Positions 1 through 64,000 of a DNA stretch of 64,000 nt are shown one piece after another; the stretch's first letter is position 1; every line of letters starts with the position of its first letter. The stretch spans positions 248,001 through 312,000 of the forward strand of contig JALSQX010000067.1 in assembly GCA_026985075.1 (NCBI GenBank), written 5' to 3'. This DNA is from Blastocatellia bacterium (lineage in GTDB: Bacteria > Acidobacteriota > Blastocatellia > HR10 > J050). The notes under the pieces were generated by a model. The model made no database searches. It saw only the letters and a list, made by a program, of their open reading frames with translations, and had not been told where the DNA came from. Both the position numbers and the translations under genes were made by a program.

Positions 1-157
1 CAACGTTCAGGGCCAGCTCGGCCGTCGAACTCCGGACGTAGACGGTTTCCCGTCCAATGATCCCGTCATCGATTTTGGTGCGCCGGGTGAGGCCCGAACA
101 TCCTGACGGGAGGATGAGCGAGAGGATGAGCAAAGCGCTTCGTATTCGTCTACCCAT
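1..157 (-). CDS. Lipoprotein, N-terminal part (gene runs off the window start)
   Basis: Only the first 52 codons lie in the window. The protein begins MGRRIRSALLILSLILPSGC, a short basic stretch, a hydrophobic core and a lipobox-like LPSGC, so it should be a lipidated exported protein. A purine-rich GAAGAGGG lies about ten bases before the ATG at 157 and supports this start. The visible mature part (SGLTRRTKIDDGIIGRETVYVRSS) is too short to assign a family. It is divergent from the hydantoinase gene, so the roughly 120 bases between them hold the promoters for both. Confidence 0.7.
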   Translation of the reverse strand, partial: MGRRIRSALLILSLILPSGCSGLTRRTKIDDGIIGRETVYVRSSTAELALNV

Positions 158-240
158 GCGTTCGATGCCCTCTTCACTTGAGAGTCTAGCCTCGCCATTC
201 CAGCAGCGTCAACCAGACCGCGCCTCTCCCTATCGGTCGC

Positions 241-270
241 TTGACACGCCGCGCATCCATCGAATAAGCT
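241..270 (+). promoter_or_regulatory. Promoter of the hydantoinase B gene
   Basis: TTGACA at 241-246 is followed after 18 bases by the weak -10 TAAGCT at 265-270. The GTG/ATG start pair at 278/281 lies 7-10 bases after the -10, so transcription would begin at or next to the start codon. No Shine-Dalgarno sequence is seen. Confidence 0.45.
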
Positions 271-277
271 CCTGCCC

Positions 278-1909
278 GTGATGAAGCAGCGGTCAGCTGT
301 CGACCCCGTAGAGTTGGAGATTTTCAAATCGTTATATGCTTCAGTGGCCGAAGAGATGGGCGCTGTCCTCCGGCGCACGGCTTTTTCGGCCAACATCAAG
401 GAGCGGCGCGATTACTCCTGCGCCGTCTTCGACCGTCGTGGCCGGCTCATCGCCCAAGGCGATCACATGCCTGTTCATCTGGGATCAATGCCTCTGTCGG
501 TCCAGGCGGCCCTCGCCGCCGTCGATCTCGGCCCGGGCGACGTCGTGATCCTCAACGACCCTTACGCCGGAGGGACGCATCTCCCCGATGTGACCATGGT
601 GAGTGCTGTCTTCGCTCACTCCGCGGAAGGAGAGCGGACGAAAGCGACCTCACCGACATCCCGACGTCCCGGCGCTCTTCGACCTCTCTTCTACGTGGCC
701 AATCGCGCCCATCACAGCGATATTGGCGGTGCGACGCCGGGATCCATGGGCACGGCCACCGAAGTGTTTCAAGAGGGGTTGCGCATTCCGCCGGTGCGAC
801 TCACCGCCAACGGTCAGCTTCAACATGATGTACTCCATCTCATTCTGCAAAACGTTCGCCTGCCCGAGGAGCGGGAAGGCGACCTCACCGCCCAACTCGG
901 GGCCCTCCGGATCGGACGAGCGCGGTTACTGGAGATCGTGGATCGGTACGGCTACGAGAAAGCCGACGCCTACGCCCGGGAGCTGATCGCCTATACGGCC
1001 CGGCTCATGCGACAAGTGATCGCTCGGATCCCCGACGGGGAGTACACCGCCGAGGATTTTCTCGACGACGATGGGTTGAGCGATGAGCCCATCCGCATCG
1101 CGGTCACCATTTCCATCAGCGGGCATCGCGCCGGCGTTGATTTCACCGGGAGCGCGCCCGAGGCGCGCGGTCCCATCAATGCTGTGAAGGCGATCACCGT
1201 GTCGGCGGTGTACTATGTTTTCCGTTGCCTCATCGAGACGGATGTGCCCGCGAGCGCGGGCATTCTCGAGCCTATTGAGATCATCGCCCCACCGGGCACG
1301 GTGGTCAATGCGCGCCCGCCAGCACCCGTGGCCGGTGGCAATGTCGAAACCTCGCAGCGCATCGTCGATGTCCTGTTCAAGGCCCTGGCGCAAGCGATCC
1401 CGATGAAGATTCCCGCCGCCAGCCAGGGAACGATGAACAACCTCTCGCTGGGCGGTCGCGATCCGCGCACCGGCGAGCTGTTCGCTTATTATGAGACGAT
1501 CGCCGGCGGGATGGGAGCCCGGCCCGGGCGCGACGGCCTTCACGCCATTCACACTCACATGACCAACTCGCTGAACACGCCCATCGAAGCGCTGGAGTAT
1601 GCCTTTCCTCTTCGCATTCACCGATATGCCATTCGGCGCGGCTCGGGGGGCCGGGGTCGATTCCGGGGCGGCGACGGCGTCATTCGGGAGATCGAGCTGC
1701 TCGCCGATGCTCGCCTCTCACTCCTTTCAGATCGTCGAAAGTTCCCACCCTATGGTCTCCAGGGAGGCGAAGCGGGTAAGCCGGGACGAGCCTATTTGAT
1801 CAGGGATCACCGTCGACGCCGATTGCCGGGCAAGTTCACCATCGACGCCCGCGCCGGAGATCGCATCCGTATCGAAACACCAGGAGGTGGCGGGTATGGT
1901 TCCCCATAA
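278..1909 (+). CDS. hyuB: Hydantoinase B / oxoprolinase-type subunit
   Basis: A 543-residue protein of the HyuB family (N-methylhydantoinase B / 5-oxoprolinase C-terminal type), which works with a HyuA subunit in ATP-dependent opening of hydantoin or oxoproline rings. Family features visible are the N-terminal VDPVELEIFKSLYASVAEEMG block, NDPYAGGTHLPDVT near residue 93, ANRAHHSDIGG followed by PGSMG, and a glycine-rich C-terminus (GRFRGGDG, ETPGGGGYG). Length is normal. Start is GTG 278 or ATG 281. No hyuA is adjacent: upstream is a divergent lipoprotein gene and downstream an unrelated exported protein. A stretch near residues 110-135 (SAEGERTKATSPTSRRPG) looks like a lineage insert. The substrate cannot be inferred. 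Confidence 0.9.
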   Translation: MMKQRSAVDPVELEIFKSLYASVAEEMGAVLRRTAFSANIKERRDYSCAVFDRRGRLIAQGDHMPVHLGSMPLSVQAALAAVDLGPGDVVILNDPYAGGTHLPDVTMVSAVFAHSAEGERTKATSPTSRRPGALRPLFYVANRAHHSDIGGATPGSMGTATEVFQEGLRIPPVRLTANGQLQHDVLHLILQNVRLPEEREGDLTAQLGALRIGRARLLEIVDRYGYEKADAYARELIAYTARLMRQVIARIPDGEYTAEDFLDDDGLSDEPIRIAVTISISGHRAGVDFTGSAPEARGPINAVKAITVSAVYYVFRCLIETDVPASAGILEPIEIIAPPGTVVNARPPAPVAGGNVETSQRIVDVLFKALAQAIPMKIPAASQGTMNNLSLGGRDPRTGELFAYYETIAGGMGARPGRDGLHAIHTHMTNSLNTPIEALEYAFPLRIHRYAIRRGSGGRGRFRGGDGVIREIELLADARLSLLSDRRKFPPYGLQGGEAGKPGRAYLIRDHRRRRLPGKFTIDARAGDRIRIETPGGGGYGSP

Positions 1910-2031
1910 TTCCTGGCGAGACGGATTCCGATATGGGAGCACTCATCCGGCAACATGACAATGGGCGTGGAAGGACGGACGATCACGATACTTGCCGTGC
2001 AGGACATACCTCGGCTATGATAAAGGAGTCC

Positions 2032-2823
2032 ATGGCGCGAAAAGGGATCATCATCCTGCTGTGCTTGATCTGCATGTCCGGTTTTTCGCACCCCGCCGTC
2101 TCCAAGGACAAAAACAAGAAGAAGCTCATCACCGTGTTCAAGAATACGGTGGCCGCCTATGGTGGCTTAGCCGTTCTCCTCAGACAGACGGGGAAGCTCC
2201 GCGGGTTGATCAAACTCTACACGGGAACAGACAACCCGCGCGAGGGAGACATCACCATTCGATTCATCCGGCGATTGAAAGTGCCCGAGGATCTGACGCG
2301 GCTGGACCTGAAACTGCCCACGGCGCCAACCCTCACCATCGCCTATGACGGCAAGCGTATTTGGGGCGCCGAGAATGGCAATCCGATTGTGCTCTATCTC
2401 CGCAGCGAAGCCGCCTTCAAAGCCGACCTCATCCACAACTACGAGGCTTTTCTACGATCCCAAGAATTCGGAGCCAAACTCCAGTACATTGGCGAAGAGA
2501 AAAGAAGCGGCATTCGTCTTCACGTCGTCGACATGACGCACGCTGATGGATCCCAAACGCGCTTCTACATCAGCGCCAAGACCTGGCGCATTCTCCATCT
2601 GGAGTTTGATTTCACCGATCCGGCTCAGCAGGAGACGGTCCACGTCTGGGAATCCTTTTATGATTTTCGCGTCGTGCAACAAACGCTGGTCCCCTTCCGC
2701 GTCGTGCGGTATGAGAACGATCAACGCGTCCAGGAGATTCGCTTCACCGATGTCGCCTTCAACGTTCAGATTGACAAAGCCATCTTCGAACCGGGCGGCG
2801 GGACATCGGCGGCATCCCGGTGA
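2032..2823 (+). CDS. Exported protein, possibly with a LolA/LolB-like fold
   Basis: A 263-residue protein. The start is set at ATG 2032 because AAAGGAG lies 2023-2029 just upstream and a clean signal peptide follows (MARKGIIILLCLICMSGF, cleavage probably after AVS). The mature part is a run of short beta strands with a repeated polar/hydrophobic pattern, including RFYISAKTWRILHLEFDF and a final VAFNVQIDKAIFEPG. That is reminiscent of outer-membrane lipoprotein-sorting proteins (LolA-like curved sheet), where a DP or G near the end of a strand precedes a short tail. This fold assignment is by pattern only. It stands alone between hyuB and the convergent chorismate mutase gene. Confidence 0.6.
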   Translation: MARKGIIILLCLICMSGFSHPAVSKDKNKKKLITVFKNTVAAYGGLAVLLRQTGKLRGLIKLYTGTDNPREGDITIRFIRRLKVPEDLTRLDLKLPTAPTLTIAYDGKRIWGAENGNPIVLYLRSEAAFKADLIHNYEAFLRSQEFGAKLQYIGEEKRSGIRLHVVDMTHADGSQTRFYISAKTWRILHLEFDFTDPAQQETVHVWESFYDFRVVQQTLVPFRVVRYENDQRVQEIRFTDVAFNVQIDKAIFEPGGGTSAASR

Positions 2824-3037
2824 ACGCTCTGCTCATCGCCGCTCCTCGCGGGGTCCCGACCAGGAGCCCGAACCTCAGACGGGGCGGAATTGATCGGGCA
2901 CGGGGATGGCGATGAACAGCCCTCCGACGAACCCCTCTCTCAGCGGAATCGCTCACCAGCCATGAGACGAGCACGAACAGGACGAGGCGCGCCGACGGTC
3001 GACTCGCGCCATACGCTCTGGCTACCGGGGCGCCTCA

Positions 3038-3379
3038 TCATGAATCGACACGGTCGTCCTCGGTCTCCAGGTGTTGTGCGGCCTGCGCTTCCAGTCGCCG
3101 TGATTCTTCGATGATGATGGTGAACAGTCGCCGGATAGCCCGTTCATCCAGCGGACCTCGATTATGTTGGAGCGCCCGGGCGATCACCTCTTCCTCCCGC
3201 TCGGGCGAGTAGATGGCACGTCGTTGCTGTTGCTTGAGCCGACCAATCTCGATGGCACAAGCTGCGCGATGGTTGAGCAGTTCCAGGATTTGCCGGTCAA
3301 TCTCGTCGATGCGATGGCGCCAATCCTCAATCGTCACGTCTCTCATGCTCCTCGGAGATGTTCTGTGCGCTGAGCGCAT
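3038..3379 (-). CDS. aroQ: Chorismate mutase, AroQ class
   Basis: A small all-helical chorismate mutase converting chorismate to prephenate for phenylalanine and tyrosine synthesis. The AroQ signature is clear: WRHRIDEIDRQILELLNHRAACAIEIGRLK, then IYSPEREEEVIARAL and a last helix with IIEESRRLE. The Arg, Lys, Glu and Gln ligands of the family fall in these segments. ATG 3379 directly follows the stop of the upstream gene; a second possible start, MRDVTIEDW at 3346, has GAGGAG only one base before it. It is the last gene of a leftward coaX / unknown / aroQ operon. No prephenate dehydratase or dehydrogenase domain is fused. Confidence 0.9.
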   Translation of the reverse strand: MRSAHRTSPRSMRDVTIEDWRHRIDEIDRQILELLNHRAACAIEIGRLKQQQRRAIYSPEREEEVIARALQHNRGPLDERAIRRLFTIIIEESRRLEAQAAQHLETEDDRVDS

Positions 3380-4216
3380 TCACATGTAGAAGAGACTCAA
3401 GCGCGGAATACGATACTGCTCGCGGAGTCGCTTAGCAATGTAGTGATCGAGGGTCTGCTGATAGAGTTCCTTACTCATTCGCTTCTTGAACTCGCGAAGC
3501 TGCCGCTTGCCCTCCCGGCGCACCGCCTCTAATTCCTCGGTTGCGACGCACTGGAGGAGTCTCTCATAGATCATCTCTTCCAATCGACTCAACTCCTGCT
3601 CCATCCCTTCTACATCGAGCGCCTCGGCCGACTGCACGTCTCGGATGATCTCGTCGAGACGGGCGACGGATCGGGCTAAGGCCTCGCCGAGCGCGGCCAT
3701 CGATGCATCTCCGTGCAGTGCCGCAACGTATTGGTTTAATGCCTCTCGTCGTCCGTTCAGGAATCCCAGGAGACGCTCGCGCGAGAAGGGCGAGGCGGCC
3801 TCGGCTCGTTGTGAACGATCCGCCCCATCGGCTCCGGCCCCGACGCGGGCTTGTTTGTATTCCTGGAAGCAATTGAGGACCTCTTGCTGGCAATAGAGGA
3901 TAGAATTAATCAACTTCCCCTCCGCCGCCCGGCCACTGGCTTCATAAGCATCGAAGACGCGATCAATGCCTCGAAGGACGATGTGAAGCGGAATCCCCAT
4001 GTCCTTCCAGCTCTCAATGAGGGCCCAATCCAATGACGAGATGTACAAGTGCTTGCCTCGTCGACGGACGAAATGTTCCTCGACTTCCGTGAAGTAGTTG
4101 AAGTAATTGACGACAAAGTCATCTTGGGGCAGAGACGTTTCGCCCACCGCATCGAAGGGAGCATCGTCTATTCCCGCTTCACGACGCGCCGTCTCTCTCG
4201 TTCCTCGTTCGCTCAT
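3380..4216 (-). CDS. Conserved-looking protein of unknown function between coaX and aroQ
   Basis: A 278-residue soluble, charged, mostly helical protein that I do not recognise. An aromatic N-terminal core (DDFVVNYFNYFTEVEEHF, then RRGKHLYISSLDWALIESWKDMGIP) is followed by LHIVLRGIDRVFDAYEA, a Cys-containing NSILYCQQEVLNCFQEY helix, a low-complexity linker near residues 125-145, and a C-terminal helical region ending in QQTLDHYIAKRLREQYRIPRLSLFYM. The N-terminal block resembles a DNA-binding or replication-primosome type helical domain only in a general way, and no motif is decisive. The ATG at 4216 overlaps the 3' end of coaX by 38 bases and its stop abuts the aroQ start, so the three are translated from one message. 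Confidence 0.8.
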   Translation of the reverse strand: MSERGTRETARREAGIDDAPFDAVGETSLPQDDFVVNYFNYFTEVEEHFVRRRGKHLYISSLDWALIESWKDMGIPLHIVLRGIDRVFDAYEASGRAAEGKLINSILYCQQEVLNCFQEYKQARVGAGADGADRSQRAEAASPFSRERLLGFLNGRREALNQYVAALHGDASMAALGEALARSVARLDEIIRDVQSAEALDVEGMEQELSRLEEMIYERLLQCVATEELEAVRREGKRQLREFKKRMSKELYQQTLDHYIAKRLREQYRIPRLSLFYM

Positions 4217-4964
4217 AGATGATCCGCAATCCTTCCAGTGTCAGATTATCATCGATGGCTTGAATATACCGGGAAGCCCGACCGATGAGATGGGCCAATC
4301 CACCGGTCGCCACCACATGGGTGTCTGCTCCCAGCTCACCGACCAGATGCTGAAGAATACCATCGACCAATCCAATGTATCCGTAATAGAGCCCCGATTG
4401 GATACTGCTCACCGTCGAGGTCCCGATGACCGAGCGCGGTCGGCGAATATCCACGCGGGGCAGCTTGGCCGCTTGTTTGAACAGAGCTTCGGCCGAGATG
4501 GTGATGCCGGGACAGATGACGCCGCCCAGGTATTCGCCTTGACGGGAGATGACGTCGAAGGTCGTCGCCGTCCCAAAATCGACGACCACGCAGGGCGTCC
4601 CATACTTGGCCATGGCCGCGACGCCATCGGCAATACGATCAGCGCCCACCTCCATGGGGTTCTCATAGCGAATGGGCATCCCCGTGGGCGTCATCGCGTC
4701 CACGAAAAGGGGATCGATGTGAAAGTAGGTGATGGCCATCTTTCGCAGCGGAAAGTCCAGGGGGGGAACCACCGAGCTGATGATAATGGCTTTGATATTC
4801 TGAAACTCCAGGCCGGCCAGATGAAAGAGATTCCGACAGAGAATGCCCAACTCGTCTACCGTGCGCTGCCGATCAGTGGTCAGCCGCCAACTGGCCACCA
4901 GCTCGGGACCATCGTAGACGCCTAAGGCCATATTCGTGTTCCCCACATCGATGACCAATAGCAT
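4179..4964 (-). CDS. coaX: Type III pantothenate kinase
   Basis: A 261-residue type III pantothenate kinase, the first step of coenzyme A synthesis (pantothenate to 4'-phosphopantothenate). It has the ASKHA-fold signatures: MLLVIDVGNTNMALGVYDG at the N-terminus (phosphate-1 loop), a central PYENPMEVGADRIAD-like segment (here RYENPMEVGADRIADG), VVDFGTATTFDVI (phosphate-2) and VVATGGLAHLI near the C-terminus. Start ATG 4964 has a strong GGGAGG about seven bases upstream. It is the first gene of the leftward operon with the 278-residue unknown protein and aroQ. Confidence 0.95.
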   Translation of the reverse strand: MLLVIDVGNTNMALGVYDGPELVASWRLTTDRQRTVDELGILCRNLFHLAGLEFQNIKAIIISSVVPPLDFPLRKMAITYFHIDPLFVDAMTPTGMPIRYENPMEVGADRIADGVAAMAKYGTPCVVVDFGTATTFDVISRQGEYLGGVICPGITISAEALFKQAAKLPRVDIRRPRSVIGTSTVSSIQSGLYYGYIGLVDGILQHLVGELGADTHVVATGGLAHLIGRASRYIQAIDDNLTLEGLRIIYERTRNERDGAS

Positions 4965-4990
4965 GATCGTCCTCCCTTCGGAGAGGCTTT

Positions 4991-5019
4991 ATTGTATCCG
5001 AATGTGTGAACGGAGACAA
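4991..5019 (-). promoter_or_regulatory. Promoter of the coaX operon
   Basis: On the minus strand TTGTCT (5019-5014) is followed after 17 bases by TACAAT (4996-4991). The predicted leader is about 20-25 bases and carries GGGAGG before coaX, unlike the leaderless-type starts elsewhere in the window. Confidence 0.6.
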
Positions 5020-5058
5020 ACTTGAGCCGAGAGCATCGGGATGCCACCGGGATGACGG

Positions 5059-5088
5059 TTGCTCCTCAGCGGGCCTTTCTGAGATAAT
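5059..5088 (+). promoter_or_regulatory. Promoter of the ArsA-like gene, leaderless geometry
   Basis: TTGCTC (5059-5064), 18 bases, GATAAT (5083-5088), then 8 bases to ATG 5097. A start at ATG 5091 would lie too close to the -10 to be transcribed, so the promoter argues for 5097. Confidence 0.45.
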
Positions 5089-5096
5089 TGATGGTG

Positions 5097-6347
5097 ATGA
5101 AACGGCGCATCATTCTCTTCTCGGGCAAAGGTGGCGTAGGGAAAACGTCGGTCGCCGCAGCCACTGGCTTGAAGGCGGCCGAGCGGGGATACCGGACATT
5201 GGTCATGTCATTGGATATCGCCCATAGTCTCTCGGACGCTTTCGACCTCCCGGTGAGCCTGCACGAGAAAAATCGGGGTCAACCCATCCCGGTGGGCAAC
5301 AACCTGTGGGTCCAAGAAATCGATGTGCAGGAGGAGATGGAGCGCTATTGGGGAGAGATCTACAAATACTTCGCCGCTGTCTTTCGGTCGGCCGGCCTGC
5401 AGGATATCATGGCCGAAGAAATGGCCATCCTGCCGGGAATGGAAGAAGTCGTCGGCCTGCTCTACCTCAATCAATACATCGAAGAGAACACCTATGATCT
5501 CATCATCCTGGATTGTGCGCCCACCGGAGAAGCGCTGCGATTCATCAGCTTGCCCTCGGCGTTGGATTGGTTCATGGACAAACTGTTCAATTTCGAACGC
5601 ACCGTCATGAAGATGGTCCGACCGGTAGCCAAATCGATCTCTCCCATCCCCTTGCCAGAGGATAGTTACTATGCGGCCATCGAGCGGCTGTATGAGCGGC
5701 TCAAAGGCATCGACCGGGTGTTGCTCGACCATCGAGTGACCACGGCGCGACTGGTCACCAATGCCGAGAAAGTCGTGCTCAAAGAAACGCAGCGCGCCTT
5801 CATGTATCTCTGCCTCTATGAGATCGCCGTCGACGCCATCATCGTCAATAAGCTCTTCCCCACCGAAGTGGCCGATGACTATTTCAAGAAATGGGTGACC
5901 ACGCAGGCCGGATATATCGCGCAGATCGAAGAATATTTTGCCCCCCTGCCGATCATGAAGATTGAATTGTTCGATGATCAGATTGTTGGTCTGGAGGGCC
6001 TGACGCGAATGGCGACGGCCTTGTATGGTGAGTCGGATCCCACGGATATTCTCTATACCCGGAAGCCCTATGAGTTCATCAGCGTCGACGGCGGTTACAT
6101 CCTGAAAATTCACCTCCCGTTCGCCGATAAAGAGCATATCGATCTTTACCGTGACGCCAATGAGTTGATCATCCGCATCGGGAGCTTCAAGCGGCACATC
6201 CTCCTTCCTCATAAGCTCCTGAAAGCGCGCGTGGCCGGGGCCGAGTATCAAGGAAATGATCTGCTCATCCGTCTGACACATCCCGGTAACGGGTCGTCGA
6301 CGACCGACTCATCACCGCCCCCTGGAGCGACGACGACATCAGGGTGA
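5097..6347 (+). CDS. ArsA/GET3-family ATPase with C-terminal HSP20-like domain
   Basis: A 416-residue single-copy ArsA-type ATPase (anion-transporting ATPase family, related to GET3/TRC40). The deviant Walker A SGKGGVGKTS is at residues 9-18, switch I follows at LVMSLDIAHSLSDAFD, and switch II at ILDCAPTGEALRFI. The last ~75 residues (PYEFISVDGGYILKIHLPF to NDLLIRL) form the small beta domain often attached to bacterial ArsA-like proteins. The CxC-type arsenite ligands of true pumps are not evident and no arsB is nearby, so a role in arsenite export is unlikely; membrane-protein targeting or an unknown function is more probable. The start at 5097 is chosen from promoter position; 5091 is an alternative. 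Its stop overlaps the next start (GTGA). Confidence 0.85.
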   Translation: MKRRIILFSGKGGVGKTSVAAATGLKAAERGYRTLVMSLDIAHSLSDAFDLPVSLHEKNRGQPIPVGNNLWVQEIDVQEEMERYWGEIYKYFAAVFRSAGLQDIMAEEMAILPGMEEVVGLLYLNQYIEENTYDLIILDCAPTGEALRFISLPSALDWFMDKLFNFERTVMKMVRPVAKSISPIPLPEDSYYAAIERLYERLKGIDRVLLDHRVTTARLVTNAEKVVLKETQRAFMYLCLYEIAVDAIIVNKLFPTEVADDYFKKWVTTQAGYIAQIEEYFAPLPIMKIELFDDQIVGLEGLTRMATALYGESDPTDILYTRKPYEFISVDGGYILKIHLPFADKEHIDLYRDANELIIRIGSFKRHILLPHKLLKARVAGAEYQGNDLLIRLTHPGNGSSTTDSSPPPGATTTSG

Positions 6348-7276
6348 ATCCATCGAAGATTCTCATCATTCATACTGGCGCCATTGGCGATTTCATCCTG
6401 GCCTTGCCAGCCATGGGAGCTGTGCGGCGGCGTTTTCCTCGGGCCAGCATAGAGCTGCTGGGAATCCCCCATATTGGCATTCTGGCAGAAAACCGCTTCT
6501 ATGTAGATCGCGTCGAATCGATTGACGCTCGCCCCCTCCATCGGCTATTTGTCGGAGAGTGTCCCGTGGAACTGGCGCGTTATCTCGCCGACGTCGATCT
6601 CATCATCTCCTGGTTCGGCGCTGCCGATGAGACTTACCGGCGCGTGCTGGAACGAATGCCCGCCCGGACGATCATCGCGCGCTCGCGGCCGCCGGATGGG
6701 TATCCCATTCACGCTGTCGATTACCTCCTGTCTACGCTCGCCCCCCTGGGAATCGACGACGAGGATCGCGTCCCGCGCCTCTTCCTCACCGATCAGGACC
6801 GCCAACGGGCGAAGCGTCTGTGGAGCCAACTGGGCGTCGATGGCGAGCGTCCGGTCGCTCTGCATCCGGGAAGCGGTGGCTCCGAGAAGTGCTGGCCGAC
6901 ATCGCAGTTCGCCGAACTGGCCTGGAAACTCATCGAAAGCGGACGCTCGGTAGTGGTCGTCGAGGGGCCGGCCGATCATCAGATCGTGGAGAAGCTCGTC
7001 TCCTCGATCTCATCGCGAGTCGCCGCCGGTTCACTCCATCGGCTCATTCGACTCCCCCTCCTCTCTCTCGTCGACCTAGCGGCCATACTGGAGGGATGCT
7101 CGGCGTACGTGGGGAACGATTCGGGCATTACGCATCTGGCCGCAGCAACGGGCATTCCAACAGTGGCACTCTTCACCGTGACTGATCCGGCGGTCTGGGG
7201 ACCACGAGGGCGCGTCGTCATTTTACGAAATCCGCCGGACACCCGATCCGTGATGGCTGCTCTGGGCACATTGTGA
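6344..7276 (+). CDS. Glycosyltransferase family 9 (heptosyltransferase-like)
   Basis: A 310-residue GT-B glycosyltransferase of the lipopolysaccharide heptosyltransferase family. The N-terminal domain starts KILIIHTGAIGDFILALPAMGAVR, the usual GDxxxALP motif; the C-terminal nucleotide-sugar domain has ALHPGSGGSEKCWP and YVGNDSGITHLAAATGIPTVALF. It presumably transfers a sugar to lipid A core or another cell-surface glycan at the inner face of the membrane. The GTG start at 6344 overlaps the ArsA-like stop, so the two are translationally coupled even though no functional link is known. The acceptor cannot be predicted. Confidence 0.9.
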   Translation: MNPSKILIIHTGAIGDFILALPAMGAVRRRFPRASIELLGIPHIGILAENRFYVDRVESIDARPLHRLFVGECPVELARYLADVDLIISWFGAADETYRRVLERMPARTIIARSRPPDGYPIHAVDYLLSTLAPLGIDDEDRVPRLFLTDQDRQRAKRLWSQLGVDGERPVALHPGSGGSEKCWPTSQFAELAWKLIESGRSVVVVEGPADHQIVEKLVSSISSRVAAGSLHRLIRLPLLSLVDLAAILEGCSAYVGNDSGITHLAAATGIPTVALFTVTDPAVWGPRGRVVILRNPPDTRSVMAALGTL

Positions 7277-7301
7277 GCTCCCAAACACGACAGAAGCGCA
7301 G

Positions 7302-8183
7302 TCACATGCTCCTTTGCGGGGATGAGTCATTGCGTGTACATTGAGGCGACCCTCTCTCTTCAATCAACTGATGCTCCCTCCCGCGATGTTTCAATGCCTG
7401 ACGGAGGAAATTCTCGAAGATGATACGCCCATCCCGGCTCTCCACCCGATGAGTCCAAAACCGCGAGTGCCGATGCCAATCCTCGAATGATTTCTCGATG
7501 TGGAATTGAACAGTGTAAATCAGTTGGCCCTCGCTCCGTTTGACCAGCATCTGAACGTCACAGAGATAGCTTCGAGCGAGGTTGACGAATCCATCGGGTA
7601 CGCCATCGAGCTTCAACCCGTGGTTCTGCCATACCTTCAGTACGGCCGGAAGGCATCCGGTGGGATCTTCACCCGTCTGGTTCACGCCGGCGAAGATGGG
7701 ATCTGGCCGGATCACTTTCACAAATCGATATCCATACTCGATGGGACGCTGCTCTCTCTTCTTCCAGGGGGGATCACCATCCAGGGTGACGACGTTCGCG
7801 CCCCAGAACATCCCAATCAACTGATGCCCTCCACATATGCCCAGAATGGGGAGGGAGGTACTTCTCGCAATGGCCTTGAGATTGGCCAGCAGCCTGGGTT
7901 CATAGAGATCGAAGTCGCTCAATGTACCGCTCAACACGATGGCGTCAGGCGCGAAGTCCCGAATGAGCGATGGACTGAGTTCAGAGAGATGCACCACTCG
8001 CGTCACCGGGCGGCGGACCAGACGATGAATGTTCTCAACGATGTTGTTCACCGCCAATGCGGCAATCGCGCGTTCCCGCCTCAGCCATTGACTGGGGCGA
8101 AACCCTGGGAGGCGACGAGCGAGCGCCGAGAGATCGGTCATCTGGCGGTGGAGATTGTCAACGATGAGCACGCGCATGAACAT
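7302..8183 (-). CDS. Class I glutamine amidotransferase, stand-alone
   Basis: A type 1 glutamine amidotransferase: ILGICGGHQLIGMFWG carries the nucleophilic Cys (about residue 117) in a GxCGGHQ elbow, and VQFHIEKSFEDW carries the His-Glu pair. Upstream, IVLSGTLSDFDLYEP takes the place of the family's SGGP loop. No synthetase domain is fused and none is next door, so the ammonia acceptor is unknown; peptidase-like gamma-glutamyl hydrolysis is also possible. The start is uncertain: MFMRVLIVDN at 8183/8177 opens the conserved fold, while an in-frame ATG at 8297 would add 38 unconserved-looking residues and sits about 25 bases after a predicted transcription start. Confidence 0.8.
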   Translation of the reverse strand: MFMRVLIVDNLHRQMTDLSALARRLPGFRPSQWLRRERAIAALAVNNIVENIHRLVRRPVTRVVHLSELSPSLIRDFAPDAIVLSGTLSDFDLYEPRLLANLKAIARSTSLPILGICGGHQLIGMFWGANVVTLDGDPPWKKREQRPIEYGYRFVKVIRPDPIFAGVNQTGEDPTGCLPAVLKVWQNHGLKLDGVPDGFVNLARSYLCDVQMLVKRSEGQLIYTVQFHIEKSFEDWHRHSRFWTHRVESRDGRIIFENFLRQALKHRGREHQLIEERGSPQCTRNDSSPQRSM

Positions 8184-8743
8184 GATGCGCGGCTCAATGA
8201 TGTCACGTCGTCCTTCTCCATCGAACGCGGCTCGTTGGCGGTCGCGCGACGATTGAAGTGGTTGGCGTGATGTGTGTCTGGTCGCGAGATTCATCATTCA
8301 CTTGGCGCCGCCCGAATGCGACAACGCCCCAAGTATACATACTTCGAGAATTGTTTGGAAGCACGAAGGCGCATACCGGTGCATCGAGTGAGCATAAGGG
8401 CGATCCCGGCGTTGCTCTCGCACGATTGTCTGCTCGGAGGTGATGGGGATGGGCACGCGCCGGCAGAACCACACCCGCTCCAGCGCATAAGATCACTCTC
8501 TCACGGCTCGTGATGATACGAGCCTCCCATTCCGGAGCGCGCGTTCCAAGTTCCTTGATGATGCGCCTGGGAACGCTCAGCTTCCGAGTAGTTCATCGAG
8601 GGATGGGCCGACTTCTCGAAGCGTGCCAGGCGCTCTCCCGACGCGCTTTCACGGCACCTCACTCTCTGGCCACGCATTAGCACGAGATGACCTTGGCCGT
8701 TTGCGGCCCTCGAGGCTTTTTGGTATGATTGGCTATTCCACTT
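8184..8743. other. Gene-poor spacer of ~560 bases with divergent promoters
   Basis: No convincing coding frame. On the minus strand TTCCAA, 17 bases, TATACT near 8336 could drive the amidotransferase; its -10 lies in an inverted repeat AAGTAT-AC-ATACTT at 8331-8344. At the other end is the arcC promoter (8701-8729). Nothing recognised in 8345-8700. Confidence 0.4.
8701..8729 (+). promoter_or_regulatory. Promoter of arcC-argF, near-leaderless
   Basis: TTGCGG (8701-8706), 17 bases, TATGAT (8724-8729), then 14 bases to ATG 8744. There is no Shine-Dalgarno sequence in the gap. Confidence 0.5.
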
Positions 8744-9694
8744 ATGGCTGAGCGACTCATTATTGCCCTGGGCGGGAACGCCATCATCAAAGAACACCAA
8801 CGTGGTCGTCTTGAGGAGCAGTTCACCAATACGGAAGCCTCGCTCACCGGCGTGGTCGAACTCATCAAGCGAGGTCACGCGGTGGTCATCACGCATGGCA
8901 ATGGCCCTCAAGTGGGCAACATCCTCATTCGGGTGGAAGCGGCCCGGGATCGCGCGTACGATCTGTCCCTGGACGTTTGTGTAGCTCAATCTCAGGGCGA
9001 GATGGGCTACATGATCCAGCAGTGCTTGCAGAATCTTCTCCATCGCCAGGGACTTCACCGATCGGTCATCACGGTGATCTCTCAAGTCGTCGTCTCCCAA
9101 GACGAACTCCGACGACTGAAACCCACCAAGCCCATCGGTCCGTTTTATACCGAAGCTCAGGCTCGGCGCCTCATGGCGCAAGGAATCGAGATGATCGAGG
9201 ACGCCGGTCGGGGCTATCGCCGGGTAGTGCCGTCGCCGACTCCCCGGTGCATCGTCGAGCAACAGGTGATCAAGGAACTGTTCGATCGCGGCGTCATCGT
9301 CATCGCCGTGGGCGGCGGCGGCATTCCCGTGGTCAGAGATGCTGACGGAACGTTTCGCGGCGTGGCGGCAGTCATCGATAAAGATCTGGCGACCAGCTTG
9401 CTGGCCAGAGCCATCGGCGCCGAGAAGATGATCGATGTCACGGGCGTGGAAAAAGTGAAAGTGAACTTCGGCTCACCGGAGGAGCGCGATCTCGATCGCA
9501 TGACCGTCTCCGAAGCCAAGAGATATCTGGCGCAAGGTCATTTTCCGCCGGGCAGCATGGGACCGAAAATCGAAGCGGCTATCCAGTTTCTGGAATGCGG
9601 CGGCCGCGAGGTCATCATCACTCGACCGGAGCGGCTCGTGGAGGCCATCGACGGGCAAACGGGAACGCATATCTATCCTGACGAACCCATCTGA
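8744..9694 (+). CDS. arcC: Carbamate kinase
   Basis: A 316-residue carbamate kinase of the amino-acid kinase fold, normally interconverting carbamoyl phosphate + ADP and carbamate + ATP. Signatures: LIIALGGNAII at the N-terminus, VITHGNGPQVGN, VVPSPTPRCIVE, VIAVGGGGIPVV, AVIDKDLATSLLA, and HFPPGSMGPKIEAA near the end. ATG 8744 is chosen because the -10 box lies just upstream; a TTG at 8729 would fall within the -10. It is followed nine bases later by a carbamoyltransferase gene. No arginine deiminase (arcA) or ArcD transporter is present, so the pair may run a fermentative carbamoyl-phosphate route or a biosynthetic one. Confidence 0.93.
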   Translation: MAERLIIALGGNAIIKEHQRGRLEEQFTNTEASLTGVVELIKRGHAVVITHGNGPQVGNILIRVEAARDRAYDLSLDVCVAQSQGEMGYMIQQCLQNLLHRQGLHRSVITVISQVVVSQDELRRLKPTKPIGPFYTEAQARRLMAQGIEMIEDAGRGYRRVVPSPTPRCIVEQQVIKELFDRGVIVIAVGGGGIPVVRDADGTFRGVAAVIDKDLATSLLARAIGAEKMIDVTGVEKVKVNFGSPEERDLDRMTVSEAKRYLAQGHFPPGSMGPKIEAAIQFLECGGREVIITRPERLVEAIDGQTGTHIYPDEPI

Positions 9695-9703
9695 GGACGA
9701 ACT

Positions 9704-10639
9704 ATGACGAGACATCTCTTGACGCTCAACGACTGGTCGGCCGAAGTCATCGAAGAGGTCATCGCCCACGGCATATATGTCAAACATCATCGCTCGGAAT
9801 TCGCCCACGCCATGGCCGGGCGCACGCTCCTCATGTTGTTCGAGAAACCGTCCCTGCGCACGCGCGTCTCTTTCGAAACGGGTATGGAGCAAATGGGCGG
9901 TCATGCCATTTACTACGACGTGAGCACGTCCCCCATGGGCAAAGGCAAAGAGAGCATCGCCGACGTGGCCCGGACTGTCTCTCGTTACGTCGATATCATC
10001 ATGGCCCGGACGTATGAACACACGACCATTGAAGAGCTGGCGCGCTATGCGACGGTTCCGGTGATCAACGGTCTGAGTAACTTCTCCCACCCTTGCCAGA
10101 TCCTGGGGGACCTGATGACGCTCAAGGAGAAGAAAGGAACGCTCGTCGGATTGAAACTCGCCTATCTGGGCGACGCCCACAATAATGTGACCCACTCGCT
10201 CCTGTTCGCCTGCCCCAAGGTCGGAATGCACATGAGCATCGGCTGCCCGGCGGAACCGAAATACGAGCCTCTCCCTGACGTGGTAGCCAGCGCCCGAGCG
10301 GCTGCTCAAGTCACGGGAGTGAGTGTGGACGTGCATCACCAACCTGAAGCGGCCGTCGAGGGAGCCGATGTCGTCTACACCGATTCCTGGATGAGTTATC
10401 ATATTCCCGAGGATGAGCGCCAGGAGCGGTTCGCCGCGCTCAGACCGTTTCGAGTGACCTCCGATCTCATGAAAAGGGCCAAACCCGATGCCGTGTTCAT
10501 GCACTGTCTTCCCGCTCAACGAGGCGTGGAACAAACCGCCGAGGTCATCGATGGCCCACAGAGTATCGTCTTCGATCAGGCGGAGAATCGCCTGCATATT
10601 CAGAAAGCTATCATCCTGAAACTGATGGGCCGGCTGTAG
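9704..10639 (+). CDS. argF: Ornithine carbamoyltransferase-like enzyme
   Basis: A 311-residue transcarbamylase. The carbamoyl-phosphate site is FEKPSLRTRVSFE near residue 48, followed by MGGHAIYYD, PVINGLSNFSHPCQ and FMHCLPAQRG, which carries the catalytic Cys. The ornithine-binding loop is unusual: where ornithine enzymes have D-x-W-x-S-M-G, this protein has DSWMSYHIPEDE, so the Met-Gly of the SMG loop is Tyr-His. HCLPAHRG also reads HCLPAQRG. The fold and first substrate are secure; ornithine as second substrate is likely but not certain. It is translated with arcC (nine-base gap, GAGGA before ATG 9704). The arcC-argF pairing suggests reversible citrulline/carbamoyl-phosphate metabolism. 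Confidence 0.82.
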   Translation: MTRHLLTLNDWSAEVIEEVIAHGIYVKHHRSEFAHAMAGRTLLMLFEKPSLRTRVSFETGMEQMGGHAIYYDVSTSPMGKGKESIADVARTVSRYVDIIMARTYEHTTIEELARYATVPVINGLSNFSHPCQILGDLMTLKEKKGTLVGLKLAYLGDAHNNVTHSLLFACPKVGMHMSIGCPAEPKYEPLPDVVASARAAAQVTGVSVDVHHQPEAAVEGADVVYTDSWMSYHIPEDERQERFAALRPFRVTSDLMKRAKPDAVFMHCLPAQRGVEQTAEVIDGPQSIVFDQAENRLHIQKAIILKLMGRL

Positions 10640-10664
10640 GGTCTCTTCCGGACGCCGCTCATCC

Positions 10665-10692
10665 TTGACTTCCCGGAGTCCGAACTTACAAT
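10665..10692 (+). promoter_or_regulatory. Promoter of the type III polyketide synthase gene, leaderless
   Basis: TTGACT (10665-10670), 16 bases, TACAAT (10687-10692), then exactly 8 bases to ATG 10701. The transcription start would fall on or within two bases of the A of the start codon. This is the clearest leaderless case in the window. Confidence 0.6.
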
Positions 10693-10700
10693 TACCCCAT

Positions 10701-11750
10701 ATGCCACGAGTCGCGTCTGTTGCCACGGCCGTTCCACCGTATGAGTATGACCAGGCCTATGTGAAGCACCAATATGCGCAGTTACATCGCTCGAATCCTC
10801 ACATGCTCTCGGCGCTCTCCATCCTCGATCATTCGGGCGTTGAGCATCGCTATCTCTGCTTCCCCACCGAATATTACAAGGCGGGACACACGTTTGAGCG
10901 ACGCAATCGTGATTACATCGAGCAAGCTCTCGCTCTCGGCGAGCGGGCCATTCGCACCTGTTTAAAGCACGCTCAGGCGAAATCGGAGCAGATCAACCAC
11001 ATCATCCTGGTGACGACCACCGGTCTGGCGACGCCCAGTCTGGAGACGATGCTCATTCAACGCATCCCGCTTCCCCTCACCATCCAGCGGACGCCGCTCT
11101 TTGGGGTCGGCTGCGCTGGTGGGGCGGTGGGACTGGCTCGCGGGATGGAGTTTCTGCGCGGTCGCGGGCAGGATCTCGTGTTGCTCGTTTCCGTCGAGCT
11201 TTGCGGGCAAACCTTCGATCCCACTGATCAGTCGAAACTGGCCATCGTCGCCGTCAGCTTGTTCGGAGACGGAGCGGCGGCAGTGCTCCTGGCCGGAGAC
11301 GATCATTCCTTCTCCGGACCTCGATATATCGGCTCGCACAGCGTTCTCTTCCCCGATTCGCTAGACATCATGGGCTGGGACTTCACCGATAGGGGGATGC
11401 GCCTCGTGCTCTCGCGACGATTACCGGCGCTCGTCAAGCGCCTTCTGCCCGAGGTCATCATCGGATTTCTCGACGAGTACGGCCTCCGTCGCGACGATAT
11501 CCGCTATTGGATCTTTCATCCGGGAAGTGCCAAAGTGCTGGATGCCATCGAACACTCTCTGGGCTTGTCCGATGAGAAGCTCGTCTGGTCGCGCCGGTTT
11601 CTCCGTCAGTATGGGAATCTCTCTTCGGCATCGGTGCTCTTCATTCTCCACGATATCATTCGGCGAGGAGCGCCCCAGCCGGGCGATTATGGGCTGATCG
11701 TCGCCGTGGGACCGGGATTCTCTGCTGAACTCGTTCTGCTGAGGTGGTAG
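10701..11750 (+). CDS. Type III polyketide synthase (chalcone/stilbene synthase family)
   Basis: A 349-residue type III PKS. The Cys-His-Asn triad is intact: C138 in GVGCAGGAVGLARG, H273 in IFHPGSAKVLDAIE, and N306 in RQYGNLSSASVLFIL, with spacing close to plant chalcone synthase. The C-terminal GPGFSAELVLLRW matches the family. It condenses malonyl-CoA onto an acyl starter; bacterial homologues commonly make alkylresorcinols, alkylpyrones or tetrahydroxynaphthalene. The FAD oxidoreductase whose GTG start lies two bases after its stop points to an alkylresorcinol-type lipid that is then oxidised or reduced. The short start at 10701 fits the promoter; an upstream in-frame TTG would overlap the -35. 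Confidence 0.93.
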   Translation: MPRVASVATAVPPYEYDQAYVKHQYAQLHRSNPHMLSALSILDHSGVEHRYLCFPTEYYKAGHTFERRNRDYIEQALALGERAIRTCLKHAQAKSEQINHIILVTTTGLATPSLETMLIQRIPLPLTIQRTPLFGVGCAGGAVGLARGMEFLRGRGQDLVLLVSVELCGQTFDPTDQSKLAIVAVSLFGDGAAAVLLAGDDHSFSGPRYIGSHSVLFPDSLDIMGWDFTDRGMRLVLSRRLPALVKRLLPEVIIGFLDEYGLRRDDIRYWIFHPGSAKVLDAIEHSLGLSDEKLVWSRRFLRQYGNLSSASVLFILHDIIRRGAPQPGDYGLIVAVGPGFSAELVLLRW

Positions 11751-11751
11751 C

Positions 11752-12933
11752 GTGGGACGGCATGAATCTTCGTACGATGTCATCATCGTGGGCGGGAGTG
11801 TGGCTGGGGCGGCGACGGCGTGGTGGCTCGGACAGCGAGGGTTTCACGTCCTGATTCTCGATCGCGCTCGATTCCCCCGCGATAAACCATGTGGCGAGGG
11901 CCTCATGCCGACCGGCGTGAAAGTGCTCTCGGAGATGGGACTGTTATCTCAACTCAGACCGGGGGAGGCGCGGCCTTTCTACGGTATCAGGTTTTACGAT
12001 CGTCATGGCTGCCAGGTGGCGGGCACGTTTCCTCAATCGGCCGCGTCACCCGGATTGGTCATCCGCCGTCTCTCGCTCGATGCTCTTCTGCTTCGGCACG
12101 CTGCCTCCCTCCCCTCGGTTGACGTTCGGCAAGGAGTTCGCGTCACGCGCATTCTGCACCGGGATGGACGGGTGTGCGGTGTGGCGGGCAGAGTGATGGG
12201 CGTCGAACAGGCCGATGAAGAACAGTTCTTCGCCCCGGTGACGATTGGGGCCGACGGCTTGCATTCTGTGTTCCATCGCCTCCCCGGGGTGCGCGTGCGT
12301 CGACCTCGACGACTCCGGTTCGGCGTGACGGCTCACCTCAGGGGAGTAGAAGGGTTGGGGACCGAAGTCGAAGTCATCACCCAGAGTTGGGGCGAATTGT
12401 ACCTCGCCGCTCAGGACGAGGATGCCGCCCTGGTGGCGCTCCTGCTCGATCGTGAAGCGATGAGACCATTCGTGCGTGATCAGGAAGCCGGGTTCTGGCA
12501 GACGCTTCACGCCTTCCCCTTGTTGGCCGAACGCCTCTCTGGCAGCGAGAGGATCTCTCCCATTCTCGCCACGGGACCGCTCGGCAGTCGGGTCTGGCCC
12601 TGTTTTGGCGATGGTTTCCTTCTGGTCGGCGACAGCGCTGGCGCCGTCGATCCCATCACCGGCGAGGGGATGTCGCTCTCGCTGAGGAGCGCCCGGATCG
12701 CCGCCCGAGCCGTCGTCGAGGCGTTTCGAGCCGGCGATTTCGGGGCCCGTCGCTGGATGGGTTATGGCACCGCCCGCCGGTCCATGGCGCGCCCTCTCAC
12801 TCGAGTGGCCGACTTCATGCTCTTCCTCTCTCGTCATCAGCGGCTGGCCCACTGGACGATCCAGGCTCTCGGTCGGCGACCGTCAGCGCTCCAGAGGCTG
12901 CTCGCTTTGGCGGCTGGTGAGGGGCATTCATGA
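11752..12933 (+). CDS. FAD-dependent oxidoreductase, geranylgeranyl-reductase/aromatic hydroxylase superfamily
   Basis: A 393-residue flavoprotein. The FAD Rossmann motif VIIVGGSVAGAATAWWLGQRG is at residues ~9-30, RFPRDKPCGEGLMP follows near residue 42, and GDGFLLVGDSAGAVDPITGEGMSLSLRSA is the GD-type FAD/ribityl motif. This pattern is shared by geranylgeranyl reductases and para-hydroxybenzoate-hydroxylase-like enzymes. It sits directly behind a type III PKS gene, as do flavoprotein hydroxylases that turn alkylresorcinols into quinones in other bacteria, so modification of the PKS product is the best guess. GTG at 11752 is used as start. No methyltransferase or prenyltransferase is adjacent. 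Confidence 0.85.
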   Translation: MGRHESSYDVIIVGGSVAGAATAWWLGQRGFHVLILDRARFPRDKPCGEGLMPTGVKVLSEMGLLSQLRPGEARPFYGIRFYDRHGCQVAGTFPQSAASPGLVIRRLSLDALLLRHAASLPSVDVRQGVRVTRILHRDGRVCGVAGRVMGVEQADEEQFFAPVTIGADGLHSVFHRLPGVRVRRPRRLRFGVTAHLRGVEGLGTEVEVITQSWGELYLAAQDEDAALVALLLDREAMRPFVRDQEAGFWQTLHAFPLLAERLSGSERISPILATGPLGSRVWPCFGDGFLLVGDSAGAVDPITGEGMSLSLRSARIAARAVVEAFRAGDFGARRWMGYGTARRSMARPLTRVADFMLFLSRHQRLAHWTIQALGRRPSALQRLLALAAGEGHS

Positions 12934-13071
12934 GATGACCTGAAGGGACGAACGCCGCGCCTCGCTCAGTCGATCCCCGTCTCCACTCTCACCGCTTCCC
13001 CCGGGACGGCCGAGTTCCGGCCGACGTACCGCTGGAATTCGGGAATCTTCGCATTTCCCATCGCTCCTGGC

Positions 13072-13077
13072 TATAAT
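13072..13077 (+). promoter_or_regulatory. -10 box that sets the beta-CASP start
   Basis: A consensus TATAAT at 13072-13077 overlaps the upstream ATG (13076), so that ATG cannot be in the transcript. The next in-frame ATG at 13091 is 13 bases downstream. A partial -35 (TTCGCA) lies 18 bases upstream. Confidence 0.5.
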
Positions 13078-13090
13078 GAATTCTCAGCTT

Positions 13091-15661
13091 ATGCGGATCA
13101 CCTTTCTCGGCGGCGGAGATGAGATCGGCGCTTCCAGCGCCATCGTCGAAATCGGCTCCCGTCGTGTGCTGGTCGACTGTGGCATTCGCATGAGCGGCGA
13201 CCATCGGCTCCCCGACCTGGCCGCTCTCACCTCGCCCGAGTTCAAAGGCCTCGACGCGGTCATCGTCACTCATGCCCATCTGGATCACACCGGCGCGCTC
13301 CCCATTCTCCATCAGCACTTTCCCGGAATCCCCATCTACATGACCGGACCGACACGCGCGCTCGTCCAGGTGCTGCTGCGCGATTCGCTCAATGTGATGA
13401 AGAGCAAACTGGAGAGCGAAGGCGAGCTCCCACTTTACTCGGCCACCGCCGTGGAGTCGCTGCTGGAGCGGATCATCCCGGTTTCGTTCGGCTGTCGGAC
13501 GGAAATCGGGCAGACGGGTCTGGTGGCGACCTGGTTCCCGGCGGGTCATATCCTCGGTGCCTCTTCGGTCGGTATTGAGGGCGTGGAGCAGGGTCGAACG
13601 GCGCGGATCATGTTCTCCGGCGATATATCCGTCGCCGACCAACTCACCGTCCCGGGCATGCTCCCGCCCACCGGTTTTCGTCCCGATGTATTGGTCATCG
13701 AGTCCACCTATGGCGATCGGCTTCATTCCCCGCGTCAACTCGAAGAACAGCGGCTCATCGAGATGGTCGCCGGCATCATTGAGCGCAAAGGCAAACTGCT
13801 GATCCCGGCGTTCGCCATCGGCCGGGCCCAAGAGGTCGCGTTAATGCTGCTGCGCGCTTTTCGCCGCGGGAGATTGGCTCGCTTCCCCATCTACCTCGAC
13901 GGCATGGTGCGCTCTGTCTGCGCCGTCTACTCCTCATTCCCCGCCCATCAGACGCCATATGCGCGCCGGCTGATTCAGAAGCATGGCAATCCATTCTTCA
14001 ATGTCATCGAGGAGATACAGCCCGTCTCCTCCCCCAAGGAGCGCGATGCCATCCTTCATGGGCCACCGTGTTGCATCATTGCCAGCTCGGGCATGCTCAC
14101 CGGCGGCGCCAGCGCCTACTATGCTCAGACCATCGTCCAGGACGAACGCCACGGTATCGCCATCACCGGCTATCAGGATGAAGAATCGCCCGGCCGCCGA
14201 CTGCTCGAACTGGCCGATGGCGCAACCAACCAGATCGTCATCGCCGGGCGCACGGTGGAGGTCAAGTGTCACGTCCAGAAGTATGCCCTCTCGGCTCATG
14301 CCGATGCCCAGGAGATCGCCGGTCTCATCGAGGCCATCAATCCCAGAGAAGTCGTCCTCGTCCATGGTGAAGGCGGAGCCCGACCGGCCCTGGCCGAACT
14401 GCTCTGGCGGAGCAGCTCGCGTCGCCGTCCGGTCCATCTCCCCAAGACGGGCGAGACGCTCCGGTTCGGCGTCTCTCGCCGACTGGTGCAGCAATTCGCT
14501 CCCCGGACGCGCGCGGGCATTGGCGGCGGCGCACCTCTCACTTCCGAGACCCTATCGCAATTGGCCGAACACCTGCGAACGCACGGTGGCGCACAACGCG
14601 CTTTCAGTGCGATGGAATTGCTCGACCTCTGGTATGGCGTCGAGGCATGGGAGGAATCCCATTATGCCTCGCTCGTTCAACTGTTGGACGACACCGACGA
14701 GTTCCGTCGACATCCGTCACGCCCGCACCTGTATCGGTTGCGGCGACGTCGAGAGGATGAAACCGAGGACCCACCGACGATGCTCTTCGCCGAGCCCAAT
14801 GAACTGCTCGCTCGCGTCGATCAGTTTCTCGGTCCTCAGACGGGACTCTATAAGCGCGGCTATGATCTGACGACGCACCAATTGCGTCTCTCGTTCGAAT
14901 TCCCTCATGTCGCGCGGGAGCGCTACCGCGATCTCATCGAGAAAGTCGTCGAAGGGACCGGATGGACAGTGACCATCAATGAGACGCCCCATCAGGGACG
15001 GCTCGCCGAAGTGGCGCTGGAGTGTCTGCCTGTAGAGGCTACCCCGATGAAGGTCCCGGCCATTCATCTCGACCGACGAGAGGTCATCATCACGCTCGAT
15101 GAGGATGTATCCGAGGAACAGATTGAGCGAGCGGCCGCGCGATTCCGGGAAACGACCGGTTTCACCCTGGTGATCAAAACGCCCCAGGCCGCTCAGCCGG
15201 CGGATGCCGTAACGCAGAAAGTATTCGCCACCGGCGCGCCCGAACGAATGGAGATCAACGCCGCCTATCGAGTCATCGACGATATCTTCGCCCACCAACC
15301 GGAAATGTGGCGTCCTTACAAGAAGAGTCTCAAATCGAGCCCCGAGGGTCCGTTCATCGAACTGGCTTTCATCTCTCCCGAAATCGGCGCCCGTCAGGGC
15401 TCGCTCATCGAGCGGGCGGCAGCCCGCACCGGGTACTCGCTGCGCATCAAACCCGAACCGAATCAAATCGCCATGCTCGCCCTCGCCCGAAAATTGATTC
15501 CCCCGGAGTGGCAGTTGCTCAAACAGCCCAGTCTGTTCAAAGATCAAAAGACCGTGCGAGTGAAATGTAAGACCCCGCCGCCCAGCGACAGTGAAGAGGT
15601 GAGAAGCATTCGGGAACAATTCGAGGAGATGACGGGATTCGCACTGGAGATCAGCCGGTAG
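13091..15661 (+). CDS. Beta-CASP metallo-beta-lactamase-fold nuclease with four C-terminal repeat units
   Basis: An 856-residue protein. Residues ~1-430 are a metallo-beta-lactamase plus beta-CASP unit, as in RNA-processing nucleases: THAHLDHTG (zinc ligands), GHILGASSV, FSGDIS, ESTYGDR, PAFAIGRAQE, IIASSGMLTGGAS and the terminal YALSAHADAQE. A winged-helix-like middle follows (residues ~480-560). The remaining ~270 residues contain four diverged units, starting near residues 598, 666, 756 and 823, each a strand, a helix and then TG-aromatic-x-(V/L)-x-I (TGWTVTI, TGFTLVI, TGYSLRI, TGFALEI), which look like small alpha/beta, perhaps KH-like, RNA-binding domains. Role: probably RNA processing or decay. 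Alone in its transcription unit. Confidence 0.88.
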   Translation: MRITFLGGGDEIGASSAIVEIGSRRVLVDCGIRMSGDHRLPDLAALTSPEFKGLDAVIVTHAHLDHTGALPILHQHFPGIPIYMTGPTRALVQVLLRDSLNVMKSKLESEGELPLYSATAVESLLERIIPVSFGCRTEIGQTGLVATWFPAGHILGASSVGIEGVEQGRTARIMFSGDISVADQLTVPGMLPPTGFRPDVLVIESTYGDRLHSPRQLEEQRLIEMVAGIIERKGKLLIPAFAIGRAQEVALMLLRAFRRGRLARFPIYLDGMVRSVCAVYSSFPAHQTPYARRLIQKHGNPFFNVIEEIQPVSSPKERDAILHGPPCCIIASSGMLTGGASAYYAQTIVQDERHGIAITGYQDEESPGRRLLELADGATNQIVIAGRTVEVKCHVQKYALSAHADAQEIAGLIEAINPREVVLVHGEGGARPALAELLWRSSSRRRPVHLPKTGETLRFGVSRRLVQQFAPRTRAGIGGGAPLTSETLSQLAEHLRTHGGAQRAFSAMELLDLWYGVEAWEESHYASLVQLLDDTDEFRRHPSRPHLYRLRRRREDETEDPPTMLFAEPNELLARVDQFLGPQTGLYKRGYDLTTHQLRLSFEFPHVARERYRDLIEKVVEGTGWTVTINETPHQGRLAEVALECLPVEATPMKVPAIHLDRREVIITLDEDVSEEQIERAAARFRETTGFTLVIKTPQAAQPADAVTQKVFATGAPERMEINAAYRVIDDIFAHQPEMWRPYKKSLKSSPEGPFIELAFISPEIGARQGSLIERAAARTGYSLRIKPEPNQIAMLALARKLIPPEWQLLKQPSLFKDQKTVRVKCKTPPPSDSEEVRSIREQFEEMTGFALEISR

Positions 15662-15932
15662 ATCATGGGCGGATGGCGCGATCTGCTGGCCTTCGTCTTC
15701 GACGGACATGGAGTATCGCATCGAGGATCGCATCATCCCTGGATGTCTTCACCGCACGGCCAGGAGCGCCGAAGTGATCGGCCTTCTCATCGCGGTGACT
15801 CCTGGTTCATGGGCCTCAAGAGGACAACATCATCACTGAGAGCCAGTCGGCTCCCGATCAGCTTCTGATGACCGCGGCACCGATCTGCAGAATTCTCCCA
15901 CCCTGGGAGAAAGAGAGTCGAGGTGAAGTGGG

Positions 15933-16010
15933 GATCCCGCTGTTTCCGTGTTCATCTGTGGGCTGGTTGAATGGCCCATAGATTGGCACAGCCAACGGCG
16001 GGATTTGCAC
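15933..16010. repeat. Imperfect ~30-bp inverted repeat, also related to sequence at 51.1 kb
   Basis: The left arm begins GGGATCCCGCTGTTTCCGTG and contains CATCTGTGGGC; the right arm read on the minus strand gives AAATCCCGCCGTTGGCTGTG and ATCTATGGGCC. The arms flank a short centre (TGGTTGAAT). A further degenerate copy begins GACCCCGCCGCTTCTGTGTT at about 16033, and a related copy lies near 51100-51165 on the other strand. Confidence 0.5.
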
Positions 16011-16072
16011 AGATTTCTTATTGATCGGCGGTGACCCCGCCGCTTCTGTGTTCTTCCGTAGGCGAGTTCCCA

Positions 16073-16095
16073 GGGATATCCTGTCTGGATATCCC
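16073..16095. repeat. Perfect 9-bp inverted repeat
   Basis: GGGATATCC, five-base spacer TGTCT, GGATATCCC. It could form a hairpin; no T-run follows, so it is not a standard terminator. Confidence 0.5.
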
Positions 16096-16152
16096 GCCGC
16101 TCGCCGACGGGGAGACATCGCGCTCCACCCTCCGACCACGAAGCACAATCAC

Positions 16153-16247
16153 CCTCGGAGACCGGCTCTGGGGCATGAGGGAGAGTGGGGCATGGCGGCA
16201 GCGTAGCTGACGAGCGTCAGGCCCCGGAGACCAGCTCCGGGGCCTGA
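16153..16247. repeat. Two related hairpin units, the second a perfect 13-bp stem
   Basis: TCAGGCCCCGGAG (16217-16229), loop ACCAG, CTCCGGGGCCTGA (16235-16247) is a perfect stem-loop. A diverged copy with CGGAGACCGGCTCTGGGGC is at 16156-16174. Neither is followed by a T-tract. Confidence 0.6.
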
Positions 16248-16531
16248 ACCGAAGATGTTTCACCTGGTCAGCCTCACAGCTTGTGCTCTCATCGCCAGAA
16301 GATTTCCACAGGGAAAATCACTCATTCTTCACCTCTGGCTGAGCTGCGTTGATCTCGCCGGTTCGATGGTCATCGGTGCGCCATTTTTCGTTGCGGCCGA
16401 CTGGTCAAGGATGAGCAGTACAGTTCTTCAAGGCAACCAACCCGCGCCTGGCGCAGCAGAGCGCTTGATCCGGTGGGCGTCTGACTCGCTGTCTGCTTCT
16501 CACCGGGGTGGAATTTCAGTGGGAAACACCA

Positions 16532-16537
16532 TACAAT
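16532..16537 (+). promoter_or_regulatory. -10 box of nagA, leaderless geometry
   Basis: TACAAT at 16532-16537 lies 9 bases before ATG 16547, with only a weak -35 (TGGAAT, 17-base spacing). No ribosome-binding site is present. Confidence 0.4.
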
Positions 16538-16546
16538 GACATCGCC

Positions 16547-17758
16547 ATGCGAGTGCGCCGGATTTTTCAAAACGGCCCGATCGTCCTTCCCGATGGGGTG
16601 CTCTCGGAAGGAGCCGTTCTGGTGGAAGGGCGAGAGATCAAGGACGTTCGATCCACACCGTTCAGCGCTTCGGAAGCCGACGAGGTTATTGATCTCAATG
16701 GTCGCTTTCTAGCGCCCGGATTCATCGACCTTCACCTCCACGGTTCCATGGGCATCGACCTGATGGTGGCCAGCGAATCCGAGTTGGCCGCACTCTCGCG
16801 CCATCTGGCCCATCGCGGCATTACGAGTTATCTTCCCACTCTCGTCCCCACAGATGACCAGGGACTTCTGAGAGCGATCGACAGGGTGAGCCCATTCATC
16901 CGCGAGCCCATTGATGACGGAGCGCGGATATTAGGCCTCCACTTCGAAGGGCCGTTTGTGAATCCGGATCGCTCGGGAGCGCTTCCGGTGCGATATTTTC
17001 GAACGTTCACTTCCGATGCCGATGCGGCGCTGTTTCTGGAGCCTTCGTTAGCCGAGCGCGTTCCGGTGCGCATGATGACCCTGGCTCCGGAAATCGAAGG
17101 AGGACTGATGCTCATCGAAGCGCTGGTGGCGCGACAGTATATTGTGGCCATCGGCCACAGTCAGGCTTCCTTCGAAATATGCGAACGAGCGGCAACGCTT
17201 GGCGTGCGCCACGTCACCCACTTCCCCAATGCGCTCGCCCCTCTCCATCATCGACATGTCGGCGTGTTCGGCTGGACGCTTCTTCGATCCGACATCACGC
17301 TGGATCTCATCGCCGACGGCGTTCATGTGGAGTGGCGAATGATCGAACTGATCCGGCGAGTGAAAGCGTCGACTCAGATGGCGCTCATCAGCGATGCCAT
17401 CATGGCGGCGGGATTGGGAGATGGAGAGTATGAGGTGTGGGGCGAGACGATCCGCGTTTACGGTGGGCGAACACAGAACGAGCGAGGCCAGCTGGCCGGC
17501 TCGGTCATCCACCTGGACGAGGCCGTCGGCCATCTTCTTCAGCGGGGCATCCCTCTGACCGAGACGCTTCTCATGGCCTCACAGGTTCCGGCACGGATCT
17601 TACGGATCGAGAGGTGGACGGGATCGATCGAGAGGGGAAAGCGCGCCGATTTCGTCTGTCTCGATGAAGGGGGGCGAATCTTCTTCACCTGCATTGATGG
17701 CCGCGTCGTCCACGTCAGTGATCCCGCGGCTCATCAGGTTGTCCCCCAACGAGGATGA
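16547..17758 (+). CDS. nagA: N-acetylglucosamine-6-phosphate deacetylase
   Basis: A 403-residue amidohydrolase removing acetate from N-acetylglucosamine-6-phosphate during amino-sugar and peptidoglycan recycling. Family motifs: PGFIDLHLHGSMGIDLM (metal site), GLHFEGPFVNPDRSGA (catalytic-site Glu), AIGHSQASFE, THFPNALAPLHHRHVG and ALISDAIMAAGLGDGEYE, whose Asp is the catalytic acid/base. Start 16547 is chosen from the -10 box nine bases upstream; the longer in-frame ATG at 16508 would precede the promoter. The stop overlaps the recQ start (ATGA), so helicase synthesis is coupled to it. No nagB or nagE is nearby. Confidence 0.93.
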   Translation: MRVRRIFQNGPIVLPDGVLSEGAVLVEGREIKDVRSTPFSASEADEVIDLNGRFLAPGFIDLHLHGSMGIDLMVASESELAALSRHLAHRGITSYLPTLVPTDDQGLLRAIDRVSPFIREPIDDGARILGLHFEGPFVNPDRSGALPVRYFRTFTSDADAALFLEPSLAERVPVRMMTLAPEIEGGLMLIEALVARQYIVAIGHSQASFEICERAATLGVRHVTHFPNALAPLHHRHVGVFGWTLLRSDITLDLIADGVHVEWRMIELIRRVKASTQMALISDAIMAAGLGDGEYEVWGETIRVYGGRTQNERGQLAGSVIHLDEAVGHLLQRGIPLTETLLMASQVPARILRIERWTGSIERGKRADFVCLDEGGRIFFTCIDGRVVHVSDPAAHQVVPQRG

Positions 17759-19728
17759 GTCGGAATGAGCGTATGAATGAAGCGACGATCATGGACCGGG
17801 CCCGAGTCCTCCTTCGGCGAGCGTTCGGCCACTCGGATTTCCGCGAAGGCCAGGCCGAGGTCATCGAGGCCATTCTGCGAGGGCGACATTGCATCGTCGT
17901 CATGCCGACTGGCGGAGGGAAATCACTTTGCTATCAGCTCCCCGCCCTGCTCCTTCCCGGGCGAACGCTGGTCATCTCGCCGCTCATCGCGCTCATGAAA
18001 GATCAGACCGAGGCGCTCGAGCGTCGGGGTATTCCCGCCACGTTCATCAATAGTTCCATTCCCTTCGAAGACCAGAAAGCGAGATTGATGGCTTTTGCGG
18101 CCGGTCGGATTCGCCTCCTCTATATTGCGCCGGAGCGATTCCGCTCACCATACTTCATCGACGTTTTGCGCCGGGTTCCCCTTTCACTCTTCGCCGTTGA
18201 CGAAGCTCATTGCATCTCCCACTGGGGTCATGACTTTCGTCCCGACTATCTGCGCCTGCGCGCAGTCATCGAGCAGCTCGGTCGGCCACCGGTTGTGGCT
18301 CTCACGGCGACGGCGACGCCGACCATTCGCATGGATATTGCAGAACAATTGGGGCTAGATGATGCCGAACATTTCGTCGCCGGATTCGATCGCGCCAACC
18401 TCAAGCTTCAGGTCCAGCATTTGCGCACTCATGCGAAGAAACTCGCTTTCATCGAAAGAGTGCTCCACGAGGTGTCGGGGCCGGGCATCATCTACGGAGC
18501 GACGCGAAAGATCGTCGATTCTGTGGCTCGGGAATTATGGGCGCGCGGCATTCGCGCCCTCCCCTATCACGCGGGATTACCGGGTCCGGAACGAGAACGG
18601 GCACAAAATGCCTTCATGGATGATGACGTCGATGTCATTGTGGCGACCAATGCCTTTGGCATGGGCATTGACAAACCGGACATTCGATTCGTCATTCACT
18701 ACAACGTGCCCGATTCCATCGACAGTTACTACCAGGAGATGGGACGGGCCGGGCGCGATGGCCAGGAATCAGTGTGCACGCTCTTATTTGCTCGAAGTGA
18801 CGTCCGCATTCAGGAGTATTTCATCGAGGCAGATCATCCCCACCCCGAGCTCATCGCCCGCGTCTATCAGTTCCTCGTCGAGCGATCATCAGAGGCGCAA
18901 GAGGTGTCTCCTCGCGGCCTCGCCGAAACCCTCGGCGAGCGCAATGCGCTGGCCGTGAATACCGCACTGGTTCGGCTGGAGAAAGCCGGGCACATTCACA
19001 TGACGCGCACGTCCATTGGCGAAGACGCGCTCTATCACATTCGATTGCTCGATCCCGAGCCCTGCGACCGGCTCCGGATTGATAAAGCAGAATTAGCGCG
19101 CCGAGCGGCTTTCGATCGCTGGAAGCTCCAGCAGATGATCGCCTACGCTCAGACGGATCGCTGTTTGCGGGGATTCATCCTCGATTATTTCGGCGACCGA
19201 AAGCGCGTGGAGCGGTGCGGCACGTGTTCGACGTGTCTCGGGCGCATCCGACGAACGACGGTCACATTCCGCTCCAAGCTCACGCCGCTGGATGAGTTCA
19301 TCCTCGAATCGGCGCCATCCGGAGACGAATTGCGCGAGCGCCTGCGCCAGGCGGCCGACCGGCGACGGAAGCTCGCCCGAGCAGAACGGCCGCTCTCCTC
19401 GTCTCCCGCTTCCCCAGAGGAGATGCCCAACATCGAGAACCTGGACGTGGCGCGATGCATCCTGGAGTGCGTCGCCGAACATCACTTCCGCTTCGGTCAA
19501 AGCACGATCGCCGCTTTGTTGCGCGGCTCGATGAACAAGAGCATCCGGCGCTGGCGATTGGAGCATTCGCCCCATCACGGTCGGCTGTCGTATTTGAAAC
19601 AAGCCGAGATTCGCCGCTCTATTGATCTGCTCATCGAACAGGGATATCTCAGCGTGCGGAAATCCAGACAGGTTTACCCGCTCATCGGCTTGACCGAAAA
19701 GGGGTGGGAACTCCTCCGCTCCCCATGA
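17755..19728 (+). CDS. recQ: ATP-dependent DNA helicase RecQ
   Basis: A 657-residue superfamily 2 3'-5' DNA helicase for recombination and fork repair. Visible are the Q/0 motif FGHSDFREGQAEVIEAIL, Walker A PTGGGKSLCYQLPAL, VDEAHCISHWGHDFRPDY (DEAH and aromatic-rich loop), VVALTATATP, and motif VI with YQEMGRAGRDG. The zinc-binding module follows with CGTCSTC near residue 485, then the RQC winged helix (LDVARCILECV, TIAALLRGSMNKSIR). No HRDC domain follows; the protein ends after IGLTEKGWELL. Start ATG 17755 overlaps the nagA stop. Confidence 0.95.
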   Translation: MSRNERMNEATIMDRARVLLRRAFGHSDFREGQAEVIEAILRGRHCIVVMPTGGGKSLCYQLPALLLPGRTLVISPLIALMKDQTEALERRGIPATFINSSIPFEDQKARLMAFAAGRIRLLYIAPERFRSPYFIDVLRRVPLSLFAVDEAHCISHWGHDFRPDYLRLRAVIEQLGRPPVVALTATATPTIRMDIAEQLGLDDAEHFVAGFDRANLKLQVQHLRTHAKKLAFIERVLHEVSGPGIIYGATRKIVDSVARELWARGIRALPYHAGLPGPERERAQNAFMDDDVDVIVATNAFGMGIDKPDIRFVIHYNVPDSIDSYYQEMGRAGRDGQESVCTLLFARSDVRIQEYFIEADHPHPELIARVYQFLVERSSEAQEVSPRGLAETLGERNALAVNTALVRLEKAGHIHMTRTSIGEDALYHIRLLDPEPCDRLRIDKAELARRAAFDRWKLQQMIAYAQTDRCLRGFILDYFGDRKRVERCGTCSTCLGRIRRTTVTFRSKLTPLDEFILESAPSGDELRERLRQAADRRRKLARAERPLSSSPASPEEMPNIENLDVARCILECVAEHHFRFGQSTIAALLRGSMNKSIRRWRLEHSPHHGRLSYLKQAEIRRSIDLLIEQGYLSVRKSRQVYPLIGLTEKGWELLRSP

Positions 19729-19866
19729 AGGGCCCAACGCCGGGCCGGTTGAATGCGGTTGCTCTCAGCGAACAATTCGCCGAGGATTGGAATCCGGCAG
19801 CCTCAGGGAAAGTCTGGTGCGAGTTCCTTTCCCGGCAGTGGACGGGGAGTTCGCCCGGGGATTTCC

Positions 19867-20238
19867 CTATTCGGGATTTCGCCGTCGATAATCGTCGATC
19901 ACCGCCCAGATGGCATCCACCGCCAAAGTGGCACAATGGATCTTGGTGTGAGGCAGTCCACCGACGGCGCGACTGATCTCCTCGCGGGTGATGCGCAAGG
20001 CGTCCTCCAGTGACTTCCCCCGGATCAGCTCGGCGGCCATCGACCCGGTGGCGATCGTTGGAGCGCAGCCATAGACTTTAAACCGCGCTTCCGCGATGAC
20101 GCCGTCTTTCACCAGGATACTCAGCCGCAGGCGATCATCGCAGACGGGATTGGTCACCTCGGCCATCGCTGAGGGGTTCTCCAGTTCGCCAACGTGGCGC
20201 GGATGCTGGATGAGTTGAGCCAGCTTCCCTTGATACAC
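19867..20238 (-). CDS. iscU: Iron-sulfur cluster scaffold protein IscU/NifU N-terminal type
   Basis: A 123-residue scaffold on which iron-sulfur clusters are built. Three conserved Cys are at C33 (NPVCDD), C58 (YGCAPTIATGS) and C102 (KIHCATLAVD), with Asp35 in the position of the usual assembly aspartate. The segment GCAPTIATGS replaces the common GCGxAIASS, a divergence also expected for NifU-like scaffolds outside the proteobacterial isc operon. It starts three bases after the stop of iscS and shares its promoter. No iscA, hscB or fdx follows; the gene is convergent with recQ. Confidence 0.93.
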   Translation of the reverse strand: MYQGKLAQLIQHPRHVGELENPSAMAEVTNPVCDDRLRLSILVKDGVIAEARFKVYGCAPTIATGSMAAELIRGKSLEDALRITREEISRAVGGLPHTKIHCATLAVDAIWAVIDDYRRRNPE

Positions 20239-20241
20239 GGC

Positions 20242-21438
20242 TCACACTCGCGTTTCACTCGGCTGAGCGAGCGGCGAGAGGGCGCGCAGTGCCGCCACTT
20301 CCTCGACGAGCACCTCCAGCACGGTATCGATGTCACTCGCCGTGGTGTCCTTGCTCAGGGAGAATCGGATGCTGCCGCGCGCCAGCTCCCGATCTCGTCC
20401 CAGCGCCGTCAAGACGTGTGAGGGCTCCACCGATCCCGAGGCGCAGGCCGATCCCGTGGAGACGGCGATGCCTCGCAGGTCTAAACGGATCATGAGCGCT
20501 TCGCCTTCGATGAAGCGAAAACTGCAATTGCTGATGTGAGGCACGCGCCGCTCACGATCTCCATTGAACACGACATCGGGAATGCGGCGCGCGATGCCCT
20601 CCTCCAGGCGGTCGCGCAATTGCTGCATGTGCGTCTGGCGCTCGGCCAGATGCGTGCGCGCTAACTCAGCGGCCCGACCGAAGCCGACGATGCCCGGCAC
20701 GTTTTCCGTACCCGCGCGCCGATCGCGCTCGTGATGTCCGCCATGCATCTGAGGAGCGAGCAGAATGCCCGATCGCACGTAGAGCGCTCCCACCCCTTTG
20801 GGACCGTGAATCTTGTGCGCCGAGAGAGAGAGGAGATCGACGCCTAAGGCGTTCACATCGACATGGACTTTGCCCACCGCCTGGACGGCATCGGTATGGA
20901 CATAAGGGTGTGGAGTCCCTCGCGCCTGCCGAACGGCTTGAATCAACTGACTGATATCCTCGATCGGTTGTCGCGTTCCGATTTCATTATTGGCCATCAT
21001 GATGGAGACGAGGATGGTGTCCTCCCTGAGCGCCGCCTCGAGATCGGTCAGTCTGACGAGACCCCGATCCGACACAGGGAGAACCGTCACCTGGAAGCCT
21101 CGCTTCGCCAACGCCTGACAGGTCCGCAGTACGGCCGGATGTTCAATGGCCGACGTGATGATGTGGCGCCCGCGATCGCTGAGCGCCTCAGCCACTCCCT
21201 TGATGGCCAGATTGTCCGATTCCGTGCCGCCGCTGGTGAACACGATCTCGCCAGGCTGAGCGCCGATCAATTCGGCAACTTGAGCGCGCGCCGCCTCCAC
21301 CGCCGCGCGCGCCTTCTGACCCACGGTGTGGACTGATGAGGCGTTGCCGAATGCCTCGGAGAAGTACGGCCACATCGCCTCCAGCACCTGGGGGTCGACG
21401 GCCGTGGTCGCACTGTTGTCGAGATAGATGCGCTTCAT
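20242..21438 (-). CDS. iscS: Cysteine desulfurase
   Basis: A 398-residue PLP enzyme taking sulfur from cysteine for cluster assembly. Features: IYLDNSATTAVDP at the N-terminus, TSGGTESDNLAI, the PLP lysine in LSAHKIHGPKGVGALY, the R-G-TENVPGIVG block, and the persulfide Cys in STGSACASGSVEPSHVL, an IscS-type (group I) loop. Three ATG codons stand in a row at 21444, 21441 and 21438; a GAGGG ends immediately before the first, so the third, six bases away, is the best-spaced start. Operon with iscU. Its promoter shares the -35 region with the divergent gene at 21514. Confidence 0.95.
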   Translation of the reverse strand: MKRIYLDNSATTAVDPQVLEAMWPYFSEAFGNASSVHTVGQKARAAVEAARAQVAELIGAQPGEIVFTSGGTESDNLAIKGVAEALSDRGRHIITSAIEHPAVLRTCQALAKRGFQVTVLPVSDRGLVRLTDLEAALREDTILVSIMMANNEIGTRQPIEDISQLIQAVRQARGTPHPYVHTDAVQAVGKVHVDVNALGVDLLSLSAHKIHGPKGVGALYVRSGILLAPQMHGGHHERDRRAGTENVPGIVGFGRAAELARTHLAERQTHMQQLRDRLEEGIARRIPDVVFNGDRERRVPHISNCSFRFIEGEALMIRLDLRGIAVSTGSACASGSVEPSHVLTALGRDRELARGSIRFSLSKDTTASDIDTVLEVLVEEVAALRALSPLAQPSETRV

Positions 21439-21457
21439 CATCATCCCTCATGGAGTA

Positions 21458-21508
21458 CTTATAGGCTAACGGCTCCCCCTTGTCAAATCGGACCGCATTG
21501 CGTTAAAA
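21458..21508. promoter_or_regulatory. Divergent promoters with superimposed -35 boxes (iscS and SAM hydroxide adenosyltransferase)
   Basis: Minus strand: TTGACA (21486-21481), 17 bases, TATAAG (21463-21458) towards iscS. Plus strand: TTGTCA (21480-21485), 17 bases, TTAAAA (21503-21508) towards 21514. Both -35 boxes are read from the same seven bases, TTGTCAA. Confidence 0.6.
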
Positions 21509-21513
21509 CCGAT

Positions 21514-22320
21514 ATGCTGATGCACGCACCATCGTCGATCATCACGCTCACCACGGACTTCGGGCTCGACGATTTCTTCGTCGGTGCGATGAAGGGCGTC
21601 ATCCTGTCTATTAATCCCTCGATCACGATCGTGGATCTCACCCACACCGTTCGACCTCATGATATCCGGGGCGCGGCGTTCACCCTCGCTCAGGCCTACC
21701 GCGAATTTCCTCCCGGGACGATCCACGTCGTCGTCGTCGATCCCGGCGTGGGTTCGTCGCGGAAGCCGATTCTGCTGACGACCTCGCGCTATGCCTTCAT
21801 CGGTCCCGATAATGGTGTGTTCAGCTTCATATATGCCGAAGAGGACATTGAACACATCATTCACCTCACGGCCGACCAGTATTTTCGCCGACCAATCAGT
21901 CAGACGTTCCACGGACGGGACATCTTTGCGCCGACGGCCGCCTGGCTTTCCAAAGGCATCGATCCTACGTGCTTCGGCCCCCGGCTCACCGAAATCGTGA
22001 CATTCGACCTGCCGCGCCCCCGGATGCTCAGCCCGACACACGTTCGTGGCCACGTCATCCACATCGATCGGTTCGGCAACCTGATCACGAATCTGACGAC
22101 CAGGGACGTGTCTCCGGAAGCCGCCCGCTCAGGCACCCGATTCATCATCAACGACCACATCATCACCCGCTTCCAATCCCACTTCGCCGAAGCCCCCGCG
22201 GGAGAGCCATTCGTCATTCTGGGCAGTACGGGACGATGGGAAGTCGCCGTATATCAAGACTCGGCAGCGAAGCGGTTGAACGCTTCGGTGAACACCTCCG
22301 TTGATGTGATCAAAGCATGA
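21514..22320 (+). CDS. S-adenosylmethionine hydroxide adenosyltransferase (DUF62 / SAM hydrolase family)
   Basis: A 268-residue member of the family that cleaves S-adenosylmethionine to adenosine and methionine with water or hydroxide, related to the bacterial fluorinase and chlorinase. Signatures: ITLTTDFGLDDFFVGAMKGVI, PSITIVDLTHTV, the AAFTLAQAYREFPPGTIHVVVVDPGVGSSRKP block and IGPDNGVFS; the C-terminal beta domain has HIDRFGNLITNLT. Nothing visible favours halide over hydroxide. The start is 21514 or 21520, 5 and 11 bases after the -10 box and without a ribosome-binding site. Physiological role of these enzymes is unclear. Confidence 0.92.
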   Translation: MLMHAPSSIITLTTDFGLDDFFVGAMKGVILSINPSITIVDLTHTVRPHDIRGAAFTLAQAYREFPPGTIHVVVVDPGVGSSRKPILLTTSRYAFIGPDNGVFSFIYAEEDIEHIIHLTADQYFRRPISQTFHGRDIFAPTAAWLSKGIDPTCFGPRLTEIVTFDLPRPRMLSPTHVRGHVIHIDRFGNLITNLTTRDVSPEAARSGTRFIINDHIITRFQSHFAEAPAGEPFVILGSTGRWEVAVYQDSAAKRLNASVNTSVDVIKA

Positions 22321-22426
22321 TCAAGCCAGAGAGAATCTCGGGATCGGCTCATGGTCCCCGAGCGCGTCACGAACGGACAAAAAGGGGAGTCAGGCGACCG
22401 GCGATCCTCGCCGAAAGGAGATCATC

Positions 22427-22514
22427 TGGTGGGGATGGTGGGAGTCGAACCCACACGGGGGGTTACCCCACGGGTTTTTGAGACCCGCACGTCTGCCAGT
22501 TCCGTCACATCCCC
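22427..22514 (-). tRNA. tRNA-Leu (anticodon CAA), CCA encoded
   Basis: Reads on the minus strand from GGGGATG (22514) to CATCCCC, discriminator A and an encoded CCA (22429-22427). The anticodon stem CGGGT/ACCCG encloses the loop CTCAAAA with anticodon CAA. A long variable arm (TGGGGTAACCCC region) marks it as a class II tRNA, and the T arm is GTGGGTTCGACTCCCAC. It decodes UUG. Confidence 0.96.
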
Positions 22515-22557
22515 ACAGCACCTCTCTGTCGCATGCTCTTTATTCCCCGGGGGGTAA

Positions 22558-22586
22558 ATTTTAGTGAGGCGATTTCATCGCGTCAA
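22558..22586 (-). promoter_or_regulatory. Promoter of tRNA-Leu
   Basis: TTGACG (22586-22581), 17 bases, TAAAAT (22563-22558) on the minus strand, giving a short leader before the tRNA 5' end at 22514. Confidence 0.6.
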
Positions 22587-22660
22587 TCCGAAGACTGATG
22601 GGCGATCAACCGCCGGGCGGCCATGAAGTGATCGCCGGGATTGGAGGAAAGGTCCTCGCA

Positions 22661-23911
22661 TCAGTCTCGATCGGGCAGACTCTCTACGTATTTCACGCGG
22701 CGAAATCGCCGCTTGCCAACCTTGACCAGGATTTCTGATTTTTCGGCGAAGTTGATCACCGCCCTGACATCGCCGACGCGCCGCCCATCGATGGAGACGC
22801 CGCCCTGCTCGATGAGTCGCCGCGCCTCGCGCATCGAGGAAGCCAACCCGACCTCTACGAGCATCCGAGCGAGGTCCACAGAATGACCGGGAAGCTTCAA
22901 CTCCACGATGGGCACGTCCGTCGGCGCCAGTTTCTCCCGAAACACGCGATTGAACGCCTCTTCGGCCCGCTCAGCCTCGGCCGGAGAATAGAATTGACTG
23001 ACCAGTAATCGAGCCAGTTGAGCTTTCACATCGCGCGGCGAAATCTCTTCGGCTTTCACGCGCTCACGAAGGCGCGCGAGTTCATCGAGCGGGAGATCAG
23101 TGAGAAGTTCATAGTAGGTCCACATCAGCTCGTCTGAGATGGACATGGTCTTACCGTAGATTTCCTCTGGCGGCTCGGTGATGCCGATGTAGTTGCCATA
23201 GGATTTGGACATTTTTTGCACCCCGTCGGTCCCCACCAGCAGGGGCACGGTCATGACCACTTGGGGCTCCTGCCCGAACTCGCGTTGGACGTCACGCGCT
23301 ACCAGAAGGTTGAATTTTTGATCTGTGCCGCCCAGCTCCACATCAGCTTCCAGAGCCACGGAGTCATAAGCTTGAGCGAGCGGGTAAAGGAGTTCATGTA
23401 GGCTGATGGGAATCCCCTTCTGAAGGCGATTCTGGAAATCATCGCGCTCCAGGATCTGAGCCACTGTCACTTTGGCGGCGAGTCGAATCCAATCCTCGCT
23501 GGTCAGAGCGCCCAGCCATTTGGAATTGAATTCGATGACCGTCTTCTCGGGATCGAGGATACGGAACACCTGCTCCTTGTATGTTTCGGCATTGGCTTGA
23601 ATCTCCTCGCGAGACAACGGTGGTCGGGTAGCCGAGCGCCCGGTGGGATCGCCGATCATACCGGTGAAATCGCCGATGAGAAAGATCACCGTATGCCCGA
23701 GTTCTTGAAACTGACGCAGTTTCCTCAACACGACGACGTGGCCCAGGTGCAGATCGGGTGCCGTGGGATCAGCTCCCAGCTTCACCCGGAGCGGCTGGCC
23801 CGTGCGTTGAGATCGCTTCAACTTCTCCCGCAGATCTTCTTCCCGGATGAGATCGACGCACCCACGCCGCAGGTAAGCGACTTGCTCATCGATGGTCATC
23901 GTTGTCCCCAT
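22661..23911 (-). CDS. tyrS: Tyrosyl-tRNA synthetase
   Basis: A 416-residue class I synthetase charging tRNA-Tyr. The HIGH motif is [13 protein letters not shown], preceded by KLGADPTAP; the tyrosine/anticodon helices include [32 protein letters not shown], and the second signature is [12 protein letters not shown]. The C-terminal S4 RNA-binding domain starts about residue 345 ([25 protein letters not shown]). A KMSKS-type, D-L-H-L-G-H form and long middle place it in the TyrRS subgroup common outside enterics. ATG 23911 lies 11 bases after a TATAAT box; ATG 23899 is an alternative. No T-box leader is present, and no room for one. Confidence 0.96.
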
Positions 23912-23922
23912 ACGAGGCCTGA

Positions 23923-23952
23923 ATTATAGGACTTCACCGAGACGGAGTTCAA
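23923..23952 (-). promoter_or_regulatory. Promoter of tyrS, near-leaderless
   Basis: TTGAAC (23952-23947), 18 bases, TATAAT (23928-23923), then 11 bases to ATG 23911. No Shine-Dalgarno sequence. Confidence 0.6.
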
Positions 23953-23991
23953 CGCCCGAGCAGGAAAATCCTCTCCTCAAAAACAAATTTG

Positions 23992-24020
23992 TTGCATCCA
24001 GGGGAGGAGTCTTCTATAAT
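23992..24020 (+). promoter_or_regulatory. Promoter of the DnaC/DnaI-like gene
   Basis: TTGCAT (23992-23997), 17 bases, consensus TATAAT (24015-24020). The leader would be about 30 bases and has no clear ribosome-binding site. Confidence 0.6.
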
Positions 24021-24058
24021 GAAAAGCCGTTACACTTGGTACGGGTCGTTTGGACTAC

Positions 24059-24808
24059 ATGCTGACGGAGAAAGCGAAGGTCGAAACCAAGGGGTGCCCC
24101 ATCTGTCACGGCACCGGCTGGGAGTATGTCCAAGAGAGGGCCGTCCGTCGGTGCCGGTGCCGAGGCGAGGTTTCATCAACGGCAGTCGAGCGCTTACTGG
24201 ATGCGGCGCACATCCCTCCCCGCTACGCCGAGTGTGAACTGAAGAATTACATTCCCCAAGGAGAGGTGAACTCCCCGGAACTCGAATCTCAGCGCATGGC
24301 CGTGCTCATGTGTCGGCAGTTCGTCAAAGAATACCCGAATACGGATCGCGGCCTTCTGCTGATGGGACCCGTGGGGGTAGGAAAGACCCACCTGGCCGTC
24401 TCAGTACTGAAAGAACTGATCAGAACGAAAATGGCGCATTGCCTCTTTTACGACTTTCGCGATCTCCTGAAGGAAATTCAGGAGAGCTATAATCCTGAGT
24501 CTCAGCGCACGGAGTCTCGTATTCTGGAACCCGTTTACAACGTCGATGTCCTCGTCCTGGACGAACTCGGGGCGGCCAAGCCAACGGCATGGGTTCAGGA
24601 TACGATGACGCAGATCATCAATACCCGCTACAATTACAAGCGACTGACCATCTTCACGACCAATTATCTGGACACGCCAATCAGCAACGAGGAGACGCTG
24701 GCCGAACGCGTCGGAGAGCGACTGCGATCGCGACTCCACGAAATGTGTAAGACCATCCTCATCATCGGTCGCGACTATCGACGACTCTCTCAGTCGCTCA
24801 CCCCATGA
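24059..24808 (+). CDS. DnaC/DnaI/IstB-type AAA+ ATPase with N-terminal zinc ribbon
   Basis: A 249-residue helicase-loader-like ATPase. The N-terminus has a CPICHGTGW ... RRCRCRG cluster, a probable zinc ribbon of four Cys. The AAA+ core has Walker A LLLMGPVGVGKTHLAV near residue 105, Walker B VDVLVLDELGA, sensor 1 IFTTNY and the ERVGERLRSRL arginine-finger segment. No transposase is adjacent, so it is more likely the chromosomal DnaB loader than an IstB partner. ATG 24059 is used; TTG 24050 is an in-frame alternative. Confidence 0.88.
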   Translation: MLTEKAKVETKGCPICHGTGWEYVQERAVRRCRCRGEVSSTAVERLLDAAHIPPRYAECELKNYIPQGEVNSPELESQRMAVLMCRQFVKEYPNTDRGLLLMGPVGVGKTHLAVSVLKELIRTKMAHCLFYDFRDLLKEIQESYNPESQRTESRILEPVYNVDVLVLDELGAAKPTAWVQDTMTQIINTRYNYKRLTIFTTNYLDTPISNEETLAERVGERLRSRLHEMCKTILIIGRDYRRLSQSLTP

Positions 24809-24898
24809 CTGCCCAGAGCAGCCCTCGCTTCATCCGACATCTCCATCTACTGCGCGCCGACCGAAGGAAGCCGGTGCCAACATCGTGAGGGGACGCGC

Positions 24899-26374
24899 TC
24901 AGCGAATGGCCATCGGCTGCGTGAAGATGTCCGATCGCCCGTTTCGCGTATCGGCCCAGAGGGGGACGATCACCCCCTGGTGTGCCGCCAGACTGGTGTA
25001 ATCGCCCATGAACGGCACCATACAGGTGAAGTTTGCGGCACGAATGAAACGGAACGCCGCCGACGGATCGAATGGTTGATCGGTGAGCTTGATGCTGGGC
25101 GCGAACGTCTCGCCGCCATCGGACGACCAGGTGACGCGGTAATCGACCAGAAAATTCTCCACCGAATCGCGCCGATCATAGTAACCGATGACGAGATCCC
25201 CGGTTGTTTGATCGACGGTGACAAACGGCATGAATTGATCTTTTCCGTTACCCGGTGCGTCATCGTTGACGCGAATGGGCTCGCTCCAGCTCATCCCGCC
25301 GTCTGTCGAGCGGCTCAACAGAATATCCACGTCGCCACTTCGTCGGTCGGCCCAAACCACATAGAGATTCCCCCGCGTTGGCCCCGCCGAACGATCGACG
25401 GCCAAGGAGGGAAGGCTCCCGCCGTGCCGCGCCAACGCGCGGAGTCGACCGAACGGATGGACGTCCGCGACGTGGATATCTGCCCCAAACGTCACTCCCC
25501 CATCCGTGGAGAGATCAACGACGATCTCTGGCCGTCGATCGCGACGAGAGTGTAACCAGATGACATATACCTCCCCCTGAGGCCCGACGCGGGGCATAGA
25601 TCCTTGAACGCCGCGATCGTCACTGATGATTTGCGGTGTGGAAAAGGTCATGCCCCGATCGGTAGATCGGGAAAAGAGAATGCGACTCCCGTCACCGATG
25701 CTCGTCCAGCTGATGTAGAGGAAATCATTGAACGGTCCACCAGTGGTATCAGCCGTGATCCAATCCTTATCTTCGAAAGCGGGATTCGATTCACCAATAT
25801 GAGCCACGACGGGGACGCCGGCTGAAAAGCGACGACCGCCATTCGTGGATCGATAGACGAAGACACCGTTGTCGCTCCGATCCGTGTTCCACATGATGGT
25901 GGAGACGTAAACGTTACCCTCACTATCCATGGTCAGGACGGGATCGCTCTGATTTTGAAACTTCACGCTGCGGCCATCTGGACTGCGGGCGAAATTTCGC
26001 ACCGGCGACTGTTGTTCCCACGTCTGTCCGCCATCGAACGAGACGTAAGGCGTGACCCGCACCGCCAACTGACTGCTGTCCATGGCCGCCGCAATGATGT
26101 GCTGTGGATCACGAGGATCAATAACCAGCGTCGTCTCCGCCGCGGGACCCGTCTGATTGACGCGAATGTTCGTGCCTTGAACGAGCGAACGCGATGGTGG
26201 GCCAGACAGCATGGTGGATAATTCCTCGGCCGTCACCACCCGACCATTGCCCATTCGGAAACGACGGGGCGAGGGATTATCTTGAGCCGTCACGCCCACG
26301 GAGGCGAAAGAGCCGAGAAAGGACAAACACAACCCAGCGATGATCACACTCGTGCCGGTGAATCGCGCGAACAT
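24899..26374 (-). CDS. Secreted BNR/Asp-box repeat protein (sialidase-like propeller)
   Basis: A 491-residue exported protein. A signal peptide is evident (SVIIAGLCLSFLGSFASVGVTAQ). Six Asp-box motifs are spread along a six-bladed propeller: SFDGGQTW, STNGGRRF, STDRGMTF, STDGGVTF, STDGGMSW and SSDGGETF. Sialidases share this fold, but the Arg triad and Tyr/Glu pair cannot be assigned, and many such proteins bind rather than cleave glycans. GAGGAGG precedes ATG 26374. It is the last of five leftward genes for secreted proteins, about 95 bases after the giant protein gene. Confidence 0.85.
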   Translation of the reverse strand: MFARFTGTSVIIAGLCLSFLGSFASVGVTAQDNPSPRRFRMGNGRVVTAEELSTMLSGPPSRSLVQGTNIRVNQTGPAAETTLVIDPRDPQHIIAAAMDSSQLAVRVTPYVSFDGGQTWEQQSPVRNFARSPDGRSVKFQNQSDPVLTMDSEGNVYVSTIMWNTDRSDNGVFVYRSTNGGRRFSAGVPVVAHIGESNPAFEDKDWITADTTGGPFNDFLYISWTSIGDGSRILFSRSTDRGMTFSTPQIISDDRGVQGSMPRVGPQGEVYVIWLHSRRDRRPEIVVDLSTDGGVTFGADIHVADVHPFGRLRALARHGGSLPSLAVDRSAGPTRGNLYVVWADRRSGDVDILLSRSTDGGMSWSEPIRVNDDAPGNGKDQFMPFVTVDQTTGDLVIGYYDRRDSVENFLVDYRVTWSSDGGETFAPSIKLTDQPFDPSAAFRFIRAANFTCMVPFMGDYTSLAAHQGVIVPLWADTRNGRSDIFTQPMAIR

Positions 26375-26470
26375 ACATCACCTCCTCGAATGAAGTTTCA
26401 ATGCCCTCATGCCACTCCGACCGCGAAGATGGGCCAAGGGCGGAACCCCTGGCCCATCCTCGGGTAACAG

Positions 26471-29400
26471 TCATCGCACAGAGACTTTGATCTTATATCT
26501 GTAATCGGGTCCTCCGTTGCCGGCGAAATCTTTGATGCGGAAGGTGAACTCGCCGCCAATGAGAACGAGATAGGTCAACAGCGAATCCGATGTGCTCCCA
26601 TCGTCGTCGTTCTCCGCCAACTGCACCACGCCCAGCGTATCGAAGAGCGTGATCACCGAATCCAGCGGAGAGGGAGGCGACAGGGTGGCAGCATCCACAT
26701 CGATGGTAATGGTCTGTAACGCGGAGGCGGACAATCGGAAATAATCCTCGTCGCCCGCCGGATCGATGGTGCCGATGATGGTCACGTCGGGCGTGATGGA
26801 ATTGGCTAACAAGGCGTTATCATTGGGCTCCGATTCGTTCACGCTGGTAATGGTGATGGCCACCGCACCAGTGTTGTTGGACTCGTCAGACTCGGTGACG
26901 GCGTTGCCCGCATCGACGATGACGCCGATGTAACGCGTGCCTTGCGTCGCCGTGGCAGGGATTTGAATTCCGGTGAGCGTGTTGATCTGCGATTCTCCGG
27001 GCAAGAGACCGGATGTCGGAGCCGTGGCCAGGAGCGGGTCGCTGGCATCAATCACAGGATCGTCGGAGAATCGGATCTCGTGAGTGGCCGGGCCCGCCGA
27101 TCCTGTGCCCTGATTGGTGATCGTGAAGGTGACGGATACCTGATCACCGGCATCAGCGCTGGTCGGCGAGACGCTGAGATTGACGACCACCAGATCAGGT
27201 TGAGCCGCGGTGATGGTGATGGGCGCGGCAGCCGTATTATTCGCCTCGTTAGACTCAGGTACGACATCGCCCGGGTCCACGATGATGCCGATGAATCGCG
27301 TTCCCGGAGGGGCGGTGGCCGGGATGGTGACATTCACGGTGAATGGCGCCGAACTTCCTGGACTCAATGTGCTCGTCCCCACGGTGGTGAGCAAGGTATC
27401 GCTGGAATCGATGACATTGTCCACCGAGAAGCGGATCTCGTGTGAACTGCTATTGGCCGTCGCCACGCCCTGATTCACGATGCTGAAGCTCACCGTCGTC
27501 GTTCCGCCCGGCGGGACGGCGGTGGGCGTCACCGTCAAACCGGTCACCACCAGATCGGCCTGGGCCGCCGTGATCGTAATCGGTGTCGAAGCCGTGTTAT
27601 TCCCTTCATCCGACTCACTGACCAGATTCGGCGTATCGGCGATAACACCGATGAACATCGAGCCCGGTGCTGTGGACGAGGGAATGCTCACCGAAATGGT
27701 GAATGGCGATGCGGCGCCCGGACCGAGCGTCGATGTTCCCACCGTGCCGAGGAGCGTATCCGCCGTCGTGATGAGGTTATCGGCGGAGAGATAAATCTGA
27801 TGCGTAGTGGAACCAGCCGTGCCATTGCCCTGATTGGCGAGCGTGAAGCTCACCGTCACGGTGTCACCCGGATTGACCGAGGTTGGATTGATACTGAGCC
27901 CAGTGACGACCAGATCGGGCAACGGAGAGGTGATGGTCAGGGAGACGGCGGCGGTGTTATTGCTCTCGTCAGATTCGGTGACAGTCCCTCCCGCATCGAC
28001 GCGAATGCCGATGAACTGCGCTCCCGGCGACGCGCTGGATGGAATGGTGACGCTCACATGGCTGAACGTTTGCGCCGCACCGGCGGGTAAATTGGGCGTT
28101 CCCACCGTGGCCAGGAGAGTATCGCTGGCATCGATGATATTATCCGTCGAGAGGCGGATCTCATGCGTCGCCGATCCGGCTGGCCCGCCACCCTGATTCG
28201 TCACCGTGAAACTGACTGAGACCGTCCCTCCCGGCGCCACCGAGCTCGGGTTCACGGTGAGGTTCATGACCACCAGATCGGCGAGCGTGCTGCCCACATT
28301 GAGAGGAGTGCTCGCCGTGTTATTCTGCTCGTTGGATTCGACAACGCTGCTCGACGAATCGGCGATCACGCCCAGGAAATGAGCGCCAGTCGCGGTACTC
28401 GATGGAATGACGACGGTGAGATTGTTGAACGGGATGGATTGTCCAGGAGAGAGCGTGGGCGTGACCACGGTGGCCAACAGGACGTCGCTACCATCGATGA
28501 CGTTATCGATGGAGAGACGCACTTCGTGAAATGTAGATCCCGCGCTCTGGGTTCCTCGATTGGCGATGGAAAAGCTCACCGAAACGGTGCCCCCAGGATT
28601 GACGGTGGTGGGCGATACCGTCAGCCCTTCGACGACCAGATCGGGACCCGGCGGCGTGAGGGTCGTCTCCACCGTTCCGCGATTCTCCGTCGCCGCTGAG
28701 AACGCCGCCTCCCACGCCCGACGAATGGTCTCCAGTTTGTCGATGTCGGCCTGATTCGCCGTCTCCCCCTGAGGGACGATGAGCACGAACGCCTGCCGGA
28801 ACCGGGTGGGCGCTCCTCCCGGCCCGGGCACCCGCTGCCCTTCGGCCTGGATGATCTGGTTGATGGAAACCGTTCGTCGCACACCATTGACCGTCACGCC
28901 GATCTCCGGAGGACTGGTTCGATCGCGACCACCGGTATTCGTGGGAGCATCGATGAAGAAGAAATCGGGCACTTCCGCGGATGACCGCAATCCCATCACA
29001 TACTGATCCAACGGGCTATAGCGAATCGTCGCCTGTTCGGAACGGAACGTGTTCCCACCCAGATCGCGCCAATCGTTCCCGCCGAGGAACGAGCCATCAG
29101 AATCGAGAAAGAAACTCCACGCCGATCGATGACGCCCGAGCAGCGCATCGCTTGGCACGCCCCCATCATCGAACCGCACGTATGCGCCCCAGCGCTGCCC
29201 CACGGCACGCGCCAGCACGCCGAGCGTGGTGAACGTCGTCCGCCCGATTCGCTCATTGACATCATCGGGGAAATCGCTCAGTCGGCTCATGACGACGACG
29301 GCCTGCAATCGACCGCCACTGCCAAATGCCGAGGTTCGATCGAAGGTGGGCAGGCCGATGCCCTGAATGGTGTTCTTCACTAACTCGGTGAAGCTCAATG

Positions 29401-30805
29401 CCTCGGGTCCAGCCAGCTTATGTGAGAACGTGCTGGAGCCAAACAGCACGAGGAAATCGAAATCGTCACCATGCGTCTGGTAGAATCGCTGAGCCACCGC
29501 CCGCGTGTCCAAGCCTCGATTGAAAAACTCAAGAATGGGCGCTGGCGAACCGAACGAAGCCGGGAGATCCCGATCGAAGTTCACCCGGAAGAACGTTCGA
29601 CTCATCCCATTGGAGAGCCCCACCAGTCCGTCTCGGGTGGCCACCGATTGATAGCTGAGGCGAATGCGCCCATCCCTGAACAGCACGAGCTGAACGGTAT
29701 TGGCGTTGGTCGTATTGAATTCGGGAAGGTTTTTCCAGGTGATGACTGCGCGACTGCTTCCCACCAGACGCACAAAGACGCCATCCGCACCCGACGTCGT
29801 GGCGGGATTGAAATCATCCCAGAGAGCCGCAATGCGCGGACTCTCCGCGATGAACTCGGCAATCGATGGCGTTCCATCGGGATCAGGAGCATCGAACGTG
29901 ACCAATCCATTGGAACTCACGAAGAGAAAATTTCGGCTCACATTGTAGAATGGGAAGAAGAACCCCAGGTTCACTTGCCTGGTGTCATCATCGCCGAGCG
30001 TCAGTCGGGTACCCAGATTGGACTCCATGGAGAAGCCGATGAAGGAGGCGTCGTAACTCCCCGCCCCGTTGGGTCGGAACTCGATCGTCCGGTTCGACAA
30101 GTCGAAGAGTTCGAGGAATGTACCATCATCGTGCAGCACGGCGATGTTGCCTTGGTCAGCATCAGGCGGCTGCGCCGACCGGCTCGGATGAAGAGTCGAC
30201 CAAGGGAGAGCCTCCGGCTTCACATCGGCCACCGGTGGCCAGTTGGCCGTCCCCCATTTATCCTCGACCATCAACCGGCCACGGTCAGCATCCAGCCACA
30301 ACCGCCGGTCGTCGCGTGGATCGAGCGTCATTCTGAAAAAGTGCCAGTTCTCGGGGAGCCGCTTCAGCTCTTGCCAATGTTCACCTTCATCCAGGCTACG
30401 ATACAGGCGATTCTCGATGAGCCCGGAGTGAACGGGCACGCTGAGCAAAGCATAAATGATCGTCGGCGCCCCAGATCGAATGACCAGAAGGGGCGGATGA
30501 GTCGGGCGCACGAAGGGTACCGGTAATCCGCGAGTCACCGATTCCCACCGACTCCCACCATCGGTTGATCTGAAAATATGGCCCACGGCAGACGCCGTGT
30601 AGATGACCTGAGGATCATCGGGACTGACCACTCGGACGCCCGTCTGGTCTCCAACCGATGATTTCCATTGTCGAGCCTGGGGAGAAGAGAATCCCCGGGA
30701 CATTCCTACACTGGCAGAGATCAACCCCACCAGGATGAACCATAGAATGATATGATGTGAGATGAACCCATGAGAGCTCGAATCTTTCGTTTGATGACTA
30801 TCCAT
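26471..30805 (-). CDS. Giant secreted composite protein with five CARDB repeats and a PPC domain
   Basis: A 1444-residue exported protein; the start at 30805 follows AAAGGAGGGGG. After an N-terminal hydrophobic segment (IILWFILVGLISASVGM) comes an Asp-box motif (STDGGSRW), then around residues 230-400 a nidogen-like beta domain (SNGLVTFDAP, IAALWDDFNP, RDGRIRLSYQ), then a ~300-residue region of unknown type (FDFLVLFGSSTFSHK, YSPLDQYVMGL). From about residue 720 to 1310 are five ~120-residue CARDB (cell-adhesion-like) repeats, each opening DLVV-x-x-L-x-(V/I)-x-P, and a final PPC pre-peptidase domain (ESEPNDNALLANSI, ENDDDGSTSD) ends the protein. A cell-surface adhesive or protease-associated role is inferred; no catalytic motif is clear. 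Confidence 0.85.
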   Translation of the reverse strand: MDSHQTKDSSSHGFISHHIILWFILVGLISASVGMSRGFSSPQARQWKSSVGDQTGVRVVSPDDPQVIYTASAVGHIFRSTDGGSRWESVTRGLPVPFVRPTHPPLLVIRSGAPTIIYALLSVPVHSGLIENRLYRSLDEGEHWQELKRLPENWHFFRMTLDPRDDRRLWLDADRGRLMVEDKWGTANWPPVADVKPEALPWSTLHPSRSAQPPDADQGNIAVLHDDGTFLELFDLSNRTIEFRPNGAGSYDASFIGFSMESNLGTRLTLGDDDTRQVNLGFFFPFYNVSRNFLFVSSNGLVTFDAPDPDGTPSIAEFIAESPRIAALWDDFNPATTSGADGVFVRLVGSSRAVITWKNLPEFNTTNANTVQLVLFRDGRIRLSYQSVATRDGLVGLSNGMSRTFFRVNFDRDLPASFGSPAPILEFFNRGLDTRAVAQRFYQTHGDDFDFLVLFGSSTFSHKLAGPEALSFTELVKNTIQGIGLPTFDRTSAFGSGGRLQAVVVMSRLSDFPDDVNERIGRTTFTTLGVLARAVGQRWGAYVRFDDGGVPSDALLGRHRSAWSFFLDSDGSFLGGNDWRDLGGNTFRSEQATIRYSPLDQYVMGLRSSAEVPDFFFIDAPTNTGGRDRTSPPEIGVTVNGVRRTVSINQIIQAEGQRVPGPGGAPTRFRQAFVLIVPQGETANQADIDKLETIRRAWEAAFSAATENRGTVETTLTPPGPDLVVEGLTVSPTTVNPGGTVSVSFSIANRGTQSAGSTFHEVRLSIDNVIDGSDVLLATVVTPTLSPGQSIPFNNLTVVIPSSTATGAHFLGVIADSSSSVVESNEQNNTASTPLNVGSTLADLVVMNLTVNPSSVAPGGTVSVSFTVTNQGGGPAGSATHEIRLSTDNIIDASDTLLATVGTPNLPAGAAQTFSHVSVTIPSSASPGAQFIGIRVDAGGTVTESDESNNTAAVSLTITSPLPDLVVTGLSINPTSVNPGDTVTVSFTLANQGNGTAGSTTHQIYLSADNLITTADTLLGTVGTSTLGPGAASPFTISVSIPSSTAPGSMFIGVIADTPNLVSESDEGNNTASTPITITAAQADLVVTGLTVTPTAVPPGGTTTVSFSIVNQGVATANSSSHEIRFSVDNVIDSSDTLLTTVGTSTLSPGSSAPFTVNVTIPATAPPGTRFIGIIVDPGDVVPESNEANNTAAAPITITAAQPDLVVVNLSVSPTSADAGDQVSVTFTITNQGTGSAGPATHEIRFSDDPVIDASDPLLATAPTSGLLPGESQINTLTGIQIPATATQGTRYIGVIVDAGNAVTESDESNNTGAVAITITSVNESEPNDNALLANSITPDVTIIGTIDPAGDEDYFRLSASALQTITIDVDAATLSPPSPLDSVITLFDTLGVVQLAENDDDGSTSDSLLTYLVLIGGEFTFRIKDFAGNGGPDYRYKIKVSVR

Positions 30806-30839
30806 AACCCCCTCCTTTCGCATGTTCGGGCCCCATCGC

Positions 30840-32831
30840 TCACTGCCCGAGGGCTGCCGATGAGGCGACGGCTAAGAGGTAATTGGCGCGTTGGCGACCA
30901 GGATGGCGATCGCTCAGACTCACGCCAATGTAATACGTGCCGGCAGGAAGTTCGATCGGCCCAATGGTCCTGGAAATCCCCACTGGTGAACCTTGAGCGA
31001 CCACGCGGGGGGTGGGGCCCTCGACGACGAAGAGGACGAGATCGAGACCCGTGTTCATTTGCTCGGGGGCCAGGTTCATCTGAACCAACGCCGAGTCGTC
31101 CAATGAGAAAGCGAACACATCCTCGACGCGTTCTTGTCGACCGTTGAGTGGAAGAGAAATGACCCCGTCATCGCCCGGGCCAACGTCGCCGAGCACGGCG
31201 CCCGGAAGAGGAAGCGGCTGCGCTTGTTCCACTGTTTCATTGGGTTCTCGTTCGTCAATCAGCACATCGGGGAAGAATTGGAATGAGAACGTGAGATCGC
31301 CGCCACCGGGCAGATTCCCCGCTCGGGTCACTTCGATGAGAACCTCCTCGCCAGCGAGAGTGCCAAAGACGATCTGCGAGTGAATGTCCTGGCCGATGTC
31401 GTCGTTACAGGCGATCTCAAAGAGATCCCCGCACTGGCCTGTATAGGCGCTCAATACGGTGTCATACGTGCTGCCCAGAGTTTGAATGGTTACAACCCCT
31501 GAGCTTTCCGGAAGGAAGCGATACCAGACGCTGGCCGCATCGATGCTCGTCGTGCAGGTATGCACGGGATCGTCATCCTCGGTGCCTGCCGAACGCGCGT
31601 CTAACTGGTCGACGAACGTCGGACCGGTGATCCGGGTAGCTTGTGCGCAGAGATCGTTTTCGGGGAATTGGCCGTTGAGAATGATATCCGCCCCCTCAAC
31701 GATCGCTCCCGCCTCCACCCGCACCAGAGCGATGCGTCGAGGTCCGTCATCATTGGATTCCATCGCCCCACTATAAAACTCGCGCCCACCGACCAGGGGT
31801 GGTGGAGGATCGAGTGGCCCGAGACCGGATCCTCCGGTGAAGGCGGGATGGATGGGCTCAACCTCGATAGTATAACGACCCGGCGGCAACCCGACGATGC
31901 GATAGACGCCGCGCAGGCGGGGATCGAACACGCCGTTGCCGCCACGAGGCCGCCGATTGCCGATGAACCGGTCTCCCGAGATCGCCGAGACGGCCAACGG
32001 GATTCCCGAGATTCGCCGGGCCACGACGTTGGCCCCCTGAAAGCCGGCCACACCATTGGGCATGAGCACGCGTCCCTGAATCGTACCGGTGGATGCGGCA
32101 AATCGAGGATCGGGATAGATCGACGAGAGCGCGGCCACATCATCGGCATGCAGTCGAGCTTGATGGCGGCTGATGAGAAGAGGAAACATGGTCGGGATTC
32201 CCCGATCATTAATGGGCAACCCATCCAACGCTTCCCTCAGATTCACCTGCGTATGGTCGAGCCCGATGAAATGGCCGAACTCGTGGACGACCGTAGCGCG
32301 AAACATATCCAGCGGAATGCGCTGGCCAACGAACAAGCCATTGAACACAGCCCATCCTTGCCGGAATTCGCCTCGCGTCACCCCGGGCGGTCGCAACGTG
32401 GGCGAACCGAATCCCACGATATCCCGACTGGCGCCCACACCCACCAGAGCCTCAATGATGGATCCATCGTGATCGAACACAATGGGATTGACGCCTCGCC
32501 GGATACGACTGAGGACATCCATCACATTGGCTCCCGTGACATCCACGTCTAATTGGCCGCGTTGTTCGAATGCGATCGTCGCCGTATCGACCTCTTGCCA
32601 GGTGCGAAACGCATCGGCGACCAGCTCGACGGCCGCCGCATTGTCGAGAATGCCCAGCGGACCGCGATCCGGCGTATAGGTCACAGGATTCCGCGGCCAG
32701 CGGAAGGGTTGACCACGACTATTGATGAACAGTGGCCCTCCCGCTCTGACCGGGCTCAGGAGGAGAACGCCGACCAGCACGATGAGTCCCCCCACAGTCG
32801 GCGCTGACAACCCCCAGCATCGCTCCATCAT
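30840..32831 (-). CDS. Secreted matrixin-type metalloprotease with two PPC domains
   Basis: About 663 residues. A signal peptide (GGLIVLVGVLLLSPVRAGG) precedes a metzincin catalytic domain with zinc site HEFGHFIGLDH at residues 183-193 and a Met-turn TMFPLL downstream. A carboxypeptidase-regulatory-like beta sandwich (TIQGRVLMPNGVAGFQGANV) follows, and then two pre-peptidase C-terminal (PPC) domains (NDLCAQATRI, CNDDIGQDIHS; EPNETVEQAQ, AGTYYIGVSLSD). The start is taken at 32831 (MMERC); longer GTG start at 32888 has no better ribosome-binding site. Paralogous to the next gene upstream. Probable extracellular zinc peptidase. Confidence 0.88.
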   Translation of the reverse strand: MMERCWGLSAPTVGGLIVLVGVLLLSPVRAGGPLFINSRGQPFRWPRNPVTYTPDRGPLGILDNAAAVELVADAFRTWQEVDTATIAFEQRGQLDVDVTGANVMDVLSRIRRGVNPIVFDHDGSIIEALVGVGASRDIVGFGSPTLRPPGVTRGEFRQGWAVFNGLFVGQRIPLDMFRATVVHEFGHFIGLDHTQVNLREALDGLPINDRGIPTMFPLLISRHQARLHADDVAALSSIYPDPRFAASTGTIQGRVLMPNGVAGFQGANVVARRISGIPLAVSAISGDRFIGNRRPRGGNGVFDPRLRGVYRIVGLPPGRYTIEVEPIHPAFTGGSGLGPLDPPPPLVGGREFYSGAMESNDDGPRRIALVRVEAGAIVEGADIILNGQFPENDLCAQATRITGPTFVDQLDARSAGTEDDDPVHTCTTSIDAASVWYRFLPESSGVVTIQTLGSTYDTVLSAYTGQCGDLFEIACNDDIGQDIHSQIVFGTLAGEEVLIEVTRAGNLPGGGDLTFSFQFFPDVLIDEREPNETVEQAQPLPLPGAVLGDVGPGDDGVISLPLNGRQERVEDVFAFSLDDSALVQMNLAPEQMNTGLDLVLFVVEGPTPRVVAQGSPVGISRTIGPIELPAGTYYIGVSLSDRHPGRQRANYLLAVASSAALGQ

Positions 32832-32884
32832 ACTCGCTCGGCTCCGCGCAAACAGTGTCCGTCTCGTCCATCCCCTTCCGGATT

Positions 32885-34153
32885 TCACCGCTCGGTGGGA
32901 GAGAACGATAGTCGATCGGGTGAAAAAGCTGATCGCCAGTTGAATATCATCTTCTTCACGATACGGCGAGCACCACCACGAACGGTAGATAAGCGTCGAT
33001 CGACGTTGAGGATGATATCTACATCCTCGATGCGGTCACCGGGCATGAGCTCGATCTCCGCTCGATGATCGGGATCATCGGTGCTGGATTCCTCCTCGGC
33101 ACTGTAAAATTCCGGCGGCCCGGGCAACTCAGCCGGTGGATCTAATGGTCCCACGCTGGAGCCCCCGGTGAAATCGAATCGGATCTGTTCGATCTCCACC
33201 GTGTAACGTCCGGGCGGCAATCCGGGAAGCTCATAAAACCCGAGCAACTCCGGATCATCGGAACCGAAGTCCGGACCATTGCGCGTGCCCGTATGAAGGA
33301 ATCCCGATACCGATGATACAGCCACCAGACGGGGGTCATCGACGCTTCGAGCGATGACATTGGCCCCCTGGAACCCCGTTCCATCGGGCAACAGGATGTG
33401 GCCCGAGATCGTCCCGCGCTCGCGGAATTCCCGGAAATCGGGATAGAGGGCTGAGACGGCCACCTCATCATCGAGATGGAGCACCTCGGCACCCTCGACG
33501 ATGAAGGGGAACATGGTGGGCACCTGATCATCGTTCCGCGAGGTGGAATCAAATGCGGCGGCGGCATTCAATTGAGTATGATCGAGCCCGATATAATGCC
33601 CGAACTCATGAACGGCCGTCCCCAAGAGATCACTGGGCGGAAATCGCCCATTGAGCACGGCTCGCGCTTGCAAGTACACACCATCGGTCCGGAACACCGT
33701 TGGACCGGCGAATCCCAACACCGTACGACTCGCCCCCGTTCCCAGCAACGCATCGATGATGCGTCCATTGGTATCGAAGATGATGGGACTCGTGCACTCT
33801 CGGCCCGACTGGCACTCGCCGATGACCTGATTGAGAAAAGCGAGCACGTTCCGCTCGGTCACATCAAAACCGAGTCGCCCATCCTGGCGAAAGCGAACGC
33901 GAGACAGCGTGACATCCTCCCAGACCTGGAACGCTCGCGCAACCAGATTGATCGCTTGTTCATTGGTCAAAGCGCCCAATCGGCCCCGATCCGGCGTATA
34001 GGGAATGCGGCTACGCCGCCACACGAAAGGGACGCCCTGAGTATTCACGAGCAAAGGACCGCCCGCCTCGACATCGGCAACACCGGCTATGAATGAATAG
34101 ACGCCGCTGGCCACCAGGAGAACGATGACTCCCATTCGCCGCCACCATCTCAT
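32885..34153 (-). CDS. Secreted matrixin-type metalloprotease, shorter paralogue
   Basis: A 422-residue exported metzincin. ATG 34153 is chosen because GAGGAGG lies just upstream and a signal peptide follows (MGVIVLLVASGVYSFIAG). Zinc-binding HEFGHYIGLDH is at residues 182-192; TMFPFI is the Met-turn. The same GGPLL(V/I)N, YTPDRG(R/P)LG, and regulatory beta-sandwich (GTISGHILLPDGTGFQGANV) as in the next gene show a tandem duplication, but this copy ends after the sandwich and lacks the PPC domains. It has an extra Cys pair (GECQSGREC). Probably cleaves extracellular protein. Confidence 0.88.
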   Translation of the reverse strand: MRWWRRMGVIVLLVASGVYSFIAGVADVEAGGPLLVNTQGVPFVWRRSRIPYTPDRGRLGALTNEQAINLVARAFQVWEDVTLSRVRFRQDGRLGFDVTERNVLAFLNQVIGECQSGRECTSPIIFDTNGRIIDALLGTGASRTVLGFAGPTVFRTDGVYLQARAVLNGRFPPSDLLGTAVHEFGHYIGLDHTQLNAAAAFDSTSRNDDQVPTMFPFIVEGAEVLHLDDEVAVSALYPDFREFRERGTISGHILLPDGTGFQGANVIARSVDDPRLVAVSSVSGFLHTGTRNGPDFGSDDPELLGFYELPGLPPGRYTVEIEQIRFDFTGGSSVGPLDPPAELPGPPEFYSAEEESSTDDPDHRAEIELMPGDRIEDVDIILNVDRRLSTVRGGARRIVKKMIFNWRSAFSPDRLSFSPTER

Positions 34154-34245
34154 AGAGAATCCTCCTCGCTCGGACCGCTCTTCGATCAACGGGGGGACCT
34201 TGAACGTCCCACGATGTTGCCCGTTGAGGAAAGCACCTTGGCCAT

Positions 34246-34887
34246 TCATCGCGTCACCAGCCTCCGAATGACGGCGCTGAAGGCTCGATAGCTCATCGTC
34301 GCGAGCTCGTCCGGTTCGCCCGAATCAGTCAGTGATGACCGCACCTCTTCACCGAGTCCCTCCAGCAATCGCGCCCGGGGAACGACCAGAATGACTCGAC
34401 GTTCGCCCGTCCGGGGATCCAGTCGCACTGAGAGTTTGCCTTGAATGCCACCCACCGGACTGGTGAACCCGTATCGGCTCTCCGGATAAAGGAAGAGGAT
34501 GATGCGCTCGCCTCGATGATAGCTCGGCAATTCCGGCACGCGCGTGAGATCCTGACCACCGAATTGCATGAAGGTGAACTGACGGCGGTCAGGAGAAAGT
34601 CCTTTGAATGACTCCTCGACCTCCACGGTCACGTAGGTCACCGCCACATGGGGATACTCGGGATGACTGCCCTGGCGAACGCTCACCACGCGACCGGATA
34701 CGATGATGCCCGCCCGCTCGACCATGTCTCGGAGCGAGACGGGCAGAACTTGCGCCGAAATCGCGAGAGTCGTCGTGATCATGAGGATGGATGCGAAAAA
34801 TCCGGTCTTCCATGAAACCGGCCAGCGAAGGCATCTGGCGAACGCGGCGCGCGGCGGCGATCCACTCCTCTCAGGCGATCTTATCAT
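34246..34887 (-). CDS. Exported protein of the protease cluster, unknown function
   Basis: A 213-residue protein with an N-terminal hydrophobic segment (TGFFASILMITTTLAISAQ) that may be a signal peptide or anchor. The mature region opens DMVERAGIIVSGRVVSVRQG and contains TYVTVEVEESFKGL, a small beta-barrel pattern like those in proteins that precede secreted metalloproteases in other bacteria; then ERIILFLYPESRYGFTSPVGGIQGKL. AGGAGGAG sits before ATG 34887. It is the first gene of the five-gene secreted cluster. Function unknown; a chaperone or inhibitor for the proteases is speculation. Confidence 0.75.
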   Translation of the reverse strand: MIRSPERSGSPPRAAFARCLRWPVSWKTGFFASILMITTTLAISAQVLPVSLRDMVERAGIIVSGRVVSVRQGSHPEYPHVAVTYVTVEVEESFKGLSPDRRQFTFMQFGGQDLTRVPELPSYHRGERIILFLYPESRYGFTSPVGGIQGKLSVRLDPRTGERRVILVVPRARLLEGLGEEVRSSLTDSGEPDELATMSYRAFSAVIRRLVTR

Positions 34888-34996
34888 CGTGCTCCTCCTG
34901 TGAATGAACGCTTCAACTCACGGGGTTGCCTCATGCTGGTCGAATGGGCATCCATAAGGCTGGATCAGGAATATGGGCTCACCGGGCTGGAATCAT

Positions 34997-35026
34997 AGGG
35001 TAGGCCACGTCATCTGACGTTGTCAA
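34997..35026 (-). promoter_or_regulatory. Promoter of the secreted-protein cluster with a palindrome in the spacer
   Basis: Minus strand TTGACA (35026-35021), 18-base spacer, weak -10 TACCCT (35002-34997). The spacer contains ACGTCA-TC-TGACGT (35007-35020), a 14-base inverted repeat ending next to the -35, where a repressor would block RNA polymerase. About 100 bases of leader follow before 34887. Confidence 0.5.
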
Positions 35027-35073
35027 TGCCCGTGAAGGCCAAGTGCTCTCGGCTCACACGACGATGGTCGTGG

Positions 35074-36603
35074 TCACCCTTCACTCGATGCCTTTTCTCC
35101 AGAGGCGGTCGGTTGCCAGCGCAAGACCGGCTTACGCGCGGCAGTGACCTCATCCAGGCGCCCGATATGCGTCAAATGGGGAGCCGTTTTCAACACCTCG
35201 GGATGCTCTCGCGCTTCCCGGTCGATCTCCTTCATGGCGGTCACAAAGGCGTCGAGTTCCTCTCGGTCGACCGATTCAGTCGGCTCGACCATGAGGGCGC
35301 CAGGCACAATCAGTGGAAACGACATCGTCGGGGGATGAAACCCGTAATCGATGAGGCGCTTGGCGATGTCGACATTCTTGACGCCGTATTTCTCCTGCCG
35401 CCGACTGGAAAAGACGACTTCATGGAGACACGGCCCGTCGTAGGTGATCTCATACACATCGCGTAACCGGTGCGCCAGATAATTGGCGTTCAATACCGCT
35501 GCCTCGGCAATAGCCCGCAACCCCTCGGCTCCATTGGAGAGGATATAGGCCAACCCCCGAATGAGAACGCCGACATGCCCATAGAAAGCGCGTACGCGAC
35601 CGATCGACTGTGGGCGGTCGAAATCCAGATGGCAACGTCCATCGTCACCACGAACGATGCGCGGCAGAGGAAGAAAAGGTTCCAATGCCTCGGTGACCAT
35701 CAAAGGACCGGCGCCCGGCCCACCGCCGCCGTGTGGTGTGGAGAACGTCTTATGGATGTTCAGGTGTAACAGATCGACGCCCATATCGCCCGGTCGGGTC
35801 ACACCGAGCAGAGCGTTCATATTGGCGCCGTCCATATACACGAGCCCGCCCACCTCATGAATGATGGCGACGATCTCCAGAATGTTCTCTTCAAAGAGTC
35901 CCAGCGTATTGGGATTGGTGAGCATGAGCGCCGCCACATGCTCATCGGTGGCGCGACGGAGAGCGTCCAGATCGGTCAGTCCGCGCTCATTGGATTTCAC
36001 CGTCACGACCTCATATCCGCACAGGGCCGCACTGGCCGGATTCGTACCGTGCGCCGAATCGGGAACCAGGACCTTCCGGCGCGGATCGCCACGCGCCTCG
36101 TGACAGGCTCGAATGATCATCATGCCCGTCAATTCTCCGTGGGCCCCCGCCGCCGGCTGGAGCGTCCCGGCCGCCATCCCCGTGATCTCACACAGCAACT
36201 CTTCTAACTGCTTCAAGGCTTCCAAGCTCCCCTGGGACAATTCTTCCGGCGTGTACGGATGGTGTTCGGCGAACCCTTCGAACCGGGCCACGAGTTCGTT
36301 GATCTTGGGATTGTACTTCATCGTGCAGGACCCCAGGGGATAGAGTCCGGCATCGACGCCGTAGTTCCAACTGGAGAGGCGGGTGAAATGACGGACGACA
36401 TCCACCTCGCTCAACTCGGGCAATCCGGCCAGGTTGTCCTGACGTTGCCAGCGCTCGTCGATGAGATCCTCCAGTGGCGTCTCCGGTACATCGAGCGCGG
36501 GAAGGACGTAGGCTTTCCGACCCGGGCGGGATCGCTCAAAGAGTAAAGGCTCCTCACGGACGATGTGGGCGGGCGTCGTTTTCGCTCTCGATGCTCGATT
36601 CAT
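35074..36603 (-). CDS. gcvPB: Glycine dehydrogenase (decarboxylating) subunit 2
   Basis: A 509-residue P2 subunit of the split P-protein, the PLP half of glycine decarboxylase. PLP lysine lies in LLHLNIHKTFSTPHGGGGPG; other family blocks are GLYPLGSCTMKYNPKINE, PAAGAHGELTGMMIIRA, VPDSAHGTNPASAALCGYE, and EPTESVDREELD. Start ATG 36603 is 11 bases after the gcvPA stop; longer in-frame starts reach into gcvPA. Last gene of the gcvT-H-PA-PB operon, which breaks glycine to CO2, ammonia and methylene-tetrahydrofolate. Confidence 0.96.
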   Translation of the reverse strand: MNRASRAKTTPAHIVREEPLLFERSRPGRKAYVLPALDVPETPLEDLIDERWQRQDNLAGLPELSEVDVVRHFTRLSSWNYGVDAGLYPLGSCTMKYNPKINELVARFEGFAEHHPYTPEELSQGSLEALKQLEELLCEITGMAAGTLQPAAGAHGELTGMMIIRACHEARGDPRRKVLVPDSAHGTNPASAALCGYEVVTVKSNERGLTDLDALRRATDEHVAALMLTNPNTLGLFEENILEIVAIIHEVGGLVYMDGANMNALLGVTRPGDMGVDLLHLNIHKTFSTPHGGGGPGAGPLMVTEALEPFLPLPRIVRGDDGRCHLDFDRPQSIGRVRAFYGHVGVLIRGLAYILSNGAEGLRAIAEAAVLNANYLAHRLRDVYEITYDGPCLHEVVFSSRRQEKYGVKNVDIAKRLIDYGFHPPTMSFPLIVPGALMVEPTESVDREELDAFVTAMKEIDREAREHPEVLKTAPHLTHIGRLDEVTAARKPVLRWQPTASGEKASSEG

Positions 36604-36614
36604 GGAAAGCGCCT

Positions 36615-37955
36615 TCACAGCTCCGCCAGGGCGTCGACGAGACGATCGATCTCCTGGCGAGAATTCATCTCGGTCACGCAGATGAGCACACAATCATCAA
36701 GCTCCGGATACCAACGCTCCAGGGATACGCCGCCAAGAATATGCCGTTCTCGAAGTCGAGCGAGCGTCTCTGAAACTGGTCGACGCGTCCTGATCACAAA
36801 TTCATTGAACCGGGGTCCTGAGAACCGACAGGCGTAGCCGTTCAAGGCGGCGATGCGCCGGGCGGCATAGGCGGCCTTCTGCACATTCTGGATGGCCACC
36901 TCGCGCAAGCCCTGAGGTCCCATGGTAGCCAAGTAGATGGTCGCCATGAGCATGGCCAGTCCCTGGTTGGTGCAGATATTGGATGTGGCCTTTTCGCGTC
37001 GTATGTGCTGTTCGCGGGTGGCCAGCGTCAGGACGAATCCGCGTCGTCCCCGATTATCGAACGCCTGTCCGGCCAGTCGTCCGGGCATTTGCCGCACGTA
37101 CTTCTGTCGCGTGGCGAACAATCCGAGATAAGGACCGCCAAAACTCAACGGCACGCCCAGGCTCTGCCCTTCACCGACGACGATATCGGCGCCCTGCTCT
37201 CCCGGCGATCGCAGCACTCCCAGGCTGATGGGCTCGACGACGACGGCGATCATCAGCGCGCCGACCCGATGGGCGGCTTCGGCGGCCCTTTGGAGATCTT
37301 CGATGCCACCAAAAAAGTTCGGCGATTGAACGACCACGGCGCCCACCGATTCATCGACGGTCAGCGCCCGAGAATCGAGCTGACCGCTGGTCCGCTCATA
37401 GGGGACGGTCTGGAGTTGCAGCCCCAGCGTCTGGACATAGGTTCGCACGACCTCTCGATATTCTGGATGAACGGTCTCCGCTATCAGGATCTTGTGGCGA
37501 TGAGTGAGGCGCGCCGCCATGAGGACCGCCTCGGCCAGAGCTGTGGAGCCATCATACATGGAGGCGTTGGCCACTTCCATGCCAGTCAGTTGACAGAGCA
37601 TCGTTTGATACTCGAAGATGGCCTGAAGCGTCCCCTGTGCGATCTCCGGCTGATAGGGCGTATAGGCGGTGTAGAATTCGGATCGTGAGATAAGGGCGTC
37701 AATATGAGCGGGCCGGTAGTGACGATAGGCTCCAGCCCCGAGGAAGACGGCGTGCGTCTCCGCCGTCGCATTGCGCGAGGCCAACGCCTGCATGGTTTGG
37801 AGCAGCTCCATCTCCGACTGCGGAGGGGGAAGACGTAAAGGAACGCGACGTCGAAGCGAGGGGGGGATGGCACGAAACAGGTCGTCGATGGATGTCGCCC
37901 CGATGTCGCGGAGCATGGCGGCGCGCTCATCGGGAGAACTGGGAATATAGCGCAT
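36615..37955 (-). CDS. gcvPA: Glycine dehydrogenase (decarboxylating) subunit 1
   Basis: A 446-residue P1 subunit, structurally like P2 but without the PLP lysine; it completes the active site of the heterotetramer. Family blocks: MRYIPSSPDERAAML at the start, AGAYRHYRPAHIDALISRSEFYTAYTPYQPEIAQGTLQ, EYQTMLCQLTGMEVANASMYDG, and a C-terminal RHILGGVSLERWYPEL. Starts two bases after the gcvH stop. A split P-protein is typical of Gram-positives, Thermus and several deep phyla including Acidobacteriota. Confidence 0.95.
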   Translation of the reverse strand: MRYIPSSPDERAAMLRDIGATSIDDLFRAIPPSLRRRVPLRLPPPQSEMELLQTMQALASRNATAETHAVFLGAGAYRHYRPAHIDALISRSEFYTAYTPYQPEIAQGTLQAIFEYQTMLCQLTGMEVANASMYDGSTALAEAVLMAARLTHRHKILIAETVHPEYREVVRTYVQTLGLQLQTVPYERTSGQLDSRALTVDESVGAVVVQSPNFFGGIEDLQRAAEAAHRVGALMIAVVVEPISLGVLRSPGEQGADIVVGEGQSLGVPLSFGGPYLGLFATRQKYVRQMPGRLAGQAFDNRGRRGFVLTLATREQHIRREKATSNICTNQGLAMLMATIYLATMGPQGLREVAIQNVQKAAYAARRIAALNGYACRFSGPRFNEFVIRTRRPVSETLARLRERHILGGVSLERWYPELDDCVLICVTEMNSRQEIDRLVDALAEL

Positions 37956-37957
37956 CG

Positions 37958-38353
37958 TTATCCTTCGGTTTCTTCCTCGATGAAATCAGCGTACTCGGCC
38001 GGCGACAGGAGATCGGACGTCTCCTCCGGATCGGCCAGAGCGACTTTGATCATCCACCCCTCACCGTATGGATCTTGGTTGATGAGTTCGGGCGATTCGC
38101 TGAGTCCCTCGTTCACTTCGATGACCTCTCCGGCCATGGGCATGTAGAGCTCACTGACGGCCTTGACCGACTCTACATTGCCGAAGACCTCGCCCGCATC
38201 AAACCGATCGCCCACGTTGGGGAGCTCGACGTACACGACATCGCCGAGACTCTCTTGAGCATAGTCTGTGATCCCAACCACTCCGGTTGAATCTTCGATC
38301 CGGATCCATTCGTGCTCTCGAGTGTAGAGACAATCCTCTGGGATTTCAGGCAT
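37958..38353 (-). CDS. gcvH: Glycine cleavage system H protein
   Basis: A 131-residue lipoyl carrier moving the aminomethyl group between the P and T proteins. The lipoyl lysine is in ESVKAVSELYMP; flanking motifs YTREHEWIRIE, GITDYAQESLGDVVYVELP and the Pro-containing C-terminal turn are normal. ATG 38353 is six bases after GGAGGA; the ATG at 38359 touches the ribosome-binding site and is less likely. Confidence 0.96.
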   Translation of the reverse strand: MPEIPEDCLYTREHEWIRIEDSTGVVGITDYAQESLGDVVYVELPNVGDRFDAGEVFGNVESVKAVSELYMPMAGEVIEVNEGLSESPELINQDPYGEGWMIKVALADPEETSDLLSPAEYADFIEEETEG

Positions 38354-38371
38354 ATGCATTCCTCCGAGTCA

Positions 38372-39475
38372 TTATTTCTTCCGTTTATAAAACGGTGTCG
38401 GAACGACCTGAGCATCCACGGTGCGCTGACGTACGCGAATGTTGAACCGGGTCCCCACCGCTGTGTAGGCGATGGGGAGGTAGGTCAGCCCGATGTTCTT
38501 CCTCAGGAATGGCGCGTAGCTCCCCGAGGTGACGCGACTCACTTCCTGGTCATCGATGAGCACCGGATAGCCATCGCGGGCGGGCACGCGATCCAGCACC
38601 TCAAATCCCACCAATCGACGTTGAAGGCCCTCTTCTTTCTGTCGAAGTAATGCCTCGCGCCCGATGAACTCGCCCTTGTCGAATTTCACGATCCAGGCCA
38701 ACCCCGCTTCCAGAACGGTCGTCGATTCGTCAATATCATTCCCATACAGCATCATGCGAGCCTCCAGCCGCAACGTATTGCGCGCCGCCAGTCCACACGG
38801 TTTCAATCCAACTGGTTTGCCCGCTTCCAGCAATCGGTCCCAAACCCACTCGGCATTCATCTGGCGATCCATGGGCACGTAAAGCTCGAACCCATCCTCG
38901 CCCGTGTAGCCCGTCCGAGAGATGATCGTATGCGGGACGCCAGCCACCTCGCCCACGTCAAACCAATAGGTGCGAATGTGGTCCAGAGCGACATCGGTCA
39001 GCCCTTGGACGATATCTTCGGCTGCCGGCCCTTGAACGGCGATTTGAGCATACCGGCTGGTGACATCATATAACGTGACGTCTCGCCCCTGAACATGGTC
39101 GGAAATCCAGCGATAGTCCTTCTCCCGATTCGCCGCATTGACACAGAGGAAGAAGTGATCGTGGCTGAAGCGATAGACAGTCAGGTCATCGACGAACGTT
39201 CCCCGGGGTGTGGTGAGAGCCGAATACTGCACCTGATTATCGCGCAATCGGGCAGCATCATTGCAGGTGACCTGCTGAATGAGAGCCAGCGCGTCTGGAC
39301 CTCGAACCTCGATTCGGCCCATGTGACTCACATCGAACATGCCGGCCACCTCACGCACAGCGAGGTGTTCGGCGACGGCGCCCGTATAGTGCACCGGCAT
39401 CTCCCATCCACCAAACTGAATGAACCGGGCACCCAATGCGCGATGAACTTCATACAGTGGTGTCCGTTCGACCAT
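38372..39475 (-). CDS. gcvT: Aminomethyltransferase (glycine cleavage T protein)
   Basis: A 367-residue T protein releasing ammonia and passing methylene to tetrahydrofolate. Signatures: GGWEMPVHYTGAVAEHLAVRE, GMFDVSHMGRIEV, the folate-site Asp in VDDLTVYRFSHDHFFLCVNA, and SRTGYTGEDGFELYVP. The start at 39475 (MVERTPLYEVHR) has AGGTG five bases upstream. First gene of the operon; promoter and leader hairpin lie in the next ~75 bases. Fold and length are canonical, about 365 residues. Confidence 0.95.
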   Translation of the reverse strand: MVERTPLYEVHRALGARFIQFGGWEMPVHYTGAVAEHLAVREVAGMFDVSHMGRIEVRGPDALALIQQVTCNDAARLRDNQVQYSALTTPRGTFVDDLTVYRFSHDHFFLCVNAANREKDYRWISDHVQGRDVTLYDVTSRYAQIAVQGPAAEDIVQGLTDVALDHIRTYWFDVGEVAGVPHTIISRTGYTGEDGFELYVPMDRQMNAEWVWDRLLEAGKPVGLKPCGLAARNTLRLEARMMLYGNDIDESTTVLEAGLAWIVKFDKGEFIGREALLRQKEEGLQRRLVGFEVLDRVPARDGYPVLIDDQEVSRVTSGSYAPFLRKNIGLTYLPIAYTAVGTRFNIRVRQRTVDAQVVPTPFYKRKK

Positions 39476-39783
39476 GTTCACCTGCTCGTCAGCCACTCAA
39501 CCCACCATTTTCAGAGTGGCCAAACTAACACAGCCGGATGACTTCGTCAAGACTGAGGGGCGGCTTTCACCTGGGCCGACGACGGGACGTGATCGCGCGC
39601 CGCATCAAGGCGGATTGCCGGGTGTTTCACCACTCTTATCACATATCCACCAGATGACTTCGCCCCGCTCATACCGATTCCCCCTCAAGGCCTCCTCTCT
39701 GGAAGGTCGGCACGCGTTGACGACCGTCTCCACAACCGATTAGAATCAACCCATCATGACATCCTCATCGTCAGAGGGAGAGG
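39476..39783. other. Spacer with divergent promoters
   Basis: Leftward: TTGACG (39550-39545), 17 bases, TAGTTT (39527-39522) drives the gcv operon; its leader has a GCCACTC/GAGTGGC hairpin (39492-39520). Rightward: TTGACG (39717-39722), 18 bases, TAGAAT (39741-39746) drives the FG-GAP gene. No glycine-riboswitch pattern was seen in the ~45-base gcv leader. Confidence 0.5.
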
Positions 39784-41943
39784 ATGAAGATCACTACACT
39801 CTCAAACGGACTTCTTTGTGTTCTTTTCCTGGCTGCTTCTCCTCGATGGGAGGCATTGATTCCGGATTGCTCACCACACATGATGAGGATTCCCGTCGGC
39901 CAACAGCCGGAGTCGGTGATCGTCGCCGACCTGAACGGCGATGGACGCTCCGATCTCATCACCGCCAACGGAAGCTCGGACGATATCTCTGTGTTGTTGG
40001 CCGAGGACGGCTCATTCCAGGAACGTCGGTTTCCGGCCGGGAGCGGTCCTCGGACCGTAGCCGTTGGCGATGTCACCGGTGATGGGCATGTGGATGTGCT
40101 CACGGCTAACTTCCGTTCGCGAGATATCTCCGTTCTCGTTGGTCGGGGTGATGGGTCCTTCTTTCCCTCGAGCCGCATCTCCGTCAGCGACCGGCCCGTC
40201 TTCCTGACCCTGGCGGACCTGGACGACGATGGCGCCCTGGACATCATCATCGCCCACGGCGGCGAATTAGATCGCCGTGCGTCGACGATCGCGATCTTAC
40301 GGGGGAATGGCGATGGGAGCTTCGCCGCCGAACGGCGACTCGCCGTCGGCCAGGATCCGGCAGCCGTGGCGGTGGCTGATATCAATGGCGATGAGCTCCT
40401 GGATCTCATCGTCGCCGACGCTGGATCTGATGCGGTGTCGATTCTGCTCGGCCGGGGCGACGGCTCCTTTCGTCCGGGACGTGTCGTCTCCGCCGGCGAT
40501 CGGCCCGTTTCCGTGGCGGTGGCCGATGTGAACGGCGATGGTGCTGGCGATGTGATCGCCGCCAATGAGCTCTCTGGTGATCTCTCGGTGCTTCTCGGGC
40601 GCGGAGACGGTTCTTTTCAGAGGCCAAGACGCGTGCCCGTCGGCCTCAATCCCACCGACGTCATCGCCGATGATCTCAATGCCGACGGATGGCTCGATCT
40701 GGTCGCGGTCAATGCTGGATCGGACGATCTCTCCGTCCTCTTGGGTCGGGGCGATGGAACTTTCCACCCGGAGCAACGGTTCGTCGCTGGCGATAGCCCC
40801 TCGGCGGTGGCCGTCCTGGACGTCAATGCCGACGCCCGCCCAGATCTGATCACGGCCAACGCGGGATCGAATGACCTCGCCCTGCTGATCGGTTGCGGTG
40901 ATGGGCGATTCCGATCTCGCCGCCATTTCGCCGTCGGAGGGAACCCATTCGCCCTCGTGATTGAAGATCTCAACCGGGACGCCCGGCCCGACGCCATCGT
41001 GGCCAATGCGGGCACGGACGATATTTCCATCCTCCTGGCTGATGGGGACGGGACATTTGGCCAGCAGCGGCGCTGGGGAGCGGGTGACAGTCCGCTGCAG
41101 GTTTTGGCCGCCGATCTGAACGGCGATGACAACCCCGACCTCGTCACGGCGAACGTCGGTTCCGATGATGTCTCCGTCTTTCTGGGAATCGGTGACGGGG
41201 AGTTTCGTCCTCAGCGTCGCTTCTCCGCCGAGAAGACGCCCCGCTCGGTGGCCGCGGGCGATATTGATGGAGATGGCTGGCCGGATCTCGTCGTGGCCAA
41301 CGCCAGCATCAACAGAGTGACCATCCTTCGAGGCAATGGAGATGGGACATTCCGCCGCCAGCGATCGGTGGGAGTGGGTGAGACGCCTACTGCGGTCGCG
41401 CTCGGCGATCTGAACGGCGATGGTCTGCTGGATCTCATCGCGGTCAACGTCGGCTCTGATGATCTCTCTGTGTTGCCCGGTCGGTCCGATGGAACATTCG
41501 GTCCTCAGCGTCGCATTCCTGTGGGCCAGAATCCCGTCTCGATCCAACTCGCCGACGTGAACGTGGATGGCGTTGAGGATCTCGTCATCACCAATGCCGG
41601 ATCTGATGATCTGTCGATCCTTCTGGGTGCAGGGCACGGACTCTTTCGGCCTCAGCGACGCATACCCGTCGGTGATCGCCCCGCCTCGACGGCGGTGGGC
41701 GACCTCAATGGGGATGGCTCGCCCGATCTCGTTGTCGCCAACGAGTCATCCGATGATGTCTCCGTCCTCATAGGGAATGGAGATGGCTCCTTTGAACCGC
41801 AACGCCGCTATCCGGTGAGTGAAATGCCCCGTTCGGTAGCCATCGCCGATGTCAACGCCGATCATATACCGGACGTGATCGTTTTGAGCGGGGGCGCTGG
41901 AGCGGTGACCATTCTGCTCGGCCGGGGCGACGGCTCATTCTGA
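39784..41943 (+). CDS. Secreted FG-GAP/VCBS repeat protein, 14 repeats
   Basis: A 719-residue exported protein made almost entirely of FG-GAP (VCBS) repeats. A signal peptide (NGLLCVLFLAASP) is followed by fourteen units of about 49 residues, each with a calcium-type loop DLNGDGxxDL near its middle (e.g. DLNGDGRSDL, DVTGDGHVDV, DINGDELLDL), then LLGRGDGSF or a variant. Fourteen units would make two seven-bladed propellers. AGAGGGAGAGG stands right before ATG 39784. No enzyme domain or anchor is attached. Likely a cell-surface or secreted binding protein. Confidence 0.92.
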   Translation: MKITTLSNGLLCVLFLAASPRWEALIPDCSPHMMRIPVGQQPESVIVADLNGDGRSDLITANGSSDDISVLLAEDGSFQERRFPAGSGPRTVAVGDVTGDGHVDVLTANFRSRDISVLVGRGDGSFFPSSRISVSDRPVFLTLADLDDDGALDIIIAHGGELDRRASTIAILRGNGDGSFAAERRLAVGQDPAAVAVADINGDELLDLIVADAGSDAVSILLGRGDGSFRPGRVVSAGDRPVSVAVADVNGDGAGDVIAANELSGDLSVLLGRGDGSFQRPRRVPVGLNPTDVIADDLNADGWLDLVAVNAGSDDLSVLLGRGDGTFHPEQRFVAGDSPSAVAVLDVNADARPDLITANAGSNDLALLIGCGDGRFRSRRHFAVGGNPFALVIEDLNRDARPDAIVANAGTDDISILLADGDGTFGQQRRWGAGDSPLQVLAADLNGDDNPDLVTANVGSDDVSVFLGIGDGEFRPQRRFSAEKTPRSVAAGDIDGDGWPDLVVANASINRVTILRGNGDGTFRRQRSVGVGETPTAVALGDLNGDGLLDLIAVNVGSDDLSVLPGRSDGTFGPQRRIPVGQNPVSIQLADVNVDGVEDLVITNAGSDDLSILLGAGHGLFRPQRRIPVGDRPASTAVGDLNGDGSPDLVVANESSDDVSVLIGNGDGSFEPQRRYPVSEMPRSVAIADVNADHIPDVIVLSGGAGAVTILLGRGDGSF

Positions 41944-42082
41944 ACGGGCGTTCATGGAGGGGGCGCGGGCTATCCCCTTCTGAATTCGTCGCGGGCGAGC
42001 CGGTGCGAGATGAGGCCTTCCATCAATGGGGGGGTGATCGTCGGTCCGGACCGGCTGGGGAATCGAACGCCTTCTTCAGAAG

Positions 42083-42811
42083 CTATCCGCGCACATCCAT
42101 GCGGTCGACCATCAAGATCAATCGGGTGGGCACGGGATGGCCACCGGCCATCGCTGGACGAAACTGAAGCGCGCCCAGCGCCGTTCGGACGAGTTCCATC
42201 AACTGGGGTGTGCCAGCCGGCTCGACGAGTTGGATCAGCGAGGCGCGCCCATCAGCATGAATCATGGCGACGACGACGATAGGCGTGGTCTTCATTTCGG
42301 CCAGCGACACGCCCGATGACTGGGCTTTTCGAATACGCGGAAATGTGTACGATGGCGCTTCGAGGGAGGAGGAACTCAGCCCATTGATCCACTGGTATTG
42401 CGAGGCGCTCACCGTGATCATCGGGGCGCGAACGGAAACAGGGATTGAGGGGATGGGCTTCATTTGCCCGAGAATGGCTCCATAACACACGGCCGTAATC
42501 AAAAAGCTCGCCACGGCGGAGACGGGTCGGGCATGTGACATGACCCAGTTGGCCAATGTCGTCCATATCCCCGTTTGTGGCCTCTGCTGGAGTCGCGTGA
42601 CCGCGGCCACCGTCTCGGCAGCCAGCGTGGCGGGCGGCATGACCGGGGGCAACATCCCGAGCCGCCGGCTGACCTCATCGAGTTCACCAAGGTAAGCGCG
42701 ACAAGACGCACACCGACTCAGGTGCTGAAGAACATCACGGTGCTCCGGCGGCGTCAATTGGCGATCCAGGTAAGCGGAAGCCAATTTCTGACATTTTCGG
42801 CAATTCATCAT
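42083..42811 (-). CDS. Anti-sigma factor: zinc-finger, one membrane span, TonB-C-like periplasmic part
   Basis: A 242-residue protein encoded after the ECF sigma factor. The N-terminal MNCRKCQKLASAYLDRQL...HLSRCASC segment is a ZAS-type zinc finger (H-x3-C-x2-C) that holds the sigma factor. A membrane span near residues 95-115 (VSAVASFLITAVCYGAIL) follows. The extracytoplasmic end (VAMIHADGRASLIQLVEPAG, ALGALQFRPAMAGGHPVPTRLIL) resembles the C-terminal beta-alpha-beta domain of TonB-type proteins, which may sense a peptide or envelope signal. ATG 42811 is preceded by AGGAGAAGGA. It lies 138 bases after the sigma stop with a structured spacer between. Confidence 0.85.
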   Translation of the reverse strand: MMNCRKCQKLASAYLDRQLTPPEHRDVLQHLSRCASCRAYLGELDEVSRRLGMLPPVMPPATLAAETVAAVTRLQQRPQTGIWTTLANWVMSHARPVSAVASFLITAVCYGAILGQMKPIPSIPVSVRAPMITVSASQYQWINGLSSSSLEAPSYTFPRIRKAQSSGVSLAEMKTTPIVVVAMIHADGRASLIQLVEPAGTPQLMELVRTALGALQFRPAMAGGHPVPTRLILMVDRMDVRG

Positions 42812-42842
42812 ATTCCTTCTCCTCATCTTCCCCGGATGACTC

Positions 42843-42949
42843 ACCAGCTCCGGCTTAGCCCACCCACTGTGGGCGCGGAAGTTGCTGACCTATATTCAAA
42901 CATCTCGCCGGTTGACCCATCGGCGGTTAAACTGTAAGCCGGAGCTGGT
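42843..42949 (-). repeat. Structured spacer bounded by 15-bp inverted repeats, between sigma and anti-sigma genes
   Basis: ACCAGCTCCGGCTTA (42843-42857) and its perfect complement TAAGCCGGAGCTGGT (42935-42949) enclose 77 bases. Inside are two smaller inverted repeats on the minus strand, GCCCAC/GTGGGC and CGCCG/CGGCG, so the RNA could form a three-way junction. The right arm starts on the last base of the sigma stop codon. Confidence 0.7.
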
Positions 42950-43680
42950 CAATCATCCTCTGCGTCGCGATAGCCCCCGCAGAGCACCTGTCTCAATCTC
43001 TCACGACCTCGGGCGATCCGCGATTTCACCGTACCAACAGAGATCCGCAGGATATGGGCGATCTCCTCATAACTACATCCTTCGACATCGCGCAAGATCA
43101 CGGCGACGCGATAACTCGGTTTGACCTGCCGGAGAGCCCATTCCAAGTGTTGTTGCCGCTCGCGATCCAGTAACACCTGCTCGGAATTCGGCCGCGCATC
43201 GGGGAGCGTTTCGATGACGGCGCGCTGCTGACCATTGTGCGGTCCATCCAGGGAGATCGTGCGGTCGCGGGCGCGGCGCTGCCACCAGCGCCGGTGATTG
43301 GCCGCCTGCCGCAGAGCGATGCGATAGATCCAGGTTCTCAGACTCGCCTCGCCACGAAACTGGTCGATCTTCTGATAGACGCGCAGGAATGTCTCCTGAG
43401 CCAGATCACGCGCCTCTTCGGCATCACCAATCAACCGATAAAGGAGCCCATAGACGCTCGGTTGATAGTGAACTACTAGCCATTCGAAGGCCAATCGGTC
43501 CCCCTGGCGCACCCGTTCGATCCACTCTGCTTCACTGGCGGACGCTTCATCCGCGACAGTGAGGTTGTCATCGAGAATCCGTTCTGCGACAGCGACAGAC
43601 AGCATCTTGACTGCTCCTTCGACCATCGACCGATCAGCCTCTTCCGACGTTTCCTCCCAGCTATTAGACACCGATTCCAT
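42949..43680 (-). CDS. ECF RNA polymerase sigma factor (RpoE-like)
   Basis: A 243-residue extracytoplasmic-function sigma factor. After a ~45-residue N-terminal extension, region 2 spans FEWLVVHYQPSVYGLLYRLIGDAEEARDLAQETFLRVYQKI (core binding and -10 recognition) and RTWIYRIALRQAANHRR; region 4 has ALRQVKPSYRVAVILRDVEGCSYEEIAHILRISVGTVKSRIARGRERL (helix-turn-helix for the -35). Start ATG 43680 is supported by a -10 TAAAAT about 35 bases upstream. Paired with the downstream membrane anti-sigma factor. A classic GAAC-type autoregulated ECF promoter is not obvious upstream. Confidence 0.93.
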   Translation of the reverse strand: MESVSNSWEETSEEADRSMVEGAVKMLSVAVAERILDDNLTVADEASASEAEWIERVRQGDRLAFEWLVVHYQPSVYGLLYRLIGDAEEARDLAQETFLRVYQKIDQFRGEASLRTWIYRIALRQAANHRRWWQRRARDRTISLDGPHNGQQRAVIETLPDARPNSEQVLLDRERQQHLEWALRQVKPSYRVAVILRDVEGCSYEEIAHILRISVGTVKSRIARGRERLRQVLCGGYRDAEDD

Positions 43681-43840
43681 GATAAATGTTCCCAACCTGA
43701 CCTTTTTATTTTACCCCAACTTCGCCAGTCGAGGAAACGACCGACGAGACTGCTGGCGCGCCACTGGAAAGGTGGTTGCTCCCCAAGGAGGCGTTCATCG
43801 TTGAGAGGCTCCTACCGAACATGGCCCGGGTGATACGACC

Positions 43841-43869
43841 TTGACAGAAGAAGGCGCACAGTCTTAACT
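43841..43869 (+). promoter_or_regulatory. Promoter of the TPR-like membrane protein
   Basis: Perfect -35 TTGACA (43841-43846), 17 bases, TTAACT (43864-43869), leader of about 28 bases ending in GGAGGAGGAA. Confidence 0.65.
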
Positions 43870-43903
43870 TTCCACTTGAGATTCACGTGGAGGAGGAACG
43901 ACG

Positions 43904-44698
43904 TTGCCGAAGAAAAAGAAGTTCCGGGCCAAGGAGCTCAAGCGAGACCCATTTTACGAATGGTACGAAAGGCGTGCCGAATGGGCCCGTCGCCATCGCG
44001 CCGAGATTCGACGGACCGTATTCACCACGGTGACCATGCTCGTTTTGCTCGCCGTCGGGGTGGGTGGATACTCGGTGTGGAAGATGTCGGCCGAAAAGCG
44101 ATTAGCGCGGGCGTTTGATCTCTTCAACGCTCCGGTCGGGGAGACGTCGGCGACCAACAGCCAACTTCAACCGCACTTCAAGACCGAGGAACAGAAATAC
44201 CGGGCAGCGCTCCAGGCTTACAAGCGGGTGAGTGACGCCTGGTATTACAGTTTCTCCGAGTATGGAGAGCAAGCGCGGTATTACGTCGCCCTCTGCCAGT
44301 TACATTTGAACGCTCCAGAAGGCGAGAAGCTACTTGAGGAACTCGCCAAGGGCGACACAGTCACGGCTCGATTGGCACAGGTGGCACTGGCCGAACACTT
44401 CATCGCCAGCGGTGAGCCGGCCCGCGCCCGAGAACTCTATCGCGCGCTGGTCAAAGACCCGGGACCGCTGCCCGCCGCGCAGGTGAAACTCGCGCTGGCC
44501 CGCGCACTCGCCCTCGAGGGCAAGAAAGAGGAGGCCGTCGCTCTCTACGTGGAGGTGGCCAAGGCAGAGGCTCAGAAGCCGGATGGCCAAGAGGCCATTC
44601 TTCGCCTGGCCGAGCTCGATCCGGCGGCCCTCGACGAGATTCCGCAATCGTCCTCTACGCCTCCTCCGGACGCCCTGGCTCGGTATCGGAAGAAGTAA
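43904..44698 (+). CDS. Membrane-anchored tetratricopeptide-like protein (YfgM-like)
   Basis: A 264-residue protein starting with TTG after a strong GGAGGAGGAA. The first ~40 residues are very basic (PKKKKFRAKELKRD), followed by one transmembrane segment (TVFTTVTMLVLLAVGVGGYSVW), so the C-terminal part lies outside the cytoplasm. That part is a series of helical hairpins (YRAALQAYKRVSDAWY, ARYYVALCQLHL, LAQVALAEHFIASGEPARARELYRALV, KLALARALALEGKKEEAVALY) typical of TPR repeats. The layout matches YfgM-type proteins that assist secretion at the SecYEG channel, but similarity is to the architecture only. Confidence 0.8.
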   Translation: MPKKKKFRAKELKRDPFYEWYERRAEWARRHRAEIRRTVFTTVTMLVLLAVGVGGYSVWKMSAEKRLARAFDLFNAPVGETSATNSQLQPHFKTEEQKYRAALQAYKRVSDAWYYSFSEYGEQARYYVALCQLHLNAPEGEKLLEELAKGDTVTARLAQVALAEHFIASGEPARARELYRALVKDPGPLPAAQVKLALARALALEGKKEEAVALYVEVAKAEAQKPDGQEAILRLAELDPAALDEIPQSSSTPPPDALARYRKK

Positions 44699-44717
44699 CC
44701 CCGACCTCACTGGAAGA

Positions 44718-45878
44718 TCACGGAGACCTGTCCACCGGCTCCGGCTCCTCCGTCTTGGGAGGCGAAATGCGCGTATAGTACTCCGAAGCCAGATATGGTT
44801 CCATCGCCACTTCCAGAAGCACCTTGGCCAATGCCATCACCGGCAGGGCGAGAATGATGCCTAGAATGCCGAACAGATTCCCACCGATGATGACGCCTAT
44901 GATGACCAGCATAGGATGCAGTTTCAACCGCTCTCCCATGATGCGCGGCGTGAGATATAACCCCTCTGCCGATTGAACGACGAGATAGACGAGCACGACC
45001 TTGATCACCGGCCAGAAGCCCGGATGGGTGAGCAGCACCAGCAACACCGTGAATACGAATGCCGTGAGCGTGCCGATGTAGGGAATCAGATAGCCGAAGC
45101 CGGCCAATACTCCCAAACTGAGTGCCAGGGGGGCGCCGGCGATGAAAAACCCCGCAGCATACAGGCCACTCAGGATCATAGCCACAGTGAGCTGACCCCG
45201 CACGAAATTGCTCACCACCCGACTGGCTCGATCAAAGAGGCGCGAAGCTCGGGATCGGAAGCGGGGGGGTATCAACCGCTCGATCCCTTCACGGAGATGC
45301 TCGAAATCGCGAAGAATGTAAAACGTGAACACGGGGATGAGGATGACATTGAGCACGTTGGCCGTCACGCCGATGACCTGACTGGCCGCCTGACCCATCG
45401 CGCGGGCGATGAGGGACTCCCCTCCCGGCCCCGGTTGCAGAACGGCGAGAATGCGTTCCATGGCCGTCTCATATGCGGTCGGATACCGCTGGCGAAGGTG
45501 TTCCAGATAGGGCTTCAACCACTCGATGGCCGAGAGCATGGCTCGAGGGAGCTTCTGCGCCGATTCGATTAACTGCGCGACCAACGGCGGGAAGATGAAG
45601 AACAAGCCGACGCCAAGAACGATACCACCGACGGCCAACGCCAGTAATACGGCCCACTGCCGGTTGAGGGGCGTCGTGCGGGTGAACCACTCGACCAGCG
45701 GCTCCAGGAGGTACGCCAAAGCCAGCGCCAACAACAGCGGGACCAGGACCGGCTCGATCACCCGTCCGATCTCCATGAGGATACCGGCGCTGAGACGGTA
45801 GAGCACGAGAATGGCAATGGCCGCCACCATCCAGGGCAACCAGCGAGGCCAGCGAATGGAGGGTACCTCATCAGACAT
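44718..45878 (-). CDS. AI-2E family transporter (PerM-like)
   Basis: A 386-residue polytopic membrane protein with about eight hydrophobic spans. Family hallmarks are the N-terminal pair of spans (WLPWMVAAIAILVLYRL, VLVPLLLALALAYLLEPLVEWF), ALAVGGIVLGVGLFFIFPPLVAQL, and the conserved PYIGTLTAF and IMGERLKLHPMLVIIGVIIGGNLFGILGIILALPVMAL C-terminal region. Such proteins export small molecules or act in antiport; substrate is not predictable. Overlaps the end of pgsA by eight bases and is the last gene of that leftward operon. Confidence 0.93.
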   Translation of the reverse strand: MSDEVPSIRWPRWLPWMVAAIAILVLYRLSAGILMEIGRVIEPVLVPLLLALALAYLLEPLVEWFTRTTPLNRQWAVLLALAVGGIVLGVGLFFIFPPLVAQLIESAQKLPRAMLSAIEWLKPYLEHLRQRYPTAYETAMERILAVLQPGPGGESLIARAMGQAASQVIGVTANVLNVILIPVFTFYILRDFEHLREGIERLIPPRFRSRASRLFDRASRVVSNFVRGQLTVAMILSGLYAAGFFIAGAPLALSLGVLAGFGYLIPYIGTLTAFVFTVLLVLLTHPGFWPVIKVVLVYLVVQSAEGLYLTPRIMGERLKLHPMLVIIGVIIGGNLFGILGIILALPVMALAKVLLEVAMEPYLASEYYTRISPPKTEEPEPVDRSP

Positions 45879-46437
45879 GGATATTGTGCTCGTTCAATAA
45901 TCGCGTGGCATGGAAAATATAGTGTATGCCCGACAGAATGGCGATAGCAAAAGTGAGGTAGTACAACGAGGGGAGATACTGCGTATACCGGTGGAAGATG
46001 CGCGTGGCCAGGAAGATGGTGATCACTCCCAACTGAACGAGCGTGTTGATCTTCCCCAACAGGGAGGGACGAAATTGGCGAAATCCCGTGGTGATGAAAA
46101 TGAGAACGGCGCCAACGACGATGAAGACATCTCGACTGATGACGACGGTGGTCAGCCAGAACGGAATGGGTTGAAAATCAGGTCGCGGCAGGCTGAGGAC
46201 GACAAAGGCCGTCACCAGGAGAAGTTTATCGGCCATAGGATCGAGGATCGTTCCCAGGGCCGTGCGCTGATCGAGCCACCGGGCGAGGAGACCATCGAGC
46301 AGGTCGGTGAGGCCAGCAATCACCCACACGATGAGCGCCGTGGGGAGCTGCTGATAAAAGACGAATGAGACGAACACGGGAATCAGAGCCATGCGAACGA
46401 GGGTGACAATATTCGCCAGGGTCAGTAATCGAGTCAT
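45871..46437 (-). CDS. pgsA: CDP-diacylglycerol-glycerol-3-phosphate 3-phosphatidyltransferase
   Basis: A CDP-alcohol phosphatidyltransferase making phosphatidylglycerophosphate, committed step to phosphatidylglycerol and cardiolipin. The catalytic motif D-G-x2-A-R-x8-G-x3-D-x3-D is complete in DLLDGLLARWLDQRTALGTILDPMADK. Several hydrophobic spans surround it. With ATG 46437 (MTRLLTLANIV) it has 188 residues, the family's usual size. Upstream in-frame starts (ATG 46539, 34 more residues) overlap the metallophosphoesterase gene and give a charged, unconserved-looking leader; neither start has a clear ribosome-binding site. Confidence 0.92.
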   Translation of the reverse strand: MTRLLTLANIVTLVRMALIPVFVSFVFYQQLPTALIVWVIAGLTDLLDGLLARWLDQRTALGTILDPMADKLLLVTAFVVLSLPRPDFQPIPFWLTTVVISRDVFIVVGAVLIFITTGFRQFRPSLLGKINTLVQLGVITIFLATRIFHRYTQYLPSLYYLTFAIAILSGIHYIFHATRLLNEHNIHV

Positions 46438-46484
46438 CGGTTTTGACAGCCGACGGCCCGGCCACCAGCGGCCCGAGCGCCGAC

Positions 46485-47369
46485 TCAGCGAAGGGACGTC
46501 CGTCGTCTCCCCATCTCCCGTTTTTTCAAGAACCGCCATCGTCGATCCCGGGGCGAGCCACACTTGAGTTCGATGATGGTGATCTCCGGTGGGCACTGAA
46601 ATCGGACCGGGAGCACGACCGTGCCCAGCCCTCGATTGATGTACAATTGCGTCGGTCCAAACCGCCGCCATCCCTGCCAGAGGCTGCGTCGGCGGCGAGA
46701 CGAGCGCGGCGAGAGACGAATCTGACCACCATGGGTGTGCCCCGAGAGCATCAGATCAATGCCCGAGCGCACCGCCCGACCAATGAGCGTGGGATTGTGC
46801 GAGAGCAGGATGGTCGTCATCCCCTCAGGAACCCCGCGGCGCGCCGCCGCCAGATCATGCGCCAGCACGGTGGAATCATCCACACCGAGGAGCGCCACCC
46901 CTTCGCCATCGCGTCGAAGCTGCGTGTGAGCGTTGCGCAACATCGCGATCCCCTGCCGGCGAAGCGCCCGCGCCACGCGATCGGCTCCCGACCAGAAATC
47001 GTGATTGCCTAATACGGCGAACACACCATCTCGCGCCTCGATCTCGGCCAGCATCTCGGCCAAGGGTTGAATGTGGGCGACCGAAGCGGTAACGTAATCG
47101 CCGGTGAGAACCACCAGATCGGGTCGAATCCGGTTGATAGCCCTCACCGCCGCCTCGATGTGGTCTTCGTCGGCGAACGACCCGTGGTGCACATCATAAT
47201 GGATATCGGAGAGTTGAGCTACGAGGTACCCATCGAAGGCTTTCGGCAAACCGGGCAGATAAACTGGCTGGTGGACGATCTCGATCTCGCGCGCCTGATT
47301 GGCGTCTCGCGCCAGCTCGATCCAAGTGGCGACCAATGCCCGGAGCTCCCGTTTTTGCTGTCCGATCAT
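46485..47369 (-). CDS. Metallophosphoesterase (calcineurin-like, YkuE/YaeI type)
   Basis: A 294-residue binuclear metal phosphoesterase. Motifs run in family order: QLSDIHYDVHHG, VLTGDYV, LGNHDFW, LLSHNPTLI, SGHTHGGQI, giving the Asp/His/Asn metal ligands. The late LYINRGLGTVVLPVRFQCPPEITIIEL tail is typical of bacterial UDP-2,3-diacylglucosamine-hydrolase-like or YaeI/YkuE proteins. There is no signal peptide; a hydrophobic N-terminus is missing. ATG 47369 follows a TATAAT box by about 40 bases. Operon with pgsA and the AI-2E transporter suggests a membrane-lipid role; this is inference. Confidence 0.85.
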   Translation of the reverse strand: MIGQQKRELRALVATWIELARDANQAREIEIVHQPVYLPGLPKAFDGYLVAQLSDIHYDVHHGSFADEDHIEAAVRAINRIRPDLVVLTGDYVTASVAHIQPLAEMLAEIEARDGVFAVLGNHDFWSGADRVARALRRQGIAMLRNAHTQLRRDGEGVALLGVDDSTVLAHDLAAARRGVPEGMTTILLSHNPTLIGRAVRSGIDLMLSGHTHGGQIRLSPRSSRRRRSLWQGWRRFGPTQLYINRGLGTVVLPVRFQCPPEITIIELKCGSPRDRRWRFLKKREMGRRRTSLR

Positions 47370-47759
47370 CCCGCTCGTCACCCTCAGCCAGAATTCGACA
47401 GACGGCTGATTATAGACACGTGGATGGAAAAGAGCAATACAAGGATTATCTGGCGCGCTCACCGGAGGCGAGTCACTCCGAAGCGGGGCTACCATTAGCG
47501 CGCCTCAGGAAACGAGCCGCCCATCACCATGCGCCCGGCGTCTTCCTGCCCACGGCCACCCCATCGCCTTCGCGACGAGGCCAATATTATTTCTCAACCC
47601 CGGGCGCGATGCCCGGACACCATCTCCTGCCGGGTCGACCGAGCGCTTTTCGAGTGAGCGGCTCGTTCACCAAGGAGGTTTCATCGAAGAGTCATCCGAT
47701 CGCTTGTGACCGGTCGCCGAGCACCAAGAGCGAGATGATCTCCGAAGATCGAGCGCCAA
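47370..47759. other. 390-base spacer without a gene
   Basis: A minus-strand promoter for the metallophosphoesterase is present: TTGCTC (47437-47432), 17 bases, TATAAT (47414-47409). Nothing else is recognised in 47438-47759; small inverted repeats there are not convincing terminators. Confidence 0.45.
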
Positions 47760-48917
47760 TCACTTGGAACGCAGGGCACCATATCGCCGCAGGATCTCCA
47801 AGGTGCGCTCGAGCGGTAGAGCCTCTACGACGTGACCATCGCGGCCTCGCATGGTCGTCGCCCGGAATAGCGAATTATAAATTGCCTCCTCGGTGGCTTC
47901 GACGACCGCCTCAAACAAGGGCGACATCGCCCGATTGTCCAGCGTTTTCATCGAGCGCTCGCGCTGGCTGGGACGGATGCGATTCTCCTTGGCCGTGCTG
48001 AAGGCGATCACGTAATCGCCGCTGCCATTGGTTGACGGTGATCCGGTGCGCGCCAATCCCAGCATCGCCCGTTTGGCCAGTCGATAGAGATTGCGATGAT
48101 CGAGCGGGGCATCGGTCGCCACCACGATGATGATCGATCCATCGGCGGTGTGCTCCTCGACCGCTTCTTTGAGATAATAACGGCCCAGCTCCCGACCGAC
48201 CGGCGCGCCGTTAATGGTGAGCACACCGCCGAAGTTCGTCTGGACGAGGACGCCCACGGTGTATCCCCCCAACGACGCGGGCAGTCGACGCGAAGACGTA
48301 CCGATACCTCCCTTGAAACCGAAGGCGCGCGTCCCCGTCCCCGCGCCCACCGCGCCTTCCTCTACCGGGCCCCCGCTGGCCTTTCGCAGCGCGGCGAAGA
48401 CATCCTCGCGGCTCACGTGCCGCCCGCGAATATCATTGAGATAGCCATCATTGGTCTCCGCCACCACCGGATTGATCGACTGCACGTCTTCATTGCCCGG
48501 CAGACTGAGCATATATTCGATGAGCGCATCGGCCACCTTCGGGACGTTGAGCGTGTTGGTCAACAGGATGGGCGTCTCCAACTCGCCGAGCTCATTGACC
48601 TGTGTCGATCCCATCAGCTTGCCGAATCCATTGCCCACATAGATCGCCGCCGGCACTTTCTCCTGATAGAGATTGCCTCCATGCGGGAGGATGGCCGTCA
48701 CCCCGGTGCGGACATCCTCGCCCCGGATGAGCGTTTGATGGCCCACGCGCACGCCATCGACGTCAGTGATGGCGTTGAGGGGCCCGGGCGGCAAGATGCC
48801 CGGCGCGACGCCGACATCGCGAGCGCGCGGGCGATGATGTTCCCCCGACTGGGCCATAGACAAAGATGCGAGCACGAACGCCGAGAGCGAAACCGATATC
48901 CACGAAGACCAGGTCAT
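47760..48917 (-). CDS. P1 family peptidase (L-aminopeptidase/D-esterase, DmpA-like), exported
   Basis: A 385-residue self-processing N-terminal nucleophile-type peptidase. A signal peptide (ISVSLSAFVLASLSMAQ) is followed by ITDVDGVRVGHQTLIRGEDVRTGVTAILPHGGN, YVGNGFGKLMGSTQVNELGELETPILLTNTL and PVVAETNDGYLND. Autocleavage and catalysis use Ser in GAVGAGTGTRAFGFKGGIGTSSRRL. Members cleave N-terminal residues, beta-aminopeptides or D-amino acid esters. Its ATG overlaps the dinG stop (ATGA), so the two share a message. Confidence 0.92.
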   Translation of the reverse strand: MTWSSWISVSLSAFVLASLSMAQSGEHHRPRARDVGVAPGILPPGPLNAITDVDGVRVGHQTLIRGEDVRTGVTAILPHGGNLYQEKVPAAIYVGNGFGKLMGSTQVNELGELETPILLTNTLNVPKVADALIEYMLSLPGNEDVQSINPVVAETNDGYLNDIRGRHVSREDVFAALRKASGGPVEEGAVGAGTGTRAFGFKGGIGTSSRRLPASLGGYTVGVLVQTNFGGVLTINGAPVGRELGRYYLKEAVEEHTADGSIIIVVATDAPLDHRNLYRLAKRAMLGLARTGSPSTNGSGDYVIAFSTAKENRIRPSQRERSMKTLDNRAMSPLFEAVVEATEEAIYNSLFRATTMRGRDGHVVEALPLERTLEILRRYGALRSK

Positions 48918-50956
48918 CGCGCCGTCGTCCCCCTTTCAAAAACTCGACCAATCTCCGTGATGTTATCAGTGATCGGACAAGGCGGCAAACTGCGTAAGAA
49001 CACCTGCCCATAGGCCTTGGTGCGCAATCGGGGATCGAGAACCGAGAGCACGCCGACATCATCTTTGCTGCGAATGAGCCGCCCCAATCCCTGCTTGAGC
49101 ATGAGCACGGCTTGAGGAACCGAATATTCGTAGAAGGCATCTCCTCCCTGTTCTTCGATGTACCGTTGACGCGCAGCGATGACCGGATCGGTGGGAACGG
49201 CGAACGGGAGTCGATCGATGATGACACAGCTCAAGGCTTCGCCCTGGACATCCACTCCCTGCCAGAAGCTGCTCGTGGCGAAGAGGACGGCGTGAGGCGT
49301 TCGCTTGAAGGTCTCCAGCAATCCGCTCTTAGAACCCTGCCCCTGGACGAAGCAAGGGAACGGGACTTGCCTGGAGACCCGCTCGTATGCCGCGTTCATC
49401 TGATGGATGGAGGTGAACAACACGAAGGCGCGCCCCGCCGTGATGTGCAAGATGTTCGCGATTTCTTCCACCGCACAATCCAGGAAAGCCGGGTGCCGTG
49501 GATCGGGCATGTGAGGCGGCAAATAGAGTATCGCCTGCCGTTGGAAATCGAAATGCGACGGGACGATCAGCTCGCGCGCTTCCCGGATGCCCAGGCGCGA
49601 TCGAATGAACCGGAACGACTGATCGCTGGCCAGCGTGGCCGATGTCAAGATCACCGTGGGCAAGCGATCGAACACATATTCGGCCAGAATATCAGAGACA
49701 TCGATCGGCGTGGCTCGTAAGAAAACGTGGCGATGCCGCCGTTCATACCAGTAGACGTAATCCGGGCGAGAACAGCTCATGATGAATTCCAGATCTCTGC
49801 GGATCTCGCCCGTCCGTTGGACCAGACGCTTGATCTCTTGAGACGGGTCTTTGATAGAGGCGAGTGTCGTCTCCAGCAACGTGAGCGTATTCAATAACTC
49901 CACCAGGTGCTTCCCTGCCGGCGTCAAGCTCGATCCCGCGGCCTCGCCCGAATGAAACAGCGTCGTGCGCTCTTCCGGCTCGGTCCGCTCGCGCCAGATG
50001 AAGCCGGGCTCGAGAACGCATCGCGTCTCTTCGTTAGAGGACGGCATCGTCCCACTCTTCCGCGGCGAGGCATTCTCGGCGACGATGAAATGCATCCAGA
50101 AGCGATCGGCGCGCTGCTTGAGCCGAGTACATACTTTAAAGATATCGCTGGCCTTGTCCGCGTCGGTGATCAGCGCGCGTTGAACATCGGCGATGAGATC
50201 CCTGATGCGATAGGTGCTCACCTGATGGCCGAAGTACTCCGAGGCAATATCCTCCAACAGATGCGCTTCGTCGAAAATGACGATGGCATAATCGGGAATG
50301 ACAGCGCCGTAGTCGTTTCCTCGGAGCACCACGTCGGCGAAGAAGAGGTGGTGATTGACGATGACGATGTCCGACTCCTCGGCCCGCTGGCGCATGCGGG
50401 TGATGAAGCACTCATCATACTCGGGGCATTCCCGCCCCAGGCAAATCTCCGACCGGGCATCAATATGCGACCAGAAGGGCAAATTCTCGGGCAGGTCGGT
50501 CAACTCGGCGCGATCCCCCGTCTCACTCTGGAGGGCCCAGGAGCGCACGGCTTCGAAGTAGTCGACGTCCTCCAACTTCTCCAGGACGGGGGACTGGGCA
50601 TGTTTCTTGAGGCGGTAGAGACAGACGTAATTTGCCCGCCCCTTCATATAGGTCACGCGCAACCTCCGCCCGAGCGCTTTTTCCAGGAAAGGAATGTCTT
50701 TGTAATAAAGCTGCTCTTGAAGGTTCTTGGTTCCCGTCGAGATGATCACCCGCTCGTGCGCGTCGAGAGCCGGAATCAGATAAGCCAGCGTCTTGCCCGT
50801 TCCCGTCCCCGCCTCCACACAGAGATGCCCGCCTTCGTGGATCGCTTCCCACACAGCTTCGGCCATCTTGATCTGCCCCGCCCGATACTCGTAGTGGGGA
50901 TGATGCTTGGCAAGGGGGCCGTCTGGTCCGAATATGTGATACATCCTGGGCATCAT
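48914..50956 (-). CDS. dinG: DinG/XPD-type ATP-dependent DNA helicase with iron-sulfur cluster
   Basis: A 680-residue superfamily 2 helicase. Motifs: YEYRAGQIKMAEAVWEAI (Q motif-like), VEAGTGTGKTLAYLIPAL (Walker A), VIFDEAHLLEDIA (DEAH), SATLAS, WQGVDVQGEALSCVIIDRLPF, and LKQGLGRLIRSKDDVGVLSVLDPR (motif VI). Four Cys that may bind a 4Fe-4S cluster lie between Walker A and DEAH: YVCLY, ICLGRECPEYDEC. ATG 50956 is chosen because a TATAAT box ends nine bases upstream; the longer in-frame start at 51088 would lie before the promoter. Repairs R-loops and other blocked DNA in relatives. Confidence 0.93.
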   Translation of the reverse strand: MMPRMYHIFGPDGPLAKHHPHYEYRAGQIKMAEAVWEAIHEGGHLCVEAGTGTGKTLAYLIPALDAHERVIISTGTKNLQEQLYYKDIPFLEKALGRRLRVTYMKGRANYVCLYRLKKHAQSPVLEKLEDVDYFEAVRSWALQSETGDRAELTDLPENLPFWSHIDARSEICLGRECPEYDECFITRMRQRAEESDIVIVNHHLFFADVVLRGNDYGAVIPDYAIVIFDEAHLLEDIASEYFGHQVSTYRIRDLIADVQRALITDADKASDIFKVCTRLKQRADRFWMHFIVAENASPRKSGTMPSSNEETRCVLEPGFIWRERTEPEERTTLFHSGEAAGSSLTPAGKHLVELLNTLTLLETTLASIKDPSQEIKRLVQRTGEIRRDLEFIMSCSRPDYVYWYERRHRHVFLRATPIDVSDILAEYVFDRLPTVILTSATLASDQSFRFIRSRLGIREARELIVPSHFDFQRQAILYLPPHMPDPRHPAFLDCAVEEIANILHITAGRAFVLFTSIHQMNAAYERVSRQVPFPCFVQGQGSKSGLLETFKRTPHAVLFATSSFWQGVDVQGEALSCVIIDRLPFAVPTDPVIAARQRYIEEQGGDAFYEYSVPQAVLMLKQGLGRLIRSKDDVGVLSVLDPRLRTKAYGQVFLRSLPPCPITDNITEIGRVFERGTTAR

Positions 50957-51491
50957 GTCGCTAGGATTATAGCCCACCTGGCGAGCGACTCTCCAGGTGA
51001 AACTCGCAACGCCATCCGATCGTTTACGAGTGGTGTTGTTCATCGCATCCTCGTTTCGAGCGCACAGCGAGCTCAACGTCTCCTTCACACGCCGTGGAAA
51101 TTCGTGGGCGATTCAGAAATGGCACGCGGATAATCACAGAAACGGCGGGATCAACACAGATCTCCAAGGGGAATTCGCGGAAATCCCGTCCCTCGCCGTA
51201 GAGATCCGTGGGCTATCCCCTCGCCTTTCGCTGCGTGCACCTATGGGCGATTACTCGGCGTTCATCCATGAACCATTATCGCATCGCCCGCGGCTCTTCA
51301 CGGCACTCTCCACGTTCATGGAGACAGGACTCAATGGCTGGTGGAACGCCCGGCCGGCCCCCCCTACGCGAGGCCACCAGAACAGCGACCGGGAGGCAAG
51401 GCGAGATTCCGGTTGACACACCCCATGGCTTGTGCCCGAACGCCGGGTTGACCGACGAACCGATGAGAGCAGGCGACCGTGCTCCCTTGGC
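50957..51491. other. 535-base spacer with dinG promoter and a degenerate repeat
   Basis: TGGAGA, 18 bases, TATAAT (50971-50966) on the minus strand is the dinG promoter, nine bases before ATG 50956. At about 51100-51165 a sequence read on the minus strand as GATCCCGCCGTTTCTGTGAT is related to the inverted repeat near 15.9 kb, and a short oppositely oriented piece (GATCCGTGGGCTATCC) follows near 51208. Nothing coding is evident, and 51260-51491 holds nothing recognised. Confidence 0.5.
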
Positions 51492-51824
51492 TCACATGTC
51501 TCGGTGGTAGGCTTGTCGACAGCGGTCCAGTACGGCTGGAGAGAAGGTCACTCGGTAGTTGTATTTGGCCACGTATTCGGGAACGCGCACCACAGTCGCC
51601 CCGATGAGCTCGAGCGCTCGGGGTGCCAGATCAGATGGGATTCCTTGGCGCTCCAGTGCCCGCATCAGTCGGGCGATGGGCATCTCCGACCAGATACGTC
51701 GTTTACGTGCCAGGTATTCCCCGATGGCCAGCTCGGTTCGTCGGCGCAGTTCCGATTCGTCGAGGCCGGCCGTCTCCAGCGCCTCGACGAACGCCAGATC
51801 CAGTTGCTCGGATTTGTCTCCCAT
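51492..51824 (-). CDS. Small soluble protein of unknown function
   Basis: A 110-residue, helical, charged protein that I do not recognise (MGDKSEQLDLAFVEALETAG, ELRRRTELAIGEYLARKRRIW, IARLMRALERQGIP). It is probably real: a consensus TATAAT on the minus strand (51838-51833) ends exactly eight bases before ATG 51824, the same leaderless geometry as several certain genes here, and no other frame competes. It is divergent from the HD-phosphohydrolase gene. A helix-rich fold with one possible helix-turn-helix could be regulatory, but no motif decides. Confidence 0.65.
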   Translation of the reverse strand: MGDKSEQLDLAFVEALETAGLDESELRRRTELAIGEYLARKRRIWSEMPIARLMRALERQGIPSDLAPRALELIGATVVRVPEYVAKYNYRVTFSPAVLDRCRQAYHRDM

Positions 51825-51884
51825 GGGGCTTTATTATATCACGAATCGATGTGGTGAAGAGCGATCTGTGAGGACCATTTCTCA

Positions 51885-51914
51885 TTTCCCTGGCTCACAT
51901 CGAGTCGGTATAAT
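51885..51914 (+). promoter_or_regulatory. Promoter of the HD-domain gene, near-leaderless
   Basis: TTTCCC (51885-51890), 18 bases, consensus TATAAT (51909-51914), 12 bases to ATG 51927, with no ribosome-binding site. Confidence 0.5.
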
Positions 51915-51926
51915 TGAACGCGAGCT

Positions 51927-53225
51927 ATGGCCAAGCGAATTTATCGTGATCCGGTGCACAACATCATCTCGCTGGATCAGGACAGCGAACCGGATCGGCT
52001 TCTCATCGCGCTGATTGACGCGCCGGAATTCCAGCGGTTGCGGCGGATCAAACAACTGGGCCTGGCGCTCTACACCTATCAGGGCGCCGAACACAGCCGC
52101 TTCGTACACAGCCTGGGCGTCATGCACCTGATGAATCGGGCGCTCTCGTTGCTCGGCGAACATCATCCCATCGATGAAGATGTGAGACTGGTTGCTCGCT
52201 GTGCCGCCTTGCTTCACGATATCGGTCATGGCCCCTTCTCCCACGTGGTCGAGACGCTCCTCGGGTTTCATCACGAAGAGTGGACCGTGCGACTCCTCTC
52301 CGATCCGCAGACGCGGATTCATCAGTTACTCAGTCACGCCGATCCTGAACTCCCCGAGAAGGTCATTGCCATCATCGAGCACCGCTATCGACCACGATTC
52401 GTCGCCCAACTGGTGTCCAGTCAACTGGACGTCGATCGCTTCGACTACCTCTTGCGCGACAGCCTGATGACCGGGGCCAAGTATGGCTTTTTCGATCTGG
52501 AATGGGTACTCCATGCGCTGGAACTCGATCCGATGGAAGACCGCCTCTACGTGTCGGCCAAAGGTCTCTACGCTGTGGAGGAATATCTGCAAGCGCGGTA
52601 TTACATGTTCCGACAGGTCTACTTCCACCGCGCGCTCCGCACGGCCGAGGTCCTGCTCAAATCCATCTTCCGGCGCGCCATCGAGCTGAATGCGGAGGGT
52701 CAATTGCGATTCAATCTCCCCCATTCCCCGATGGGGAAGCTGCTTCAACAGAGGGCGCTCACCACCGAGGAGTACGTGGAATTGGATGATCATGACCTGA
52801 TGTTCTTCATCAAACAGTGGGCTCATGAACGAGATCCCATTCTTCGCGATCTGGCTCATCGATTCCTCGAACGGCGCATTCTCAAGTCCATTGACCTGAC
52901 CATCACCGGCGCGCTCAAGGACGAATTCATCGATCGCGCTCGCCGTATCGTCGCCCGGGCCGGCTTCGATCCCGATTACTACTTGAGTGAAGATCGGGCT
53001 TCAGACACTCCCTACCGGCCATATACGCCGGAGCAGGCTCATCCCGAGTCTTGCATTTATATCGCCCAGAACGGAGGTCAACTCCAGGAGATCACCCACG
53101 TCTCGGCGGTAGTGGCCAGCATGCGTCCATTTCACTTGAACCGATTGTGCTTCCCCGAAGAGGTCTTCGAGGAGATCACCACGCTGGCCGAAGAGGCGCC
53201 ATTTGTGGAGGGCTCGCTGTCATGA
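51927..53225 (+). CDS. HD-domain phosphohydrolase (dGTPase-like)
   Basis: A 432-residue member of the COG1078 HD superfamily, dNTP triphosphohydrolase-like. The N-terminal [17 protein letters not shown] and [40 protein letters not shown] carry the first His; [19 protein letters not shown] is the HD metal site; [15 protein letters not shown] holds the later Asp. No regulatory SAM domain or nucleotide effector site is evident. Its stop overlaps the RpiB-like start (ATGA). Substrate unassigned; dGTP or another nucleotide is likely by family. Confidence 0.9.
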
Positions 53226-53830
53226 AGCGCCACGTGCTGACCGAGAACGATGTTCGACAGGTGGCCGAAGGGAGCCGTCTCACTGTTCCACCGGGCACGA
53301 TCATCACGCCGGCGGCGCGCGATCTGGCCGCGGCTCGGGGAATCGAGATTTGCCGCCAGCCCGAGGACCTCGCCCGGTCGGTGGCCATTGGCGCCGATCA
53401 CGCCGGGTACGAGATGAAAGAGCACCTGAAAGAGTTCCTCACCCAATTGGGCTTCAACTTTTACGACTTCGGCACCTACGATCCTCAACCGGTCGATTAT
53501 CCCGATGTCGCCGTTCAAGTGGCCGAGGCCGTCGCTCAGGGGCGCTTCTCTCGCGGCATCATCATCGATGGGGCGGGCATTGGTTCATGTATCGCCGCCA
53601 ATAAGGTGCCCGGCGTGCGCGCTGCTTCCTGTACCGATGTGGCCACGGCCCGCAACAGTCGCGAGCACAACGACGCCAACGTGCTCACGTTGGGCGCGCG
53701 GCTGATGACACCAGAGACGATGCGCGAGATCGTTCGGGTCTGGTTGAGCACCGAAGTGGGCGCTGAGCGCCACCGGCGCCGGGTCGAAAAAATCATGGCC
53801 ATCGAGAGGAAATACCGGGCACGCTCATGA
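53222..53830 (+). CDS. RpiB/LacA/LacB-family sugar-phosphate isomerase-like protein with N-terminal extension
   Basis: A 202-residue protein. The ATG at 53222 overlaps the HD gene's stop. The first ~48 residues ([38 protein letters not shown]) are an extension not found in plain RpiB and are reminiscent of segments in microcompartment-associated proteins. The rest is RpiB-like: [79 protein letters not shown]. However, the catalytic-cysteine loop (CGTGIG in E. coli) reads DGAGIGSC, with Asp in place of Cys66. Function as ribose-5-phosphate isomerase is therefore uncertain. Confidence 0.85.
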
Positions 53831-53864
53831 GCACATCGAGGACGCGAGGAACCCTCTGTCGCCC

Positions 53865-55640
53865 GTGACCGTTGACCGAGCGGATCTCATGGACAAGAAA
53901 GCGGAATCTTCTGAGGCCACCAACTTCACCGATATTCCCGCTCTCACCAACGCCAAATCCTCCACCGATCCGGCCGTCGAGATCGCCGAAGTTCTCGCCC
54001 CGTCATCTCCATCGGGGGATCGCACGATGGCCGTGCCTTCGGCCGCGCCAGAAGCGGCCACCAGGCAGGTGGCGCGCTCAGCGGGGATCGTCGGGCTCGC
54101 CGTGACGGGCAGCCGCATCCTCGGCCTGATTCGCGAGCAAGTCTTCGCTTACTTCTTCGGCGCCAGCCGGGAATATGATGCCTTCCTCACCGCCTTCCGT
54201 ATCCCCAATTTGCTCCGGGACCTGTTCGCCGAAGGGGCATTGAGCGCCGCTTTCGTCACCACATTCTCTCAGTACCTGACGGCCAAGAGTGAGAAGGAGG
54301 CCTGGCGACTGGCCAATCTCGTCCTCAACGGATTGGGGCTCGTGCTCGTCGTCATCACGGCGTTGGGCATCCTGTTTGCCCCGGCCATCGTCGATCTCAT
54401 CGCCCCGGGGTTTCACCAATTCCCGGGGAAGACCGAACTGACCGTCGAATTGACCCGCATCATGTTCCCGTTCATCATCCTGGTGGCCATGGCGGCCGTG
54501 GCCATGGGAATCCTGAACGCCCGCGATCGGTTCGGCGTGCCCGCGTCAGCTTCCTCGTTCTTCAACCTGGGCTCCATCGTCGGCGGTCTGGCTTTCGCCT
54601 ACGCGATCGACCCACAATTCGGTCCACGGGCCATCGTCGGCATGGCCATCGGCACCTTGATTGGAGGGACACTGCAATGCCTCATTCAGATTCCCTCACT
54701 CTATGGCGTCGGATTTCGTTATCGCCCCATGCTCAGCTTCACCGATGCCGGGGTTCGCAAGGTCATGCGTCTGATGGGGCCAGCGGTCATCGGAGCGGCC
54801 GCCGTGCAAGTCAATGTGTTCGTCAATAACTACTTCGCCTCCTATCTCCAGAATGGAGCCATCTCCTGGCTCAATTACGCCTTTCGGTTGATGCAGTTTC
54901 CCATTGGCGTGTTCGGCGTGGCCATCAGCATGGCGACGTTGCCCAGCATTTCCCGCGCCGCCACCCGGAGTGACCTGGACCAGTTTCGCCACACGTTGGC
55001 CTCTTCGCTGGGACTGGTCTTCTTCCTCTGCGTACCCTCGGCATGCGGATTGATCATTCTCGGTCGGCCCATCATCAGCCTGATCTATGAGCGCGGCGAT
55101 TTCTCCGCATGGGACACCCAGCAAACGGCGGCGGCGCTGGCCTTCTATGCGCTGGGGCTGGCCGGTTATGCGGCGATCAAGGTTCTGGCGCCCGCGTTCT
55201 ATGCTCTCGATGATGCGCGCACGCCCATGGTGATCAGCCTCATCTCCATCGGCACGAATGTCACCTTGAACTGGCTGCTCGTTCGCCATTACGGATTCGG
55301 CCATCGCGGACTGGCCCTGTCGACGTCCGGTGTGGCGACGCTCAACTTCGTCGTCCTCTTTCTGCTCATGCGTCGCAAGATGGGCCACATCGAAGGCCGA
55401 CGCATCGGGCAGTCTCTCATGAAGATTGGCCTCGCCTCGGCCGTCATGTCGGTCGCGTGCTGGTGGAGTTTGGACGTGTTGGCGACGCGATGGGGAGGGC
55501 CAGGACTGGTCTCGGCAGGGGCGACAGCACTCGTTCCCATCGCCGTCGGGGCGGTCGTTTTCCTTCTCAGTTGCAAGCTCTTGAAGGTGGATGAATTAGA
55601 AACCATCACCGCGGCCATTCGAGAGCGCCTGCGGAGCTGA
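53865..55640 (+). CDS. murJ: Lipid II flippase MurJ
   Basis: About 590 residues, a MATE-like integral membrane protein (MviN/MurJ) that flips the peptidoglycan precursor lipid II. About fourteen hydrophobic spans follow a long, unusual, Ala/Ser-rich N-terminal tail of ~75 residues. Signatures: SRILGLIREQVFAYFFGASREYDAFLTAFRIPNLLRDLFAEGALSAAFV, with the conserved Arg and Glu/Asp residues of the cavity, and VINNYFASYL-like NVFVNNYFASYL. Start uncertain: GTG 53865 or ATG 53889; neither has a good ribosome-binding site. A methionine just before the fold (TMAVPSAAPEAATRQ) is a further option. Confidence 0.93.
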   Translation: MTVDRADLMDKKAESSEATNFTDIPALTNAKSSTDPAVEIAEVLAPSSPSGDRTMAVPSAAPEAATRQVARSAGIVGLAVTGSRILGLIREQVFAYFFGASREYDAFLTAFRIPNLLRDLFAEGALSAAFVTTFSQYLTAKSEKEAWRLANLVLNGLGLVLVVITALGILFAPAIVDLIAPGFHQFPGKTELTVELTRIMFPFIILVAMAAVAMGILNARDRFGVPASASSFFNLGSIVGGLAFAYAIDPQFGPRAIVGMAIGTLIGGTLQCLIQIPSLYGVGFRYRPMLSFTDAGVRKVMRLMGPAVIGAAAVQVNVFVNNYFASYLQNGAISWLNYAFRLMQFPIGVFGVAISMATLPSISRAATRSDLDQFRHTLASSLGLVFFLCVPSACGLIILGRPIISLIYERGDFSAWDTQQTAAALAFYALGLAGYAAIKVLAPAFYALDDARTPMVISLISIGTNVTLNWLLVRHYGFGHRGLALSTSGVATLNFVVLFLLMRRKMGHIEGRRIGQSLMKIGLASAVMSVACWWSLDVLATRWGGPGLVSAGATALVPIAVGAVVFLLSCKLLKVDELETITAAIRERLRS

Positions 55641-56064
55641 GCTTCTCCCGCGCCGGATGGATTCTCTTTGATCGAGGGAACGAGGAACCGAGCGCGGCCA
55701 GACGACCGGTCTCACGAATGAGGTCGGCCCCGGCAGCGCATCGGTCTCTTTCGGCGCAGCCATGGTGCGTCAAGGGAAACGCACGCGCCCCGATGGACAC
55801 CTCGTCTTTCACGATTGGGGGAGGAGCCCGTTCCCCGAGGCGCGTGCCCGGGCTCTTTCGTGGCCCGCTCCCGGAGTTCCCAGCAGGTGCGGCATGCGTC
55901 CGGCACCGGTTTCATTGGGCACGCGGCGCTCTGCTCCTCCTGGAGGCGCACCGAGGCGCCTTGAACCCGTTGACGAAGGAGGCTCCCGTTGGCTACCATG
56001 AGAATCATCCTCGCCATGGAGCGGGGAGAGCGTTTGGAGAGAGGCGTCAGGTAAGGGTGGTGAC
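55641..56064. other. 424-base spacer after murJ
   Basis: A promoter for the SprT-like gene is likely: TTGACG (55970-55975), 18 bases, TACCAT (55994-55999). A short hairpin AGGCGC-ACCGAG-GCGCCT precedes it near 55944. In-frame coding here is not convincing although open frames of 75-157 codons exist. Confidence 0.45.
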
Positions 56065-56772
56065 ATGGGGCTGCGAAATGGTGAACTCCGCAAGCTGTTT
56101 GAAGAGGCGTTTCGAGAAATTGGAAAGCGGCGACGAGCGCCCGAAATCGAAGTCGGCTTTCATCCCTTCGCGGGCCTCAATAATTACATAAAGATCAGAG
56201 ATAAAAAGGCTTACGTCAAACTCTCGGACATCCTCGAGGATGCCCCCCGCTCGGTTCACCGGGCGCTGGCCTATATTCTGGTCGCCAAGCTCTTCCACAA
56301 AAAGCCCGCCGAGGAATTCACCGAGCGGTATCGAACCTACACGAATTCTCCATTCATCTTGCGGGCCATTGAGCGCGCCCAGCGCCGGCGGGGGCATAAA
56401 CGCATCATTGGTCCCCGCGGCCGGACGCGTGATCTGGAGAAGGCGTTCAACAAGCTCAACCGCACCTACTTCAATGGCGAACTGAAGATGCCCCAATTGA
56501 CCTGGAGCGTGCGACGGACTCGCCGCGTCCTCGGCCACACCGACCGCGTACACAACACGCTGGTCATCAGTCGGACGCTGGATGATCCCCGCGTGCCGGA
56601 ATTCTTCTTCGAATACATCCTCTATCACGAGATGCTCCACCTGAAATATCCCCCCCGACGCATCAGGGGCCGCTACTACTACCATACGCCCGAATTCCAG
56701 CGCGCGGAACAGCGATTCAAATACTTCGATCAGGCCCAGCAGTGGCTGGAAAAGTTCGTCACCCGCCGGTGA
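56065..56772 (+). CDS. SprT-like/YgjP-type zinc metallopeptidase
   Basis: A 235-residue protein with the zinc site HEMLH in FEYILYHEMLHLKYP (residues ~188-198) and a third ligand candidate in YHTPEFQRAEQRF, the order seen in SprT-like and M48-type minimal gluzincins. Preceded by a basic helical region with RRAPEIEVGFHPFAGLNNYIKI and LEKAFNKLNRTYFNGELKMP. SprT-like proteins act on DNA-associated or aggregated proteins in eukaryotes; bacterial role is unclear. No signal peptide, so it is cytoplasmic. Confidence 0.85.
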   Translation: MGLRNGELRKLFEEAFREIGKRRRAPEIEVGFHPFAGLNNYIKIRDKKAYVKLSDILEDAPRSVHRALAYILVAKLFHKKPAEEFTERYRTYTNSPFILRAIERAQRRRGHKRIIGPRGRTRDLEKAFNKLNRTYFNGELKMPQLTWSVRRTRRVLGHTDRVHNTLVISRTLDDPRVPEFFFEYILYHEMLHLKYPPRRIRGRYYYHTPEFQRAEQRFKYFDQAQQWLEKFVTRR

Positions 56773-56868
56773 TCTGGCCGCGCGATGAGAGCGCGGGGCG
56801 GCCAGTGGTGCCCCGCGCTCACAGCGTTAACATACACGTTTTCAGAGCGTTACCAACAAAAAAAAATT

Positions 56869-56897
56869 TTGACAGACGGCGTCTGATCTGCTACATT
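56869..56897 (+). promoter_or_regulatory. Promoter of the polyamine operon
   Basis: Perfect TTGACA (56869-56874), 17 bases, TACATT (56892-56897), preceded by an A/T-rich stretch that could act as an UP element. Leader of ~35 bases with AGGAG nine bases before the TTG start at 56939. Confidence 0.7.
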
Positions 56898-56938
56898 TTT
56901 TGGTTGTGGTCGCAGACAAGGTATAGGAGTCTGAAGAG

Positions 56939-58840
56939 TTGACCAAGATCACCTCCCTCGAACAGGCAGTTCAAACTTACGGCGTCGAACATTGGGGGGC
57001 AGGATACTTTGGAATCAACAAACAAGGTCATCTCATCGTCCGAGTCAGCAAGGATGACTCCCGCGTCGCCGACGTCAAAGAAATCGTCGACCACCTCGTC
57101 GGCGAAAACAAAGTGAGGCTGCCCATCCTCCTTCGCTTCCCTCAACTCATCGCCAGCCAGGTGAGAGCGCTCAGGGACTCTTTTCTCCAGGCCAGTCGCG
57201 AATTCGGTTATTCGGCGCCTCATCTGGCCGTCTATCCGATGAAAGTGAATCAACGACGGGAGGTGGTCGAGGCTTTCCTCCAAGAAGGGAGGAAGTACGG
57301 CTATGGATTGGAAGTGGGCAGCAAGGCCGAACTGTATGCGGCGCTGGCTTTAGATCAACCGCCGGAGTCGCTGTTGGTGTGTAACGGCTTCAAAGACGAG
57401 GCGTATATCAACCTGGCCTTGCTCGGCGCGGCCCTGGGGAAGAAGGTCGTCGTCGTACTGGAGAAGCTCAACGAACTGAAGATGTTTCTGCGCCTCTCGG
57501 CGGAGGCCCCTCGGAAGCCCATGCTCGGCGCGCGGTTCAGACTCTATTCTCGCGGCAGTGGTCGGTGGGAAAAGTCCGGTGGCGAGACGGCCAAGTTTGG
57601 ATTGACGACCACCGAGCTACTGGAAGTCATCCGCCAGCTCAGAGAACATCATCGGTTGAACGAGTTGAAGCTGCTCCACTGTCACATCGGTTCTCAGGTC
57701 ACCGATATCAAGCGCCTCAAGAACGCCATCAAGGAGGCGGCTCGGGTCTACGCCAAGGTGCGGAAGATGGGCGTCGATATCGAGTATCTGGATGTCGGAG
57801 GGGGCATGGCCGTCGATTATGACGGCAGCAAAACGTCCTATGAAGCCAGCGCCAATTACACCATGCAGGAATTCGCCAACGATGTCATTTACATCGTGGC
57901 CAGTATCTGTCAGGACGAACACGTCCCCGAACCCACCATTATCACCGAATCGGGGCGCATCCTGACGGCATATCACGCCATGCTGATCGTCAATGTGCAG
58001 GACGAAATCGAGACGGTCATCGATGAGATCGCTCGTACCGATGTCGATGAAGATGACCCCCAAGCCGTCATTGAGCTCCGCGACATCCGCGATACGATTA
58101 ACGTCAAGAACTATCGCGAGTATTATCACGATGCCCTGGAGCAGAAGGACGAATTGTTCACCCTGTTTAATCTGGGCTACATCGACCTGGAAGATCGAGC
58201 CAAGGGAGAGGTCTTGTTCTGGCAGATCCTGGAGAAAGTGGAGCGATTCGCCCGCATGAGTAAATTCCCGTCCGAAGAATTCAATGATTTGAAGAAGCTC
58301 CTGGCCAGCAAGTACCTCTGCAACTTCTCGGTCTTTCGGTCGGTCCCGGATGCCTGGGCGCTGGAATACCTGTTCCCCATTATGCCCATTCATCGATTGA
58401 ACGAGCCGGCCACCGAATTCGCCACCTTGGTGGATTTGACGTGTGATTCTGACGGCATCATCGACCAGTTTGTCGACTTGCGCGAGGTCAAAGAGGTCTT
58501 GGAAGTACATCCGTACGACCGACAACCCTACTATCTGGCCATCCTGCTCATCGGTGCCTATCAAGAAGCAATGGGGAGTTTTCACAATCTGTTTGGCACG
58601 GTGAATGAAGCTGATATCGTCATCGATGAGGAGGGCCGATTCCACGTCCAGAAACTGATCGCCGGCCATCAGATTGGGACCATTCTGGATCTCGTCCGAT
58701 ATGATCGGCAAACGCTTTTGGATGGCTTTCGCCGCAATGTGATGAATGCCACCCAATGGTCCTATATCACCGAGGAGCAGGCGAGTCGGCTTCTGGAGTC
58801 CTATCAGCGATTATTTCACAACTACACCTATCTGGAATAA
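56939..58840 (+). CDS. speA: Biosynthetic arginine decarboxylase
   Basis: A 633-residue PLP enzyme converting arginine to agmatine. The PLP lysine is near residue 102 in VYPMKVNQRREVV; other blocks are GLEVGSKAELYAAL, NGFKDEAYINLAL, FGLTTTELLEVI, LHCHIGSQVTDI, LDVGGGMAVDYDG, ITESGRILTAYHAMLIV and, near the C-terminus, LVDLTCDSDGIID. TTG is the start codon, supported by AGGAG nine bases upstream. First gene of a three-gene operon with a deoxyhypusine synthase-like gene (four bases downstream) and agmatinase. Confidence 0.96.
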   Translation: MTKITSLEQAVQTYGVEHWGAGYFGINKQGHLIVRVSKDDSRVADVKEIVDHLVGENKVRLPILLRFPQLIASQVRALRDSFLQASREFGYSAPHLAVYPMKVNQRREVVEAFLQEGRKYGYGLEVGSKAELYAALALDQPPESLLVCNGFKDEAYINLALLGAALGKKVVVVLEKLNELKMFLRLSAEAPRKPMLGARFRLYSRGSGRWEKSGGETAKFGLTTTELLEVIRQLREHHRLNELKLLHCHIGSQVTDIKRLKNAIKEAARVYAKVRKMGVDIEYLDVGGGMAVDYDGSKTSYEASANYTMQEFANDVIYIVASICQDEHVPEPTIITESGRILTAYHAMLIVNVQDEIETVIDEIARTDVDEDDPQAVIELRDIRDTINVKNYREYYHDALEQKDELFTLFNLGYIDLEDRAKGEVLFWQILEKVERFARMSKFPSEEFNDLKKLLASKYLCNFSVFRSVPDAWALEYLFPIMPIHRLNEPATEFATLVDLTCDSDGIIDQFVDLREVKEVLEVHPYDRQPYYLAILLIGAYQEAMGSFHNLFGTVNEADIVIDEEGRFHVQKLIAGHQIGTILDLVRYDRQTLLDGFRRNVMNATQWSYITEEQASRLLESYQRLFHNYTYLE

Positions 58841-58844
58841 CGGT

Positions 58845-59897
58845 ATGATGGTGATCAGAAAAACGAAAAGCACCAAGTTCCTCACCACCCCAACCCGTCC
58901 CATACAGATCGACCGTGACCGGAGTGTGTCCGGGCTGCTGGACAAGATGGAAGGGATCTCCTTCCAGGGCCGCAATCTGGCCATCGCCCGGAACATCTGG
59001 AAGCGCATGCTGAACGAAGGGGCGCTGATCATGATGGGGCTGTCCGGGTATTTAGTCCCCGCAGGGATGCGACGCCTCGTCGTCTATCTGATCAAGAATC
59101 GGTTCATCGATGTCTTGGCGACGACGGGGACGAACCTGTTTCATGATCTCCATGAAGCGCTCGGACGCTCTCACTATATGGGGCACCCTCACATGAACGA
59201 CCTCCAACTGCGCGAAGCGCTGGTCGATCGCATCTACGATACGCTGGGGAGCGACATCGAGTTCCGCGAAGCCTACGAATGGATCGGTAACTTTGTCGCC
59301 CAACTGGACCTCTCGCGCTCGTACTCGACGCGAGAGTTCCTCTATCTCCTCGGTCGGGAACTGGCCGAAATCGCTTCTGAGGATGGCATCCTCACCTCCG
59401 CCTATAAAGCGAAAGTGCCCATCTATTGTCCGGCATTGGTCGATTCTCCTCTCGGCACGGGATTGGCTGTCAGTCGCGTCGAACGCAAGCATGAGATCCA
59501 GTTCGACGTCGTACAGGACGTGAACGAGATCTCTCAACTGGTCGCCCGATCGCCCAAGACGGGACTCGTCTGTTTCGGCGGCGGACCGCCCAAGCATTTC
59601 TTACAACAGGCTTATACGACGGCGGCCATTCTCAAAATTGCGGCCAAAGGCTATCAATATGCGATCCAGGTGGTCACCGAACCACCGTTTTACGGCTCAT
59701 CGGCAGAGGACACGCTGGAAGAATCACAAAGCTGGGGGAAAGTCGCCCCCAACGCCGAGAAGGTCACCGTTTATTGCGATGCGACCATTGCTATGCCCGT
59801 TCTGGTGACGGCACTGGCCCAAGGCGCGGCGAAAGAAGCCAAAACCCGCCGACGTCCCACATTCAATATCACCCGGGAGCTGAAGGTGACCTACTAG
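58845..59897 (+). CDS. Deoxyhypusine synthase-family protein, probably polyamine-forming
   Basis: A 350-residue member of the deoxyhypusine synthase family, whose bacterial forms are thought to make polyamines such as homospermidine instead of modifying eIF5A. Family motifs are MGLSGYLVPAGMRRLV, DVLATTGTNLFHDLHEALG, VDSPLGTGLA, VCFGGGPPKHFLQQ (NAD site) and the active-site lysine in SQSWGKVAPNAEKV (K299). ATG 58845 is four bases after speA. Its position between arginine decarboxylase and agmatinase shows that putrescine or agmatine is its likely substrate. No eIF5A partner exists in bacteria. Confidence 0.9.
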   Translation: MMVIRKTKSTKFLTTPTRPIQIDRDRSVSGLLDKMEGISFQGRNLAIARNIWKRMLNEGALIMMGLSGYLVPAGMRRLVVYLIKNRFIDVLATTGTNLFHDLHEALGRSHYMGHPHMNDLQLREALVDRIYDTLGSDIEFREAYEWIGNFVAQLDLSRSYSTREFLYLLGRELAEIASEDGILTSAYKAKVPIYCPALVDSPLGTGLAVSRVERKHEIQFDVVQDVNEISQLVARSPKTGLVCFGGGPPKHFLQQAYTTAAILKIAAKGYQYAIQVVTEPPFYGSSAEDTLEESQSWGKVAPNAEKVTVYCDATIAMPVLVTALAQGAAKEAKTRRRPTFNITRELKVTY

Positions 59898-59937
59898 CCG
59901 AGAAGGGTGGAGGCGTGGCCGAGCGAGGAAGGATCAG

Positions 59938-60804
59938 GTGGTGACATTTGGCGGCCTTGATGAACCGTTTTCGCGCTACGACTCGGCGCATATTCTCATC
60001 TGGCCCATTCCCTACGAGGCCACGACCACCTATGGTCGGGGAACAGCCCGCGGCCCTCAGGCCATTCTCGACGCCTCTTGCCACCTGGAACTCTATGACG
60101 AAGAGATCGGAGGTGAGGTCTATCGACTGGGTATCCACACGCTCCCTCCAACTTCATTGACCGGGCCCCCGGAGCAGGCCATACACCAACTGTACACTCG
60201 CGCACGGGAGCTCCTCCGAGAGGGAAAGTTCATCTGCGCCCTGGGCGGCGAACACGCCATCACGCCTCCGATTGTCCGGGCGACGGCCGAGGTTTATCCT
60301 CGACTGAGCGTCCTCCAGATCGATGCTCACAGCGACCTCCGCCCCCAGTATGATGGAACGCCCTACAGCCACGCCTGCGTGGCCGCCCGACTGGTGGAGA
60401 TGTGCCCCGTCGTTCAGGTCGGCGTCCGATCGCTCTCGGTGGAGGAAGCACAAGCTCTGGCCGACCTCCCCATCAAGATCTTCTATGCCCATGACATCGT
60501 CGGACGGACCGATTGGATCGACGCGGCCATCGAGAGCCTCTCGGAAAACGTGTATCTCACCATTGACGTCGATGGCCTCGATCCCAGTCTCATTCCCGCA
60601 ACCGGCACTCCTGAACCCGGCGGGCTCTCCTGGTACGAGACGTTGGCGCTCCTGCGTCGCCTGGCCGAGCGCCGTCGCGTCGTGGGAATGGACGTGAGCG
60701 AACTCTCCCCCATCCCCCACCTTCACGCGCCCGACTTCACCGTGGCCAAGCTCATCTACAAAACGCTCGGCTACATTTTCCGCCACCGCCTTCACGAGGA
60801 ATAG
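59938..60804 (+). CDS. speB: Agmatinase
   Basis: A 288-residue ureohydrolase splitting agmatine to putrescine and urea. The dimanganese ligands are in ALGGEHAIT, LQIDAHSDLR and LTIDVDGLDPSLIP; the N-terminal WPIPYEATTTYGRGTARGPQAIL is also typical. GTG 59938 or 59941 is the start, with AGGAAGGA just upstream. Last gene of the operon: arginine to agmatine (speA), agmatine to putrescine (speB), and a further polyamine by the enzyme between them. Confidence 0.95.
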   Translation: MVTFGGLDEPFSRYDSAHILIWPIPYEATTTYGRGTARGPQAILDASCHLELYDEEIGGEVYRLGIHTLPPTSLTGPPEQAIHQLYTRARELLREGKFICALGGEHAITPPIVRATAEVYPRLSVLQIDAHSDLRPQYDGTPYSHACVAARLVEMCPVVQVGVRSLSVEEAQALADLPIKIFYAHDIVGRTDWIDAAIESLSENVYLTIDVDGLDPSLIPATGTPEPGGLSWYETLALLRRLAERRRVVGMDVSELSPIPHLHAPDFTVAKLIYKTLGYIFRHRLHEE

Positions 60805-61015
60805 CGTGGGACACGAGGCGGCCATCAGGAGCGATTCTTCGGGAAAGAGTATGGAGCATCAGATACCTTTTTCCACGAGCATCACCACCATGCTCTCTGA
60901 GTGATCTCGCCGAAGCACCTCGTCGAGCTTCCATTTGGCAGCTTCTCTTCGGCGCTCCTTCGACCTTGATCCCTCTACTCTCGCCGGACATCTGTGCCCA
61001 GCAATCCCCACCTTG

Positions 61016-61103
61016 GACCTCGGGCCAACCCTCAAATTTTCAAGATATTAAACATCCTTCATGTATTACTTGAAATTTTTTGTTGCCCGAGGTCTCCTTT
61101 TTT
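61016..61103 (+). terminator. Long imperfect hairpin with T-tract, likely terminator overlapping a promoter
   Basis: GACCTCGGGCCAAC (61016-61029) pairs with GTTGCCCGAGGTC (61082-61094) with one bulge, and an inner TTTCAAG/CTTGAAA stem extends it; six T's follow at 61098-61103. It would end the speA operon. The right arm contains TTGCCC (61083-61088), the -35 of the next promoter. Confidence 0.6.
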
Positions 61104-61111
61104 GATACTAT
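61083..61111 (+). promoter_or_regulatory. Promoter of the zinc-ribbon/RDD gene
   Basis: TTGCCC (61083-61088), 17 bases, TACTAT (61106-61111); leader of about 28 bases with GGAG 12 bases before ATG 61146. The -35 sits in the terminator stem. Confidence 0.5.
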
Positions 61112-61145
61112 TGAGAGGAACGTCACATGCTGGAGCTGATGCGAT

Positions 61146-62375
61146 ATGAAATGCCCAAAATGCGGATTCGTTGAGCTAGCTGAGGAAAGCAGGTGCAGAT
61201 ACTGTGGCAGTCCGTTAGAACGATCGATCCTCATTCCGTTCCCGAGAACCAAAGGGAACGTCACCTCCTCGGAGACGACCGAGTCGCAGACTGATTGGCG
61301 GGCAGAGTTGCGCGAGCGCATCCGGGAGATTCAAGCGCGCCGGAAGCTCAAATCTCTCGAGAAGAAAGAGACCCGGTCCGAGGAGAGCGAACCGGCGCCG
61401 GAGGTCGAGGTGCCCAGAGCGTCAAATGAAATCCTGGAAGCCGCCTTGAATCGCATCTGGCGCGCGGGCAATGCCGAGGCGGTGAATGCGCCCGCGGCCA
61501 TCAAGGGCACCGCCGAACCCCGCCTCGCCCCCTCTGAGGAACTGAAGTCCGATGAAGGCCCCTCACCGGTCACCGGCCCTGGGCGATCAGAGGTGGCCCA
61601 TGCCCACAACGTCGCTCATCAGGCGAGTTCGCCCGTCGGCGACCAGGCGGCGCCCGCCGTCTCGCCGCCACGACGGTCGTCAGATGCGACGGTGGTCGCC
61701 CGGTCAACAGGAGAGATGTCTTCGTCACGGCGGCTGACCATGAGCGCGACGACCGTTTCCGTCAAGCAGCCGGAGACGCCGCCTCTTCCCGCGATAGGAG
61801 AAGATGAACCGGAGATGGCCGATGTGCTCCCCGACCCGCAGGCTGCGGCGAAGGAACAACCAGGGCCTTCATCCGCCCTCGCCGCTTCACGCGAACCGAC
61901 CACAGAATTCGAACTTCAGACGGCGACGGCTCTGCAGCGCCTGCGTTCGGGCCTGGTGGACGTCCTGGTGTTGTTGTTGGCCAATATCCCCTTTGTCGCC
62001 CTCATCGAGTTGAGTCACGGGGACTTCGGGAATGTGAAGTTTCAGTCGGTAGTGGCTGGCATCGCGCTGCTTCTGTTCGTGTTCTACCTGACATTGATGC
62101 TGGCGGCCACCGGCCAGACGATCGGCATGATGAGCGTGGGCATTGTTGCCGTCGACGCGCGCACGCGAGATGTTCCCTCTCCCGGCCAGGCCTTACGCCG
62201 AGCGCTGGGCGCCCTCTTGGCGGCCGTTCCCGCGTTTCTCGGGTTCGCCTTTCCAGTGCTCGATCCCCAGGGCCGCAGTGTCTCGGACATGATTTCGGGG
62301 ACCGAGTTGAAGCGAGCTTTCGACGATAGGCCGAGAGTGCAACTGCCCTGGCTCTATCACCATGGGCGGCCTTGA
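61146..62375 (+). CDS. Zinc-ribbon protein with C-terminal RDD membrane domain
   Basis: A 409-residue protein in three parts. Residues 1-25 are a zinc ribbon (CPKCGFVELAEESRCRYCG, four Cys). Residues ~60-240 are a low-complexity Pro/Ala/Ser linker. The C-terminal ~140 residues form an RDD-family membrane domain: LQRLRSGLVDVLVLLLANI, GIALLLFVFYLTLMLAATGQTIGMMSVGI and LRRALGALLAAVPAFLGF with the family's Arg and Asp residues (DMISGTELKRA). RDD domains are thought to act in transport or envelope assembly. The zinc ribbon fits a cytoplasmic tail. Next gene starts 15 bases later. Confidence 0.85.
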   Translation: MKCPKCGFVELAEESRCRYCGSPLERSILIPFPRTKGNVTSSETTESQTDWRAELRERIREIQARRKLKSLEKKETRSEESEPAPEVEVPRASNEILEAALNRIWRAGNAEAVNAPAAIKGTAEPRLAPSEELKSDEGPSPVTGPGRSEVAHAHNVAHQASSPVGDQAAPAVSPPRRSSDATVVARSTGEMSSSRRLTMSATTVSVKQPETPPLPAIGEDEPEMADVLPDPQAAAKEQPGPSSALAASREPTTEFELQTATALQRLRSGLVDVLVLLLANIPFVALIELSHGDFGNVKFQSVVAGIALLLFVFYLTLMLAATGQTIGMMSVGIVAVDARTRDVPSPGQALRRALGALLAAVPAFLGFAFPVLDPQGRSVSDMISGTELKRAFDDRPRVQLPWLYHHGRP

Positions 62376-62390
62376 GGCCTCCCCATCGCC

Positions 62391-64000
62391 ATGGACGCCT
62401 TCACGCTGGCCTTTCTGATCGAGGAGATGCGCCCCTCTCTCTCCCACTCCTCACTGGAGAGGATCCAGCAGGTGGGGCCTCGCCAGCTCGTTCTCCGATT
62501 TCGACGGGCAAAACTGCTCATCTCGATTGACGATCGCCATCCAACGCTGTATCTCATTCGGAGGTCGACCAAGCCCCCGGCGGCGTCGCCTTCGCCATTC
62601 GTGTTGCGCGCCCAGAAACATCTGGTTGGAGGGCGGCTCGAGGAGCTCTCTCAAGTTGACGTCGATCGCGTCATAAGCCTCCACTTCCTCGTCGGGCGAA
62701 CATCAGGATCGGATCAACACGCTTCTCTGGTCATCGAACTCATCGACCGTCGAGCCAATGCCTTCCTTCTGGACGCTGAGCAGCGCATTGTGGAACGATA
62801 TGTCGACCGCGAGAGTGACCAACGCCGTCCCGGGCAGCTCTACACTCCTCCCCAACCCGCGGAGAAGATCGATCCCCGGGAGCTGTCCCGGGCTCAACTT
62901 CAACGACTGATCGATGAGGCGGGCTCGGTGGAGAAGGCGCTCGTCAGAGGCGTCAAAGGGTTCAGCCCAATGATGGCTCGGGAGGTGGCGGCGCGGGCCG
63001 AGCCAGGGGACCCGTATTCGGCTCTTCAACACCTCGTCGCCGAACTCTCGGCTCACTCACCCAGTCCTCACATCTATGCTCCCGCGCCGCTGGACCAGAT
63101 CCAACCGGGGCGCGTCGACTGGAAGGTTGAGCTCCTCCTTTCGCCGATCGCTCTCCGCTGGCCTTCGGAACGAGGATTGACAGCGACTCCATTTACGAGT
63201 ATGGTGGAAGCTGTAGAGACCTATGAACAACTGGTTGAACGGATTCGATCATTTCAGGAGGAGAAGCGCGCTCTGCTGGCCGCCCTGGGCCAGCGTCGTA
63301 AGAAACTCGAGCGGCGACGGATACAGATAGCGAGAGACATGGAGCAAGCAGAAGATTACGAGCAGTATCGGCGGTTTGGCGAGTTGCTCTTGGCCAGTGC
63401 GCGACAGGCCGAGCGAAGCCCAACGGGATTCCGCGTGATCGATTATTACGATCCCGAACAGCGTCTCATCGACATCCCGGCCGAGCCCCACGTGACGCCC
63501 GAGCAAGCGGCGGTCGGATACTTCAATCAATACCACAAAAAGAAACGCCGATGGGAGGCCGCCGCAGAGCGAGCCGCTCAGGCCGAGCGAGAGTGGGCGG
63601 ACCTTCAAAGGCTCGCTCGACGCCTGGAGGCTGCCGAGAATCCGGAAGCGCTCGCTCCCCTCCGAGAAGACATTCTGGGCACGGCTTCCACTGAAGTCCC
63701 CACCACGCCCAGAGGCAAGCCAAAGGTTCAGAAACTCCCGGGGATATGGCGATATTGGTCGTCGGAACGACGTGAGATTTGGGTCGGCCGTAGCGCCGAA
63801 GCCAACGAGCGACTCACCTTCAGGCTGGCTCGAGCTCATGACCTCTGGCTCCATGCCGCCGATTATCCGGGATCGCACGTGATATTGCGAAAGGCGAAAG
63901 GCGAACCCCTCTCCTTCCCCTCGCTCGTGGAAGCAGCGGAGCTGGCGGCCTTTTTCAGTCAGGCGCGCCGAGAGGGTAAGGTCGTCGTCCATTACACCGA
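62391..64000 (+). CDS. rqcH: Ribosome quality-control protein RqcH / NFACT family (3' end cut by window)
   Basis: The frame is open from ATG 62391 to the last base, at least 536 residues. N-terminal domain begins MDAFTLAFLIEEMRPSLSHS, as in NFACT-N; a long coiled-coil region with RSFQEEKRALLAALGQRRKKLERRR follows; the NFACT-R domain begins about residue 460 (EIWVGRSAEANERLTF, HDLWLHAADYPGSHVIL). RqcH/NEMF proteins recruit alanyl-tRNA to tag stalled nascent chains on large ribosomal subunits. N-terminal residues RQLVLRFRRAKLLIS and NAFLL fit the family. C-terminus is outside the window. Confidence 0.92.
   Translation, partial: MDAFTLAFLIEEMRPSLSHSSLERIQQVGPRQLVLRFRRAKLLISIDDRHPTLYLIRRSTKPPAASPSPFVLRAQKHLVGGRLEELSQVDVDRVISLHFLVGRTSGSDQHASLVIELIDRRANAFLLDAEQRIVERYVDRESDQRRPGQLYTPPQPAEKIDPRELSRAQLQRLIDEAGSVEKALVRGVKGFSPMMAREVAARAEPGDPYSALQHLVAELSAHSPSPHIYAPAPLDQIQPGRVDWKVELLLSPIALRWPSERGLTATPFTSMVEAVETYEQLVERIRSFQEEKRALLAALGQRRKKLERRRIQIARDMEQAEDYEQYRRFGELLLASARQAERSPTGFRVIDYYDPEQRLIDIPAEPHVTPEQAAVGYFNQYHKKKRRWEAAAERAAQAEREWADLQRLARRLEAAENPEALAPLREDILGTASTEVPTTPRGKPKVQKLPGIWRYWSSERREIWVGRSAEANERLTFRLARAHDLWLHAADYPGSHVILRKAKGEPLSFPSLVEAAELAAFFSQARREGKVVVHYT

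Follow-up and report, generated by a model that had tools for sequence, protein, structure and literature searches.

In the TIMPs of animals the first mature residue chelates the zinc ion of the protease, and TIMPs, like other NTR domains, are usually regarded as animal modules. The PRCGxPD prodomain is a feature of the animal MMPs and is not needed for membership in the M10 family; the bacterial matrixin karilysin has a short propeptide. AprA and AprI are a bacterial secreted metzincin and its cognate periplasmic inhibitor, the N-terminus of which is placed in the active site. AprI has an eight-stranded lipocalin-like fold, and AprA is a serralysin.

Pairs of a secreted protease and a small partner protein are already known from Tannerella (potempin/KLIKK) and Listeria (Tim/Mtz). 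In Tannerella forsythia a small lipoprotein gene precedes each KLIKK protease gene (PMC4404884), and it has been stated, from data unpublished at that time, that the potempins inhibit the co-expressed KLIKK protease; a karilysin inhibitor of another kind is also described (PMC7296668). In Listeria the gene of the metzincin Mtz is followed by the adjacent gene of the TIMP-like lipoprotein Tim, and cleavage of Tim by Mtz has been proposed; the AprA/AprI pair and serralysin inhibitors are mentioned in the same article (PMC8235301).

The locus described here is part of a window (the whole stretch of DNA analysed, 64,000 nucleotides) from a genome of the Acidobacteriota, whose nearest named relative is Acidobacteria bacterium J050 (gene-2 protein 85% identical). 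Five open reading frames on the minus strand were found at 24899-34887, flanked upstream by the glycine-cleavage genes and on the other side by the tyrosyl-tRNA synthetase region, as expected from the original prediction of five leftward genes. Gene 1 (34246..34887) encodes an exported protein of 213 amino acids with a predicted NTR/TIMP fold (mature domain 34249-34752). Gene 2 (32885..34249, likely start ATG at 34153) codes for an M10-like matrixin with a CarboxypepD_reg-like domain and gene 3 (30840..32888) for a second matrixin with a PPC-like C-terminus. Gene 4 (26471..30823, likely start 30805) comprises a BNR-like N-terminus, a zincin-like middle domain, five CARDB domains and a PPC-like end, and gene 5 (24899..26374) encodes an exported BNR propeller. 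By inspection, signal-peptide-like N-termini are present in all five proteins, in agreement with the predicted export of all of them. As open reading frames, genes 1 and 2 as well as genes 2 and 3 overlap by 4 bp.

The conserved unit of this locus consists of gene 1 and gene 2, not of the five-gene cluster. Among the 98 relatives searched, gene 1 alone gave matches in 29 genomes; the search of the relatives with gene 2 gave matches in 30 genomes. Both matches adjoin in genomes G001, G002, G004-G009, G012, G016, G033 and G040, and also in G049 (twice), G054, G056 and G076. In an independent genome collection all nine loci found by gene 2 (9/9; Acidobacteriota, Anammoxibacter, KSB1, Woeseiaceae, Aminicenantes and one unclassified bacterium) have a homologue of gene 1 immediately upstream. 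Gene 1 had previously been taken for a small unknown exported protein leading the cluster; presence and export of the protein hold, and the key element, the predicted NTR/TIMP fold tied to matrixins, had been passed over.

Gene 1 has no match in Pfam or NCBIfam, none of 43 members of its family has a Pfam match, and no PHROGs family was found for it. Sequence comparison with the PDB also gave no known family, the matches being weak ones to azurin (E 0.04 and worse). We modelled the mature domain with AF2 together with nine related sequences, assuming signal cleavage between AISA and QVLPV, and obtained a model with pLDDT 84 and pTM 0.82. With this model Foldseek reported agrin NtA as top match (E 2.4e-4), followed by TIMP-2 (4.4e-3), TIMP-1 and the NTR domain of PCOLCE, the TIMP matches having prob 1.0. 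The best VIA-align match was TIMP-1 in complex with MT1-MMP (3ma2_C; Z 9.3, rmsd 2.9, 114 residues aligned, 7% identity), and agrin NtA (Z 9.2), N-TIMP-3 in complex with TACE (3cki_B; Z 8.8) and complement C345C (Z 8.5 and below) were also found; the range for N-TIMP-1, -2 and -3 is Z 8.1-9.3, only moderately above the 7-8 usual for models without a clear match. All leading matches among solved folds belong to one superfamily, NTR, and TIMPs solved in complexes with metalloproteases are prominent among them. It is because of this consistent match list, as well as because of the Z-scores, that we predict an NTR/TIMP-like fold for gene 1. Structures of potempins are absent among the best 50 matches listed in the fold searches, which is not evidence of a difference.

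At the sequence level the alignment of the gene-1 family with TIMP by hhalign was not significant (Prob 2-4%, P 0.01-0.02; control with gene 2, Prob 0.1); the TIMP sequences used were human ones, that of TIMP-1 agreeing with the PDB. The mature gene-1 protein contains no cysteine, and neither the Cys1-X-Cys3 signature nor the disulfides of TIMP were found in it. Among 122 gene-1 relatives 81 have no cysteine, 38 have one and three have two. Since the cysteine signature was checked and is missing, the family should not be filed as TIMP. A lipobox was found in none of 129 family sequences.

The best hhalign alignment and the structural superposition share the same register. In the superposition residue 1 of the gene-1 model coincides with TIMP residue 2, and hhalign aligns gene-1 residue 10 with TIMP residue 11, so that by both methods position 0/-1 of the profile corresponds to TIMP residue 1-2. 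At this very position signal cleavage is predicted, by a crude cleavage score, in 73 of 117 gene-1 sequences; for gene 1 of the window the crude score prefers a cleavage three residues upstream of the one assumed for the model. The predicted mature N-termini often read T-[TS]-V-[VI], and the commonest start of the NTR domain in the fusion proteins described below is T-T-V-V-x-P, which recalls C-T-C-V-P of TIMP-1 with the cysteines missing. The N-terminal register, computationally consistent, is suggestive of a TIMP-like arrangement and is not proof of it.

Gene 1 and matrixins are tightly tied to each other genetically in several phyla. We collected 122 distinct gene-1 domains. For 79 of them the next gene downstream on the same strand encodes a metzincin, 37 are fused N-terminally to one, four are cut at sequence ends and two are unlinked; linkage thus holds for 116 of the 118 evaluable domains. 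Stop and start codon overlap by exactly 4 bp in 29 of the 79 upstream cases, a few of which have overlapping long open frames that leave the exact gap uncertain. In many relatives the gene-1 domain lies N-terminal to the matrixin domain in the same polypeptide. A survey with a profile of gene 1 only, by which the loci were chosen independently of the protease, identified 97 carriers in 199 sampled Acidobacteriota genomes. From this survey 70 open reading frames were inspected (the 30 best and 40 down the list, a few repeating earlier loci): 65 are linked, three run off the end of the sequence read and two are unlinked. The metzincin motif occurs in only 8 of 693 other open reading frames of the same loci. 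Beyond the Acidobacteriota carriers were found in Planctomycetota, Gammaproteobacteria, KSB1 and Aminicenantes, this spread resting on the loci that the gene-2 search of the independent collection yielded. The full zinc motif is kept in 109 of 115 partner proteases. For gene 1 and protease encoded as separate pairs, the distance matrices correlate with r = 0.80 (maximum after shuffling 0.15), a value confounded by species phylogeny, as shared species history contributes to it.

The two tandem matrixins of the original prediction were recovered. PF00413 scores above its cut-off of 24 bits in gene 2 (30 bits) and in gene 3 (26.5 bits), and each protein has an HExxHxxGxxH motif and a Met-turn. 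In gene 2 the zinc-binding motif HEFGHYIGLDH (33578..33610, minus strand) is followed by the Met-turn VPTMFPF, and the corresponding motif of gene 3, which is 48% identical to gene 2, reads HEFGHFIGLDH. Catalytic chains of human MMPs are matched by the gene-2 profile, the best with E 5.9e-7. The family assignment rests on sequence, the AF2 model of gene 2 being too poor to use (pLDDT 47). Gene 2 has no prodomain or cysteine switch: its catalytic domain starts about 15 residues or less from the predicted mature N-terminus, and the protein ends with SFSPTER. Likewise, a PRCG-type cysteine switch was found in none of 85 stand-alone matrixin partners.

We are inclined to regard gene 1 as a cognate, TIMP-like inhibitor or latency factor of the matrixin that would act in the periplasm or outside the cell, in trans or, when fused, in cis. 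The main reason for preferring a role in latency is that the matrixins have no cysteine switch and that the NTR domain occupies the position of a prodomain in the fusions. Being encoded just upstream, gene 1 would be made first and in step with the matrixin; it would also be exported first and then bind the nascent or exported protease. We infer that the NTR protein docks on the catalytic domain and holds the enzyme latent while it is exported and as long as it stays close to the cell that makes it. As a separate protein it would stand in for the absent cysteine-switch prodomain in trans, and as an N-terminal fusion in cis. The free mature N-terminus of gene 1 could enter the active-site cleft as a wedge, as in TIMP or AprI. 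The matrixin would stay inactive until gene 1 is released or degraded outside, and the fused versions would behave as zymogens, with cleavage of the linker as the activating step. The data are suggesting that bacteria have a built-in protease guard of their own.

The NTR fold is also used by proteins that are not inhibitors, such as agrin NtA, C3/C5 and PCOLCE. It also counts against an inhibitor that NtA scores as high as TIMP, that the mature gene-1 protein lacks the cysteine clamp of TIMP, that its sequence similarity to TIMP is not significant and that the two unlinked members of the gene-1 family are membrane-anchored.

The strongest rival sees in gene 1 a chaperone dedicated to the folding or export of the matrixin, and not an inhibitor of its active site. 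The obligate pairing, the translation ahead of the protease and the N-terminal place in the fusions would suit an intramolecular chaperone equally well, and the matrixins have no prodomain that could aid their folding. However, the fold matched is that of the TIMPs, and we know of no NTR protein that serves as a protease foldase; on balance we consider a pure foldase unlikely. Many prodomains both fold and inhibit their protease, so the two ideas overlap and both roles may coexist in gene 1.

An appreciably smaller chance is given to gene 1 being a targeting or anchoring module that takes the protease to a surface or a substrate, like NtA in agrin. NtA is indeed the top Foldseek match, the NTR domain of the fusions would serve as an accessory binding domain, and the two unlinked members do have a membrane anchor. 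Yet the separate exported gene-1 protein, which lacks an anchor, a lipobox and an obvious binding repeat, would have to bind the protease anyway, and accessory functions are already supplied by PPC, CARDB and CarboxypepD-like domains. That gene 1 is instead a substrate which the matrixin releases or activates by cleavage has a direct precedent in the proposed cleavage of Listeria Tim by Mtz (PMC8235301); but Tim is a lipoprotein whose N-terminal cleavage region is conserved, whereas the gene-1 family has no lipobox and is often fused, and we judge this quite improbable. That the secreted proteins are unrelated, share an ordinary operon and do not interact physically would fit genes 4 and 5, whose attachment is loose and confined to the genus, but is very improbable for gene 1 because of the 37 distinct fusion genes, next to a linkage of at least 96% across phyla.

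As an inhibitor or latency factor, gene 1 would resemble the animal TIMPs in its predicted fold, in the position of its mature N-terminus and in having a matrixin as partner. It differs from them in lacking Cys1-X-Cys3, disulfides and significant sequence similarity, in being encoded beside or fused to its own protease, and in that inhibition is in its case a proposal. With the potempin/KLIKK pairs (karilysin and others) it shares the arrangement in which the gene of a secreted metalloprotease is directly preceded by that of a small exported protein. The potempins, however, are lipoproteins of one oral pathogen and have no sequence common to each other, whereas the gene-1 family has no lipobox, lacks a KLIKK tail on its proteases, forms natural fusions and is one recognisable family over several phyla. 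The Mtz-Tim pair likewise has adjoining genes for a metzincin and a TIMP-like exported protein; there, tim comes after mtz, encodes a lipoprotein and is situated in phage-associated loci of Gram-positives, while gene 1 comes first, is chromosomal, occurs in phyla of the Gram-negative type and has no lipobox. It is by these features and not by sequence that gene 1 is set apart from Tim. AprA/AprI also combines a secreted metzincin with a cognate partner, but the fold of AprI and the protease type, a serralysin, are different. Finally, the karilysin-type bacterial matrixins share the catalytic domain family, the zinc motif and the Met-turn with genes 2 and 3, whereas matrixins of the gene-2 type have no prodomain or cysteine switch.

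It is tempting to go further and to see in gene 1 a widespread bacterial NTR-fold family that serves matrixins as their native inhibitor and as their prodomain, both in trans and in cis, and shares a common ancestry with the animal TIMPs. We regard this as a rather doubtful, tentative idea; if true, the partnership of TIMP and MMP would predate the animals. As a family that has no Pfam or NCBIfam name and occurs in about half of the sampled Acidobacteriota, gene 1 makes the origin of this partnership testable. It could account for the restraint of bacterial matrixins that have no prodomain, and offers putative natural metalloprotease inhibitors that are free of cysteine and possibly fused. The pairing of gene 1 with a matrixin can also be used as an annotation rule for a large unnamed family.

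As to the remaining genes, PPC or CARDB modules had been expected in three of them; by Pfam they are present in two, gene 4 (five CARDB) and gene 3 (a sub-threshold PPC, 22.4 versus 25.9 bits). The gene-3 profile also detects its C-terminal repeat in gene 4. The composite protein of 1444 residues exists as described if gene 4 starts at ATG 30805, which sits behind AAAGGAGGGG; depending on the start its length is 1444 or 1450 amino acids. An alignment of 20 relatives placed a degenerate zinc motif (LARAVGQRW) in the zincin-like domain of gene 4 (28619..29518, minus strand): the window has ARAVGQRW and the sister genome L067 ARAVGRRW where distant relatives have an HExGH-type sequence (CHEQGHRW or SHEVGHCW). 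Since HExxH is lost in both, this domain is probably catalytically dead. The BNR propeller was confirmed in gene 5 (PF13088, 50.7 bits versus a cut-off of 31.4). The middle domain of gene 4 is present in the genomes of 26 of 58 relatives, and the window's own genome contains five matches to it and four to gene 5. In the family member G002 a relative of gene 5 precedes gene 1, unlike the order in the window.

A five-gene system conserved as such was rejected. All five genes in this order were found only in L067, which belongs to the same genus, genes 4 and 5 stand behind the pair only within the genus, and both are multi-copy families. Of the earlier idea of a dedicated protein-degradation or attachment system, secreted proteolysis is supported: the zinc sites of both matrixins are intact, and gene 4 adds a third, zincin-like domain. 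There is no evidence for a dedicated attachment system of five genes, since the families of genes 4 and 5 are dispersed and these two genes follow the operon only in the genus.

Strong ribosome-binding sites had been claimed for all five genes, which is not right, as a convincing Shine-Dalgarno sequence was not found for gene 3. For gene 2, the ATG at 34153, preceded by GAGGAGG, is more likely the start than that of the overlapping open reading frame. A promoter-like element (TTGACA-18-TACCCT; 34997..35026, minus strand) lies ahead of gene 1; it was read from the sequence, which is not evidence of activity, and was not listed by a stricter promoter scan. Both boxes are kept in L067 although the flanks have diverged. 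For gene 5, the single transcript originally proposed is left in doubt by a long GC-rich hairpin (26420..26465, minus strand) between genes 4 and 5. The minimum free energy of the 96-nt gap is -46.8 kcal/mol (z -3.47). Since a hairpin of different sequence recurs in L067 at the same position, gene 5 may be partly uncoupled from the upstream genes.

The middle domain of gene 4, the composite protein with CARDB repeats, is assigned to an unnamed zincin-like family (window 28619-29518, minus strand), and five matches to this domain were found in its own genome. The HExxH motif of the family is kept in distant Acidobacteriota relatives. In the genus of the window RAVGQ stands in its place and, judged from this exchange in the sequence, the domain is therefore likely a pseudoprotease.

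A GC-rich and very stable hairpin is situated between genes 4 and 5 (26375-26470, minus strand) and lacks a T-run. The sister genome L067 has a hairpin of different sequence at the equivalent place. Possibly the hairpin is an attenuator or an RNA-processing element. A gene for a DnaC/IstB-like AAA ATPase (24050-24808, plus strand) follows immediately after the cluster on its downstream side and points towards the five genes, in convergent orientation.

In one relative, G016, surface proteins with BNR propellers have expanded greatly: the gene 5 propeller has 23 matches there, spread over many contigs, and many of these matches fall within very long open frames (1000-2073 aa).

At a further locus (L187:2062-6001) a long open frame begins with the NTR-like domain of gene 1, followed by propeller-like repeats; the frame is incomplete, as the stretch read ends inside it. 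Two further members of the gene 1 family (L166:2983-3648 and L168:2026-2841) carry a hydrophobic anchor at the C-terminal end. No protease was found near either, and these anchored proteins could be free-standing inhibitors or have another role.

Follow-up and report, generated by a model that had tools for sequence, protein, structure and literature searches.

Control of ECF sigma factors is commonly attributed to their anti-sigma proteins, and translational coupling of the two genes also sets the ratio of sigma to anti-sigma. On the RNA level, RNase III processing stems flank rRNA precursors; the element described here may be likened to them in that a long near-perfect stem encloses a conserved core, but it lies between two cistrons of a regulatory operon and its cleavage is a proposal. 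Closer in kind are the candidate cis-regulatory and riboswitch-like motifs obtained by comparative genomics, which, in the parts of the two reports used here (PMC2864571, PMC11109978), share with our element a conserved core, covarying stems and a fixed gene context. In contrast to such motifs, the element is placed within an operon, flanked by an ECF sigma gene and its anti-sigma gene, with no visible expression platform and no Rfam match. Two RNA motifs, Acido-1 (RF01686) and Acido-Lenti-1 (RF01687), appear among the motifs listed for Acidobacteria in PMC2864571 and are, like the predicted element, structured RNAs of this phylum, but neither model matches it. Acidobacteria did not turn up in a term search of PMC11109978, whose passages on sigma deal with other motifs.

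A search of window positions 42500-43300 against Rfam 15 gave a single match (E 4.6), located outside the element and far below the gathering score. Nothing exceeded the gathering score at the sigma loci of 18 relatives, where the matches below it were to eukaryotic microRNA and lncRNA models (L018, L033, L020) and to GP20-b (L023). Acido-1 had no match at the window locus and none in 20 relatives, the latter search being uninformative since its control was silent everywhere. Acido-Lenti-1 likewise had no match at the window locus and was absent from G000-G002, while being multi-copy at other places in several relatives. Literature searches found no paper on such an element, and our statement that it is not described rests on these searches together with Rfam. 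We class the element with a known sort of RNA, the conserved structured intergenic RNA, as a new family that has an unusual place within a regulatory operon.

The window, i.e., the whole stretch of 64,000 nucleotides analysed, contains the features listed below in the order of their transcription. Here and throughout, G and L numbers denote genomes and loci and f numbers denote families; R1, R2 and R3 are covariance models trained on f1-f3, on f5 only and on f8, respectively; A2 is the type A alignment (10 sequences) and A4 the type B alignment (25 sequences).

42949..43695, minus strand: ECF sigma factor gene (Sigma70_r2, Sigma70_r4_2; start codon unsettled)
42834..42958, minus strand: whole predicted structured RNA element (125 nt; full-length R1 and R2 matches)
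42935..42958, minus strand: P1 5' arm, containing the sigma stop codon (P1 covariation in relatives)
42906..42925, minus strand: P2 hairpin with loop AUGGGUCAAC (pairs kept, without covariation in A2)
42881..42890, minus strand: conserved GGUCAGCAAC motif, G-R-Y-CAGCAAC in relatives (proposed partner: GGUC of the P2 region)
42858..42874, minus strand: P4 hairpin (changes on both sides at 2 of 5 counted pairs in A2, with few sequences, and at 6 of 8 in its A4 counterpart)
42834..42857, minus strand: P1 3' arm (P1 covariation in relatives)
42815..42823, minus strand: likely anti-sigma Shine-Dalgarno AGGAGAAGG (by sequence inspection; outside the RNA element)
42083..42811, minus strand: anti-sigma factor gene (zf-HC2), with ATG 42811 chosen by us as the likely start

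The original prediction described perfect 15-bp arms enclosing 77 bases and starting with the final base of the sigma stop codon, which is exact (arms 42843-42857 and 42935-42949), and the repeat turned out to be larger than described: beyond one G.G mismatch the P1 helix extends 9 positions outward, giving 24-nt arms and a unit of 125 nt (42834-42958). The two inner hairpins that it had placed between the arms are likewise present, as P2 and P4. Since both genes lie on the minus strand, the RNA in question reads as the reverse complement of the strand as printed. The 107-base unit folded with z -5.5 on the plus strand and -4.7 on the minus strand, and 0 of 200 dinucleotide shuffles were as good on either. 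From the single sequence, the minimum-energy fold of the minus strand (-66.3 kcal/mol) lacks the two hairpins, and forcing P2 and P4 gives a fold 1.5 kcal/mol less stable (-64.8 kcal/mol); the relatives lend support to the two-hairpin layout as the probable one.

Comparison with these relatives shows a conserved structured RNA, the outer stem of which covaries strongly and is kept by compensatory change beyond shuffled controls. In A2, 91.2% of cells were paired and 12 pairs had changed on both sides (shuffled mean 5.2). In A4, 94.7% of cells were paired, and changes on both sides numbered 18 by pair and 75 by cell, where shuffles averaged 8.9 and 21.9; 0 of 500 shuffles reached such values in either alignment. 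As for further pair types, A2 did not exceed its shuffles, 478 of 500 of which had as many. When partners were slid by 1-3 columns, pairing fell to 23.2-47.6% in A2 and to 24.5-47.0% in A4, and RNAalifold run without a given structure recovered P1 from A2 and A4 alike and, from A4, P4 as well. The MAFFT alignment A1, which misaligns P1 of f8 and f9, was excluded from the pair counts. The covariation of P1 backs the earlier suggestion of a structured intergenic RNA forming a multi-branch junction closed by a long stem, and the stem is kept in orthologues, contrary to the lack of conservation at orthologous loci that was named there as a refutation. P2 did not covary in A2, and the UGGGUC part of its loop is invariant in 10 of 10 A2 sequences. 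The GGUC of this region could form a kissing helix with GRYC, for which four pairs are possible in 21 of 25 A4 rows and in 16 of 17 A1 rows (in the seventeenth, G056, which A1 misaligns, GGGCC and GGCC are present). In A4, RNAalifold arrives at this pairing by itself, but the shuffle control showed no covariation beyond chance; we offer the kissing helix only as a proposal.

Every version of the element has an outer P1 that encloses two segments, one resembling GAUGGGUC and, after it, one resembling G-R-Y-C-A-G-C-A-A-C. In type A, which is that of the window's order, a CGCC/GGCG hairpin, P2, presents the GAUGGGUC-like segment as its loop, and all three genomes of f1 as well as G006 carry the additional P4 hairpin before the P1 3' arm. 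Type B (f5) is a longer RNA, 183-280 nt for full-length matches, with a longer P4 and in most cases an added AUCG-GUGCCAAA-CGAU hairpin. In f8 and f9 the P1 sequence is quite different and the helix still forms. At 18 type A, f8 and f9 loci the best P1 helix scores ranged from 30.5 to 74, whereas 90 shuffles averaged 22.1 and reached at most 31.5; the lowest were those of f9 (L048 30.5, L039 32.0 and L032 32.5), shorter helices at the edge of the shuffle control. Swapping P1 arms between families (n=244) gave a mean helix score of 25.8 and a maximum of 49.5, the high scores coming mainly from swaps within f1, f2 and f3, families with P1 sequence in common.

Matches between groups indicate that these versions belong together. 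R1 matched the window element, one of its own training sequences, over its full length (E 5.0e-24), and it also matched f5 loci (e.g., L033, L030, L026 and L035) and the f8 loci L040, L023 and L062. In a scan of the 162 genomes of the class, R2, trained on f5, found the window element (E 7.2e-10) together with the G001 and G002 elements, and R3 matched the G006 (f3) element (E 0.002). The models thus detect each other's groups, and we regard it as near certain that a conserved RNA family of this kind exists. Summing the three models, the family was found in 121 of the 162 class genomes, many of these being training sequences of the model that counts them, at one copy per genome: 107 by R2 (3 f1, 104 f5), 7 by R1 (f2-f3) and 7 by R3 (f8). 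R2 matched 108 genomes in all, of which G012 (E 0.089, 20 bases) was not counted, and four f9 genomes are further motif-level cases beyond the 121. In samples of 396 genomes of the phylum, R2 had a match in 28, all in the class except one weak partial match, and R1 in five, all from the window's order; among 80 named sigma-like loci R2 had five matches, all in Acidobacteriota and two of them in Pyrinomonadaceae. The class carrying the family would thus be Blastocatellia of the Acidobacteriota.

A search of 98 relatives with the sigma protein gave sigma-like matches in 98 of 98, and 90 loci were read, namely the best matches of 89 genomes and one second sigma gene from the window's own genome. 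The RNA is present at 71 of these loci, 66 by covariance-model match and five by motif and helix (L032, L038, L039, L050 and L095), and absent at 19, i.e., in f4 (5/5), f6 (9/9), f7 (1/1), f5 (2/53) and f8 (1/7) and at the second sigma gene in the genome of the window. In a maximum-likelihood tree built from the 90 sigma proteins, where families were mostly grouped, presence of the RNA took 6 changes compared to a shuffled mean of 17.5. A history of one early origin and several losses would fit this pattern. In the same intergenic gap, short inverted or tandem repeats of other kinds (e.g., GGATTTCGGATT-type, GGACTGA units) flank or replace the RNA at L016, L018, L024, L054 and L064 (f5) and at L027 (f6).

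At all 66 model-positive loci, which were all found through the sigma gene, the element was read directly 3' of the ECF sigma gene, and at 65 of them a zf-HC2-type ORF with an H-x3-C-x2-C motif comes next, the contig of L063 ending early. From the sigma stop to P1 the median distance is 8 nt (range -149 to 115; 57 of 66 loci, the other nine lacking the sigma motif used for measuring), while P1 and the anti-sigma ATG are a median of 42 nt apart (range 12-154; 65 of 66 loci). P1 is at or just past the sigma stop in most loci, and in some f5 genomes it begins 44-115 nt past it. In the window, the anti-sigma ORF stays open back to GTG 42844, inside P1. The sigma ORF ends 149 nt past the element start in G006 (L012) and 87 nt past it in G003 (L070), and the sigma frame of G032 (L095) also reads through the RNA element; the element is not strictly untranslated in these three genomes because the sigma frame runs into or through it.

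In contrast to translationally coupled genes, the two genes are here separated by a long, structured intergenic RNA, while six f6 relatives without the RNA (L043, L045, L056, L058, L065 and L097) have nearly abutting or overlapping genes, the next ORF starting -4 to +17 nt from the sigma stop, as coupling would predict. In the stretch read at these six loci, the ORF after sigma shows no H-x3-C-x2-C motif. The genes at f4 loci without the RNA are not tightly coupled, with gaps of 44-107 nt, and loss of the RNA therefore accompanies tight gene spacing only in part.

We consider it somewhat better than an even bet (probability about 0.55) that the element serves within the messenger of sigma and anti-sigma as a dedicated, structured RNA acting in cis, setting the output of anti-sigma relative to sigma. 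P1 would separate the two cistrons, such that anti-sigma is not simply translationally coupled to sigma; the core, made up of the P2 loop GAUGGGUC, GRYCAGCAAC and often P4, would be read by a factor, be it a protein, an RNA or a small molecule; and this factor would set the amount of anti-sigma via translation or mRNA cleavage and not via an intrinsic terminator. Classic attenuation, one of the mechanisms offered in the original prediction, is at odds with the finding of 0 intrinsic-terminator-like sites (GC-rich hairpin followed by a U-run) in window positions 42000-43900, where shuffles had a mean of 1.2. The other proposals made there, processing and a role in fixing the ratio of sigma to anti-sigma, are plausible. 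Because no intrinsic terminator is seen and the likely Shine-Dalgarno lies outside the element, the output would be cleavage, mRNA stability or another effect on translation. Several observations count against a cis-acting role. No obvious pairing that would sequester the Shine-Dalgarno was seen by inspection for the window's anti-sigma gene, the likely site of which is outside the element. The RNA is absent at 19 of 90 sigma loci, of which those in f4 are not tightly coupled; the element is partly translated in G006, G003 and G032; P1 is 44-115 nt off the stop in some f5 genomes; and covariation is lacking for P2 (A2) and, beyond chance, for the loop-loop helix. On the other hand, a single-copy RNA kept over most of a class and apparently lost few times points to a second control of the ratio, on the RNA level, and many soil Acidobacteria carry this folded RNA, which probably helps to set the amount of the inhibitor.

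More specifically, the element could represent a new riboswitch-like RNA class, in which the core binds a ligand or protein and, via P1 at the sigma stop, alters the amount of anti-sigma made per sigma; we hold this version tentatively and lean against it. If true, a riboswitch-like RNA would give ECF sigma signaling a second, RNA-level input, and the threshold of a stress response would be tuned by RNA and not only by the anti-sigma protein. The family is well defined by models, alignments and named relatives, and similar elements may occur in the sigma operons of other phyla.

The main rival to the cis-acting RNA is a processed small RNA, in which P1 is a cleavage stem for a double-strand-specific enzyme (RNase III), as in rRNA, so that cutting separates the two mRNAs and frees a stable RNA of about 80-200 nt acting elsewhere. 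We regard this as unlikely, albeit worth serious attention: in types A and B the helix of P1 runs almost without interruption over about 21-24 pairs, long and near-perfect as such a stem would be, the pairing of P1 is kept while its sequence changes between families, the core is more conserved across families, and the location in one operon is compatible with such a release. However, 0 promoter-like sites were found in the window region scanned (sigma-70 consensus only), and the sequence of P1 is also conserved within types A and B, beyond what a generic cleavage stem needs. Cis-regulation and release of a small RNA by P1 cleavage are not mutually exclusive.

Next, P1 could be a plain hairpin insulator, which only blocks translational coupling or shields mRNA ends, with a core that has no binding role. 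That P1 abuts the sigma stop in most loci would suit such a function, as would the strong hairpins of L027 (z -6.8) and L081 (z -4.1) and the weaker folding of L094 (z -2.5), all loci without the conserved core, but the UGGGUC and CAGCAAC core bases are kept across families with entirely different P1. Moreover, the element is identical at 122 of 125 bases (98%) between the window and its congener G001, compared to 85.6% for the sigma gene and 83.3% for the anti-sigma gene, more than an insulator needs, and we find this explanation improbable. Among loci scored as lacking the RNA, L081 (G063), L094 (G055) and L037 (G014) retain an inverted-repeat hairpin where P1 would otherwise stand, with unusually stable folding in L081 and L094 and not in L037.

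It is also conceivable, with very little probability, that the element acts as DNA, as an operator or a cruciform, given that an inverted repeat could serve as a protein site. Against this speaks the strand asymmetry of the pairs, as cells with G-U outnumber those with A-C by 89 to 12 in A4 and by 10 to 5 in A2, an imbalance that assigns the RNA to the sigma strand; R1 and R2 also score this strand much higher than the opposite one.

An inserted or mobile repeat of the MITE or REP type with terminal inverted ends, also raised in the original prediction together with the possibility of many scattered copies of the 107-base unit, has the long inverted ends and the occurrence of such repeats in the class (Acido-Lenti-1 copies) in its favor, but is ruled out for practical purposes by single-copy, syntenic conservation, by a vertical pattern on the sigma tree and by the absence of any match among 50,697 phage and 72,556 plasmid records searched with distant BLAST. 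In the window's own genome a DNA search found the element once, the matches of its two arms to each other being set aside and all others being of 14-28 bases with E of at least 0.07. In whole-genome scans of the class, which did not use the sigma gene, the strong second matches within a genome fell only on the reverse strand at that very site.

Weak partial R2 matches in G140, G076, G118, G038, G088, G101 and G371 were taken as chance; these seven are confined to roughly positions 106-221 of the model and have hardly more in common than CAGCAACA and a loose hairpin. Weak R1 matches were obtained at G000:C105 (E 0.02), G039:C56 and G030:C69, none of which R2 matched, and weak R3 matches at G095:C328 and G115:C70. 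Acido-Lenti-1 itself proved highly multi-copy in some members of the class, with 150 matches in G014 and 92 in G018 and further ones in G011, G013 and G019. Many of the copies form inverted pairs with a spacing of about 129 nt, which has the look of a REP or MITE-type repeat rather than of an RNA with a single function. A 719-residue ORF on the plus strand (39784-41943 of the window) is convergent to the anti-sigma gene and consists almost entirely of FG-GAP repeats.
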